Origin: Plicaturopsis crispa FD-325 SS-3
Taxonomy: Eukaryota > Basidiomycota > Agaricomycetes > Amylocorticiales > Amylocorticiaceae
NCBI GenBank assembly: GCA_000827205.1
Contig: KN832555.1
Coordinates: 2,240,179-2,304,178 of the forward strand
DNA: 64,000 nucleotides
Direction of reading: 5' to 3'
Below the pieces are notes generated by a model. It searched no databases and was not told where the DNA came from. It was given only the letters and a program-made list of their open reading frames with translations. The position numbers were made by a program, and so were the translations under genes. This document shows positions 1 through 64,000 of this stretch, piece after piece; the first letter of the stretch is position 1, and each line of letters begins with the position of its first letter.

Positions 1-786
1 ATAGGACACAGGTGAGGAAATCAGGAGGGCTGACTCGGTCGCGGTGAGGAGGACCCGCCCGACCGATTTGTGAACGCCAAGGCGTACCAGTCTCGATCAC
101 AACGGCGAAGATGGGCCGCACAATATTGGTGCTGCTAAATCGCCACTCAACCCGGTGATTAAGCTAAGGCGCTTGGAGGAGGAGGAGGAGGGCCCGGAAC
201 CGCGGCGGTGCAGTTCAGCAGACTACTGCATCTCATGGCTTTAGAATCGAACCCATGACCACGACTCTCAAATGGATAGGCCGTTGACGTCGGGTACTAG
301 CATACAGTCTGGCATCCTGTGCAACCGTCGGTGGTGTATCGAGTACTCGTGCCCAGGTTTATAGACGCCTATGCATAGTCTAGAAGATACGGCATTCAAT
401 TTGAGGGGGTAACATAATGGAGAGACAGCATCTTGGCTCACCCACGTTGAATGCAGCCAGGCGCATTACGACGCGAAGCTCAGTGAAAGATCCCATTGGC
501 ATAATTCGCACGTCCTAGCTCGCTATAGCTGTCGCAAATATCCTGATAATAAAAGGCAAATAAAAATGTAGGTCCCCCAAGGCTCGAGCTGGTAAGAAGT
601 TGCAGAGTCTCGAAGTGGTCGGAATCGGTTTGGACATGCTCGGAGATTAAATCTACAGATCTAACTGCCACATGGCCAGAGCCAACTTTTCGGTTCCTCT
701 CTGGGTGGCACAGCAGCAGCTTTCTTGATTTCTTGTTCGCCGCCACGACCACAACTCGGACTTCAAGTCAGCCAAACCTACAAAAC
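1..786. other. Intergenic region, no gene seen
   Basis: No convincing coding region is visible on either strand. A purine-rich GGA microsatellite lies near 176-192. The right end must hold the promoter and leader of the gene starting at 787. A 90-codon minus-strand frame at 480-752 shows no protein-like features. Confidence 0.6.
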
Positions 787-2127
787 ATGGACGACGACGT
801 AGACATGGAAGCGCCCCACATATCTACTCTTCGCGAGGAGGATTCCCCGCCACCGCAGCCTTCCTCGTCGCGCCCGGTCACGTCGAAATTTCGAGTGAAG
901 CTTCTCGTCAACGAGAGCAATAGACCGGGCTCGTCCTCGGCAGCTCGCAAGGTGCCCCAGAGGAGTGACGATGAAGACGAAGATGAAGACGAGGAGGATC
1001 AACTTATTGACGACGACGACGACGACATGAGGCCCAGCATATCGGCACCCCCTCGTCCTGTCGACTCTCAACCCAAACGTAAAGTCAGCACATCCAAGCG
1101 CCGACCGAGGAAAAGGCCGCAGGAAGAAGAAAAAGCAGCCAAGTCCCCGCTACATGCAGGTACGTGCTTGTGCACTTTCCTGCTAACAGGCGCTTATGAT
1201 TCGCAAAGACAACCAGGTAGCTGAAGGCATGCGCGATACAGACCATCCTGTTTCTGCGCCCGTGCCCTCGAAACCACCAAGAAAAAGGGCCCCACGACGG
1301 AAAGTTCCTGGTTCTGCTCCAACGCTCCCGCGCAAGTCTGCCTATAAGTGAGCTCTCGACGTTGCATCTCATCTGTCCACGTTCCAACAAACGCATCACA
1401 GCCGACCAACCAACAAGGTTCTTCTCGCACCTAGCGTTGAGGATGCCGGGGTCGTAAGTGAAGGTGAGCAATGTTGATATTTTTCTCGCATCAAGCTAAC
1501 AGTGACTTGTCAGGATACACCGGAACTGCCGCATCGTCACCTGTTACTGTCCAACATGACGGCAATTCACCTGAACCAGAGAGTGCACCACCGGTCGTCG
1601 TCCCTCCTGTGGAGGAAATCAATCTTGAAGGAATACCGCTGCCTGTCTATCCGATTCCACACAGACCGTATCCTGTCCAACCTCCACCCAAAATCGGCAC
1701 TGGCTTCGCCCCCGTGATACCTCTGGACCGGAGCCGTGCGAAGGTGCGACACTGGAGAACCGCGAACAGAGAAATCCGTGGCATTGCAGGAGGGCGCTGG
1801 TTCACACGCGCGTGGGTGGGCGATAAAGAGTCAGAGCTCGCAGCGCACAAGGCCATGCAGTCCGAAGCAGGAGGCGAGAAGTCAGGCGTCCCCAGCGCCA
1901 CGCTGCCCAAGTTGGCTGGTCCATCGTTATCCACGTCGCCCTCCGGAAAACTCGTAGGGAAATTCAAAGCGACTGTAGTACAGTCGGTGTCATCGACTGC
2001 CCCCGGTTCCCGTGCTGGCTCTGCGGTCCCTGACCCGCACGCCGTTCGTGCGCCCACGAAAATGCGTACCATCGTCGCGCCGTCCTCTGATGCCGGCGAT
2101 TCTGACATGATACCTACTGCGCCTTGA
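787..2127 (+). CDS. Disordered acidic/basic protein with a conserved-looking C-terminal block; possibly INO80 subunit Ies4-like
   Basis: Function not recognised with certainty. The ATG at 787 begins MDDDVDMEAPH; the frame also runs upstream, but only from a TTG. I infer four coding exons with introns near 1160-1208, 1348-1400 and 1464-1514, all GT-AG and in frame. The N-terminus has a short hydrophobic strand, KFRVKLLV, then a long Asp/Glu run near residues 70-85 and Lys/Arg-rich stretches that look like nuclear targeting. The second half has a Pro-rich segment (YPIPHRPYPVQPPP) followed by KVRHWRTANREIRGIAGGRW, which looks like a folded motif and reads like a chromatin-complex subunit. The layout (strand at the start, W/R-rich block later) faintly recalls INO80 Ies4, but this is inference only. 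DOP1 starts about 310 bases downstream on the same strand. Confidence 0.7.
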
Positions 2128-2436
2128 TACGTGTCTGCATTTTATACTATAGTAGTCCTGTAATCGTTCTGGCTCTCTGTCTATTATTTGCGATTTTTTT
2201 TGGAAATGTTTGTGCAATCGAGGGAGGCGCGTCGTGATATTTACAGATGTTGTGTCCGCAACCAGTGGCTGCGCGACGCGTCCTGCCGCTGCTGCTGCCA
2301 ATTCTGTATATGCCTCCTGCTGAACTTGGCTCTCTTCGTCGCCTGTACTACCACGCTTGTCATCGTTTATCCATTTACCTGGGCCCCATAACGCAACGAT
2401 AATCTCCAGGCGGTGTAGCCGGCTCTCATCGCCTTC

Positions 2437-5400
2437 ATGTCGTCGAAAACAACCCAAGTTACCCCTGTATTAGGCTCCGGAACGAATGTTAAGAAGGGTT
2501 CGGCATGGGTTTCTGCGAGGGCCAGTGAACGTGGTGAGTGTCCAGCTATTTCAACAAGCTGTGGATCGAAATAACGACCTCCCGAGGACAGCGGTGGCCC
2601 AACAGGCTTTCGCAGCGGATCCCAAATACCGGAAATACACGCAGCAAGTGGAGAAATGCTTGAACTCCTTCGATAATGTGCATGAATGGGCGGACTGTAT
2701 AGCATTTCTGAAGCAGCTCCTGAAAGTGTGTACATCGAAATCGCGTAGGGGGGTCACCAGCGTTGAATATATCTCATTAACTTCCAGACGTTCCAATCCT
2801 ACATGCAATTCAAGGAGATCCCCCGGAAATTAGTCGTCGCAAAGCGTCTCTCACAGTGCCTAAATCCTGCACTACCCACAGGTGTCCACCAGCGGGCACT
2901 GGACGTTTACGCGCATATACTGGCAGTTTTGGGTGTGCGTACATGAAGTTATATATGTTGACATTCCTGATGAATCCTTGTATAGTCAGAGGGTCTCAAA
3001 CGTGATCTACCTCTGTGGTCTTCTGGACTATTTCCATTTTTTGAATATGCGGCAACGTCCGTTAAGGTACGTGTCAATGCGTCGCACGTATCAGTTGTCG
3101 CGCTAACAATTTCCGTAGCCGACACTCTTGAACCTCTATGACACGCATTATTTGCCCTTACAAGAGTACTTACGACCCGTTATGAAAGCCTTCATACTGG
3201 CACTACTTCCTGGACTGGAGGAGGAAACGGGCGAATTCTTTGATAAAGTGATTTCATATTCGCCATTATGCTCTATCTCCAGCTAATGTTGAGGTCAGGT
3301 TCTGGGACTTCTAGATCGACTATCGGGAACCGTCTCGCAGTCATTCTTCCTGCAGAATATATGGCTGGTCATGCTCACGACACCTTCGGCTCGCGGGACG
3401 TCGATAAATTACTTGTCACGGCGGTTACCACGGCTGAACGCCGACGAAGGTGACGGCGAATATCTAAATCTATCGCTTCGACGACTAACGCAATGGCATA
3501 GATGTTACCTCTATCATAGGTCGCGACGTAGGTCTGATGATCCGTGCGTTTTCGGCGGCACTCGAAGACGACAATCTCCTCGTACGGAGAGGAGCTTTGG
3601 ACATCTTATTGCAGTCCATGCGGATCGACAGTGCTGCTGTTCACAAAGCGCAGGCGGAGGACCGGACGATTCTCATGCGCGCTGCAACTGGCGTAGTTCT
3701 GAGGCGTGACTTGTCATTGAACCGACGGTTATATACATGGCTATTAGGACCTGAGGAGAAGAGCGAGCATCAGATCGCTTATTTCCATAAGCACTCTCTG
3801 GAACTCCTCAAATCTACCCTTCGCGTATGTCAATCTCACCCGATTCATGAAAATGCACGATTGATATCCATCTTTTCTAGGACGACATGTTCACACCGAC
3901 GGGAGATTATTCCGAGTCACGACCATTCAAGATCTTCATTTCGCTACTTGATAAATGGGAGATTGGTTCCGCTTTGACAGACGCGCTTGTCTATGATGCA
4001 TTCAAAGCCGTCAAGCAATCGCTCGAGTTAAACCCAGATAGTGGGGAGGATGTATGAATTTACTGCATTTAAAGAGTGGTCGTTATACTGACATCGGTTT
4101 AGATGGTCATGACTGCAAGTACGCTTTATGAAGCGGTTGAGCCGAACGTTATATGGAAACAAATATTTACTTCCGTCGTGGATGGCCTCAAGGGTGGGGG
4201 CGCCGAACTTGAGGTATGTGGTTCCATGCGACTTGGCCATCCATACTCAGCCTATCTCTCCAGTCTCTTCATATGGCACTCTTCATTCTCAAGACGTTCC
4301 CTGTACAAGACGAAGAAATCCAGGGTATCCACCTACCCATTATATTCTCGGCTATCATGGAAATTCTCAACGTGAGTTTCATGTTGATGGCTCTCGGTCG
4401 GGTCTGATATTCTTTAGGCTTGCGTAAGAGACGATATTACAAGAGCTGCCACTGCGTCTACCCGCGATTGCTTACGACTTCAAGAGGAGATTTTGAAGAG
4501 TATTCCATTCTCCGCCTTGCTTCAGCGCCCCGAGCTTAGCGGTGATGCTCAAGCGACAGCGGCTGTTCAAGGATCCTATGCATTCGCCTGCACATTCTAC
4601 GAAATAAAGTCGGTGACCACCCTCCCAGTGACGAAATCCGCGCCGGCGGAGCCTTTTGCTTCCGCATTTGAGAACCTGATAGAGCTTACGCTCAGCTGTG
4701 AACGGAACTTACTTGACTCTCGCAACCATGGGTCGATCCTGCGGGAAGTCTACAACCAGTCATTATCACTCGTCGGTGGACTTCTCTCCAGACTTGACAA
4801 GCAGCCGCGATCAATATCGGTGTCTTGGAACCCAAGAGAGTGGCTTTCAATCATTATCGGCAATTTTGGACACAAGGTATGGCATGAATTCATTGGATTG
4901 ACTATTAATCGACATGGCCAGCACAGAGTACGACGTTCGCCACAGTAGACCGCGCCATCGCGCTGACTATTGCCTTGCACTCAACTAAACGGTTGAACCC
5001 GGGATTGTCTGTTGATGAACGACCAATAATGCAGACCATAATATCGACGGTGTGTGTCCAGGCTCGTCGTGTTGTCTGTTACTTATCTTTCTCCAGCTCC
5101 TTAAATACCTCCGCTCTGACTGTGCAATGTATCACGCACGCGCCGTTAGTCTTATTTGGGCAGTTGACGCTGCCACAAAGCACGGTCACCTGGAAGCGAT
5201 TGTAGCTCAAAGCATGACGTCTTCTTCTCTGAGTTATACGCAAGAGCCGTACGAAGCGTTCGGTGTGCTCTGGCGACTGACAGGTAATGAATGAACATGG
5301 TTCCAAAATTTCTGACTTTCTAATTCAGAGCTACAGAGGACCATCTGCTTCCTGGATTTCGCTTCAAGGTTCCGATGATGTTGGTCCTGGATACACTTAA

Positions 5401-8400
5401 GAGTGACAACCCAAGTCTCCACCGGGTAGGTGAGACTTGGATGCGAAGTAGCCTCAAATCCTACATACGGTACGTCTGATACAAAGTGGAATCGTCCTCC
5501 CAGTCTGAATTATAACGATATTAGTGTCCTCGATCCTATATTGCACGACTTACTGGACCCTACGATACATCGTAAGCCAACGACGACCAAAGTTCATGGC
5601 AAGGAGCTTCCGGGGTTCTTGTATGAACGACCTTTCGACCAACGCCTCGTCAGTCACACTCTAGACACATTACTGTCTGTGGTACGCTTCGGTGGGCAAG
5701 GCTTTGCCAAAACAGCGCGCAATACGCCGATACAACGTTCTCATTACCCGGAACTGGTCAAAAGGGCTGAAGCAGGTAAATATCTACACCATGAGTCGCC
5801 CTGTTTGCCTTGTTGATTGTGACTTCTTAGCCGGATCTCAACCTGACGCAAGCTACTTAGACGTGCTTGTCGACATTCTACTTCGGTCGGTATTTTAACT
5901 TATGGAGGAGCCAGTGCTGACCGTTTTGTAGGTTTCTTCAGTCTGAGCCTCGTCACGAGTGGGCCGCCACCATGCGATCTTCTAATTCCGTTTTACAGTC
6001 GACTTCTGTCGATTTACTCCAGGCCCTCATCTCTCGAGGTGAAGTAGACGCGTTAAGTGTCGAATCCATCGAGGCCGCGGTCGTTGGTAAACTCTACTTG
6101 TGCGTACACACAGAGCGTCTCGACCTGCAAAACAAGTTGCTGCATCTCCTGCATTCGCTTATCTCTGCCTCTTCCTCGGTCCTCGAGCAACACACCAATG
6201 ACATTAGGCAACACCAACGGGATGGCGGATCAGACGAAGCCTCTTCTCAGGATCACCGCAATGGCGGGTATGCGGTCAATCCTCTGCTAACGCAAACTCT
6301 TGTGGAGGGTGTTGCATCACGGAAAAATCGGCCTGTCTTGCAACACTGGCTCGACTTCATTCTAATGGCTCTGCCTCAATTTCAGAGAACTCTTCATGCT
6401 GTCATCACACCCATGAACGATTGTGTCTGCCGACAACTACGCTCAGCATTATCTGACATACTTGCCTCTTCTGCAGACGATGCGGGTGCCATGGATGTCC
6501 TTTCGTCTACTACGGATGCAGAGCTCCTTATGTTCCTTAACGCGCTCGAGCGTCTTGTTCTACTTGGGCTGTCTAACGCATCGGAGGCCAATCAAACCGA
6601 CGAAGACAACGTGATGTCAGAAAAACCAGGAACAGAGAACAGCGGTTTGTTGGGGTACGTGTCGAATGTCTTCGGTTCCGACACCATACCCCAGTCAGGC
6701 GAAGAACAGTTATCAGTGAGTCTTTGATTGCATGGCCCATATTCTTTGGCTGCTGAAGTTGATTCCTACAGTCCCGGTCGCCGGGATACAGATCCTTACA
6801 CGAAGGAGTCCGTGTGCTGTATTCGATATGGGCAACATTAGCGTGGACAGAACCGTCAACGTGGTCACCTAAGCACGAGTCACTATCGCTCATATATAAT
6901 CGCACCCGAGGGCGGTGTCGGCGTGTCCTGGAACATCTCTTCCGCGTTCAGGGTGCTGAAGTCTTGGAATCCATCGTAGACTGCTGGAACCGCGAAAAAT
7001 TGGTGATTGGCTTTGATAGCTTCGTCGAAGCAATGACACTCATACCCCACAGGACTCGAGGGCACTCGACGGTGCTGCATTCGACTTGGTGGATGTATTA
7101 ATAGCGAATGCGCAAAGCGTGGTGCATATGTTATGTGAGGCCATCGCTTTTCGCAGTCCAGGATCTTTGGAGAGGAGCAGGAAGCAGGCCGTTAACCCGA
7201 ACCTGTGAGTGGGCGTCGTTCTGCATCTTCACGAAAACTTACATGATCGAAGGTCGGACACCGTCCTATTCAACTTTCTCGAACAGTACTTTTCCCGCTT
7301 GGAGGGACCACTTGCCTTACAGGTTTGGGGTCGATATCTTCAGTTGGTCAAAGAGATTATTGGCAGCAAAGGCGACTTCAAAGCGCAGATGTTCCCACTC
7401 CTCCGGTTCGTTTGTTGTGATTCTTGCTTCTCAGATACAACATACCCATGCACTGACTCCAGGTGTCTTTCTGCTTTGGCGGACAAGATCACCCAAACGA
7501 CCGCCATGGAGGACAGGCGTGTCCGGAAGGAGTTGCAGGTGCGCACACTTCTGGTCGTTGAATTTCCTCTGTTGAGTCTTCCTCCCAGGATAATTTCGGA
7601 AAGCTACTAGATGCATGCGTTTCCTTCGTTGGCCGTTCGCCAGATCAGGGAGCATGGATCCGGAGGAATAGAGATACCATCAATGCGGATGGTCGCGACT
7701 CGCCCTCTCTGCGTGGTGGTAAGTGCCCTGTTTTCAATTCACAACAGCTCGTCAACCGCATACCCTCTAGACACCAGGATCGAGGAGAAGATGAATGGCA
7801 GTACCGTTTCCCTCCAAGACTCACTAAAATCTACGCCGAGCGCAGATCTACCGCTGAAGGTAATGTTTCTCGCCGATGCTCATGTCGTTCAGCTAACCAA
7901 TGTACGCAGATCATACAATTTATCGCCTCCAGTGCAGTCCCTAGTATGCGAAAATTCTTGTTGGACAACGACAAAATTGCAACTGCCACGAGTAATATCA
8001 TATACTATATCGTGAACCCTGCTCTGAAGGGCAAGTCAAAGTTGGTGAATTGCCTCTATTTTGTTATCCATTGCTGATGGTATGCTAGACCGATGGATGT
8101 GGATGAGACCATAGTTCAGATAATCCGGGAAATGGCAAGAATCCCTTCTTCTCTCAAAGCGTGGCGTGGGCCTGTCACCGATCTCCTCAATGACACCCGG
8201 GTCTTCAACTCGAATCCTGAAGCTGCCGACCAGTGGAAGCCGGTCGTGAAAGCATTGTTTGACGTGGATAGAACGGCTTTCCCAGAACTGCTAGGTATTA
8301 ATGGTTCTATCGTGCCCTTGACTATCCTAATCTTTTTGTCGCAGCCAAAGTCGCGACAGCACCGTCAGCAAACATATTCACCAATCGTGAATACGAGATG

Positions 8401-9229
8401 CTACTCCGGTCGCTGAACTTGAGGCGGTTGTCCTACGTGCTGTTCACGGGAGACAAGAACCATTTCATAACCCAATTACCATCGATACAGGAGAAACTGG
8501 TCGACATCCTCAGGAATGTCACAGCACCTATTGTGCAGAGCGAGGTGTACCTTTGCATACGCGTTTTGCTTTGCCGCCTCTCGCCACATAACTTGACCAG
8601 TTTCTGGCCAGTTATCCTGACGGAGCTTGTACGTACCCCCCATCGTACCTACACGTTATCACTAAAACTAAGCCGCCGTCGGTCGTTCATTGCAGTATCG
8701 GATATTTGAGCAAATCATGACGAGTGTTCCGTCGGACAGCTCAGAAGAACTGCAGCTAATTCTGTCTGCGAGCAAGGTGCTAGACATGCTTCTCGTGCTC
8801 CAAACAGAAGAGTTCCAGATGTGCGTAAATTCTCGGCGTCCGATGCCTTTTATCTGACCACAACAACACAGACATCAATGGATCTTTATCACGGACACGG
8901 TGGACGCTGTCTACCGCCCCGATGACTGGTTCCCTGAGGCGATGATGGACCAACTGGCGGAAATCATCGGAAACCTGCCCGCATCGGAGGGCGCACCTAA
9001 CGTCGTCCCTGCACAAGTCGTGCCAACGACACCGCCGCCCACGGACGTCCGGCCCATGCGGCGTCCGCTGCTTAACTCGATGCGACAAATCGATAGCATC
9101 CGCGACCTCGTTCCGTTCTTCTCGCACGTGAGCATAGCCTCGTATGAGAGCGTTTATACAAGCGGGGGGAATGTTGATTGGGCAGCGGTGGAAGAAGGGA
9201 TCATGCAGGATATGTTCGACGGACGCTGA
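2437..9229 (+). CDS. DOP1: DOP1 (Dopey) family protein
   Basis: Very large, many-exon gene; by estimate about 1,800 residues, which fits fungal Dop1. The ATG at 2437 gives [13 protein letters not shown], and a 61-base intron joins it in frame to [20 protein letters not shown], the start of the Dopey N-terminal domain. This continues through [33 protein letters not shown] and the block ending [16 protein letters not shown]. The middle is helical and repeat-like; the C-terminus ends with a conserved stretch containing [20 protein letters not shown]. Dop1 works with the flippase regulator Mon2 in Golgi-endosome traffic and in organelle positioning along microtubules. At least 20 short introns are needed. 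No disabling lesion was seen, though some small exons cannot be placed exactly by eye. Confidence 0.92.
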
Positions 9230-9888
9230 GACATGTCAGTCGTGTTGGGGTCATGTTATGGCCCGTGGATTAACTACCGGTTACTAGTCGCGCTTTCATG
9301 CCCGATGTACATTAATTACTTGCTCACATATACCATCCCTACATAGCAAGGTTTTCTTCATCTCGAGAGCTTTGACACATTGTATGCATCGCATATCATA
9401 ACCACTTGCAAGTAGCTAGCGCTCTTTCTGATACATCTTTAGTAACGAGCTGACAACACCGGGTCATAATCAAGGAAGGCCGCTGACGGTGATGAAGCTG
9501 AAGCGCGAGGCTGACACGGGTCCAGGTGATATTCAAAGTGTATGAGATGATAGAGCATATGTACGACCTCTGGCATTTGGAACGGTTTGGCTACCCCTCC
9601 CCGACCAGACCAGACCCTTGCGCTGATGCACGATCACTCTCGCCCACGATGCAATGTGCATGGCAGTCTCGGGCAAGTCTCGGGTGCCGATAATATGGTA
9701 TATCCAAGCCAAGCGATAAGCAACAAATGTAACATGGTACCAACATCCCAAGAGTTCAGAAATCACCCCAATTCCTGCGGAATTTGTACTGCATGCGGGA
9801 ATTCTGCACGTCAATGCTCTTCTCTGAGAGTTCGAAACAATAGCAGAACAACGAACCTTGTACGGCAAATTCTTTCTGTACATGTTTG
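9230..9888. other. Convergent 3' region between DOP1 and the nucleobindin-like gene
   Basis: AT-richer spacer of about 660 bases between two converging genes, presumably both 3' UTRs. I see no gene or repeat in it. Confidence 0.6.
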
Positions 9889-11167
9889 TCAGGATTGAAT
9901 TTGGAAGAGACCGACGACGCGAACGAACCTCATCTTATCAACGGGAGACGTCGGTGGTTTGTATCCACCGTCTCCGGCGCCCCATTCAGCTTGCGCCTCC
10001 GCCTTCTCTCGTGCCTCCTGGAACCTCACGCTGGGATCCTGCTTTTCTGGAGGGGTCACACGTGAAATCTTGGGTTTCACGGCTGCAGCGGCCGCAGAAG
10101 GGTCCTGCACCGGGGGCACTACGTCAGCTTGATCGACGTGGGGGTGTGCCGCGTCGTTCGGGACGATTGGCTGCTGGGCATTGTTTCCCGACACTATCTC
10201 TGCCTCGGAGGGAGGAGAAGGGGGTTCCAGCTCGTGGGCTGCGAGCGCCTCGTCGACAGATATCCCTTGGAAAGCAGCTTCTTTCTCGGCTTCTTTGCGT
10301 TCAATCGCTTCGTGGTGGCCGAAGTGCTCAATATCTTCCGGGTGGTTGTACGACTCGTCGGTCTGCGTCTCCGGCGTCGAATGGAATTCCTCTATCGAAT
10401 CGACTTGTTAATGGGGATAGATCGCCAAGTGGACAGACATACCTTCGTGATGCAGGAAGAACTCTTGAGTGCCGGACCAGTCAGTGAGGGGGCCGTCAAT
10501 ATACGAGGGGAAAGTATAACGCACCGCTTTCAACGTCGTAATGGTGACCTTCCGCACCCATATCATCGAAATTCGGTAACCCGTCCAGCCCAACTGCTTC
10601 GAATTCCTCTGGTGTAATTTTGCCATCGTTACTTGTGTCCATCTTGTCCAGTACGGCCTTCACGATGAAATCGGCTTTCTTCTGGTGCTCAACATCGTCC
10701 TGGCACGTCGTTAGCAACTGACCACAACGGCGTCCGAACGGTGCTAACCTTGGATTTCTTCTGCGAGTAGACATGGTGGACACCGTAAATCGCCTCAATT
10801 TCCTCGCGGTCCCAGAAACCATCTCTGGAATCAAACGCGTCAGACAGACCGCACCGCATGTCTAATTCACTAACCGATTGAGGTCGTGCAGATGGAAGAA
10901 ACTCCGTGCGTCGAATGCATCTCTACAAGAGAAATAGTTCAATGTGAAGACATCAGTTTAGGAAGAAAAATGGTCTACATATGATGCTCCGACGACATCT
11001 AGAGACCGTTAGTACTACTTTCATCCTGAGTCGTCGCAACGACGTACGTGTCTCTGTGCGTATTGCTGGACAGTTTCGCCCTCAGCCGGTTCACCATGAC
11101 CAGCATGACCTTGCGCCGAGTGCACAAGAGCGGCAAGAGAAAGACCAGCACAGAGAGAAACCTTCAT
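9889..11167 (-). CDS. Nucleobindin/Ssp120-like EF-hand protein of the secretory pathway
   Basis: Read on the minus strand from the ATG at 11167, whose MKVSLCAGLSLAALVHSAQG is a clear signal peptide; an upstream in-frame ATG at 11203 would bury this signal, so 11167 is preferred. After the signal come HAGHGEPAEGETVQQYAQRH and a DAFD-SFFHLHDLN segment typical of nucleobindins. Two EF-hands follow: DLNRDGFWDREE, which runs across an intron, and DTSNDGKITPEE. The C-terminal third is acidic and Ala/Pro-rich and ends with a WGAGDGGYKPP motif. The family (human nucleobindin, yeast Ssp120) is luminal and calcium-binding, linked with cargo export from the ER and Golgi. No HDEL-type retrieval signal is visible at the C-terminus. 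The gene diverges from the ABC transporter, sharing an 840-base promoter region. Confidence 0.85.
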
Positions 11168-11576
11168 GATGAAGACAGAATTCACGAAAGCACTTGGATG
11201 CAATAGCCACGGAAGTTCGTAGCAAGGGAATCAGACGCCACAAACCAGACTCCTGTCCAGTCACCCACTCCCCTAATCGGGCCCCGGGGATCTAATTCGA
11301 AGCGGAGATCCCTCAACCTGATACCAATTTTATGTTTTATGTAACGTAGTCCGCTGCCTTGGATCGCCAAGTCTGCCTCCTGCCTTGCTGCCTCCAGATA
11401 ATTTGCAAGTACAGCAGTCATACAGCGGTCAAAATTTTCTGGCAATGAAGCTTGAAGCTACGGTATGTGCCTCGTTTGGGGTACACCATTTGGGCAGGGC
11501 CCCAGTAAGCTTTACGAGAACTGCTGTCTCAGTGTTTTCACAGCGTGTATGAGCGTGTATGTCGCATCGAGAAGAA

Positions 11577-11612
11577 TCGGTCGACCCACTTTACTTCGAG
11601 TGGGTCAACCGA
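11577..11612. repeat. 14-bp inverted repeat in the ABC transporter promoter
   Basis: The arms TCGGTCGACCCACT (11577-11590) and its near-complement AGTGGGTCAACCGA (11599-11612) match at 13 of 14 positions around an 8-base spacer. It lies about 395 bases before the transporter ATG. Such a dyad could be a binding site for a dimeric zinc-cluster regulator, but no factor can be named from sequence. Confidence 0.7.
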
Positions 11613-11930
11613 AGACGGCGAGTCATACTGAAACCTGACACCATCTTGCTATGAAAACGCTTTCTTACCGCGATGGTAATTCATGTTCCCCGTCTGCTTG
11701 TGCTCTTTCAAATGCTATCGTTTCATGCTGCGATGATTCAGCTCAACGTCGAGAGGTTGACAGAACGTTTGTAATGTGTTTATTGGGTCTGTGTAATAAC
11801 CCGAAAGGGTCGCGGTATATCGAGGAGTCTGGCGCCCGTCAACGGGACCGAATTTCTAGTCATTTTCTACTCCGCGAAGATTTGACCGATCCGGCATTGA
11901 GAGTGCTGATTCATGCACGCAGAGCCAGCT

Positions 11931-11937
11931 TTATAAA
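11931..11937 (+). promoter_or_regulatory. TATA box of the ABC transporter
   Basis: TTATAAA lies 70 bases before the transporter ATG, in the expected orientation, followed by a pyrimidine-rich leader (CTCTCCCCTACGCTC). This is typical of strongly inducible fungal promoters. Confidence 0.6.
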
Positions 11938-12006
11938 GACGGCCGCGGTGTATTATGAAAATTTGTGGAACATTTCCTCTCCCCTACGCTCTTTCTTCCT
12001 CCCGTC

Positions 12007-15000
12007 ATGGGTCTCGCCGCAGGAGACACCGGGCAAAATGTCCAAGAACATGATCCTGAATTTCCTCAACTGACGTCCGAGCCCACTCGTCCCGCGGACG
12101 TGTACGAGGCGGAGGAGGCGTTCAATGCCCTCGCACGCCAGCTTTCAGGCGGAGGGGCCCGCCCTGAGATTTCACGCGGCCACTCTGTCACGTCAACCGT
12201 GCGCGTCGACGAAAAGGATCCCGAGAAGGGTGTCGTGAAGGATGCGAATGGCGAGTCTGAGACCTTCGACCTTCGAGAGTACCTCGCCGCCTCCACGGAC
12301 GCTCACCAGTCGGCCGGCATCAAGCACAAGCATGTCGGCGTGACGTGGGAGGACCTCGAGGTCAACGTCGTGGGCGGCGCAGACATGAAGTTCTACATCA
12401 GGACTTTCGGCAGTAAGTTTCTTTGTTTTCGTCGCGAATTTTGACTGCGTGGTGACATGTGTTGCAGTGGCACTCATGGAGTTCTTCATATCACCATTCC
12501 TTATCTTAATGTACTTGATCAACCAAGTCCGTCCGTCCAAACGTCCGCCTACTCGCGCCATCCTTCAAAAGTAAGGGTTGTCTTGAAATACACGCGACGT
12601 GCAGGCACTTATACATTATGCTAGGCAATCTGGTGTACTCAAGCCTGGTGAAATGTGCTTGGTTCTCGGGTGCCCCGGCTCTGGGTGCAGTACGTTCCTG
12701 AAAGCAATAGCCAACCAGCGAGAGGAATACGCAAGCGTCACCGGCGATATTCGCTATGCCGGAATGGACGCCCAGGAAATGCACAAATATTACAAGGGTG
12801 AAGTCGCGTACAACCAGGAGGACGATATTCACATTGCTACGTGAGCATCCTCGGTTTCTGGCCACATTGATGCCGATATCTTATTTTCATTTCGCCAGTC
12901 TTACCGTCGCACAAACACTTTCTTTCGCACTGTCAACCAAGACCCCTGGCCCTAAAGGTCGTCTTCCCGGCGTCTCGAGAAAGGAATTCGACGAGGAGGT
13001 CCTCGACATGCTGTTGCGTGTTCTGAACATCTCGCACACCAAGCAGACCCTCGTCGGTGATGAATTTGTCCGTGGTGTATCTGGTGGTGAACGCAAGCGA
13101 GGTACGTCTTGTAGCCTACCATGATCATTTTCACGGTAGCTGATCTTGTTGTCCACAGTCTCCATCGCAGAGTGAGATTCCGAATATCCACCCGGTGTAG
13201 TATTAAAGCTAACCGGTTTGACTTCCAGAATGATGGCTACCCGCGCTCGTGTGCAGTGCTGGGACAACTCGACTCGTGGTCTGGATGCCTCGACTGCCCT
13301 CGACTTTGCGAAGAGCTTGCGAGTGATGACTGACGTGCTCGGCCAGACGACATTTGTTACTCTGTAAGTCCCTACCTTTTCAGCGGCTCTGATGCTCCAT
13401 CTCACGTTATGTTCCAGCTACCAGGCAGGCGAGGGTATTTACGAGCTTTTCGACAAGGTCATGGTTCTCGACCACGGACGTCAGGTCTACTACGGACCTC
13501 CTTCCGAGGCCCGTGCGTACTTCGAGCAACTCGGATACAAGTCCCTCCCCCGCCAAAGCACCCCCGACTACCTTACCGGCTGCACGGACCAGAATGAACG
13601 CCAATTCGCACCCGGCCGTTCCGAGCGCGACACACCGTCGACGCCGGAAGCTTTGGAGGCTGCGTACGCATCTTCGAACACGGCGCGCGACGTCCGCGAC
13701 CATCTTGAAAAATATAAACTCAAGATGGACACCGACAAGACCGACCACGAAGCGTTCCGAGCTGCTGTCGCCGACGACAAGAAAAAGGGCGTCTCCCAAA
13801 AGAGCCCGTATACCCTCGGGTTCACCGGCCAGGTCCGAGCATTGACGAAGCGGCAATTCCAGATGCGGTTGCAGGATAGGTTCCAACTCGTGACCAGCTT
13901 TGGATTGTCCATTGTGCGTACGCCTATGACTCTTCGGTGTATGATATGCTCACTCCGACGTGCAGGTCCTTGCGCTCGTGATCGGCGGTGCATTCTTCGG
14001 TCAACCACATACTTCAGCCGGAGCATTTACTCGGGGAGGTGTCATCTTCGTGGCATTACTGACAGTCAGTCCAATTCCGTGCTCTCATGCTCTCTCGTGC
14101 TCATGCACTTATGCGTTATTTGATAGACATGCTTGGACGCTTTCGGTGAACTACCGATGCAGATGCTTGGCCGACCAATCCTCCGGAAGCAGGTAAATTG
14201 CCACTCTTTTATACGACGAACTCCTTGTGTACTAACCGATCTCTTGCAGACCGCATACAGCTTATACAGGCCCTCCGCGATGACCGTCGCGAACACGCTT
14301 GCGGACATCCCCTTCTCGGCCGTACGCATCCTGATCTACGACATCATCGTGTATTTCATGTGCAACCTGGCCCGCTCCGGTGGAGGTTTCTGGACGTTCC
14401 ACTTGTTCAACAATTTGGCGTATATCGCCATGCAAGGATTCTTCCGTACTTTTGGTGAGTTTGTTCTCTCGTTTGTTGATCCGCAACGCATGTTCATGCC
14501 GTCAACCGACTTCTAGGACTCTTGTGCACCAACTTTGACAGCGCGTTCCGTCTCGCCACGTTCTTTGTTCCTAACATGATTCAATATGCGGTACGTCTTT
14601 TCTGCGTCCGACTCGTGTCGTTCCTCACGATCTGTGTTCGTTAGGGTTATACGATTCCCGTCTTCAACATGAAACGATGGCTCTTCTGGATTGTAAGTCA
14701 TGTCCTCGGTCGTCCCCTCTGTAGTCCGTTGTACTGATGTGGCCCATACGCAGTACTACATCAACCCCATTTCGTACGGTATGTACTAATCTCTCGCTCT
14801 CGTCGATGTCTTCATCTCATTGTCCGTTAGCTTGGGCGGGTATCATCGAGAACGAGTTCGGACGGATATCGGTATGTTTTCGTCCATCCACTTGATAAGT
14901 TACTGGCTCAAGGACGGTCTTGACTTTCAGATGACTTGCGATGGTAACTCCGTCATCCCGCGCAATGCTCCTGGCATGGACAAATATCCGTATGTTTATT

Positions 15001-18000
15001 CCGTGATTTAAGTCGGTGAACAATGCCTAATCGTCGAAAACAGAGACGTCCTCGGACCCAACCAAGCGTGCACACTCTTTGGCTCCTCTCCAGGCAGTGA
15101 GATAATATCTGGTTCCTCGTACATTAACGTTGGCTACGGCCTCCACGTCAGCGATCTGTGGATCCGTAACTTCCTTGTGTTACTCGCCTTCACTCTATTC
15201 TTCCAACTCACTCAGGTGCTCGTCATCGAGTTCCTCCCCGTATGTCTATCTCCTCATGCATGGCTTGCCTTAGCTAATCTGCCCTCACGATAGCAATACC
15301 AAGCGCAAATCTCTTTCAGCATTTTCGCAAAAGAAAACGCGGACACCAAGAAGCGCAATGAGATCCTTAAGGCGAGGAAAATTGAGAAGATGGAGCAGCG
15401 CCGGGCTGAAATCGATAACAAGGAGGCGGCTAGCGCAACGTGAGTGGTGCTGCTCGTATGTCTGCTGCCTCTTCTGATTTCTCTTCAGTGCCACTTCTAC
15501 CAAAGACGATGTTCACCGGAAGACCTTCACATGGGAGAACCTCAACTATCACGTACCTGGTACGGTCAATCACTCTGCAAGTATATTCAGTGTAACTAAC
15601 AAATCTCTTATAGTACCCGGTGGAACACGTCGCCTGCTTCATGATGTCAACGGATTTGTCAAGCCCGGCACACTCACGGCTTTGATGGGCGCATCAGGAG
15701 CTGGAAAAACGACGTGTTTGGATGTCCTCGCGCAGAGAAAAAATATCGGTGTGGTCACAGGCGATATCTTTGTAGACGGTCGTCCCCTGGACTCAGAGTT
15801 TGCCCGTGGAACTGCTTACGGTGAGTTCTCTCTGCGATTGCTGCGCGGCGTTCGGCGGATCTAATTGTATGACCTCCACAGCCGAGCAAATGGATGTGCA
15901 TGAGGGTACCTCGACTGTCCGCGAAGCAATGCGTTTCTCCGCATATCTGCGCCAGCCAGCCTCCGTTTCTGAAGCAGAGAAGAACGACTACGTCGAGGAG
16001 ATGATCGAACTGCTGGAATTGCAGGACTTGGCGGACGCGATGGTCTTCAGCTTGGGTGTGGAAGCTCGCAAACGCTTGACAATTGGCGTTGAGCTAGCGA
16101 GTAAACCGGAGCTTCTTCTCTTCCTCGGTGAGTTTGCTGGATCGCCTACTTTTCAGAGCCCAAATGCTCACCGTGCACACGAACAGATGAACCCAGCTCT
16201 GGACTGGACTCTCAGAGCGCATGGAATCTCGTGCGCTTCTTGCGCAAATTAGCTGATTCAGGTCAAGCCATTCTCGCCACCATCCACCAGCCGTCCTCTT
16301 TGCTCTTCGAGAGTTTCGACCGCTTGCTTCTCTTGGAGCGTGGCGGAGAGACCGTGTACTTTGGTGACATCGGTCCCGACTCCAGCGTCCTCCGAGACTA
16401 CTTTGCTCGCCACGGCGCCGTCTGCCCGGCCAATGTCAACCCCGCGGAATACATGCTCGAGGCGATTGGTGCAGGAGTTACTCCACGGGTCGGCGACAGG
16501 GACTGGAAGGACGTATGGCTGGACTCGCCTGAATGCCAGAAGGTCAAGGACGACATTGCTGAAATCAAGAAACAAGCGCTTGCTCTGCCTGCACCCGACA
16601 AGAAACAGCAGACCACATGTAAGTTGTCACTATGTCGCTTTGTGGATGCCCCCTCTGATATGTTTTTCCACAGACGCGGCACCTTTCTGGTATCAACTGA
16701 AGACTGTCGTACAGAGGAACAACGCGGCGCTGTGGAGGTCTCCGGACTACGTTTTCAGTCGTCTTTTCGTGCATTGCTTCGTAAGTAAATTTCGTTCGAT
16801 ACGCGATTCACATGCTGACGCTTCGATCCAGATCAGTTTGTTCATCTCGTTGAGTGTCTTGCGCCTAGGAAACAGTGTACGGGACATGCAATACCGGGTC
16901 TTCGCTATGTAAGTCACTTCAACTTCAAGCACTGTCGACGTTTTTTGACCATTCGTTTCACAGATTCTGGGTGACTATTGTCCCTGCCATCATCATGGCC
17001 CAACTCCAACCGTGCGTCCTATACCGAATGGCATATTCGTTTCCCTGGCTGACGACAACGTTTCCATAGAATGTTCATCTTCAACCGTCGTATATTCGTT
17101 CGAGGTTCGCTCCTAATCCCACCCTTATACACACAAACTCTGAACTCCTTCATTTCCAGAGGCATCCAGTCGCATCTACTCGCCGTATGTATTTGCCATC
17201 GGTCAACTCATCGGTGAAGTCCCGTACAGTGTTCTGTGCGCTGTGCTTTACTGGGTGTTATTCGTGGGTGACGTTACTACGCATGTTCTTCTCTCGCTCA
17301 TTTCAACGTTGGCAGGTATACCCTGTTGGGTTCGGGCATGGCTCGTTCGGATTGAACGGCACTGGCTTCCAACTAATGATGGTCCTCTTCATGGAGTTGT
17401 TTGGAGTGACATTAGGACAAATGATTGCAGCAATCTCGCCGAGTGTCCAGGTAAGTATTGTCCTATCTTTGGCGTCATGCAGCTCTCATATGATACCTGC
17501 AGGTCTCCGTTTTGTTCAATCCGTTCCTTGGAGTCGTGTAAGTTGCACACGTTTCGAAGTTTCCAACCATGTCCTAACACCCTGTGTCCACGAATATAGG
17601 CTAAGCACATTTGCGGGTGTTACGATCCCCTACCCAACGTTGATCCACTTCTGGAAGTCATGGCTTTACCACTTGGATCCCTACACGTACACTCTTTCTG
17701 CCATGCTCTCGACGGAACTCCAGTACGCTTTTTTCAAACCTATCGCTATGCACCGCTGACCCTCATTTTTGTATAGCGGACTGGTCATCACTTGCAAGTC
17801 CGACGAGTTCGCGGTATTCACCCCTCCTTCTGGACAGACGTGCCAGCAGTGGGCAGGCGATTTCGTCACCGCATTCAAAGGATATCTGGACAATCCGAAT
17901 GCAACGGAAGCGTGTCGTTACTGTCAATACAGAGTACGTACCTGCGTTGTTCTCGTGAAACCTCATACTGAGCATGGCATATAGGTTGGCGACGAATTCT

Positions 18001-18240
18001 ATACCCCCTTGAACATCTCAGAACACCATCGGTGGAGAGACGCTTTCATCCTTTTCTCATTCTTCAGTAAGTCCTTTTCAGATGTAATACGATTGTCCGC
18101 TAATGTGTGCTCCTTTTTACAGTCTTTAATATTATAGTGACCGTCTGTAAGTCATCATCATCCTCTCCCGACCTGCGCATTTGCTGATTTTCCTTATCTC
18201 CTCAGTCGCCTCGCGCTTCCTCCGCTACGCCAAGCGCTAG
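12007..18240 (+). CDS. PDR-type (ABCG) full-size ABC transporter
   Basis: About 1,480 residues and more than 20 introns. The order is NBD-TMD-NBD-TMD, as in yeast Pdr5 and Candida Cdr1, plasma-membrane exporters of drugs, sterols and lipids. The ATG at 12007 gives [16 protein letters not shown]1 has the divergent PDR Walker [10 protein letters not shown] (Cys in place of Lys), signature VSGGERKR and Walker B ending [10 protein letters not shown], with Asn in place of the catalytic Glu; these losses are normal for this family. NBD2 has a canonical Walker [10 protein letters not shown]. After removal of the intron at about 16130-16186, its Walker B/D-loop reads [18 protein letters not shown]; the partner signature is the usual degenerate PDR form. 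The first membrane domain runs from [18 protein letters not shown], and the second ends near the C-terminal [11 protein letters not shown]. The gene looks intact. Substrate cannot be predicted. Confidence 0.93.
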
Positions 18241-19046
18241 AAACAGTCGCTGGTCGCGATTGCCATATAGTTCCAACGAGCATCATGGATTGTCTAGACT
18301 ACGCACGCACGCACGCAGACCGTTCTCACACGACTTACGCACAATATCCATATTAGATAGAAGTCACTCACGTCTTATCACTGCAGCATCTTCCTACGTC
18401 GTACCAATACTTTATAATTACGGGAATGCAATAGAACTCCATGCTTTACATTGACAGTCGGGATCCTCGACGTAAATTCTCGATGTCTGCATGCATCGAT
18501 GGTTTTACACCCTAACACTACGAAGACATATACTTTTCGCCTTGCCGTTGTGTTTCTCCTGGCAATACATCGATGGTGTTCTTGGGCATGCAACGCGTTC
18601 CCAAGTTCTGGCTTCAATCGCTTTGCCTCGGTCGACGACTAGCTTGGATGCATGTTGGACGCGACTGTCCCGTACAGATCAAGAATACAGTATCTGATCG
18701 TATGGGGAGAGGAGTGATTTAAAAGAAGTTGTAACGAGTAACAACATAAGTTGTGTGCAGGTAGAGGTCGAGGAAGTTATCCACGGACCTGCAGGAGTGC
18801 ACATACTTAAGCGTGACAACTAGGATAGTAGGATTGGAAACGGGTCCACCTCAACATCCATTCTCCATGGAATCACAAAGCGTGGATCCTGATCTTGCGG
18901 ATCATCCAAAAGATATACATATAAGGAGTAGATATTATCGAAAGGGTTCATACAAAGTGGAGATAATGCAGGTGGTCATACACGAAGGTCATCCAAAGGA
19001 TTATGCGTCTTGTTTGGGGGCATGATGGAACTGAAGAGACGGGCTG
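18241..19046. other. Convergent 3' region, ABC transporter / prefoldin
   Basis: About 800 bases with no gene seen. It contains a small ACGC x4 microsatellite at 18301-18316 just past the transporter stop and two copies of CATCGATGGT about 70 bases apart. Presumed 3' UTRs and spacer. Confidence 0.6.
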
Positions 19047-19596
19047 TTAAATTGGGAGGATGTTCAAAATGCGAAGTGTACGCACAATGTCCCGCATTTG
19101 ATTTTGCGCGTCCTGGAATTGCTTCTCAAGATATTTTGACTGGGCGAGAAGTAAATTGAGTCCTGGAGATGCGGCCGCAACAGTCTGGAACAGTACCTTC
19201 TTGTTCAAGTTGGCAATATCGTCTGCCAACTCCTTCTCTTCGGCCTTGAGCTCTTGCTCCATTGTAGTCCGAGGGACCATCATGAACCTGTGCGGTAGAT
19301 GGGTTTGAGTGTTCTTCAGTCCCAAATGTGTACGCACATCTTGCCAACGCCCTTGTAGAGGTTTACATCGCCTTCTATATGTGTGATCTCATCGATTGTG
19401 AGTTGAAGGATTCGGCGTTCCCTGTCCTTTGCAGCCGATTGTTGACGCGATATGGTCAGTGCGCGTTGAGATTGGACGGCTGTCTGTTGGATCTGGACCA
19501 AGATCTAGAAAATCCCGGTGTGTGAGCTGGGCTGACGGATGAAAGAGTCCTAGTTGGAAGTACCTTTCTAAGAGTATCGTCGGAGAGGGCAGACAT
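19047..19596 (-). CDS. PFD1: Prefoldin subunit 1
   Basis: Three exons on the minus strand. Exon 1 (19564-19596) encodes MSALSDDTLRK. After a 58-base intron, reading resumes at ILVQIQQTAVQSQRALTISR. A second intron near 19290-19338 splits the codon in GKM-FMMVPR. The encoded protein of about 125 residues has the beta-prefoldin pattern: N-terminal helix, a central beta hairpin around YKGVGKMFMMVPR, and a C-terminal coiled coil (KYLEKQFQDAQNQMRDIVRT). Prefoldin is the hexameric co-chaperone that passes unfolded actin and tubulin to CCT; subunit 1 (Gim6) is one of its four beta-type chains. The length fits the family and all splice junctions keep frame. It diverges from SNU114 across 321 bases. 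Confidence 0.92.
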
Positions 19597-19917
19597 TTCT
19601 TTGGTCAGTCAGGCCCTCGAGAACTGGTCAGTCACGGTGGAAAGGCGTTTGGCGTTGGCGGCGAGCGCGCGTGGCAAATATTGGACGCGTCCTCGAACGC
19701 GCGGAGTTTCAAATTTTGGCTGTCTTTCCTCGTCTTGAACCTGTCCTGGCCATTTACCTCGTCTGCTTAGCGTCTGCTTCTGTTTCGGCTGCTATCTATC
19801 GACGGACGATAAGTTCTCTGCTGTCTTAACACATCCTCGACCTGTGCCTGCTTTACCCATTCGTCTCGCATATCGCCCCAGCTTTACTTCGCGAGGAAAA
19901 TCGACCTCGACCGCACT
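19597..19917. promoter_or_regulatory. Divergent promoter PFD1 / SNU114 with GGACGCGTCC palindrome
   Basis: This 321-base GC-rich region separates the two starts. It holds a perfect 10-base palindrome, GGACGCGTCC, at 19683-19692, whose core ACGCGT equals the MCB element bound by MBF in fungi. Whether it acts in cell-cycle control here is inference. Confidence 0.45.
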
Positions 19918-22900
19918 ATGGCTTCATTTGAGGACTACGACGAGTTTGGGAACTACATCGGTGCGGATTTGGACTCGGACGATGAGGAAGACGTTCCCCA
20001 AAACGAACCTCTACGCGAACCACCGCAAGCCGCACCACTCGAAGGCTACGATGACGAGCCTATGCAGACGCAGGACGAGGGCGCTTTGATGGAAATTGAC
20101 GGTGCGAAGTGCTGAAATGCTTATCGAGAATGCATACTGACCCACGACTTGATATAAGAGCCTGTCCATAATGCTGTAGTACTTCATGAAGACAAACAGT
20201 ATTACCCTTCGGCCGGGGACGTATATGGTCCAGGAGTGGAGACCCTCGTTCAAGAAGAGGACGCACAACCCTTAACGGAGCCCATAATTGCGCCAATAAA
20301 GGTTCGCAAATGGAACATCGAGGAGAAAGATATGCCGGAGACCCGGTTTGACAAGGGGTGAGGGTTTTGGAACGAGTTGAAACCGGCATTTCTAGCTAAC
20401 CATACATTTAGGTTCCTGCTCAACATGACCGCGTTCCCCGACATGATACGCAATGTGGCGGTTGTAGGACACTTGCACCACGGCAAGACGGCGCTCCTAG
20501 ACATGCTTGTGTTTGAGACACACAAATTAATGTGGGATGCGGACAAACCAGTGCGTAGGATGAGTCGTACCATATGGACGCACGCTTACCTGACGAGCCT
20601 ATAGACACGCTACACTGACACTCACGTATTGTCCCGAGAACGGGAAATTTCTATAAAATCGTCACCCATGTCTCTGATTCTGTCCACGACATCCGGAAAA
20701 TCCCACCTAGTCCACCTAATAGATACTCCAGGACACGTCAATTTTGTGGACGAAGTGGCGTCAGCTCTTCGTCTTGTTGACGGTATTGTGCTGGTCGTCG
20801 ATGTCGTGGAAGGGGTACGTCTTTTGGTATTGCGAAACTGGGCCACAGAACGCTAATAAGTAATGGTAGCTCATGGTCAATACTGAAGCTGTTCTTCGCC
20901 ATGCCCTTCAGGAAGGTATCAAAATAACGCTCGTCGTCAACAAAATCGATCGCCTTATCCTTGAGCTCCGTATCAAACCGGCGGATGCTTACTACAAAAT
21001 CAAGCACACTATTGAAGAGATTAACACCTTCATCAGGTAGGAGAATTTTGTGTTTGCAGTAGTTTTTCCTCCTGAGATGATATCTTCAGTGCTATCGACC
21101 CCAACCCAGATCTTCGACTAAGCCCAGAAAATGGCAATGTAACGTTTGCAAGCACGGACATGAATTGGTGTTTCAGTCTTCGCTCCTTCGCCCAGATGTA
21201 CGCGGATACGTACGGTACGAATATTCTTTGCCACTTCTCAAAATATCCCCTAAAACTTTTACAGGGTCTCTCGACGTCGGGTCGTTTGCTGATCGTCTCT
21301 GGGGAGACATCTACTTCAACAACGAGACCCGCAAGTTCACGCGCAAGCAAGTGGACCCCGAGAACAACCGTACATTCGTGCACTTTATCCTTGAGCCGCT
21401 GTACAAGCTCTACAGTAACGTGTTGAGTGAGGAGACTGACAACCTCAAGGAGACACTCAGCGGACTTGGCATCAGGCTTAAGCCTGTGATGTACAAGATG
21501 GATGTCAGACCTCTGCTAAAGGCCGTCCTTGACCAATTCTTCGGACCCTCGACCGGTCTCGTAGACATGATCTCCGAACATATCCCCTCTCCAGTCGAAG
21601 CTGCTGCAAGCAAAGTATGCCATTTATCAATTTTGCTGCGGGTTCTTGCTAACGAGTACACTTTGCAGATCGAGGGAACGTATTCTGGCCCCCAGACATC
21701 TGATTTGGTGGCGTCCATGAAAGCATGCGATCCGGAAGGCCCGGTAATGGTCCAGATTGCAAAACTGTACCAGACGACAGACGCACAGTCGTTCAGAGCC
21801 TTCGGTCGTGTGTTAAGTGGTACCCTCCGAAAGGGCATGGATATCAAGGTGCTCGGAGAGGGTTATTCGCCGGAGGACGAGGAAGACATGATGAAGGCGA
21901 CCGTTGACGATATATGGATTTGCGAATCGAGGTCAGTCCAGTATGCATCTTACGTAGATCATGCTAACTGTTTCGGTTTCCCAGATATGTCATCCCCGCA
22001 GAGGAGATCCCCGCCGGTAACCTAGTTCTACTGGGTGGCGTCGACGCGTCAATTTCCAAGACTGCGACGCTCGCCTCGGTCGACATTGAAGAAGACCTAC
22101 ATATCTTCCGGCCCATAAATCACATGACACAGTCCGTGTTGAAGATCGCCATCGAGCCCATCGCGCCGTCCGAGCTGCCGAAGATGTTGTCGGGATTACG
22201 GAGCATCAACAAGTCGTATCCTCTTGTTAGCACGAAGGTCGAGGAGAGTGGAGAGCACGTAGTCATTGGCACGGGCGAGCTTTACCTGGACTGTGTCATG
22301 CACGATCTGCGGAGACTCTTCGCAGAGATCGAGATCAAGGTGTCGGATCCCGTCACGAAGTTCTGCGAGACAGTGCTAGAAACAAGCGCTCTCAAGTGCT
22401 ACGCAGACACGCCCAACAAGAAGTGAGTGGTACATTTTCTGACACTGATGACACGATTTTAAATTGTCTCTACGCAGGAACAAAATTACCATGATCGCTG
22501 AACCCTTAGAACGAGGCGTTGCAGAAGACATTGAGAGGGGACGCGTCACAATGCGAATGTCTGCCAAAGAGCGTGGTAAATTCTTTGAGGAGAAATACCA
22601 GTGGGATCTGCTCGCTTCGAGATCAATATGGGCCTTTGGTCCTGATGAAAATGGGCCCAATATTCTATTGGACGACACACTTCCATCGCAGGTATGTCTG
22701 CCTCGTTTCTCCAGCCTCGGAGACCACTCTTATCCTACTGGTTTTAGATTGACAAAAAAATGCTCGGCACCGTGAAAGAGCACATCAAGCAAGGCTTCCA
22801 GTGGGGTGCTCGGGAGGGCCCTCTGTGCGACGAACGTGAGCACGCACCCTCGCCACGTGTGCGAATGTCCTGACTCACCTTGGTTCAACAGCAATGCGAA

Positions 22901-23620
22901 ATGTAAAATTCCGCGTACTTGACGCCAGTCTGGCGCAGGAGCCAATCTTCCGAGGAGGTGGACAGATTGTGCCTACTGCTCGGCGAGTCTGCTATTCGTC
23001 CTTCCTTATGGTAAGTTGATTAGCTTTGCCCAATGCGTCTATCTAATCTTGTCCCCCAGGCTACGCCTCGACTAATGGAGCCCATTTACTACGTAGAGGT
23101 TCAAGCACCTGCGGATTGCATATCTGCAGTGTACACTGTCCTTGCACGGCGCCGTGGGCATGTCACGCAAGACATACCGAAAGCTGGATCACCGTTGTAC
23201 ACGGTGAAAGCGCTGATTCCCGTAATTGACGCCAACGGCTTCGAAACCGACTTGCGGACAGCTACCCAAGGACAGGCATTCTGTCTGCAGGTATTCGACC
23301 ATTGGTCCATTGTCCCTGGTGAGTTGTGGGCGGCGCGAAATTGTGTGTCCTCCGCTAATTGATTGGCCGACCCAGGTGACCCGACGGACACGAGTATCAA
23401 GCTCCGTCCCTTGGAGCCCGCCTCCGGGCAAGCCCTTGCGAGAGACCTTGTGCTGAAGACGCGGCGGCGAAAGGGTCTCGGCGACCAGATTGCGGTGTCG
23501 AAGTACCTGGACGACGAGTTTGTGGTGAGTGCTCATCTGCATCAGCGCGTCGGAGTCGATATTGACCTTTTATTGCAGCTCGCGTTGTCGGCTTCTGGCC
23601 ACGCTGATTTGTTGGGATGA
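19918..23620 (+). CDS. SNU114: U5 snRNP GTPase Snu114 (EFTUD2)
   Basis: About 980 residues, matching the family. The ATG at 19918 gives [20 protein letters not shown], the conserved acidic N-terminus. The G domain has G1 [13 protein letters not shown]3 DTPGHVNF and G4 NKIDR. It is followed by EF-2-like domains II-V, with [10 protein letters not shown] in the G' part, [20 protein letters not shown], and [16 protein letters not shown] in the region that in EF-2 contacts RNA. The C-terminus ends [17 protein letters not shown], with the last intron at 23525-23578. Snu114 drives spliceosome activation and disassembly together with Brr2 and Prp8. At least ten short introns; no lesion seen. The stop is about 285 bases from the calnexin ATG. 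Confidence 0.96.
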
Positions 23621-23727
23621 TCTGCTGCTGCTCTGCGCCATCTTGTGTACCGTGTAGAATAATATAATAGTATTTTGCTTGCCGTTAGCTGCGAGACCGC
23701 TGTTCTGAATAGCCCGGGCGGCAGAAT

Positions 23728-23774
23728 ACGTGGGAAAAGCAATACCTGGAACGGACACGTGGTTCCTGCCACGT
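23728..23774. promoter_or_regulatory. ACGTGG cluster / inverted repeat upstream of calnexin (possible ER-stress element)
   Basis: ACGTGG occurs at 23728-23733 and 23757-23762, and its complement CCACGT at 23769-23774. The last two form a perfect inverted repeat with a 6-base spacer, about 130 bases before the calnexin ATG. ACGTGG is the core of XBP1/Hac1-type unfolded-protein-response sites, and calnexin is a classical target, so regulation by the fungal Hac1/Cib1 factor is a reasonable inference. Confidence 0.5.
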
Positions 23775-23905
23775 ATGCGCAAAGGACTTTCCTGGTATTT
23801 ATTACGGCTGCCGTCTCAGCTCTCTCTTTCTTTACACATTCTCTTGCTCGTTCTCTTAATCCCCCCCATCTCTGTTCTGCTTTCCCGTCCGGACCTTCGT
23901 ATAAT

Positions 23906-25927
23906 ATGCGAAGCGTAGCGCTTTCCCTTCTCTTTGCCCTCGCGGCGGCATCCGTGTCGGCCGAGGAGACCAAACCCACATTCAAGGCAAGTCTCCACGT
24001 CCGCAGCGCTCAAAATTTGCCTACATGAACTTACTTGCTTGTCATCGCAGCCCACTGAGATCAAGGCGGCATTCCTTGAGCAATTCACAGACGACTGGGC
24101 AGACCGTTGGACACCGTCAGAAGCTACCAAGAAGACGCCCGTCGGCGGCGAGACTTTCAGCTACGTCGGCAAGTGGGAGGTCGAGGAACCTTCCACTGTT
24201 GTCATCGAGGGCGACAAAGGTCTCGTCGCGAAGAACAAGGCAGCGCATCATGCCATATCTTCCACATTCGCCGCGCCCGTCGACTTCAGCGAAAAGCCGT
24301 TAGTCGTCCAGTATGAAGTCAAGTATCAAAAGGGCGGCAACTGCGGTGGTGGATACGTCAAACTCCTCGAGGAGGGCTTCGAGTCCCCCTTCGATGACAA
24401 GACACCTTGGGTGGTCATGTTCGGTCCTGACCTCACTTGCCCTGGCACGAAGGTGTGCAAAGTTCACGTTTTGCATTCAATTGGAAGCGCATACTGATGC
24501 TATATATCGCCAGCTCCACTTCATCTTCCGTCACAAGAACCCATTGACCGGTGAATTCGAGGAGAAGCACCTTACCGCTCCCCCTAAGCCTTCCATCGAG
24601 AAGCTCACCAACCTCTACACCCTCATCGTCAAGTATGTTGCTTATTTTGCATGTCAAGTCCATCCAATTAACGTTTTTCGCCAGCCCTGACAACACCTAC
24701 GACGTCCTTTTCAATGGCGAGAGCGTCAACAAGGGTAGCCTCCTCGAAGACTTTACCCCCGCCGTCAACCCTCCCAAGGAGATCGATGACCCCGAGGACA
24801 AGAAGCCCGAAGACTGGGTCGACACCAAGAAGATTGCAGACCCCGAGGCGAAGAAGGTCGGGCGCACATTCCATTTTTAACAACTTTTTTGCTCATCGCG
24901 TGGAATGTAGCCCGCTGACTGGGATGAGGACGCTCCTTACGAAATCGTGGACACCGACGCTGTTAAGCCTGAAGGCTGGCTCGACGACGAACCCTTGACC
25001 ATCCCTGATCCCGACGCACCCAAGCCCGAGGAGTGGGATGACGAGGAAGATGGTGACTGGATTGCGCCTACTATCCCTAACCCCAAGTGCGCGGACGCAC
25101 CTGGCTGCGGTCCCTGGACAGCGTGCGTGTTCTCTTAAACACTCTTGGATGCCTGCTCACCTGGTATAATTCTAGTCCTTACAAGGCCAACCCTGAGTAC
25201 AAGGGCAAGTGGTACGCGCCCATGATCGACAACCCTGAGTACAAGGGCGAGTGGGCACCCCGTAAGATCGCCAACCCCGACTTCTTCGAGGACCTTAACC
25301 CTGTCAAGTCGCTCGAGAAGATCGTGAGTACCGTATGTGCTCGCTTCATAGACGCTTAATTGATCTGGCTATCGCTCAGGGTGGCATTGGTATCGAGCTC
25401 TGGACCATGACTGAGGACATTCTCTTCGACAACATCTACGTTGGACACTCCGTCGAGGACGCCAAGGCGCTCGCCGAGGAGACCTTCAACGTCAAGAAGC
25501 CTCTCGAATCGTCCGCCGCCAAGACTCAGGACAAGCTCGACGACTTTGACGATGACTCCGTCACCTTCAAGGAGGACCCCATTGCATTCATCCGCCAGAA
25601 GGTCTTCACCTTCGTCGACCTCGCCAAGCTCGACCCTGTCTTCGCTGTCAAGGCACACCCTGAGACTGCTGCTGCCCTCGCCGGCGCGTTGTTCACATTC
25701 TTCGGAATGCTTGGTGTACTTTTCGGTGTCGTTGGTGGCTCTCAAAAACCCATTACCAAGGTATGTTTTTATACACTTTCTACCCGAACTCTACTCACAG
25801 TACGATACAGTCTTCGAAGAAGACCGACGCACCCTCTGCGGACGACAAGAAAAAGGATAGCAGCGCATCCGCTGCTGCTACTGGATCTGAGAAGAAGGAT
25901 GACAGCACTGTGAAGAAGAGGAAATAA
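23906..25927 (+). CDS. CNX1: Calnexin, ER lectin chaperone
   Basis: The ATG at 23906 gives a signal peptide ([20 protein letters not shown]). Next is the lectin domain, with [29 protein letters not shown] (split by an intron) and HFIFRHKNP. The P-domain follows, with repeats such as [31 protein letters not shown], then the GPW-x-P and NPEYKGKW / NPEYKGEW pair. The second half of the lectin fold includes [18 protein letters not shown] single transmembrane helix lies at [19 protein letters not shown], followed by a Lys-rich cytosolic tail ending KKRK. Calnexin holds monoglucosylated glycoproteins in the ER for folding. About 555 residues, six or more introns, intact. The tail is Ser/Asp/Lys-rich and could be phosphorylated. 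Confidence 0.96.
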
Positions 25928-26212
25928 ACATGCCGTGTAGTGGTCTCTGTGGTGGCTAGCGTAGTCGTCATTATTATTCTTGATACCTTCGGGGATACTT
26001 ATGCATATGGTTTGGGCACGAGAGAAAAAGATACACATAGCTTCCTTACAGCTACAAGTGGTGTGTGTACATCAGAGTCCTTGCAAGATGACTGCGTGAG
26101 AATGCAATGTATTATAGAGCAGGGAGTAGCAATGATTATAGCCTGGCTATGCAGTTAATGTTCGGTGTGGCCTAATCTGCTGTAGAGTCCAAGATGTCCA
26201 GCCAGTGTGAGG

Positions 26213-27769
26213 TTACCACGTCCGCTTCACGACGCGCTCCGTAAGGACCTCCAATGCCGTTTTGGCGTCGCTGTCGGGAAGGTACCCAAGCACCTCCCTA
26301 GCCTTCTCTGCGTGCGCCCGTGCGAGATCTCGTGTCCGTTCGACCCCGGACGAGCGGCGTACAAGATCACGCGCCTGTGTGTCAATTTAATATCGTTGGC
26401 TTAGAGAGTAGCGCCAACGGAGAAGGAGCGTACCAGTTCAACGTCCCCTTCCTGCTCGAACTTTCGTTCAATCAGTGCCCCCATCTCGGGATGTTCCTCC
26501 CATGCGTAGAGCGCAGGGCCTGTCGCAAGACCCAGCCGAAGATCTGCGCCACCCGGTTTTCCGAGAGTAGCTTCCCCGGCCTCGTAGTCTAATATATCGT
26601 CTACTAACTGTGGGCGCCAATCATGAGTAGTGGCCATAAAAGAAAGATATATATGCACGCACCTGAAAGGCAATCCCGAGATTTCGCCCGTACGCATAGG
26701 CGACCTCTTTCCACAGTTCACCCTCTCTACACCCACCAAGCACCACCGCCGCGCGTGCGCCCTTCGCCATCAAACTCGCCGTCTTGAGATACGTCTTGTT
26801 CAGATATACCTCCAGCCCGACTTGGCCCCTCCCGCTGCCGATGCCCACTGCGCCCAGCTCCGCCGCGTGCACGTCCTTCATTTGCAAGATCTCGCCCTCG
26901 ACGAGATTCGCAATGACGCTGGCGATGAGCTCGACGACCTCCGGCTCGCCGAGACGCGCGAGAGCTGCGGACGCGCGGCCGAGGAGGAAATCACCTGCGA
27001 GGACGGAGAGCTTGTTCCCGAATGCTTCGGGCGCGCTTGCAACGCCGCGCCGCAGGGGTGATTTGTCAATCACATCGTCGTGCAGGAGCGACGCGACGTG
27101 GATCATTTCCACAATCTGGGCCAGCCGCATCTGTGTCGGAAGCAGCGTAGGCACTCCGGGCACAACAGCTGGCGCGTACGCTGCGGGTAAGGGCGGGTGT
27201 GGCTGAGGAGGCGGTCGCGGTGATTGGAGGGGAAAGACGGTAGAAAATGAGGTGGTGTGGTCTGGCATATTGGGATTCCAGTCGTTCAGCACGTCGCTGC
27301 GGTTCAGTGGCCGGTCGAGCTCCTCGCCACGTCCGCCCTCGCATTCGGACGCCCAGTGCTTCGCGTTCCACCCCTGGCCGTGCCCATTGGTAGCGCTGGA
27401 GAACAAGAGGACTATAAGCGGCCGGAGCTGTTTCGAAGGGTGCAGAAAATAGTATTTCGCGATTTCCGTTAGCGAAGGATGCGACGAGCCGAGGAGGTCC
27501 AGCAGAGTAGTCCGCAGGTGCGTCAGCTGCGGCGCGAGAAACGTATACGGGTCTATCCGAGGCGGGGACGGTAACGGCGCCGTCGACGAGACATGCGACG
27601 CTGCTTTTTGTTTTGGAGGACGCTGCTCAGGATCCAGCTGAGCAAGAGCGCTGTATGTTTTTCGTAAACACGGCCTCGTGACTGCGTTTGCTGGTCCATT
27701 TAGAGTCGGTGCACTGGTGCTGGTGCTAGCGCGTCGAGCAGCAGCAAGAGCCGTTGAGCAGCGTCGCAT
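26213..27769 (-). CDS. COQ1: Mitochondrial polyprenyl diphosphate synthase for ubiquinone
   Basis: Minus strand. The ATG at 27769 gives MRRCSTALAAARRASTS, an Arg/Ser/Ala-rich mitochondrial presequence; an upstream in-frame ATG at 27934 adds a Pro/His-rich stretch and looks less likely. Motifs: KQLRPLIVLL (IPP-binding), LLHDDVIDKSPLRRG (first Asp-rich motif), GNKLSVLAGDFLLGRA and LVDDILDYEAG (second Asp-rich motif, split from FQ by an intron near 26600). The last intron separates DVEL from ARDLVRRSSGVERTR, and the protein ends VVKRTW. It makes the long isoprenoid tail of ubiquinone in the mitochondrial matrix. Between the KxxRP and first DDxxD motifs there is a Pro/His-rich insertion of about 80 residues that is absent from bacterial homologues and probably forms a surface loop. 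Chain length cannot be read reliably. Confidence 0.93.
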
Positions 27770-28218
27770 GCTCGATACAGTATCAGAGAGACGGCCGTCG
27801 AGGATGGCACTCGGTGTGCAGAGAATAGCGGTCGGGCCAGTAAAGTGGACCGGATGGTGACCGTCGGGTGGATGGGCGCGATTTTTCCCGCGCCCGTGAG
27901 ACGCTGGCACGCCGGTAAACACAGAATACAGCACCTATACTATCTGGCATGTGCCGTATTTACAAATACACGTCGATTATATAGGAGATTGTAGCGATAA
28001 CACAGTGGAGGTGTGGGAGCATCCGCAGCTCCTTCAAGTAGGAGAGGGAACCCATTCTGCCATAACCATGCCTATTTGGCAGTGGTAGGAGCAAAAAGAG
28101 CGCAGGCTTTCGGGAAGCTCGGGGTAAAACTAAGCAAAACGTACTTCAGCATGGAAAGATTCGACAATTTAAGTTGGAATGCACGTACAAGTTGTTTGCG
28201 AGTCTGCAATGACAGACA
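27770..28218. other. Spacer between COQ1 5' end and the roadblock gene 3' end
   Basis: Both flanking genes are on the minus strand, so this must contain the COQ1 promoter and the downstream gene's 3' UTR. No further gene seen. Confidence 0.55.
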
Positions 28219-28803
28219 TCATCGTGTCGGACGAGGATGTGGTCGATCAGGCGAAGTAGTTCCAGGGGTCGATGGTGGTGATAGCAGCTCCCTGTACTTA
28301 TTCAGAGGCTGCTGTAGATGCTGGGCCAGTATTCGTCCCTGTGTGATGTTCAATTAACGGCGCAAACATTCGGTGAAAGGAAGTGCACTACTTACCTTGG
28401 CTTGTAGCTCGTCCCAATGCACCGCGCTAGTGGAGTTTAGGGCAATGAGCATCAGCGGCTCCCGTTTTGGCCCCTCTTCCTTGGTGAGGTCGATGTCCGC
28501 GCGCACTTGGTCCACTGGTAGCACAAGTATGCGGCCCATCTAAACCACAGTCAACAGCCCAGCCGGCCTTGAATTCGCATTAAGACATACCTCGCTGTCG
28601 ACCATCCCGTATCCTTGTTCCTTCGTCTCCTGCCACACCTCGCCACTCAGCCCAACGACAACGCGAATCTCGTCTTTGGGCCGTGCTTGGTCGTACGCAG
28701 CGGAAACGAGTTGCCCAGTCGTCGTAAGGAGAACCGCAGTGTGCAAATCTGGCAAGGAAATGACCTGAGACAGTAGTTTATGAAGAGAGGACAGCACAAG
28801 CAT
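28219..28803 (-). CDS. LAMTOR2-like roadblock/LC7 protein (Ragulator/EGO subunit)
   Basis: Three exons on the minus strand from the ATG at 28803. Exon 1 ends VDSE, exon 2 starts MGRILVLP, exon 3 starts GRILAQHLQQP; all junctions are GT-AG and phase 0. The total is about 160 residues. The start MLVLSSLHKLLSQVISLPDL, the central strands TAVLLTTTGQLVSAA and the closing helix GRILAQHLQQPLNKY follow the roadblock fold. They match the order of human LAMTOR2 (p14), whose last helix has a similar ALVQYLEEPL pattern. LAMTOR2 pairs with LAMTOR3 to anchor Rag GTPases and TORC1 at the lysosome or vacuole. A Pro/Arg-rich tail of about 25 residues extends past the fold. A dynein light chain of the roadblock type is the main alternative. 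Confidence 0.78.
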
Positions 28804-29204
28804 TGTTTCTTGGCAACTTTTGAAGGTAGAAATTGCGAAAGTGCAAGCGATAGTCTGCAGATATCAAGCTTGCATGGGAGCTGCACTGTAAATCGGAACG
28901 CGGATGAGGACCACGCGCATATTTTACCTAGTCGCGTGATTAGAAACACGTCGACAAAAATTGGCGCGAGCAGGAAAATTGATTTATACTCGCCAAAAAA
29001 TGCTTAATAAAAAAGCAAGCTGGACGACAAACGCATGTGTATCATTGACCTGAGCATGAACAAAGCAAGGTGTTTGAGCGGCCACATCCGAAACAAATAT
29101 TGACAGTGGCTACCGAATAATTCCCCATTGTCTGGCCGGTGGAATGCTATATAAGGTCGCACGCCCTCGACTTGGACCTCACCCTATCTTCCCACCAAGC
29201 AGCC
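28804..29204. promoter_or_regulatory. Divergent promoter region, roadblock gene / kinase-like gene
   Basis: AT-rich spacer of 401 bases. A TATA box is at 29148-29156 (see separate entry). Confidence 0.5.
29148..29156 (+). promoter_or_regulatory. TATA box of the kinase-like gene
   Basis: TATATAAGG lies 49 bases before the ATG at 29205. The open frame actually begins at an ATG at 29139, which is upstream of this TATA box; the box therefore favours 29205 as the true start. Confidence 0.6.
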
Positions 29205-30038
29205 ATGATTCTTCCTATGGGATCCATTCTTGAGGTCACCTCCGCATTCGACGACGATCTCGTCCTCCGCATGTCGTCCCCCGGCAAAGTGAAGGGCAAA
29301 GGCCAGCCCAAACGCTTCCTCGCAGAGATATACGACAAGGTCCGCGCCAGCTGTCCGACAGTCTACAAGGCACGCCTCCGCGCCTCCGGGAAGGGCGCCA
29401 CCAAACACGTCGCCTTGAAGATCGCAGCGGGCATGCACGAGGCGGACAACCTCGAGTGGGAGAGTTACTTCTACAAGAACGACCTGCGCGAGCTCCAGGG
29501 GTCCGTCGTGCCGATCCACTACGGTTTCTTCAGAACTAGCGAGGCAGCGGGCAAGAAAAAAGGAGCATGTGCTGTCATGGTGACGGAGCTTTGCGACGGG
29601 TGGGATCCGGAATCGCACTTCGTCCCCGACGCGTTTGAGATTAAGTGAGTGCTTTGTTCTTGCGCCACGCCGTTTTCGCTGACGGGGATACGAAACACGC
29701 ACAGTCGCCGCAAGCTTGCAGCGGTGTTTCGTTTGCACCGTGCGGGAATCATGCACACGAACCTCGTGGACGACTCACAAGAGCATTTCGTGGCGCAAGG
29801 GAACGATTTCCGCATCGTGGGCTTCACGAACGCCATCCGCCACCGATGCGAAGGGTGTGTATCGATTCCGCGTCCATACGACGATGGCCGTCTATACACC
29901 GATAGCCACAGCGAAGAGCTGGGATGCCCTGAGCTGTACAAAGCGGCGCAGAAATGGGGAATTCTGAGTCCAGGGGGTACAATCCTTCTAGCAGCCGAGT
30001 TCGGGTGGAACCTTGTCGATCCGCCACAGTATGAATGA
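29205..30038 (+). CDS. Degenerate protein-kinase-like protein (pseudokinase)
   Basis: Two exons with one intron at about 29646-29704; about 258 residues. It resembles the large group of small kinase-like proteins that are expanded in Agaricomycetes. HVALKIAAG supplies a plausible beta-3 lysine, and EADNLEWESYFYKN a plausible alpha-C helix. The catalytic-loop position reads GIMHTNLVDD, where active relatives have H-x-D-L: the catalytic Asp is Thr or Asn. The metal-binding DFG/DFD position reads RIVGFTNA, with Gly where Asp is expected. Both essential aspartates are therefore gone while the frame is open, which points to a folded pseudokinase or a recently decayed copy rather than an active enzyme. 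No substrate or partner can be inferred. A clean TATA box suggests it is transcribed. Confidence 0.72.
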
Positions 30039-30755
30039 TCTATCATGGAGGCGGCGTCAGTGATAATGCACTACCTTCGAATGCAGAATGTAATTGCGAA
30101 TTTAGTTCAACAAGACATGGGAAATGCAGTAAATTAAACGGGGTTCTCACAAGACCAGGTGGGAAGACGAAGACATTTCCGACGATAATTGAATGTCATG
30201 CGATAGACGTTCATCGTTTGGTTGGCGAAGTCCGGGGACGAGGTGAAAAAGGGCCACGTAGAGTGACGCTACCGTGTTACTAAATTATAACGCTGACCAG
30301 CTTACCTAGTAAGTACCAGCTGTGACGCGGTCAGCCGCCAGGGCAGTGCAGCAGGCGCTCGCACGTCGATTTATTGGTATACCTGGGCGCTTGCGCGCTA
30401 AGGCAGCATGCCACGGTAGGTAGGCCTGCGTAGCAGTTTCATGTCAAAAGTGTCTCTTGAGGTCCTGTAGCAAGCACCACAAGCTCTGGGTGGTTTCAAG
30501 TTGAAGCGGGCACGCAACGTTTCTTCGAGATCTGCGTAAAACGCCGCGTGTTTAGTACCCGAAATGTGCCGAATGCAGAAATCGTTGTGTTTCATGCAAA
30601 ATTCCCACGGCGACCACAGCCTATGAAACGCGCGGTTCTTGTTCTTTTTACACAACAAACACGCGGAAAATAGGCCGCCTTTTATTTGCGCTAAATTCCC
30701 TGCGTCTCCTCCTCCTCTCGCCCCACAGAATCTCACTTCAAACTCTCATCTCTCA
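30039..30755. other. Intergenic region upstream of casein kinase I copy A
   Basis: Contains the CK1-A promoter near its right end. A minus-strand Cys-rich frame at 30398-30736 is listed separately as a weak candidate. No other structure seen. Confidence 0.5.
30398..30736 (-). CDS. Possible small Cys-rich protein (weak candidate)
   Basis: An open frame of 112 codons on the minus strand within the CK1-A promoter. It is not low-complexity and shows paired cysteines spaced like a zinc site: CLLC, later FCMKHNDFCIRH, then ACGACYR. Aromatic and charged residues are mixed as in a real domain. Against it: the ATG at 30736 lies only 20 bases from the opposite CK1-A start, inside its likely leader, and no family is recognised. 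It could be the last exon of a longer gene or chance. Confidence 0.25.
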   Translation of the reverse strand: MRFCGARGGGDAGNLAQIKGGLFSACLLCKKNKNRAFHRLWSPWEFCMKHNDFCIRHISGTKHAAFYADLEETLRARFNLKPPRACGACYRTSRDTFDMKLLRRPTYRGMLP

Positions 30756-32012
30756 ATGGCCGACAACTCTTCTCACCGGTTGGACCTGCGTGTCGGCGGC
30801 AAATACAGGCTTGGAAAGAAAATAGGATCTGGCTCGTTTGGTGGGTGCTCGCCATCGATTATTTTCTTGCTTTGTGAGCTGACGGTGAGGGGCGCTAGGT
30901 GACATTTACCTTGGTATCAACATCATCTCCGGCGAGGAGGTCGCCATCAAGCTCGAGTCTGTCAAGGCCAAGCATCCTCAGCTCGAGTACGAGTCGAAAG
31001 TCTACAAGACCCTCGCTGGCGGTGTCGGCGTGCCCTTCGTCAGATGGTTCGGCACCGAGTGCGACTACAATGCCATGGTGATGGACCTCCTCGGTCCCTC
31101 ACTCGAGGACTTGTTCAACTTCTGCAATCGCAAGTTCAGTCTCAAGACCGTTCTCCTTCTCGCCGACCAACTTGTGAGTGCTGTTGCGGTCGCCGGATGG
31201 GCTGTGCTGACGCTGACGCCACCCGCCCCAGATCTCCCGCATCGAGTACATCCACTCCCGCAACTTCATCCACCGGGACATCAAGCCTGACAACTTCGTC
31301 ATGGGCATCGGCAAGCGTGGAAACCAAGTCAACGTGATCGATTTCGGTCTCGCGAAGAAATTCCGCGACCCGAAGACGCACATGCACATCCCTTACAGGG
31401 AGAACAAGAACCTGACTGGTACCGCCCGCTACACGTCCATCAACACTCACTTGGGCGTCGAGCAAGCTCGCCGAGATGACTTGGAGTCTTTGTCCTATGT
31501 CCTGATGTACTTCCTGCGTGGCGCCCTCCCGTGGCAGGGCCTGAAGGCCGCCACCAAGAAGCAGAAGTACGACCGCATCATGGAGAAGAAGATGACGACG
31601 CCCACTGATCTCCTCTGCCGAGGGTTCCCTAACGAGTTCGGCATCTTCTTGAACTACACCCGTGCCCTTCGGTTCGACGACAAGCCCGATTACTCCTACC
31701 TTCGCAAGCTGTTCCGCGACCTCTTCGTGCGTGAAGGCTACCAGTATGATTACGTCTTCGACTGGAGCGTTCAGCGCGGCGCTGCAGACGACTCTAGCGC
31801 TGCACCTAAGCGCCGCCCGAAGGTCGCTCAAGAGGAAGAGGAGCACAGGGCCAGTGACAGAATGTAAGCAATGCTCGATCTTTTACCATTTCTCCGCTCA
31901 ACGAGTGCCTAACAGGCTTCGCTCTCATACTCGACAGGCGCAACAGACAGGAACCCCGGGGGCAGTAGGCCAGCAACGCGGAGGACGGGGGAGAGACGGC
32001 GACATGTGGTAG
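30756..32012 (+). CDS. Casein kinase I, copy A (hhp/CK1-delta type)
   Basis: Starts [20 protein letters not shown]. Four exons, with introns after GSGSFG (30842-30898), after LLADQL (31173-31232) and within the last Met codon at 31864-31916. The last exon encodes an Arg/Gly/Gln-rich tail ending GRDGDMW. Kinase motifs: VAIKLES (beta-3 Lys), [11 protein letters not shown] (catalytic loop), [10 protein letters not shown] (the DFG motif), and the CK1-specific [15 protein letters not shown] in place of the usual [16 protein letters not shown] is the CK1 nuclear-type basic segment. This family (fission yeast hhp1/2, animal CK1 delta/epsilon, yeast Hrr25) acts in DNA repair, meiosis, endocytosis and clock control. 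If the last intron is retained, the protein stops at ASDRM instead, so two C-termini are possible. A close paralogue lies at 50341-51409. Confidence 0.95.
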
Positions 32013-33250
32013 ACTCCTAGAGAGTAGGGTTGCGTCTCGGCTCCCGCCTTCAGAGCTCGTCATGGCTCTATGGGTGTCTTTGGAGAGGCAGAAGAGGCCA
32101 CGGGGTCTTCGGTCTGCGCGATTGGTATATTTGGTCATCGGGTTCCAGCCGGAGTGGTGGGGAGCGTGGGCAGGTGGTCTACACGGTTGGGGCACGCCAG
32201 GGCGCGCCGAGTAGGAGGGCTGCATCGACGCCTTCTTCATGCCGTTGCCGGCCGTTTGGATCGTCGGTCGTTTCGTGTCAGGATGTCGCTCTCGCAGGTG
32301 TGGTCGCCGGCCACTCAACGGGCCGCCCGAGAACATCACACGCTTCACACGCTCAAGCGCAAGGTTGCGCTGCCCTCCCTTTCTGTTCAGCACGGACGCT
32401 ATTTCTTTTCACGCCTATCCCGACCCTCGGGGAAGGAAGGCCGCTTTATTCCTGCATCACTACGTCGCCTTATACTGTCCACCATTATATATCTGCGCCC
32501 TCGCTGAACACCTTACTCTTCAACTTTCAGATATTACTTGTTACGTTTAAACCCATCCCATCCACCCACCATCCACTTCCAGTTCACTGTTACGCATATT
32601 CCATTCCATCACCCACGCGCACACTCCTTATTTGCATCCGTTTCCTACTTGCCGATTTGTTGTCCTCTTATCCCCCACCTCGTACTGGATCCGCTCTCCT
32701 GCGGTCGGATCTCTCGAGGGCGAGCGGGATCGGAGAGGGCGCCGCGTTTGGGTCGGTCCTCACGAAGAAGGGGTGGACGGGCTGGCTGTTGGGGGGGATT
32801 CTGAGGGGAATATGCACACGACGTCGACCGGCATTCTCGTCTCCTCCATCTCTGGGAGGCAGAACAACACTTCAACTCACGAACTTATTCACGATCCCCT
32901 CACGATTATCCCTCCTTCGCGCCTCCTGCTCCCCCTCGTCGGTTCAAGCGCTGCTGTTGTCGAATATATATCTCTCTGGTATTACAACGGACTTGTCGGT
33001 GTTCTGCTTCTGCTACTACTACCTACTACCGCTGGAATGACATAGATTCGAATATTTTGTTGATTCTAAGTGCGATCTTGCAGTTTGCTTGCAACAGTGA
33101 AGAGACTCGAGAGTGAAAGGCGCGCCTCCGGTAAACAAGTCCAAATATCGCCCGTTCCACGTCAAACTGCACAGTGTCACGGTAACAAACGTATACTGAA
33201 CGCTCTCATACCTCCGCTACTCTAGATATCTCGCTGGCCAGGTCTCTGCC
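32013..33250. other. Long intergenic region with a chance-looking 336-codon frame
   Basis: A 1.24-kb stretch. The plus-strand frame at 32030-33040 stays open for 336 codons, but its translation is rich in Ser/Arg/Pro/Leu with no domain, and it begins 18 bases after the CK1-A stop. Pyrimidine-rich runs from 32460 onward look like a UTR or promoter. Most likely the CK1-A 3' UTR followed by the SEC21 promoter. Confidence 0.5.
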
Positions 33251-36200
33251 ATGGCTTTCGCATCCAAAAAGGAGGAGGAGAGCGGGCTCAGCTCCTACTA
33301 CAACAACAAGACCACGATCATACAAGAGGCCCGAGTCTTCAACGAATCTCCCATTAGTCCACGGAAATGCAGGGCGCTCCTCACGCGTATCGTCTACCTG
33401 CTCTATGTCGGCGAGACATTTGGCACGCAGGAGGCCACTAACCTCTTCTTTGGCACCACGAAATTGTTCCAGCACAAGGATGTGAGTCCCGCCGCCGCGT
33501 TTCGCTGGACCCGCGCTTACTTTGGGCAACGGATGTTAGAGCGCGTTGCGGCAGATGGTCTACTTGGCCATCAAAGAGCTGGCGACTACCTCGGAGGATG
33601 TTATCATGGTCACCAGCAGCATCATGAAGGATATGCAGCCCAATTCGGAAGTCATCTACAGGCCGAACGCGATCAGGGCACTCTGTCGTATAATAGATGT
33701 ATGTGGAATCCCGTTACACCGCAGGATTTACGATGCTGACACTCTGTGCTAGCCGTCCATGGCGCAGGGTGTCGAACGATTTTTCAAGGCGGCTATCGTG
33801 GACAAGAACCCCTCCATTTCCTCCGCCGCGCTCGTCTCGTCGTACCATCTGTTTCCCCACGCGAAGGATGTCGTCAAGCGCTGGGTTAACGAGGCACAGG
33901 AAGCCGTCAATGCCAAGGGTTCCTCGACTTTCTTTGGCGGTTCAAGCGGTGGCGGTTATCTCGGCTTCGGAGGAGGCTCCCCAAATCAGAACAGCGGATA
34001 CCAGGCTATTCCCTCGACCAGCTACATCACACAGTACCACGCGTTGGGGCTGTTGTACTTCATTCGCCAGCAGGATCGGATGGCCGTGACAAAGATGATT
34101 CAGCAGTTGGGCGGCGGAAAATCCGGAGCCGGGACTACACTAAAGAATCCAATGGCCCTTTGTATGCTCATTCGTTATGCGGCAAAAGTTATGGAGGATG
34201 ATCCAAAGTATGCAATTTCCTCCACTGATTTTGAGTAGCCCTGATCAGTTTTGCAGTGTTCAAAAACAGATGTACGACCTTCTGGAGGGCTGGCTACGGC
34301 ATAAGAGTGACATGGTCAACTTCGAGGCCGCGCGTGCAATTTGTGAAATGAAATACGTCCAGCCCGCACAACTCACCAAGTCGCTATCAGGTTAGTATAT
34401 GCTCCATGTTATGCATAAGCCGTACTAACATATCGTGGACTGTACACAGTCCTACAACTATTCCTGGCCTCACCGAAATCCACGCTCAAGTTTGCGGCAA
34501 CGCGAACCCTTGCTGCCTTGGCACTTGTACACCCTGCCAGTGTTGCGACCTGCAACGTCGACTTGGAGAACCTCATCTCGGACACGAACCGGAGCGTGGC
34601 GACGTATGCTATCACCACCTTGCTGAAGGTTAGTGTTCAGATATGACGACATTTTACCTACTAACGCAAGGGCATCAGACTGGTAACGAAGCCTCTGTTG
34701 ACCGTCTCATGAAGCAAATCACTGGCTTCATGACCGAAATCAGCGACGAGTTCAAGGTCATCATCGTCGAAGCCATCCGCTCTCTCTGCCTCAAGTTCCC
34801 CTCAAAGCATGTGGCCATGCTTGCGTTCCTTTCGGGCGTGCTTCGCGACGAAGGAGGATATGACTTCAAGCGCGCGGTTGTCGAGGCCATCTTCGATATG
34901 ATCAAGTTCATCCCCGAGAGCAAGGAACAGGCGCTCTCGCATCTCTGCGAGTTCATCGAAGACTGTGAATTCACGAAACTGTCAGTCCGCATTCTGCATC
35001 TACTTGGTATGGAGGGCCCCAAGTCGCCGCAGCCAGCCAAGTACATCCGCTTCATATACAATCGCGTCGTGCTGGAGAACGCAACCGTCCGCGCGGCTGC
35101 TGTTTCGAGCATGGCAAAATTCGGTGTTAATGGAGGAGACGCCCTTCGGAAGAGCGTCGGCGTACTCTTGAATCGGTACGTCGGTGCATTCTTGACTTCG
35201 TTATATGTGCTTAGGGCAAAAATGCTGTAGCTGCTTGGATGATGTGGATGATGAAGTTCGTGACCGTGCTGCCATGTATCTGCGAGTGCTCAGGGAGAAG
35301 GAGCTGGCCGATGTTTATATCAGAGAAGGTCGGTTTGCCTGTTCAAATACTCCCTTATACAATATTAATCGTGTTGCATATATGCAGAATCCATCTTCTC
35401 TCTGGCTGCTCTGGAGACAAAACTCGTCGCTTATGTCAACGACCCGGAGTCGTCGAAGCAAGCGTTCGATACGTCCTCGATACCCAAAATCAGTCGCAAG
35501 CAAGCCGCGCAAGATGCATCTCGTACGTTGATCTGGCCGACTTTACTGCCAGGGCTAATGCTGTATCGTTCTAGGGCCAAGCACACTGGACACCATCGGC
35601 GTGCCTGCCTCGAAGAAAGCTTCTGCAACACCTCCACCGCCGTCGGCTGCGGAGACTGCGTCTGCCTACGCACAGCAGCTCGCGGATGTTCCGGAACTGT
35701 CATCTTACGGTCCTGTGCTGAACAGCAGCCTCAAGCCGACGCAGCTCACCGAGACGGAAACGGAGTACCAAGTTACATGCGTCAAACACATATTTGCGGA
35801 GCACATTGTTTTCCAGGTCAGTGCGAGTACATGCGCTCACGCGTTGCCGCTAACGTGGGCCCTCCTTGTTTTTCCTAGTTCAACGTGTCCAATACGTTAC
35901 CCGATACTGTTCTCGAGCAAGTCTCAGTCATTTTGCAGCCACAAACCGAGTCCGGATTGTCCGAGGACTTCATTATCCCAATACCATCCCTCACTGCTGC
36001 AACCTCGCCAAGTATCGTCTACGTGTCCTTCACTCGTGAATCGCCAGAGGAATATGCGTTGGCATCGTTCCAGTGCATTCTCAAATTCGTGAGTAAGGAG
36101 CTGGACCCCTCCACGGGAGAGCCCGAAGAGGAAGGCTACGAGGACGAGTACCAACTCGAAGACGTTGAGCTCTCCGCTGGTGGCGATTACATCATACCCA

Positions 36201-36586
36201 GCTATACCACATTCGCCTCCGAATGGGATCGATTGCGGACGGGTGCAACTGCCACGGAGACATTCGCCCTATCTGCGATGGAGAGTCTGAAAGGTGCGGC
36301 TTATTTCCTGTGTTTGATATTCGGCTTGTTCAATTCATCCTCTCCAGCTGCGTGTGACTCAATTATCGAGGTTCTCAACATGGAGCCTTTGGGCGGATCG
36401 CAAACCCCTTCCTCGACCTCTGTACACACCCTGCAACTATCAGGTTTGGTCACTGGTGGCGGGGGCAAGGTGCTTGTGCGGAGTCGGATGACGTTTACCA
36501 AGGGGCAAGGCGTGACCCTCGAGCTCGGTGTTCGCGCAGAAAAGCAAGCGGCTTGTGCTCTTGTTCTTGCAGCTGTTGGGGGTTAG
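33251..36586 (+). CDS. SEC21: Coatomer subunit gamma (COPI)
   Basis: The ATG at 33251 gives [20 protein letters not shown]. About 920 residues, ten or so short introns. The N-terminal adaptin-like trunk contains [39 protein letters not shown] and [17 protein letters not shown]. The C-terminal appendage holds [20 protein letters not shown] (across an intron) and ends [18 protein letters not shown]. Gamma-COP is part of the COPI coat that returns vesicles from Golgi to ER; the appendage recruits ArfGAP. A Gly/Ser-rich insertion ([16 protein letters not shown]) interrupts the trunk around residue 210 and is probably a flexible loop. No damage seen. Confidence 0.95.
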
Positions 36587-36904
36587 ATTGGACTCATTGG
36601 ATATATATATATTGTTTACTCTCATGTTTGAACGCCCCCGGAGGATGTATTGAGCGAATCGTAAGGCCCGAAATGATAATGCGATCTGCCCCAACAGGAG
36701 CAGTGCGCGCGCTACCGGGAGTCGGTGGTCCCGGAAACGGTGGGATGCAGACCTTTATCTTTATTGTGAATTGCGGCCTTGTCGTCAAAATCGTAAGACG
36801 GCCGTTGGTTTTTTTACCTATGTAAATGATCTTGCTACACGAACCGCCTTAAAACCTTGCGTATACGACTTGTCTTGCCATCCGATTCCTGGTCGCCGCA
36901 CGAT
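36587..36904. other. Spacer SEC21 - pantothenate kinase
   Basis: 318 bases between two genes on the same strand, with an AT dinucleotide run at about 36600-36612. The right part must hold the next promoter. Confidence 0.5.
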
Positions 36905-38696
36905 ATGCTGCCCTCACCCAAAGTCATTCACGTCGACACGCGCGGTGCGGTTATACTGTCGGAAGAATCCCCCGAGGTCTGTCTTGTCTTGTCTCTGAAC
37001 CTTGAACGCCCAGCGCTCACAGGGTGCAGACTCGAGATAGTCGGGGAATCTATCTTCCAAACCATATCGAACCTGTTTCGCACATCGCAGTCGACGTGAG
37101 CACGGGAACCAGCTACATAGACCCACACCGCGAGAACTGACGAGTCTCCGAATCAGGTTGGAGGATCTCTTGCTAAGGTTGTCTATTTCACTCGGTCGCC
37201 TGACCCGCCAGCTTCTCCATCCATCGCCGCAACGAAAGCCAGCAGCACCTGCGGCGACTCGCGGACGCCCGGCTCCTCTCTCGACGACGACTCTCCCGGC
37301 GCTTCGCCGCTGCTTTCAACTGCCGGCACACAGTCGCGGCAGAATGGCGCACTTACGCCGCTCATCTTGGACACGCATGCGCAGAGCTTCGGCATAAACG
37401 GGGGTGGTGACGGGCTCGTGGGCTTCAAGGAGGGCCTCCTGCGCGACTCGATCCTACGGAGGACATCCCAACACTTCCCGGGCGGCTCGCTCAACTTCGA
37501 GCGGTTTGAGACCGACAACATCGACGAGTGCGTTGAGTTCATCCGGACGCTTATTGAGCGATCGGCGCATGTGAACGGTGTCACCATCGACGAGATGCGG
37601 AAGGGCGTGAAGATCATGGCGACGGGCGGCGGCGCGCACAAGTTTTACGAGCTGTTCAAGGACGCGCTCGGGGTCGAGGTGCAGAAAGAAGATGAGATGG
37701 AGTGCCTGATTGAGGGCCTCAAATTCATCGCGCTGATCCCAAATGAAGTCTATTACTTCTCGGACGAACTTATACAGAGCGTCGCGCACCCTTCGGGATC
37801 AAGCATCAAGGGCGATGGCTCTTTGGAGAGGCCGAGTCCTAACCCGCCCAATTACGCTGTCACTTTCGAAACCAACCCCGTGCCCCAACTACCATGTCTA
37901 CTGGTAAACATCGGATCGGGCGTTTCCATTATCAAGATCGACGAGGACGGCAAGTACGAGCGTGTCAGTGGGACAAGTTTAGGTGGTGGTACACTGTGGG
38001 GATTGCTGAGCTTATTAACACCAGCGACGACGTTTGACGGTGCGTACCAAGCAACATCACCTCCCTCGACTACTTGCTTAATATCTCGTGCACCAGAAAT
38101 GCTGGCTTTCTCGGAGAAGGGGAACAACGAGACCGTCGACATGTTAGTCGGCGACATATATGGACAGGACTATGGCCGCCTTGGCCTAAAGTCCACAACA
38201 ATCGCCAGCTCTTTTGGCAAAGTGTTCAAGAAAGGCGGCGAGAAGACAACATTCTCTCCCGAGGACATCAGCCGGAGTCTACTCTACGCAGTATCGAATA
38301 ACATCGGCCAGATTGCGTGCGTTTCGCCAAACATGCTACACCGCCATCCAGACTAACCCGTGCCACACAGGTACATGAACGCGGAGAAATATAATCTAGA
38401 CAAGATCTACTTTGGGGGGTACTTTATCCGAGGTAAGCAGATCGTCTGCGCAAAGACCTTTGGCCGATACTTATGGCGATCTTCAGGCCACGCGGCGACT
38501 ATCACGACACTGTCTTATGCCATCCGTTTCTGGAGCAAGGGAACCAAGCGGGCATTATTCCTTCGCCACGAAGGCTTCCTGTGAGTGATTTAACCCTCCG
38601 GAGTATTGTGTATCTGACTGAAGCGCGCGTAGGGGGTCTATCGGAGCATGGATAAAGAACATCGGCCCGCAGGAAGAGGCTGACGACAGGACATAG
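36905..38696 (+). CDS. Pantothenate kinase, eukaryotic type
   Basis: The ATG at 36905 gives MLPSPKVIHVDTRGAVIL. Intron 1 must end at the AG at 37025-37026 rather than the earlier CAG, because only that keeps frame: SPE then TRDSRGIYLPNHIEPVSH. A second intron separates AVD from VGGSLAKVVYF, the phosphate-binding loop. A Pro/Ser-rich insertion follows. Conserved blocks are GFKEGLLRDSI, MATGGGAHKFYELF, CLIEGLKFIA, VNIGSGVSIIKID, RVSGTSLGGGTLWGL and KIYFGGYFIRGHAATI (across an intron); the protein ends GPQEEADDRT. It phosphorylates pantothenate, the first and rate-limiting step to coenzyme A, and the family is normally inhibited by acyl-CoA. About 500 residues, intact. Confidence 0.94.
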
Positions 38697-38853
38697 CTCT
38701 TTTCTCTCATGGATACTGGAGGACACCGTACTATAACAGGAACGCATAGGCTAACATACTGTAAAACTAATTGCGGGCGGTCTTTTTGCAGACGTCGTTC
38801 ACACTGAATATGTATTTTGTTGTACAGTGGACGATTGGGGCCAGGACTGATTA

Positions 38854-38881
38854 GGCACCGAGGGTCTGTCGGCTCGGTGCC
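38854..38881. repeat. Perfect 9-bp hairpin downstream of pantothenate kinase
   Basis: GGCACCGAG (38854-38862) and CTCGGTGCC (38873-38881) pair perfectly across a 10-base loop, about 160 bases past the stop codon. It could be a structure in the 3' UTR or a protein-binding dyad. No poly-T run follows, so a bacterial-type terminator is not suggested. Confidence 0.7.
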
Positions 38882-39357
38882 GTCGGATCAAGTGCTAAAA
38901 AACGCATCCTAATCGGGATATACACCTTATAGCAGCACAGCCACATCGCAGGCTCTTTTGCTGCGACGTAGTTCCTGTGGGCCTCGAAGATAAGTCGGAG
39001 TGGAAAATAATGGATGGCGCCAATATATCAGCTGTTGCAGGTTGCAAGCACCAGAAACTGACCAGAGAAATGGAGAGACACAGCAAATACGACGGATGAT
39101 TGGCGGGACATAACGGCTATCAGTAATATATAGCATGACATACGCATTAGCGTCACACAAGAAAAGAAAAGCAAAAGAAATAGCGAGTAGCGAATAGAAT
39201 CTGAGACAGAGCCTCACCGGCTTGTGCAGCTGCTTGAAGTTGCCGTGCTCATCCGTGTGATCCCGCAGACGGCTGCAGCTGTATTACTGAATGGCGATCC
39301 GCTGCCTGGCCCAGCGAGTATCTGAGCTGGCGGAGTCTGCAGAGCCTCCAAGCCTAG

Positions 39358-39370
39358 TATAGCAGCTATA
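39358..39370. repeat. TATAGC-A-GCTATA palindrome
   Basis: A 13-base perfect palindrome about 240 bases before the homeodomain gene ATG, directly before the GAGGTGCAC direct repeat. Confidence 0.55.
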
Positions 39371-39373
39371 CGA

Positions 39374-39397
39374 GAGGTGCACTAAAAGGAGGTGCAC
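39374..39397. repeat. GAGGTGCAC direct repeat upstream of the homeodomain gene
   Basis: The 9-mer occurs at 39374-39382 and exactly again at 39389-39397, 15 bases apart start to start. It lies about 211 bases before the ATG. The core GTGCAC is itself palindromic. Likely a paired factor-binding site, by inference only. Confidence 0.55.
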
Positions 39398-39543
39398 GGC
39401 CGCAGGGGCCAAGTACAGGATACAGTGCAAGACTTTGTGTGTGCCGAGAGCCGGGAGGAGAATGAAGCGTGGGAAAGCCTAAATGGGCAGACTCGAAGAA
39501 AAAGTAGCCGAGTGTAATCTTCATGAGCCTTTGTAATAAGCAG

Positions 39544-39560
39544 CCAGCTTTTTGAGCTGG
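39544..39560. repeat. CCAGCT hairpin in the likely homeodomain leader
   Basis: CCAGCT and AGCTGG pair perfectly around TTTTG, 48 bases before the ATG at 39608. Probably in the 5' UTR, where it could affect translation. Confidence 0.45.
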
Positions 39561-39607
39561 GGCCTGCTAATCCCCCTCGTCTTTTACTTCCATCACCGCA
39601 AGAGCAT

Positions 39608-41392
39608 ATGCACTCGTCCTTCTCCTCCTGGCCCCATTCTCCTGTAATGGCGCCCGTAAACATCGACGATTTGGCAAAGGCTCAGGCTGACAGGCAGAAG
39701 AAACCTCGCCATCGACACAGTCCTGCTCAATTGGCCGCTCTAAATGAGCTATACGACAAAACAGAGCATCCCTCGCTCGACCAACGCACTACTTTGGCTG
39801 AACGTCTTGGAATGTGCGCTAGTTCCTCTCTTTCGGAGTTTCACTCCGGACATGTGTTCATTTCCCTTTCACAGGGAGACAAAGACCGTCAACGCATGGT
39901 TTCAAAATAAAAGAGCCTCGTCCAAGAAACGCAATAGGGGCGGCGCACATAAGGACCTGCTAGCTATCTCCAGCACTCACGCATCGACTCCCTCTTCATC
40001 CACTTCCCATACCCCTCATTACACAGACATCGACGACTACCCTGAAGACGAGTACCCACCCCCTAGCCGATATCCTCGCCGATCTACCTCCCTCGCCGCA
40101 ACAGCTGCTGACGCCCAAGAGCAGACCTTCTACGCCGGTAACAACGACAACAAGCACCACTTTGCCGCTCAAAGCGAAGCCATGACTCGCAAAATTCGCA
40201 TGCGTCCATCTGCTGAGCAGACCGACGAGCTCCGCAAACTATACAACAAAAACCCGCACCCCACAAGAGAAGAACGTGAAGAACTCGGGGAACGCATTGG
40301 GATGTAAGTTATCCCGTACGGTGTTCAAAGGTCATCAACTAAACGTCATCGCTTTTCCTCGTAGGCGCTATCAGAGCATAACGAACTGGTTTCAGAATCA
40401 ACGTAGTCTGGCTAAAAAGCGGAAGGAAGATGAGGAGGCCGCCGAGCATGAGCCGCCGACGTTTTCAGCTTTGCCCCCAGCCGCAGTACATCCCTCACTG
40501 TTGCCGCCGCCTTCTTCGCATCCCTCCTTGTCGTTGCCTGTGTCTCATAGAAAGCGCTCGCCAAGTATATCAGCACCTCCTGCATTATTGATCCACACCC
40601 CGTCGTCTCGGAGATCAACGCCTCGCCGCAGCACAACGCCTTACAGCACTACTACATCGCTTTCGCGGCCTAGGCGCACACGGCCGGAACCCTATCAACT
40701 CGATGCACTCAAAGGACTTCTCTCCCACACATCGAATCCTTCAATCGAGGAGCGCACAGCCCTGGCGCTTGAAACCGGAATGTGAGCAATATCTCTCATT
40801 CGATAATGTCATCTATGAGCACTGACTATGTGCGGCCTCTAGGGACCTGGGAAAAGTTACCAATTGGTTCCGAAACCTTCGTCAGACCGCTCGGAAGCGA
40901 GCTAAGAAGGGCGACTACGCCGACGAGGACAGCGTCAGTGGACACGGACACAATGACTCTGCCTCGGCTTCGCGCTTCGGAACCCCTTCCTTCCATTCGT
41001 CTGCGTCTTCTTCAGCAAACGACGCTGAAGAAAGAATGGACCTGGACGAGGATGACTACGCCCTCAACGAAGGCGGACACTCAGATATCGGCAGCGAAGA
41101 CGAATACCAGGAGGCTGTCACGCCGAGTCCCGAACCGTCCCCGCCTCCATCCAGCTTCTCCGTCTCATCCATAAAACACCATTCGCATCATTCCAGCACG
41201 CGCGGCGCAAGCGTCCGTGTGCTAGGCATGCTTGTTGACTCGTCGGGACTGCATCCACGTGCGGAGGTCTCCCCCCTAGGCGCAACTCACGACGAAGCCG
41301 ATTTGCTCCTCCACTTCAAAGAACACGTTGTACATCAGCTTAGTAACTGTGCGTCCTCTTGTCCTTCGTCCACCTTATACAAGTCTGATTAG
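39608..41392 (+). CDS. Homeodomain protein with three homeodomains
   Basis: About 540 residues, four exons. The ATG at 39608 gives MHSSFSSWPHSP; a second in-frame ATG at 39647 (MAPVNIDD) is possible. Homeodomain 1 starts at KPRHRHSPAQLAAL and ends TVNAWFQNKRASSKKR. Homeodomain 2 starts at KIRMRPSAEQTDEL and ends SITNWFQNQRSLAKKRK. Homeodomain 3 starts at RRTRPEPYQLDAL and ends KVTNWFRNLRQTARKR. All three keep the recognition-helix WFxNxR signature. Each is interrupted by an intron at the same place, splitting the Met codon of a Gly-Met pair before the third helix in phase 2 (about 39813-39874, 40304-40364, 40783-40842). The linkers are Ser/Pro/Thr-rich and the C-terminal region is acidic, like an activation domain. 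A further GT-AG pair at 41349-41405 would join T to AA and create a stop at the junction; unspliced, the protein runs to 41392. Presumably a nuclear transcription factor; target genes unknown. Confidence 0.88.
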
Positions 41393-42112
41393 ACATGCGT
41401 TTCAGAATCGTGGGCACAAACACGTCGTCCACCATCGTGCGGCCATCGCGCCCATCGATGAGCTGCTACATATAAATGTTGTCTTGACACTGTCTTCTTG
41501 TGTGGCTCTGGTCTCCCTACTTATTTCCTTTTGCATTTTCGCCCGCGACTGCCTCCTTGCTACACTGCACGTTACCGATTTACTCCCGCCGCTAATACTC
41601 ATGGCACCCTTCTCACTAACACTTCTTTCGTCTGCTATTTTATTATGACCATGCATAGTTCGGCTCGTTTGGCATCTATATTGGTTGCATATATCTTAAC
41701 CCCTCCTCGTCTGTTCTCGCCTATTCTGTGACTCTCATGTAGCCTTCCGTATTCGATATTCAATATGTCTGATCTTTGCAATCTCGGTCATGTACTCAAG
41801 CTGATAGGGTGTGGTGCAGTGCCGACAAAGATCGTAACGTTTAAATTTGCGCCTACCACAAGATGGAAAGTCCAGGTACGGTCGTACCTGGTACAGACCG
41901 TTTTGAAGTCTTCGTATGATCCGGGCATCTAACTTTCAATTATCATATCGGCAAGGAGAGTGCACATATGCGTAGTAAGCTAACTGATGTATACACCGAG
42001 TCACGAGAACGTGGCACAACGAGTCAGCATGAGGATCGCGACAGGCTTATAATGAACAGAGGGTATAGAGGGCTCTTATTTCAATTCACTATAGGCCTCC
42101 CCTTTGACTAAA
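41393..42112. other. Spacer homeodomain gene - PhzF-like gene
   Basis: 720 bases with no gene seen. It should hold the homeodomain 3' UTR and the PhzF-like promoter. Confidence 0.55.
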
Positions 42113-43060
42113 ATGCCTCCAACAGCCGTGCCTTTCGCCATGGTCAACGCCTTTACCGAGGACTGGCGTGGCGGTAACCCCGCCGCCATCGTGTTCCTGT
42201 CGCAGGCGCAGGAGCTTGACGATGCAGCGCTGCAGGCGATCGCGCGGAACATGCACCAGACCATGACCACGTTCGTCTGGCTCCCTCCACCCTCGACCGC
42301 GTCCTCGGAGCAAAATTCGGCCACGTTTGCGGTCCGGTGGTTCACAGTCGAGAAGGAGGTACCCATCTGTGGGCACGGCTCGCTCGCCGCGGCCGCGGCC
42401 TTGTTCGCAGACCCGCAGCTAGTCGGAGAGCATGTCACTGCCATACACTTCGCAGCCGCAAGCCTCGAGAAGCCACTGAGCGTCCGGAAGGCAGGGACCT
42501 GGCTGGAGCTAACGTTGCCGTTGGTGAGCATCGAGGAGGTGACCGGGCTCGAGAGAGAAAAGATCCAAGGCGCTGTCGCAGATGCCTTTGGACGGGATGT
42601 GGCGATCAGCTACGCAGCAAAGGGCGGCAAGGGATTCGAAACATACCTCATGATTGAGCTGGACCCGAAGGAGGACCTTGAGGGCTCGGAAATAAATACA
42701 AATGCATGGGTAAGATTGTCCCTCGTTTATGGCATAGGCCGCTAACGTTGAGAGCGGTTACAGACGCAGACTGCACCCAGTACCACAAACATCTTGACCA
42801 CAGCATCGCCTGACACCGCGCACGCGTTCGTGTCTCGGATGTTCGCACCGCTCACGGGGATTCCGGAAGACCATGTATGCGGCTCTGCCCACAGCTTGCT
42901 AGGACCGTACTGGGCGCGAAAGCTAGGCTTAGGGGAGCAGGAGATGAGTGCGCAACAGGTTAGCAAACGGGGCGGACATCTCAAAGTTGTCTGTGATGCG
43001 GGCAAAGTCTTGTTGAAGGGACAATCGGTAGTCACCGCGAGGGGGGAGATTTTCGTGTGA
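42113..43060 (+). CDS. PhzF-family (phenazine biosynthesis-like) protein
   Basis: The ATG at 42113 gives MPPTAVPFAMVNAFTEDWRG; the frame extends back only to a TTG. One intron at about 42711-42762 joins NTNAW to TQTAPSTTNILTTASP. About 298 residues, normal for the family. Motifs are GGNPAAIVFL, FTVEKEVPICGHGSLAAAAA and DHVCGSAHSLLGPYWARKLG. The family adopts a two-lobed diaminopimelate-epimerase fold and includes isomerases, such as PhzF in phenazine synthesis, and many proteins of unknown role such as yeast Yhi9. At the position of the PhzF general acid-base Glu (pattern SETAFV) this protein reads TMTTFV, with Met. It may therefore have another reaction or be non-catalytic. No phenazine genes are nearby. 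Bacterial origin is possible, but the intron shows long residence. Confidence 0.85.
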
Positions 43061-44390
43061 GGGAAAGGTCCTGGCCGTACTTGAAGGATTCCACGCGTAG
43101 GCTGGAAAGCTGTGGACTGATAATAGTACAGCACACGATCGATTGAGAAGGCGTGAGTAGCTGCGCAGAAGGCAATGAAACACGTATCGTTTAGCGTCTA
43201 AAACATAGAACATCTTCCAAATTGTGCGACAGTCCCGTCGCGATTGCCACGTCCACGAGAAAGCCATCCATGGGACCGTCGCGAGGGGCCATGTTTGCAG
43301 CCTAGATAGTCCGGAGACGTCCGTCACGCAAAGAGTGGTCGGCTCCAATCCCGCTTACATCCTCGGGGCTGATGTCGAGATATCATTCTCGATAAGTTCG
43401 TAAATAATGTGGGGTAACGCCAAAAACGTGCTCTGTAGGACTCACAAGTGCAGCAACGCTTCGGATCATCCGCCGTGGTCGTGCCGACCTCGCGTGAACG
43501 GATCCTCGCATTGGCGCGACAACTGAGTACGGAGCATTCATTTCTTCGATCGATTGGCTGGAGAACAATAAATTTGGAGTCATACCGCGCACCAGGAAGA
43601 AAGGGCACGACTGAATTATGTACGCCTCGCATGATATGATCGTCAGCATGCTGTTTCAGCACACAGCAGCCGAGGCTAGAGGACGTACGTTTAGACTGAA
43701 GGCCTAATTGTTGACCAACCACTGTAGCAGTATGGCACTAATTTGAATATGGCACAGCGAACGCGCATTGCACGCCTCCATAACGGGGTTACGATCTTGT
43801 GCGAGTTAGAAACAAGGCGCTGCTGTAGGAATCATTATTAGCAGCTCCAGCTCCACGGCGTGCCGTTCTTTCGAGAAATTTAACGTTGGCTAGTAGCCGC
43901 AAATTGCCGGCGCCGCTGTTCGTCGGTGTTCGTCATTCAGTACTGGAGCAAAACGAGGGTGGTGAGTGCACCTTCATTGCCTATCTGTCCTATGCGCGAA
44001 GTAGCACTGCGCCCTGTGTACATCCCAGGGAAATCCTGCCATGAAAGACAGAGGCAAGAAACAAATTTAGAGAGGCGTTTACGACAACGCACGTGGAAGA
44101 AGAGTTGTAGGATTCCCGGGCGACGGATGTGCTTTATACGCGCCGAAGGAGCCATCCCGACACTGAACGGCCCCATGATCCGAGACCCTTACCCTCGTTT
44201 ACGGTTCACCCACTCGTAATTTCGTTATATACCCTTATCACTCGTCCTGCGTTTTGCTTACCTTTTACCACCCACAGCCCATCTCATTTTAATCCGTGCC
44301 CCAGGGCTACCAGCGTTTCCCCCTACTTCCCCCTCCATCTACAAGAGAACTACGCCGAACTCTTGTATTTGCGGTCGATAAATCGCGGAC
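43061..44390. other. Intergenic region, no gene seen
   Basis: 1.33 kb. Frames present are short and look random. A TATA-like TTATATA at 44225-44231 followed by pyrimidine-rich sequence suggests the promoter and leader of the small gene at 44391. Confidence 0.55.
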
Positions 44391-44618
44391 ATGCTCTCAA
44401 ATCCTCAGCAGCCCACACCAGCTGCCATGCCTATGCGCGAAAGTGCACCCGGTCAACCTGATCCCTTCGTGGTGTACTCACGCTCGCTCCACGACTATAC
44501 TTTGCGGCTTTGGACGGAGTCAAGGCGATTGGCGGAGGAAAAAGCCCGGGCGAAAGCTGCGAAGCGGGAGGAAGATGCGAAGAAGAAGGCCCAGCAGGCG
44601 AAAGCCAGCAAGCCTTAA
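44391..44618 (+). CDS. Small charged helical protein, unknown function
   Basis: A single-exon frame of 75 codons starting MLSNPQQPTPAAMPMRESAP, with a possible inner start at MPMRES. A Pro-rich N-terminus leads into DPFVVYSRSLHDYTLRLWTE, then a long Lys/Arg/Glu/Ala helix (EKARAKAAKREEDAKKKAQQ). The mix of an aromatic segment with a basic coiled tail is protein-like, and a TATA box plus CT-rich leader lies upstream. No family is recognised. The aromatic core could be a short binding motif or a mitochondrial/ribosome-associated peptide, but this is speculation. Confidence 0.55.
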   Translation: MLSNPQQPTPAAMPMRESAPGQPDPFVVYSRSLHDYTLRLWTESRRLAEEKARAKAAKREEDAKKKAQQAKASKP

Positions 44619-45615
44619 AACACATTAATTACGCCGGCAACGGCGGTTGATCTGCTGCTGCCCCGCGACTATATTTTGCGGCGAGACCACGGTCGGTATG
44701 GCTTTTGTGCATCGTTTTTGCGCCGCATATCTGACTCTACGGGTTCCCTTAGTGCTCTACTCGCCTGCGATAACCAACTTGATTGCATTTAATTTCGGCC
44801 CTGCCGCCCATATACCCCCATCTCACGGTGTATCCTGTATTGCTATTTACGAGTCCTTCGCCGCGTCTCATTCTCGCATGTCTCCGCTCCATCTGCCCGT
44901 CTAATCATCGTGCGCTATCGCCCCATCTATTTCTTGCCCACAGACTACCTATCATACATATTTGCCTTCCTCTATATCCTCTCCATGCTACCCTGTCTTG
45001 CCCATTGCACTGGTCTGCTCTCAATTGTACTCGCCAGTCACAAGTCCTTGCACATGATCTATATGCACCAGAATAAAAAAACACGATTTCGTCATACTTT
45101 CCTTCCTTGCCCGATCAGCGTTTCAACGGAGTCGGTACCTGTCGCCATCAACTTTCGAGACGACGACGACCCCCGGGGACCTGAACGCAGTCGGCAGGCG
45201 CAAGACGATCCGAGACCGAGACGTCGACTCGGGTGTAAATCCTGTCTCTTGCAATATCGTCATGATATCCATGTCCTTCACTGCCCTTCAGTGCATGCCT
45301 ACTTTGCTCAAACGATTCAAAGTGTGAACGCTTTGCTTTCTTTAGCGGCTGGCCAGCATATACTGTAGTCCACAGTGGAAAGATGCATCATGGGATAATC
45401 AGGATCGCTGCCGCCCGTCACTGGTAAGCAGACACGACGAGTCCCGGGCTGATCATCAAATTCAGACTTGCTACTTTTCAATTCATCCCCATTTGCCGCG
45501 TCTGTTAAAGTTGAATCACGCATCTCGTCCTCCAGTTTTGCCATTGTTCAGCTGAGCTTGAGGCTAGCGTTTCTTTCTGACCGGCAGTACAGACTGCGGG
45601 CGCAACGCGTCAACG
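44619..45615. other. Intergenic region upstream of the sphingomyelinase-like gene
   Basis: About 1 kb; CT-rich over 44750-45060. No gene is supported. A 75-codon minus-strand frame at 45317-45544 is acidic but has no other support. Confidence 0.5.
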
Positions 45616-48600
45616 ATGCGCATCTTCTCCATCCCATCAACCATAGTTCTGGCCTGTGCTGCGCGAGGTATTGCAGCAGTTACTGTGTCATCGAGTGCCA
45701 GCGAAAACGGCATTCAACCGTCGACATATACCGTGCCAGGCGCTTTCCCGACCTCGGCATACGACAAGTACTACAACTCGCCCACCGCAACAGACGCGCA
45801 GGTCCAGCCAGTCATTTCCGACCCTGTTTCGGTGCGTCGTGTCGTCATTGATTGTGATTCGTACGCGACATAATGCGTAGTACCCCGTTGACAGCATAAA
45901 ACATATCCGCTCGCTTTGACTAACCCTGATGCTATACCCTCAGTGAGTGCGATGCGATGCTCGGTGGATGTCCCGCTTTCATCTGACGCGTCGCATAGAA
46001 TAATACAGTCGACGTGCACCCCCTCCCTCCTGTTGCGTCGTCGTCTCGGCTGCTCTCACAAGCAGCCGCCCAAATCGTGTCTATCGCCACCAACCCTATA
46101 TTCGGGAACAACACGTGTGCGCAATGTCAGGCGGCATTGGAAGTTGCGAAATTCCTAGCCCTTGCGGCACCGCATGAGGGACCTGCGCTAATCGTGCAGA
46201 TGTGTGAACATTTCGCGTTCTCGTCCAGCTGCGCAACTACGTATGGGCCGTTGGGGCTCGGAAATATATTGACTCAGGTTATATCCAATGCGGACGCTGG
46301 CGGCTATGACGGGCAGGTAATGTCTTCGGGCGTGCTGATAATGTGGGGCGCTTCGTTAACATTCTGCTTGCAGAACCTATGCTACAACTTCATAAAGAAG
46401 TGTCCCCGCCCGGCAACCTCGCCTCTGAATTTGACGAGCTGGTTCGCCAAGCCCAAACCTGATCCTCTGCCGGCTCCTCCGAAGCGAAGTGGAAAGCGCG
46501 TTAAAGTGCTTCACCTCTCGGATATCCACTTGGATCCTCGTAAGTGCCCTTCGTGATATATCTGCGCTATAACACCTGATATTCCTGGTTGTGGGAATGG
46601 AGGTTATGCAACTGGTGCAGAAGCGAACTGTACCTCTGGCCTGTGTTGCCGTTCGAACAACTTCAATAAGCTGAGTCCGAATGAGACGTTGCTTGCCGCC
46701 CCTCGATTCGGCTCTTTTCTCTGGTATGTTCAGATTTCGAAGTTTGTAATGTATGCTCAGCAGGCTCCTGTCCAGTGACTCGCCGCTCTCACTAGTGATG
46801 TCTGCGCTGGAGGCGATACCTACGCTCACGGGGACGAAGGATCAAGGCTTCGCTTGGACGCTCTACACAGGTGACCTGCTGGCCCATGAGCCTGACAATC
46901 AAAATTCAAGGTAGAATGTCCTCCTTCAAACTGAGTAAGCGCCGCCATGGCTGACCCTGACATAAAGAGATTTAGTGACATACACCGAGGTACGAACGAG
47001 CGGTGGCGTCCGGTTTTATAATAGTTCACTAATAATTTCGCCTCAGACTGCCCTGTACAACCTCTTTAAAAGCGTCCTGGGCTCTGGACCGGTATACACT
47101 GTCCTAGGGAACCATGATAGCTACAATCAGTTTGTGCCATTGCTGAATACAGTCTTACGACAAACTGATCGTTGTCACCATACAGAGCTCAGGATGCGTC
47201 TCACTCACTCGGTGAGAAACTAGGACAGCAGTTCAGCTGGTAAGCGTCTGTCCTTCTCATTGACACATAGTGCCCATCACCATCGTTTCCAGGAACTACG
47301 ATCATCTTGCATCACTCTGGAAGCACGAGGATTGGCTCCCAGAAGCTGCCGTAGACCTTGCCCGTGCACATTATGGCGCGTACATGGTCAAGCGTGTCGA
47401 CGGCCTGAGAATTATTACACTAAACACCGATTTGTGTGAGTCCAAGTCTTTAACGCTGTCCTCTCAATGTTGACGTGTTTCCGTGGCTATCAGGGTACCG
47501 GTAAGAGCGATCCTCTGGCGCTTATACAACAATACCTAACCTACTTGTGAAGTGCCAATTACTTCAATTATATCAACATGACAGACCCCGATGTCTCCGG
47601 CATGCTGAGGTTCGTGACTGATGAGCTGCAGGATGCCGAGGACGCAGGCGACCGAGGTAAGCAAGGTCGTAGATTGCTTCAGACCCGGTACTGACAAAGA
47701 GATGTTGCAGTCTGGATTTTGGTCAGTGTTTTGACTAAAATGCCATGAATATTACTCGCTATAACCGGCTCTCTAGGGTCACGTATTGTCAGGATGGGAT
47801 GGCACCAATCCCTTGCTGAACCCGTCAAATCTATGTAAGTTTTCAAGGGTATTCTTCAACATGCTTTGCAACTCATCACTCCGACAGTCTACCAAATGTA
47901 AAGGTCTTGATCTACCGGCCTATATCGCGTATTCACCAGCTCCAACAGTGTCGATCGCTTCTCCCATATTATTGCCAGTATGTATCCATCAAATTTTTCT
48001 GTGTATTCTTGTCCTTACGGCATTAATAGATTTGTTCTGGGCACATACACACGAGGACCAAGTTTCGGTGAGTGAGATAGCATCTATAGCGTTGCTAGTG
48101 TCCTAAAGATGTTGTAGGTGTACTACGCCAACAATGCTACAAACATCAGCGCCGAGTCCGCGGGCGCTGTTGGCTGGGTAGAGTCCATGTTTCGCTTGTT
48201 TGTATGACATAGCGCTGACCCAAATGTGCATTGCGCAGATCGGACCCTCAATCACACCGACATCCAACGTGAACTCCGGATTTCGTGTCTACGAAATCGA
48301 TTCGGCGGTTTGTCACGTCATCCTCTCCAGTTTCGGAGCCGCTGATCTTAGCACTGTTTTTGGCGCAGACCTTTGAGATCATGGACGCCCACACGTACGT
48401 GACCCGTCTTCCTACCATGAGCAAAAACTTTGTATGACTTAAACGCCGATGGATTGTGTAGATGGAAGAGTGATGTCAGCGCTTTCCCAAGTCTTGATTC
48501 CCAGACAGCAGCCGGCCCGACGTATGCTTATGAATACAGCACTCGTGAGGCCTACGGCGGCAACGTCACGGGCTGGAGCGAAAGCGATCCATTGAATGCG

Positions 48601-48933
48601 ACATGGTGGCATCATGTCACGGAAGGTGCGTTATTCTAGCACGGATATCTATTCGCAGCCATTAATGATTTTCAAATTCATCAATCAGCCATGGTCGCCG
48701 ATCCATCTCTCGTAACGGTACGTTCTTCACGCATCAGCTCCTCGCGGGGATCTCACGTTTCTTTCTCTCTACAGAAATTCCATGCGTACCAGGGCAAGAG
48801 CTCCGTTCGCACGGCCGCATGCAATGCAACCTGCATCGAAGCGAAGATATGCTACATTCGCAGTGGTTCGGCCCCGCTTGGGATACAGAACTGCATACCC
48901 GGTTACGGCTCTGTGCAGGGCCTCTATGACTGA
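45616..48933 (+). CDS. Secreted acid-sphingomyelinase-like phosphodiesterase
   Basis: The ATG at 45616 gives a signal peptide (MRIFSIPSTIVLACAARGIA). A saposin-B-like region follows, with NNTCAQCQAALEVAKFLAL and later Cys residues (MCEHFAFSSSC, NLCYNFIKKC). The metallophosphatase core shows LHLSDIHLDPR, WTLYTGDLLAHE, VLGNHDSY, LGHVLSGWDG and FWGHTHEDQ, giving the metal ligands of the two-zinc site. The C-terminal domain ends GIQNCIPGYGSVQGLYD. Members split sphingomyelin or related phosphodiesters outside the cell or in acid compartments; fungal ones are often secreted and glycosylated, and several N-x-T/S sites (NMTDP, NATNIS, NVTGW) are present. About 700 residues and more than ten introns; exact small exons around 46550-47220 are uncertain. 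No close homologue in the window. Confidence 0.9.
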
Positions 48934-50340
48934 GTGTACGTAGAACTCAGTTATCTATCGGCGCCCACGTTCCTTCGCCTTGGGCGTATCTATAGACGAA
49001 CCACAGGATCTTCCACTATAATCCAATGACTTCGATCCCCAACGAAACCCCCATTTCTTCATCCGTCAAGTGCGCTGTCTCACACTTTGCGAGACCTTCC
49101 GAGACTTCATGACGTAGTGTTCCTCTATCTGCTAATTCTCTGCGTACTGTGTCTTGAGAACTTCTCCTATTTTCTTCTAGCTCCCGAAACGAGAACTTGT
49201 ACACATGCGCCTACATGCGCTCTCTGAGAAGGCATGAGAAGTGCCAGCTGTCGTAAATTAAGGTTTGGTTGCCATATTAGGAAGGTAGTAATCGAGACAC
49301 CGCTTGCACTCCGAGGCCGTCCCGTCGAAAGGGACTGCTCACCGATAAAGATCGGCACCAGCAGACAGTTATCGCGAGCATGTAGACCGGCAAACAATGA
49401 TTAATGACTTTTGACGGTTCCGTTGCTCAAGACCTTGCACATAGCATATGTCATATTTGAGCGATTGATGACCGTAGAGACGACCAACAGCAGCAAAATC
49501 GAATCATAGATGGTGTGTATTGCGATATCAGAGGTGTACTCTAAAGAAGCCAGCGACAACGCAAATGAACTAGGAGACAGCAAAGGAAGTCGTGAAGGGC
49601 ATGGCAAAGTTCGTAAATCCTGTGAATCCTGTCTACCCCCTTACCGTGACGGAGGTTATGCGATACGCTCGCAAGATTCCCTACGCAGCCACTCGTCCGC
49701 GAGCTAGCTCATGATTACTTCGCGCAACGTTGACCTCTCCGAACCTGTTCGCCCTCGAAAGGACCCGACTGCGTGCAAGTGGATCTAGATCTTGGGGGAA
49801 GATGTGAGGATGATGGGTCGTCACGGAGGAGGGGCTGGAGAGCGCGATATGGATAGAAGTGGAAGGTGTGTAACGGTAACCCGGGGATGAGAAGTGAGCC
49901 AGTCAGTATGTCACGGTGGGCGCATATAATAGTGGTGGCGCAGAATTTGACGAGTGGCAGGAAACGGAAGCGTGTGTGCCGAACAGGAAGTGATGTTATC
50001 GCAGGCTAGCATAGGGTGGGCATGGTTGGAGCGCGGGATGATTGGTGGGATTGGTGGAGGGGCGAGCGACGTCCTGACGAGATTCGACCGAGATGAGAAC
50101 GACTGTCATCGGGAGCAAAATACCGAGCTGCTACACGGCCCTGCAGCTCTACCACTCGGCGTACTCTGACCGCTTAAATCACCTGCTCACATTGCCCGCA
50201 CATTCAGCTGTGATGTGATGGCCAGACCTCGCAGACTCGAGGTCCTCGGGCCAGCGCTGCATCCCACGACACACCCTCAAGGCATGGACGAGCTCTCAAG
50301 GCGGAATGACTGGTGGAGACCAAGCAATGCTCATAGTCTT
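48934..50340. other. Convergent 3' region, sphingomyelinase-like gene / CK1-B
   Basis: 1.4 kb between two converging genes, more than two 3' UTRs need. I see only short chance frames and no repeat with clear ends. A non-coding transcript or decayed gene cannot be excluded. Confidence 0.5.
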
Positions 50341-51409
50341 TCACTCCTGTTCCTCCTTCGGGTGGTGCTTAGGTGCAGCGCCAGAGTCGTCTACGGCGCC
50401 ACGCCGAATACTCCAGTCGAAGACGTAGTCATATTGGTATCCTTCGCGCACAAAGAGGTCGCGGAACAGCTTTCGCAGGTACGAGTAGTCCGGTTTGTCG
50501 TCGAAGTGAAGGGCGCGGGCATAGTTAAGGAAGATGGCGAATTCGTTGGGGAAGCCATGGCAGAGGAGACTAATCGGCGTTGTCATCTTCTTATCCATGA
50601 TGCGGTCGTACTTCTGCTTCTTGGTGGTGGCCTTTAAACCTTGCCACGGGAGGGCGCCGCGAAGGAAGTACATCAGCACGTAGGCGAGAGACTCCACGTC
50701 GTCGCGACGGGATTGCTCGACGCCCAAGTGGGTGTTTATGGACGTGTAGCGGGCGGTGCCAGTCAAGTTCTTGTTCTCCCTGTAAGGGATGTGCATATGC
50801 GTCTTCGAGTCACGGTATTTCTTCGCGAGACCGAAATCGATCACGTTGACCTGGTTTCCTCGCTTGCCGATGCCCATGAGGAAGTTGTCTGGCTTGATGT
50901 CGCGGTGGATGAAGTTGCGGGAGTGGATGTACTCGAGACGGGAGATCTGGAGCGATTGGTCAGTGTTGCTACACATAATTTCTATCTACTGACACACTCA
51001 CGAGTTGATCGGCGAGCAGGAGGACGGTTTTCAAGCTGAAACTCCGATTACAGAAATTAAACAGGTCCTCAAGAGAGGGCCCGAGAAGATCCATGACCAT
51101 GGCGCTGTAGTCACATTCTGTGCCGAACCATCTGACGAAGGGCACACCAACGCCGCCAGAAAGAGTCTTGTAGACTCTCGATTCGTACTCGAGCTGGGGG
51201 TGCTTAGCCTTCAGAGACTCGAGCTTTATGGCGACCTCCTCGCCAGAGATGATGTTTATGCCGAGGTAGATGTCGCCTGCCCTCCGCACCGTCAGCGCAC
51301 ATAACGGTGAAGTGATCGATAACAAGTACTCACCGAAAGAGCCGGATCCTATCTTCTTTCCGAGCCTGTATTTGCCGCCGACACGGAGGTCCAACCGGTT
51401 GTCGGCCAT
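50341..51409 (-). CDS. Casein kinase I, copy B
   Basis: Minus strand from the ATG at 51409 ([17 protein letters not shown]). Introns fall after GSGSFG and after LLADQL, the same two positions as in copy A. All kinase motifs are intact: [28 protein letters not shown] and [15 protein letters not shown]. By eye it differs from copy A by about two dozen substitutions in the 300-residue kinase region and lacks three residues after MADN. It also lacks copy A's fourth exon: the protein ends at KHHPKEEQE after about 310 residues, so the Arg/Gly/Gln-rich tail, which in CK1 relatives steers localisation and autoinhibition, is missing. Likely a paralogue with altered regulation. It is divergent from the chitin synthase gene across 1.6 kb. 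Confidence 0.94.
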
Positions 51410-53052
51410 TGTCAGTAAAGTCTTTGAAGGGGGGTTCTAGGACAAGTGGATGAGTATGATGTTGGGATGAAGGGTAAGCAGGGACCGGTAAAAAGTGGGA
51501 TCCTATTTGTAGTGCGCTTGGGCTGGCATGCAGGAGTAGCACCGATGTGAAATAGTCGAAACGCTCGCGAACGCGTCATCAGCCACGACGCCTAGGGTAC
51601 GACACGTCGTTAAAGCGACAACGCCCTGTCCGTTTCGAGCAAACTTCATGAACGGAAGTCATGCAAAGGCTCGGTACAGTTGCATCGAAGGGGGCCGACA
51701 ACAGCATGGCCACCGCGAGGCGATGGAATATATATCGGCATCTGCAAGATTGCACAGAAACCTAGCTTACAAGACGAACATAAATCAAGACTATACTCAC
51801 CGAGCAGCTGCAGATGTAAACGGGGGGAATCGAGGAGAGAGAAAGGCGAAGAAACTGATTAAGTACTTTATGTTGACGGAGGAGAACAAGACGGAGCCTC
51901 GGAGGACGGGCTCGGACACGTGGGTATGAAAGTCGGAGTTCGACTCCGGTAGCGTCTTTCCTCCCAACTTGGCTTGCAGAGGTCCAGCGCTGCCCTTGTT
52001 TGACTCGATGACCGCTCGTCGTTTCCGCCCCACGGCGAACCGCGTGAAAGACGCTCTTCACTTCCCAGAAATACTCTCAGTTTCCTATGATTGACTCCTG
52101 CTGTGTTTGGGTTGCTGTGGACTATCATCGGGGACTTTCGCTGCGTCGTCCACTTGTCGTAATACCGACATTTGCTTGGTTCTCCGAGATCCCGTCTCCT
52201 CTCCGTGTGTCTTGTGCCCAAGCGCGCATCCAGCAGCCCGGTGAGCGTCCATGTAGACGGCGCGATTCCGAGTTTCTAGAGCTTCACAAACCTTTCTGGG
52301 GCACATGCTTCTTTAGTGGTATGTTCCAATTTGCTTCCACCGCCAATCCACCGCTGCCAAACTTTTTCAACGTGTTTCTACCCACGCAGCCGGCGAAACT
52401 CCTACCGCGTGAGATCTCCACTCACCGCATTCTCGTCGTCGATCGTGCTAGGCTCCTTGCTACTTCGTTCCCCGGGCCCTCCATCGAGTCCTTGTGACTG
52501 TTCACGCCCGCGTTAACGATGCGTCGTGCTTGTCTTCCTTGTAGTATCATTCACTTCCGTATTGTGTCGAGATACTGCTTTGCAATCTATCTTTCAAACG
52601 CACTTTATGCCCACGATCGTCGTAGCGCGGTAATTCTGAGCTGCTTCCGTGGGATTTCGCGACTGAGCGTTGAACGTTGAGCGTTGATGCTGTTGCAAAG
52701 TGTCGTCGTATAGTCATGGAGCTTGCGCACGTTGAGCTATCTCTTGGCTATGTCGCTGGTGGATAGAACGCGTGGTTCGGGCGGAGACAGGCGCCCTTCG
52801 CGAGAAGACGCAGCGGCGATGCTACAGTGATTTACCTATTTTGGTATAGCAGGAGGCCAATCAGCAACTGCAAAAGCCTGATGTCAAGGAACGGACGGAC
52901 ACGATACATACCTTGACTCTGCTCTACATTTTTCGGTCGCCCTCGTATACCCCTCCGCCCGCTTTTTATTGGCGAGTACCGCTAGCCTCTCGGTCTATTA
53001 TTGCGGTACTTGCTGTTCTCTCGTTATACCTACCCTCGGCACCCGAAATCCC
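51410..53052. promoter_or_regulatory. Long divergent promoter region, CK1-B / chitin synthase
   Basis: 1.64 kb with no supported gene. It carries ACGCGT cores at about 51575 and 52771 and a small tandem motif at 52667-52687. The plus frame at 52087-52497 (136 codons) is Ser/Pro/Arg-rich without a domain and was not called. Confidence 0.5.
52667..52687. repeat. Triple 7-base tandem motif (RCGTTGA)3
   Basis: GCGTTGA, ACGTTGA, GCGTTGA in direct succession, about 365 bases before the chitin synthase start. Short enough to be chance, but the exact register is notable. Confidence 0.4.
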
Positions 53053-56000
53053 ATGGCTTACCGCCAACAACACGATCCTTACTACGAGCAGAACCCACCC
53101 GCTCATTACGGCAACACTGGTGTTGCCCCGGACTATCCCCCGCCGCCCCAGCAGCAACCATACCACAATGACTACGATCAGCATTCGCAGTGGGATGCTC
53201 AGTCCTACAAGTCCGGGTACAACAGTTCCCAGGTCCACCTCAACCCGTCACAATATGAGATGAGCCAGGTGTCAGTTCACCAGGCGCCTCCTCTTCCGAA
53301 CATGCCTTATCAGCCCGACTACCCACCTGCGATCGGGCGCCAGCTCTCGGCCGGAAACCAGAGTACGGCAGGGTACTCGGTCGCCCGCGAGAAGATGATG
53401 AAGCGCAGGTCTATGCGCCAAGTCGAGCTGCAGAACGGGAATCTTGTCCTTGACGTGCAGGTTCCGTCGCATATCGTGCCCTCCAGTATGAACAACCTCG
53501 AGGAAATGACGAAGATGCGATATACCGCCGCTACCTGCGATCCGGACCAGTTCATGCAATCACGGTACTCCTTGAGGCCCTATCTCTACGGCCGGAAGAC
53601 GGAATTGTTTATCGTCTTGACCATGTATAACGAGGTAAGTCATTGGAATGTTTAAGGACTGAACTGCTCTTCATGAATTATATTATGCCCTTAGGACGAG
53701 ATTCTGTTCGCGAAGACCATGAACGCGTGAGTCGTTCACGCGACGACAATTTCTCTATTCCTGTTTCTCACTTCGTTGTAGGGTCATCAAGAATATAGCA
53801 CACCTGTGCACCCGGACACGCTCCAAGACTTGGGGCCCGGATGGCTGGAAGAAAGTAGTCGTCTGCGTGGTTTCTGACGGTCGCAATAAGGTCAACAAAC
53901 GCACATTGCAAGTTCTCAACTTGGTGAGACATTTAGGGTTATCTTTGCTTGCGCATCTAACCCACCGCGCTCGAAATTTCGCAGATGGGATGCTATCAAG
54001 AGGGAATTGCGAAGGACTCCGTCGCAGGCAAGGACGTCACCGCGCACATCTTCGAATACACTACCAATGTGATCGTCTCCGACATGGGCGAAGTCACGAT
54101 GGGAGCGTGTCCCGTCCAAGTCTTGTTCTGTTTGAAAGAACAGAACAAGAAGAAGCTGAATTCCCATCGGTGGTTCTTCAATGCTTTTGGACCACTGATC
54201 AAACCCAACGGTAAGTCCGTACTTCAATACCTGCCCGCTCCTGTTAATGTATCCCCCTCAGTATGTGTTCTTCTTGACGTTGGAACCAAGCCCACCGGAA
54301 CCTCGATATACGAGCTTTGGAAATGTAAGCGGATACCCTTTCTCTTTGTTCATGATTCCTGACGTAGCATTGGCAGGTTTCGATAAACATTCCAATGTTG
54401 GCGGCGCTTGCGGAGAGTAAGCAATAGTCAGTCGTAGAAGCTCGTTTTATAAATGACTGAGTGTGCCCTCAGGATTTGCGTGGATACTGGACGTGGGTGC
54501 TCACTCCTTCTGACGAGTCCGCTGGCAGCGTCGCAGAACTTTGAGGTGGGTGTCAACCGGACAGTTTATACAATATCATCCACTGAGATCCGCCGCAGTA
54601 CAAAATGTCAAACATCCTCGACAAGCCTCTGGAGGTATGCATATCACCTCCATTGCCTATCAGACCTTTGCTGACCAAAATAACTAGAGTGTCTTTGGCT
54701 ACATTACCGTGCTTCCTGGAGCTTTTAGCGCCTACAGGTATGCTGCCCTCCAGAACGGACCGGACGGCAAAGGGCCCCTTGCGTCCTACTTCAAGGGCGA
54801 GGACATGCATGGCGGAGGTGCCAACGGGGCTGGCTTATTCGGTATACATTCTACTCTCCTTGCGGCGGCGCTTTACGCTCGCTCACACCCAATATCACAG
54901 AACGCAACATGTACTTGGCTGAGGATCGTATCCTATGCTTTGAAATTGTGACGAAGAAGAATGAGGGCTGGATGTGAGTGCCCTTTTCCCGCTCGTAAAT
55001 TTCGTGTTTTGAAGATTTACCAATGATGCAACAGCTTGAAATACGTGAAGAGTGCGAAAGCAGCAACAGATGTGCCCACCTCCGTGAGTCACTCATTTTG
55101 CTTCATTGTCGCATCGAGCGCTCATCGTTACGATTGTCACAGGTTCCGGAATTCATCTCCCAGCGTCGCCGTTGGCTCAACGGTTCCCTTTTCGCCTCTG
55201 TACACGCCACCGTCTTCTGGTGGAGAGTTTGGACGTCTGGCCAAAACTTCTTCCGCAAGATCATCTTGCAGGTAATACCACTGGTTGCAAGGCTGTACTT
55301 CACACTAACATTCAATTTCAATCAAGATTGAGTTCATTTACAACGCTGTCCAACTCTTGTTCACGTGGACGTCGCTCGCAAACTTTTACCTCGCTTTCTT
55401 CTTCGTGAGTTGGCGTTACCTTTTACGCGCAATTAACTCGTCGCGTACTGACTCCTCGCGTCTGTAACTGCTAGTTGGTCTCATCGGCAACGGCGTCACC
55501 CAAGACGGATGCATTTAATTTCATTGAGAAAGGTGCTGGCGCTGATGTGGGTGCTTTCTCGTTCCAGGTGCAGGCCTTTAACTGAGCGCCAATCTGTTAC
55601 AGGTGTTCGAGGTGTTCCTCAAGCTCTACATCGGCCTCATCTTTGTGGTACTCGTCTGCTCGCTTGGCAACCGTCCGCAGGTAAGCAAAAGCCGCTTATG
55701 TGGTGCTTGAGTCGGGCCTTGATGAAGCACTCTAGGGATCGAAATGGACTTACACGATTTCGATGATTCTGTTTGGATTCTGTAACGTAATCACCATTTG
55801 GTGTGCTGCATGGACCACCTACCTTGCCGTTCCGCACACACTTGCAGGATGGAAAGATTTCCCCCAGTAAGTGTTTCGCATGGACCACCGTAAGTCTTAC
55901 CATCTGACGATTCGGGACAGCTTGGTCAAAACGAACAAGACTTTCCGGGAGATCGTGATATCCATCGGTGCAACCTACGGCCTCTACTTCATCGGATCGT

Positions 56001-56903
56001 TCATGCATCTCGAGCCGTGGCACATGTTTACGTCGTTCATCCAGTATCTTTTCCTCTTGCCAAGCTGTGAGTCGCGTTACCGTAGTAAACATCGTATGAG
56101 TTTCTCTGACCATCACCATGCACAGACATCAATATTAACGTAAGTGAATTATGTTGCGAGTTTGATGCTATGGAGAATTGAAGCCATAATCCAGATGATG
56201 TACGCTTTCTGCAATCTCCACGATGTCTCTTGGTACGTAGCGATGCTAGGCGTACTGTGAGGGGAAAAGAACTGATAGTGCGATTTTGTAGGGGTACGAA
56301 AGGTGACAACGGCCCACAAAAGGACTTGGGCGGCGCCAAGAAGGTCAAAGGCGCCGATGGCCAGGATGTCATGGAGGTAGAACTTCCGACGGCGCGTGAA
56401 GATGTTGACCAGATGTGGGCCGCCTCGAGGAGTGCATTGCGCAACCGTCCGCCTGAAGAGAAGGAGCACCGTGATGCCGCCACAAAGCAGTCCGACCACG
56501 ACAGGAACAGTCGGACGAACGTTGTATTGGCATGGGTCGGCACGAACATGTGAGTTGTCCGCTTGTGCGTCGTGTAATGTTTCTGCTGCTGAAGCTGTTC
56601 CGTTAGGGTCATGATCCTTGTTTTCACTTCTACCGCGTTCACGACCTGGGTCAGTGACCACGTCGAGAAGACGGACGACTCCACCTTCAATCCTTACCTG
56701 TCGTTCCTGTTCTTTGCCCTGTAAGTCATGCTATTGACGTGTAAAGACTGCCACCGTGTTCTCAAACGTTCTTTCCAGCGCTGGGCTCTCCGCTATTCGT
56801 TTTGTGGGATCGTTGGTAAGTTCTGCCATCAATGGTACAAGCGTCATCGTACTCACAGCTGCCTCTCTAGCTCTACTTGATATTCCGTCTTTTCGGATTC
56901 TAG
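53053..56903 (+). CDS. Chitin synthase, division 1 (class III-like)
   Basis: The ATG at 53053 gives [20 protein letters not shown]; the frame extends upstream only from a TTG. A disordered Pro/Gln/Tyr-rich N-terminus of about 110 residues precedes the chitin synthase N-terminal region and the GT2 core. Key segments are [80 protein letters not shown], and the catalytic/product motif [10 protein letters not shown]. Six to seven membrane helices follow, and the protein ends YLIFRLFGF. The SDGR and QEGIAK region is closest in style to class III. It makes chitin at the plasma membrane for the cell wall. About 920 residues with roughly 18 introns; it looks whole. Confidence 0.94.
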
Positions 56904-57337
56904 ATCCTCACCTTTAATCGACCTTGTTCCATCCCTTTCGACTTTCAGGTCTGCAAGCGCTATTCGATGTTGACTATGGGGCTGTTGCGGGGCGAGACGT
57001 GTAACTATTATGACTTCAGCTATTTGGATTCCCTGTAAATGTACCGTAACATACCTCTGCGAATCCTGCACCCCAAATTGATTTTGGCGCTATCAAAGCT
57101 TTCGACTTGACTTTAAGTTTTGAGGAGAATGTAACTTTTGAGAGCCTGAAGGTAGCCACGTGAAAGAGGCGCGGGCCGTGAACTTGGCCAGACGCGATCT
57201 GACGTCGACCGCGCGAACGCGTTTCTGCTAAGTACTTTCCACTCGACTTTCTTTCCAGCCACGACATCTGCTACCTATCGACACAGGAGAAATCTACCTT
57301 ATATCGAGTACTGCCACTAGACTGGAGTTTCGGGTCA
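56904..57337. other. Spacer chitin synthase - NTE1
   Basis: 434 bases holding the chitin synthase 3' UTR and the NTE1 promoter. An AACGCGT site is near 57219. No gene seen. Confidence 0.5.
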
Positions 57338-60300
57338 ATGGAGCCTCAATTGGGGGCAGCGAGTCAAGCTTTGGACCCGAGAAATGCCGGTCCTAGTGCC
57401 CGGCACCCCCTCGTATCCCTAGTATCAGCTTGCTTCTGGGTCATACGTTCGTACTTGCTTGCATATAGCGCTTGTCAGACCGACTTACGACCTCGAGTAG
57501 TATGGCTACTCTCATGGGTCAAAATGCTCATTGCTTTCGCGACCATCACGATTCCTACCTCGATCTATGCGGTTCTCTCATATTCTATGACTTTGACGGT
57601 ACGAACGTTATATTCCATGCATGCTGCACTCTTGACGCTTGTGATGTTCAGTTGAACTTCTGGTCTTTTGCTGTGATGTTTGTGCTCTCCGCGATCGCTC
57701 TCAACTACTGGATCCGTTTCAAGTACCTCAATACGTACACTCAACTGAAGGAACCACCACTTGTCAAACCTGACGCGAACGAGCTTCACCCGGATGTCAA
57801 TACCACGGACCCTCCACCAGCCTTCCATAACTATCTCGACGACTTCTTGCAAGCCATTCGAGTGTTTGGCTTTCTCGAGAAACCCGTACGCAGAGAACAA
57901 TCTATAGCAAACACGTCTGCTGATTTGGCTGTAGGTCTTCCATGAACTTGCCAGGCATTTGCAGACTCGCCGGCTCATAGCCGGAGATAGCATGTCCTTG
58001 GACCAGGACAAGAGCTTCTATTGCGTGGTAGATGGTATGGTACAAGTGTACGCCAAAAGCGGACAGTCTACTGCAGGCCTGACCGGGTCGTGGGACGACG
58101 AGGATATGAATGGCTACCAGCTCTTAAATGAAGTTGGTAGCGGCGGAACTCTTTCCAGCCTTTTCACGATCCTCAGCCTCTTTACGGAGGACGTCAAAAT
58201 CAGCTGGCAGGACGGCGAATCAGACGCGCCTTCGGAAGCGGACGGCATCACCATGCCTAGTTCACGAGGTCGTACGCGCAGGGCTAATTCCGATGTTTCC
58301 CAATTTAATCTCGGCGGTAAACCTCCTCTTAGTAGACGGTCGTCTGTTTCGTCTTCGGCATCCACGGTACACGGGGGAGGCGTGACTTCGCCGGGACCTG
58401 GACCGCGTTCACCAGCTCTTTCTGACAGTTTCGAGGAACCGACCACGCCTGTTCAGGGCTTTTCCTCGGGCACGCGTACGAGCTCGACCCCCAATACCCC
58501 CTTGCATCACGGAACTGTAGCCCGAGCTACGGAGGATACTACATTGGCCGTCATACCTGCAGAGGCTTTTCGACGTTTGACCAAGAAGTTTCCGAAGGCG
58601 ACTGGGCATATCGTGCAAGGCAAGTATTGCCACCTTCGCGGGTATCACTGCTTCTAACAAGACTCGTGCGTACAGTTATTTTGACGCGCTTTTCGAGGGT
58701 CACGTTCAGCGCTGCCCACAAATATCTGGGCCTCACCACAGAAGTTCTTCGTACCGAAAAGGCCATCAACGACATTGCATGTCATCCTTTGCCTGCGTCA
58801 TTCTACGAGGGTGGTGGATTGCAATATCTTCGACAGCGCTTCGACAGTGGCACTGTTAACGAACCTGAGGTCCCTGTCGAAAAGGATTACTTCAACTATA
58901 ACTCTTCTCCTTCTCATAGCAAGCAAAAATTACCCGGCCCTCAGCTATCAGCCAAAGCTGCACTATCGGAAAGTCCAGCCCCGCTGCGGTCATCGCCCTT
59001 CCGATTGGGATCGCGCACTATGGTTCAGGCAGGTGATCTCCATAGCACCGCTGGCCAGATGAGCGAGGTCTACCGACCCCTTGCGCGGTCATTCAGCATC
59101 ATCAATACACCGCACGTTACTCGAATGGTATCGTTTAATGCAAACCAGGATCCGATTGCAGAAGGAAAACGGCGACAAAATTCTGGTGAGGACTTTGACC
59201 TTCGCGAGGAGGTCATGTCGTGTATCGCAAAGTCCATTGGCCTTTTGCAACCACCGATGAGCGAAGCTGAATCGATCGAAACATCTCCCGTATTCACTCC
59301 TTCCGACCCCGGTGGCCGTTCGCGAAAAGGATCCTTCGACTCCTCCTTTAGCTCTCTTTCGCTGCTTGACATAGGGGATGACACGTCGAGTATGACAGGA
59401 GGTTCGTCGTCTATTCTTACCAGTGGAGATTTAGCGGGTGTCGACAACGAAGTCGAGATCCTTTTCTTCGCTGCGGGATCTACCCTTGCAAAAGCTGAAG
59501 AGCGAAATACCGGTACGTCTTAGTGGTAGCGACATGTACATCTGTTCTGATCTGGTGTCGTTCCAGGTCTATTCTACGTGATTGAAGGTTTCCTCGACAT
59601 TCTGTTACCGATCAACGACAGTCCCAATCGGCCATCGGCGGATACGAAGGCTAGCGCAGGTGACTCCGATCCCTGGCATCTACCTGGTCCAAAGTCAGAG
59701 AAAGACCAACGTCACAAGCTCCTCTTCACGGTGAAACCTGGTGGCATCGCTGGCTATCTGGGTAAGTATAGTCTCTCATACCTTTGTGTGCACTCGTTTA
59801 ACTGGACTGTCTACACCAGCTTCCCTTTGCAGCACCGCTTCCTATGTCGACATCAAGGCGAAGACAGATACATATGTTGGATTTCTGCCATCTCACGCTT
59901 TGGACCGACTGTTAGAAAAGCGGCCCATTGTACTATTGACACTCGCTAAACGTCTGATATCACTGCTATCACCTCTTGGTTCGTCTTTGTATCCGCTCTT
60001 TTGTATCCTTTTGGTCTAACTTCTGGTCGCACGGTCTCCACAGTACTGCAAATCGATGCGTCTCTTGACTGGATGCACGTCACGGCCGGACAAGTCCTGT
60101 GGCGGCCCCAAGACGTTAGCGATAGTTTCTATATTGTCATTAATGGGCGCTTGCGAGCCATCACCGAAAAGGAGGTCGGTGGTGTGACGATAGTCGGAGA
60201 GTACGGTCAGGGCGACACAGTCGGTGAACTGGATGTTATCACTAGCTCGCCCCGCAGAAATACGGTGCATGCTATCCGTGACACGGAACTCATTCGCATG

Positions 60301-62861
60301 CCTCAGACGCTCTTCAATGCCATCTCCGCTCGGTGAATATTTCGTTTGTATTTCAATACCTGTATCTTGCGACTGACACTCTTTAGAAATCCTCAAACAA
60401 CTGCCCAGTACGTGTCTTGAAGGTAGCATCTTACCCCAGTGACAAACTTATTTTTCTCCCAGGCTCCTGCGCATGATTGCCTCTCGTGTACGAGATGAAG
60501 TCAACTCTGCGGACATCACTCAATCCTGGTCAAACTCCTCAGAGCTCGGTCGGAATAACACTAATCTCAAGACGGTAGCCGTTCTACCAGTTTCGCGCAA
60601 TGTTCCTGTGGATGGCTTTGCCAGAAAATTGGCGGCGGCATTGGAAAGCATCGGCGCGGCGACGTCGTATCTCAACCAGGCCTCGATATCTAGTCATCTC
60701 GGACGTCATGCCTTTTCGCGGATGGGGAAGTTGAAGGCTGCAGGATGGCTGGCGGACCAGGAGCAGAGATATCGGACCGTCCTATACGTCGCCGACTCTC
60801 CGGTCAGCAACTCGTGGACTCAGACTTGCATTCGCCAGGTCAGACCACTCCGGTTTTCGAGATTTTGCTTACTGATGTCTCGTATACTTAGGCCGATTAT
60901 GTGATGGTCGTGGGCATTGCCCAAGGAGACCCTAACATCGGAGAATACGAACGGCTGCTTCTGTCTATGAAGACCACCGCGAGGAAGGAGCTGATTCTCT
61001 TGCACCCTGATCGCTCTGTTGTACCCGGATCAACGCGTGAATGGTTAAAGGTCAGTCATCCTTCCGAAGTTTGTCAGTTATTGTCACCAATCGTGAACAG
61101 AACCGACCTTGGGTCCATCAACACTTGCACGTTGAACTTCCGGTGAGTTTATTTCTCACTTTTACCTCTGGACCAATATATCTAAGGTCAATCCTCAAGG
61201 GTTTGGTAATGTCCGTCCCAAAACCTATGCAATCGTCCCAGGACCCCGGTGCAGTCGCTGCCCTAAAGAATCTCAAAGACAAAGTACAAAGTGGCCTCCA
61301 AAAATACCGTGGTGGCCACGCTAACATCCAGCCACAACGTGGACCGAACATCAATGATTTCTCTCGATTGGCCAGACGAATATGTGGAAAATCCATTGGC
61401 GTTGTTCTCGGGGGTGGTGGTGCTCGTGGCATTTCGCATCTCGTGAGTGCCATACGAAGTTTGCTATCGGCGCTTCCATGCTTACAAGCCATAGGGTGTC
61501 ATTCGAGCGATGGAGGAGTATGGTATCCCGATCGACCACATTGGCGGTATGTACGACGCGTAAGCATATTTCAATCATATCCTGACTGTATATTCTCAGG
61601 TACCAGCATCGGTGCATTCGTTGGTGGTCTGTACGCCCGGGAAGGGGATATCATATCAAGCGCTGGACGGGCAAAGCAATTCAGTAGTCGGATGAGCAAT
61701 ATCTGGCGCATGCTGTCTGATGTAACCTATCCGATTGTTGCGTACACCACGGTTAGTCTTGCGTGTTTCTTTCTTGCACGGGATCTCATTCTTACTCTTT
61801 ATATGCAGGGACATGAGTTCAATCGCTCGATATACAAGGTAGGCTACACTATCATTCCCCCCAGCCACGTATGCTAAATTATCTGTGCAGGCCTTTTACG
61901 ACCTTCATATCGAGGACATGTGGCTTCCGTACTTCTGCAACACTACCAACATTAATACCTCTACCATGGATATTCACGAAACTGGATATGCGTGGCGATT
62001 TATCCGTTAGTTTTAGGTTGAGGAGACCAGTTACCGTGTCATCTGACGCCGGCATTTTTGTAGGTGCATCGATGACACTAGTCGGTCTTCTTCCCCCGCT
62101 ATGTGACAACGGGAACATGCTCGTTGATGGTGGCTACGGTGAGATTCGTATACCTTACGTGAGGGTTTCCGTTCTGACATAGATTACGCCCACAGTTGAC
62201 AATCTACCAGTAAGATACTCCTCGGCGCATGGCGTTTCATGTATACTAAAAGAGTTCACAGGTATCGGCCATGTTCTCTATGGGTGCTAGCGCGGTGTTC
62301 GCTTGTGACGTCGGCTCAGTAGGTGCACTGAACCCCTCGGTGACGTCGTACTAATCTTCACCAGGTCGATGACAACTCACCACGCAACTTTGGGGACCAT
62401 GTGTCCGGATGGTGGCTTCTGTTAAACAGATGGAATCCGTTTACGAACATCAAGAACGTCCCCGCGATCACTGAGCTCCAGAGTCGACTGGCATAGTAGG
62501 TCATTCCCAGTTTCCTGAGGACTGCGACTAAAAATTGTCTCTCTACTACAGTGTTTCGAGTGTCAAGACGCTTGAGGATGCGAAGGTTGCTCGAGGCTGT
62601 CTATACATGCAAATGCCTGTCCAGGAGGTGCGTTGCATCGTTGATGATTCCTGTAGTTCATCCGCTCATTCCATGCCACAGTACGGAACTCTCCAATTCG
62701 GCAAGTTCGAAGAGATCCAGGAGAAGGGTTACCTTGCTGCACTGAACATCCTGGAGAAATGGGATGAGGAGGGACGCTTGCCATCCGCGTATATCGACGG
62801 AAAGGAGAACACGAGCAAGGGAAAGAAGAAGGGCCGAAGCGCCAGGCGAAATTCGATCTGA
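57338..62861 (+). CDS. NTE1: Lysophospholipase NTE1 (neuropathy target esterase)
   Basis: About 1,480 residues, close to fungal NTE1. The ATG at 57338 gives [18 protein letters not shown], with N-terminal membrane helices ([35 protein letters not shown]). Cyclic-nucleotide-binding-like domains follow: [15 protein letters not shown] near residue 180, [14 protein letters not shown] near 640, and [17 protein letters not shown] with [12 protein letters not shown] near 860. A long Ser/Pro-rich linker separates the first two. The patatin domain has the oxyanion loop [15 protein letters not shown], nucleophile elbow [16 protein letters not shown] (both across introns) and the catalytic dyad Asp in MLVDGGYVDNLPV. 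The C-terminus is Lys/Arg/Ser-rich. NTE1 deacylates phosphatidylcholine to glycerophosphocholine in the ER membrane. Around 18 introns; no damage seen. Confidence 0.95.
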
Positions 62862-64000
62862 CCTCATCCGACCGTCGTGTCTGTATCTTATAGCAACTTA
62901 CTGATTCCTAGCCATATGTATAACACCAATTCATTCATCCTCAGTAGGGAGGGGGTATCTCCCGCTGGCGACTCGACTAGAATTCCGGCAAGTCCTCGCA
63001 GTACCCAAGCCTCTCGTTACTGTATAAACCGCGCAGCAACGGCTCTGCTACCGTACGTGCTCCGTTTACATGTTCGGTGTTTGCTGATGCCGCCTTGGGA
63101 CGCTCTCACCCTTTGTGCTCCTGTTCAGCCATCCTGGTCTTTGTCCACGTGGGGCCGCGGGCCTGTTTTCTGCTCTACTGTGTGGCGACATGATGTTTTC
63201 TAGCCTCTCGCAGAGACATATCAATATGTCTACCCGAGCCACCGCTCTTCCCTGCAAGCAGGCAGAAGTTGCCGTGTGCTAGCGGGAAGTGTGCTCTTGG
63301 CTCTATGATGTGGCACGATGCTTACGAGTTTTGTTGGCAGGTTTATCTTGTGCCATGATGTCCCGCCATGTCGTCGGCGGGCCCGAGTTGGAATGTTTTC
63401 ATTTTTCTCGTGAGTGCTCCGGCGCCTTTTCCCTGTCAGAATGACGCCCTGGTGTGCTCCCTGCAGTACGGATGCACCCTCTGCGCGCCCGCCGCATCCA
63501 TCGCATTGCTCCCCACGTGAAACGGCATTTTTTTTCACGGCTTGAGGGCTCATCAGTGGCGCTAGTGAATTGCAAGTGTCAAAAGGGCGGAATCAGGTCC
63601 CCAGGAAGCTCCCGGTGCGCTACTCGCAGTTTTTATCATGTTGTGGGAGTTGTTCGGGGAAATGCGAGGGCTGATATGGGTGCTCGTTTATAGCGTTCAC
63701 TCTCGTTTATTGACCGTGACGCGACGCGTTTGTACGAGGACCCCGGAGGGGTTTCAACTCAGCGAGGCCGTGTAAATTAAAAAGTCGTGCTCTCGTCCTG
63801 TTTTCTATACGCTGCAAGACCGCAAGCCATCCTGTTCAGGAATACTGCAGCGACTATAGCCTCAGCTAAGGGCGTCGACAGCTAGCTGCTAATTTGAGAC
63901 TCCTGCACACCGTCTCCACGTCGGTTCGAGGATCCTCACTTATCTTCGATAACAAACTCGTGCCACGAGTCTCGGACGGTACCCCGGACTCTTGAAATTA
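62862..64000. other. Right-end intergenic region, no gene seen
   Basis: 1.14 kb after NTE1. Only short frames with no domain are present. A gene beyond the window edge may have its promoter here. Confidence 0.55.

Follow-up and report, generated by a model that had tools for sequence, protein, structure and literature searches.

A fungal gene predicted to encode three homeodomains in one protein, each split by a phase-2 intron at codon 40

Here, we report a gene on the forward strand (39608 to 41392) that very probably encodes one protein with three homeodomains, as judged from its reading frames and splice sites. Positions are those of the window, by which we mean the whole stretch of DNA that was analyzed (64,000 nucleotides; C2:2240179-2304178). 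In the reading that we prefer and hold to be fairly probable, the product is a transcription factor of a homeodomain subfamily, descended from an ancestor with one homeodomain, with two more gained internally, and reads composite DNA sites.

Gene model and neighborhood

The predicted exon structure comprises four exons, all on the forward strand. Exon 1 (39608 to 39813, 206 nt) opens with an ATG at 39608, has another ATG in frame at residue 14, and carries the N-terminus and helices 1 and 2 of homeodomain 1 (HD1). The two internal exons are both symmetric (2-2); exon 2 (39875 to 40303, 429 nt) holds HD1 helix 3, an 85-amino-acid (aa) linker, and HD2 helices 1 and 2, and exon 3 (40365 to 40781, 417 nt) holds HD2 helix 3, an 81-aa Ser/Pro-rich linker, and HD3 helices 1 and 2. 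Exon 4 (40843 to 41392, 550 nt) supplies HD3 helix 3 and the C-terminal tail, up to the first in-frame stop. Intron 1 (39814 to 39874, GTGCGC...CACAG), intron 2 (40304 to 40364, GTAAGT...GTAG), and intron 3 (40782 to 40842, GTGAGC...CTAG) are each 61 nt long, GT-AG, and phase 2, and each cuts the Met-40 codon between AT and G directly after a Gly codon; a first-pass annotation of this DNA had likewise described phase-2 introns that split a Met codon after a Gly. Removal of the three introns leaves a frame of 533 aa. A possible fourth intron (about 41349 to 41405, GTGCGT...TTTCAG, 57 nt, GT-AG), read by eye, would shorten the product to 519 aa, ending in ...HQLSN; the C-terminus is uncertain.

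Splicing at each of the three sites rebuilds a full homeodomain and was the top score in the splice scan. Retention of intron 2 or intron 3 brings a stop immediately after Met-40, and retention of intron 1 brings one at 39910, so unspliced messages would yield truncated proteins. Intron 3 has a candidate branch point matching CTRAY (CTGAC); a motif search found no CTRAY match in introns 1 and 2. Because both internal exons run open between consecutive homeodomains, a single protein is much more probable than three genes; in Markov-1 simulations, the frame stayed open in 29 of 2,000 cases for exon 2 and 41 of 2,000 for exon 3.

The genome (33.2 Mb, 49 contigs) has nine class II-type peroxidase matches; of two loci retrieved, one has the versatile peroxidase VPL2 as its nearest PDB match. 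About 356 kb from the three-homeodomain gene, four homeodomain genes, two of them TALE and two non-TALE (L002, L003, L018, and L020), lie within about 9 kb at C2:2.637-2.647 Mb, in a cluster that looks like a MAT-A type mating locus. The nine peroxidase matches and this MAT-like cluster fit a white-rot type agaricomycete. Within the window, two similar protein-kinase open reading frames, casein-kinase-1-like by eye, lie about 19 kb apart on opposite strands (31217 to 31867, forward; 50341 to 50985, reverse). The neighbors at 34634 to 38356 and 42095 to 42745 match the coatomer gamma and adaptin families, Fumble (which we take to be pantothenate kinase), and PhzC-PhzF, and are usable as synteny anchors.

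The three homeodomains and the codon-40 intron

PF00046 matched the whole protein in three stretches (147.5 bits, E = 9.5e-44). As separate pieces, HD1 (39698 to 39932, residues 31 to 88, cut by intron 1), HD2 (40188 to 40422, residues 174 to 231, cut by intron 2), and HD3 (40666 to 40900, residues 313 to 370, cut by intron 3) scored 63.6, 57.9, and 45.1 bits, respectively (cut-off, 22.9). Six key homeodomain positions picked from textbook knowledge (R5, L16, W48, F49, N51, and R53) are retained in all three domains, and all six belong to the 16 columns, out of 58, that are invariant from HD1 to HD3 (hypergeometric p = 2e-4). With these matches, W48/F49/N51/R53 in 3/3, and open internal exons, the first-pass claim of three complete homeodomains in one reading chain stands, as does its claim that the copies diverged strongly (mutual identity, 41 to 43%).

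Residues 47/50/54 read A/Q/A in HD1, N/Q/S in HD2, and N/R/Q in HD3, so different core-site preferences are expected. Position 20 of HD3 is Leu, and residue 55 is S, L, and T in HD1, HD2, and HD3, respectively, where R or K is usual. Each piece spans PF00046 positions 1 to 57 over 57 residues, leaving no place for the three-residue TALE insertion, and all three align gap-free with non-TALE domains. Homeobox_KN (PF05920), a family matched by TALE domains, scored 64 bits on the whole protein and 32.8 on HD2 (above the cut-off of 24), with HD1 (22.9) and HD3 (22.5) below it; for every piece, its score was lower than that of PF00046. The HOCHOB family (homeobox-cysteine loop-homeobox, PF17943) reached 35.1 bits on the whole protein (cut-off, 26.3), with its best stretch (residues 190 to 235) inside HD2; HD2 alone (19.3 bits) and HD3 alone (14.6 bits) fell under the cut-off. 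The match covers positions 3 to 48 of 120, the homeodomain part alone, and we read it as general homeodomain similarity.

Searches of the whole genome gave 23 exon matches to PF00046 (E up to 1) and 3 matches to PF05920; top candidates were scored exon by exon, a procedure by which homeodomains with more introns may be missed. From splice scans, we obtained a comparison set of 14 non-TALE, non-MAT homeodomains in 12 genes. The codon-40 phase-2 intron is present in six of the 14, namely, HD1 to HD3 and the homeodomains at C2:341k (L043), C2:414k (L041), and C2:2582k (L042). Another seven (L044 to L049 and L051), all from non-TALE genes, have their phase-2 intron inside the codon for W48, and one has an intron at Arg-53; C3:2018k, a thirteenth gene outside the 14, has a phase-0 intron before W48. 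The W48-codon intron of the seven corresponds to site 48(2/3) of TALE genes, which, in the excerpted text of that source, is named with 44/45 as the most ancestral position in those genes (PMC6219170).

A scan with a profile derived from the same homeodomains on which it was run found three homeodomains in the window stretch (5.5 kb) and one apiece in 11 other stretches (9.5 kb). For C3:2018k, the MAT-type and TALE genes, and C6:1064k, the check for further homeodomains covered surroundings of about 1 kb. The codon-40 intron thus marks a homeodomain subfamily, with four loci found, all on contig C2 (4/4; chance, 1.4e-4), which makes up 10.9% of the assembly. The first-pass annotation had taken the shared intron site as an argument for duplication inside the gene; that argument falls, because the same site occurs in three loci of this genome in which one homeodomain was found and so is not by itself proof of such a duplication.

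Across the genome, about 18 homeodomain loci lie above the cut-off (13 non-TALE non-MAT, 4 MAT-like, and 1 further TALE), and 7 of the 13 non-TALE, non-MAT genes above the Pfam cut-off, namely, the window gene, L041 to L044, L046, and L047, are on contig C2 (binomial p = 1.7e-4). Homeobox genes in fungi are given as usually less than a dozen in the excerpted text of PMC4901127. The right-exon tail of C2:341k contains a short tandem repeat of VDASGKA.

We computed a tree of the 14 homeodomains from 58 columns, in which the branches of HD2 and HD3 are long; left out were C3:2018k (insertion, short C-part), the TALE genes, two non-TALE domains of MAT type that lack the N-part, and a subthreshold fragment at C6:1064k. 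The six codon-40 domains split from the other eight at 94/96, on a branch without the tool's star. This split was kept without HD2 (91/94), without HD3 (88/96), and without both (81/96), never starred, and its survival on removal of HD2 favors the subfamily reading. The three intron classes need two changes on the tree, the fewest possible. The first-pass annotation had named unrelated classes with different intron sites as the outcome that would speak against it; the tree and splice scans of this genome instead place HD1 to HD3 together in the six-domain group, with one and the same site.

Origin and function of the additional homeodomains

The preferred reading starts from an ancestor whose single homeodomain was N-terminal and whose acidic tail held EAVTP. 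Between these ends, two further homeodomains would have been gained when either a homeobox unit with its intron or a symmetric 2-2 exon was duplicated in tandem, in an order that we infer, and would then have diverged. What favors internal duplication is not the intron but the partial resemblance of the gene ends to those of single-homeodomain relatives, an argument short of proof; the two extra homeodomains lie between these relative-like ends. All three relatives (L041 to L043) share with the window gene the codon-40 phase-2 intron and a non-TALE homeodomain near the N-terminus, according to rough models (start picked by hand, right exon taken to the first stop, further introns unsought). 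L042 and L043 also share the acidic EAVTP tail motif. Unlike the window gene, each of the three was found with one homeodomain, and a [ST][LM][ED]W[AV]C motif, absent from the three-homeodomain gene, follows it in all three.

The acidic stretch of the window gene (41021 to 41125), a candidate activation region, ends in EAVTP (from 41111), and residues 406 to 445 include 14 D/E. [DE]AVTP occurs once in the whole 64-kb window (six frames), as EAVTP behind acidic residues, and among 12 sources (six frames) it is confined to the window gene, C2:2582k, and C2:341k, being absent from C2:414k. Aligned with the C2:341k tail, the tail scored 65 (shuffle mean, 36.7; sd, 6.2), a score reached by 0 of 1,000 shuffles. 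For the C2:2582k tail, 59 of 1,000 shuffles reached the score, and the aligned part is of low complexity and lacks EAVTP; the C2:414k tail gave no match (834 of 1,000). The shared acidic EAVTP tail suggests a subfamily gene that acquired two internal homeodomains, and these comparisons suggest internal duplication as the simplest history. Internal duplication, as the first-pass annotation proposed, thus stands on the gene ends and not on the intron. Forcing HD1 to HD3 into one clade cost 0.85 log units (AU p = 0.32); a single clade is neither rejected nor shown.

Linkers and introns carry no direct trace of duplication, since the linkers are not clearly alike and the introns are dissimilar. 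The alignment score of the two linkers was reached by 45 of 500 shuffles, and introns 1 to 3 showed no similarity to each other (within about 1.2 sd of shuffles). Alignment of the linkers with the tails of the three-homeodomain gene, L042, and L043 gave no clear similarity. Three RRST sites, all in the linkers, are possible kinase sites.

A more specific history has intron-to-intron duplication of a symmetric exon building the three-homeodomain reader, in which every new exon supplies the end of one homeodomain and the start of another, with long composite sites read through three diverged specificities, in parallel to animal DUX and ZFHX. We put this forward only tentatively and think it rather unlikely. 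The chimera pattern of exon duplication (HD2 N-part like HD3, C-part like HD1) was not seen in the few residues compared: the N-part of HD2 is identical to HD3 at 14 of 38 positions and to HD1 at 16 of 38, and its C-part to HD1 at 9 of 20 and to HD3 at 10 of 20.

We also consider improbable an origin with no duplication inside the gene, in which neighboring single-homeodomain subfamily genes fused or homeobox exons of paralogues (e.g., C2:2582k) recombined in. The location of all four subfamily loci on one contig would suit it, as would the identities of the outer domains: HD1 is most like C2:414k (52%), followed by C2:2582k (50%), and is 43% and 41% identical to HD2 and HD3, respectively (its 48% identity to C3:2266k, a gene of the other intron class, speaks against our preferred reading), and HD3 is closest to C2:2582k (47%). 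By tree path, HD2 or HD3, with the other one omitted, is also nearest to C2:2582k. However, HD2 has its highest identity with HD1 (43%), the full tree joins HD2 to HD3 (81/79, flagged for long branches; end branches, 1.86 and 2.8), and a single clade of the three is not rejected by the AU test. Fusion of complete genes should, moreover, leave tail motifs behind, and a motif search of the linkers found neither [DE]AVTP nor a SLEWAC-like motif; nor do the linkers resemble the tails with which they were aligned.

As to function, the product of internal duplication in our preferred reading would be an activating transcription factor for composite sites. Helix 3 of each homeodomain (W48, F49, N51, and R53) would enter the major groove and Arg5 the minor groove; by analogy with established homeodomain structure, HD1, HD2, and HD3 probably bind DNA with different preferences. 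Linked in one chain, the three domains would read composite sites of two or three parts, more tightly and more specifically than a single domain could, and activation would proceed through the acidic tail. The gene would thereby be expressed and its product act in the nucleus on such DNA sites, with the acidic stretch in a putative activating role.

It is also conceivable, if improbable, that HD1 alone (perhaps with one other domain) binds DNA and that HD2 and HD3 are drifting modules for protein interaction or nonspecific DNA contact, an arrangement that fits either origin. Drift would agree with the long end branches of HD2 (1.86) and HD3 (2.8, the longest of the three), with HD3 having Leu at position 20 and scoring lowest in Pfam (45.1 bits), and with S/L/T in place of the usual R or K at residue 55; it agrees poorly with six key positions intact in all three domains and with Pfam scores that are all well over the cut-off. 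That the locus holds three separate neighboring genes with one homeodomain each, or that the gene model is wrongly joined, can be set aside as highly improbable: the model comes from sequence alone, but the homeodomains are just 85 and 81 codons apart, with internal exons open in frame between them, and each splice rebuilds a full homeodomain with the best score in the splice scan.

Comparison with known systems

To our knowledge, descriptions of fungal homeodomain proteins usually give a single homeodomain. Hom1 and Hom2 of Schizophyllum commune probably have one each. Like the window protein, both are basidiomycete homeodomain regulators, a likeness by description only, from the excerpted text of PMC5428507. 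That excerpt gives Hom2 four predicted RRXS motifs, replacement of whose serines made the protein constitutively active; the parallel between these four sites and the three RRST linker sites of the window protein is a lead only (PMC5428507).

Searches against two collections not meant for fungi confirmed none of 24 pattern stretches for residues 1 to 88 (viral collection) and none of 37 stretches for the 183-aa HD1-into-HD2 stretch (prokaryote genomes), a result without bearing on conservation. In the literature, within titles and the starts of abstracts among the matches listed (subscription papers being mostly outside this scope), we found no fungal protein with three homeodomains. The phrases "three homeodomains" or "three homeobox domains" occurred, among the matches listed, in PMC12871285, PMC11490551, PMC1779571, PMC8476127, PMC5837393, and PMC3534046, which by title concern animals or a liverwort. 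Fungal three-homeodomain proteins may well be annotated already elsewhere.

In the PDB match list, the first natural proteins, behind a double engrailed chain, were of the mammalian DUX4 double-homeobox type, which has two homeodomains per chain compared with three in the window protein. DUX4 is of animal PRD-like origin, and we read these matches as general homeodomain similarity, with no sign of close kinship. A further parallel is with animal ZFHX2/3/4 and ZFH-2, which, as far as the excerpted texts go, have three homeodomains like the window protein (PMC12871285, PMC3534046), Zfhx2 being described with three in one protein (PMC3534046). These animal proteins also carry many zinc fingers, whereas the window protein had no match to zinc-finger families at E 0.1. 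The codon-40 intron offers a simple marker by which other agaricomycetes may be searched for the subfamily, and the paralogues that share it form a natural comparison set for the rise of extra domains. If the three-homeodomain member proves conserved, it would show that regulators with several homeodomains were built in fungi as well as in animals.
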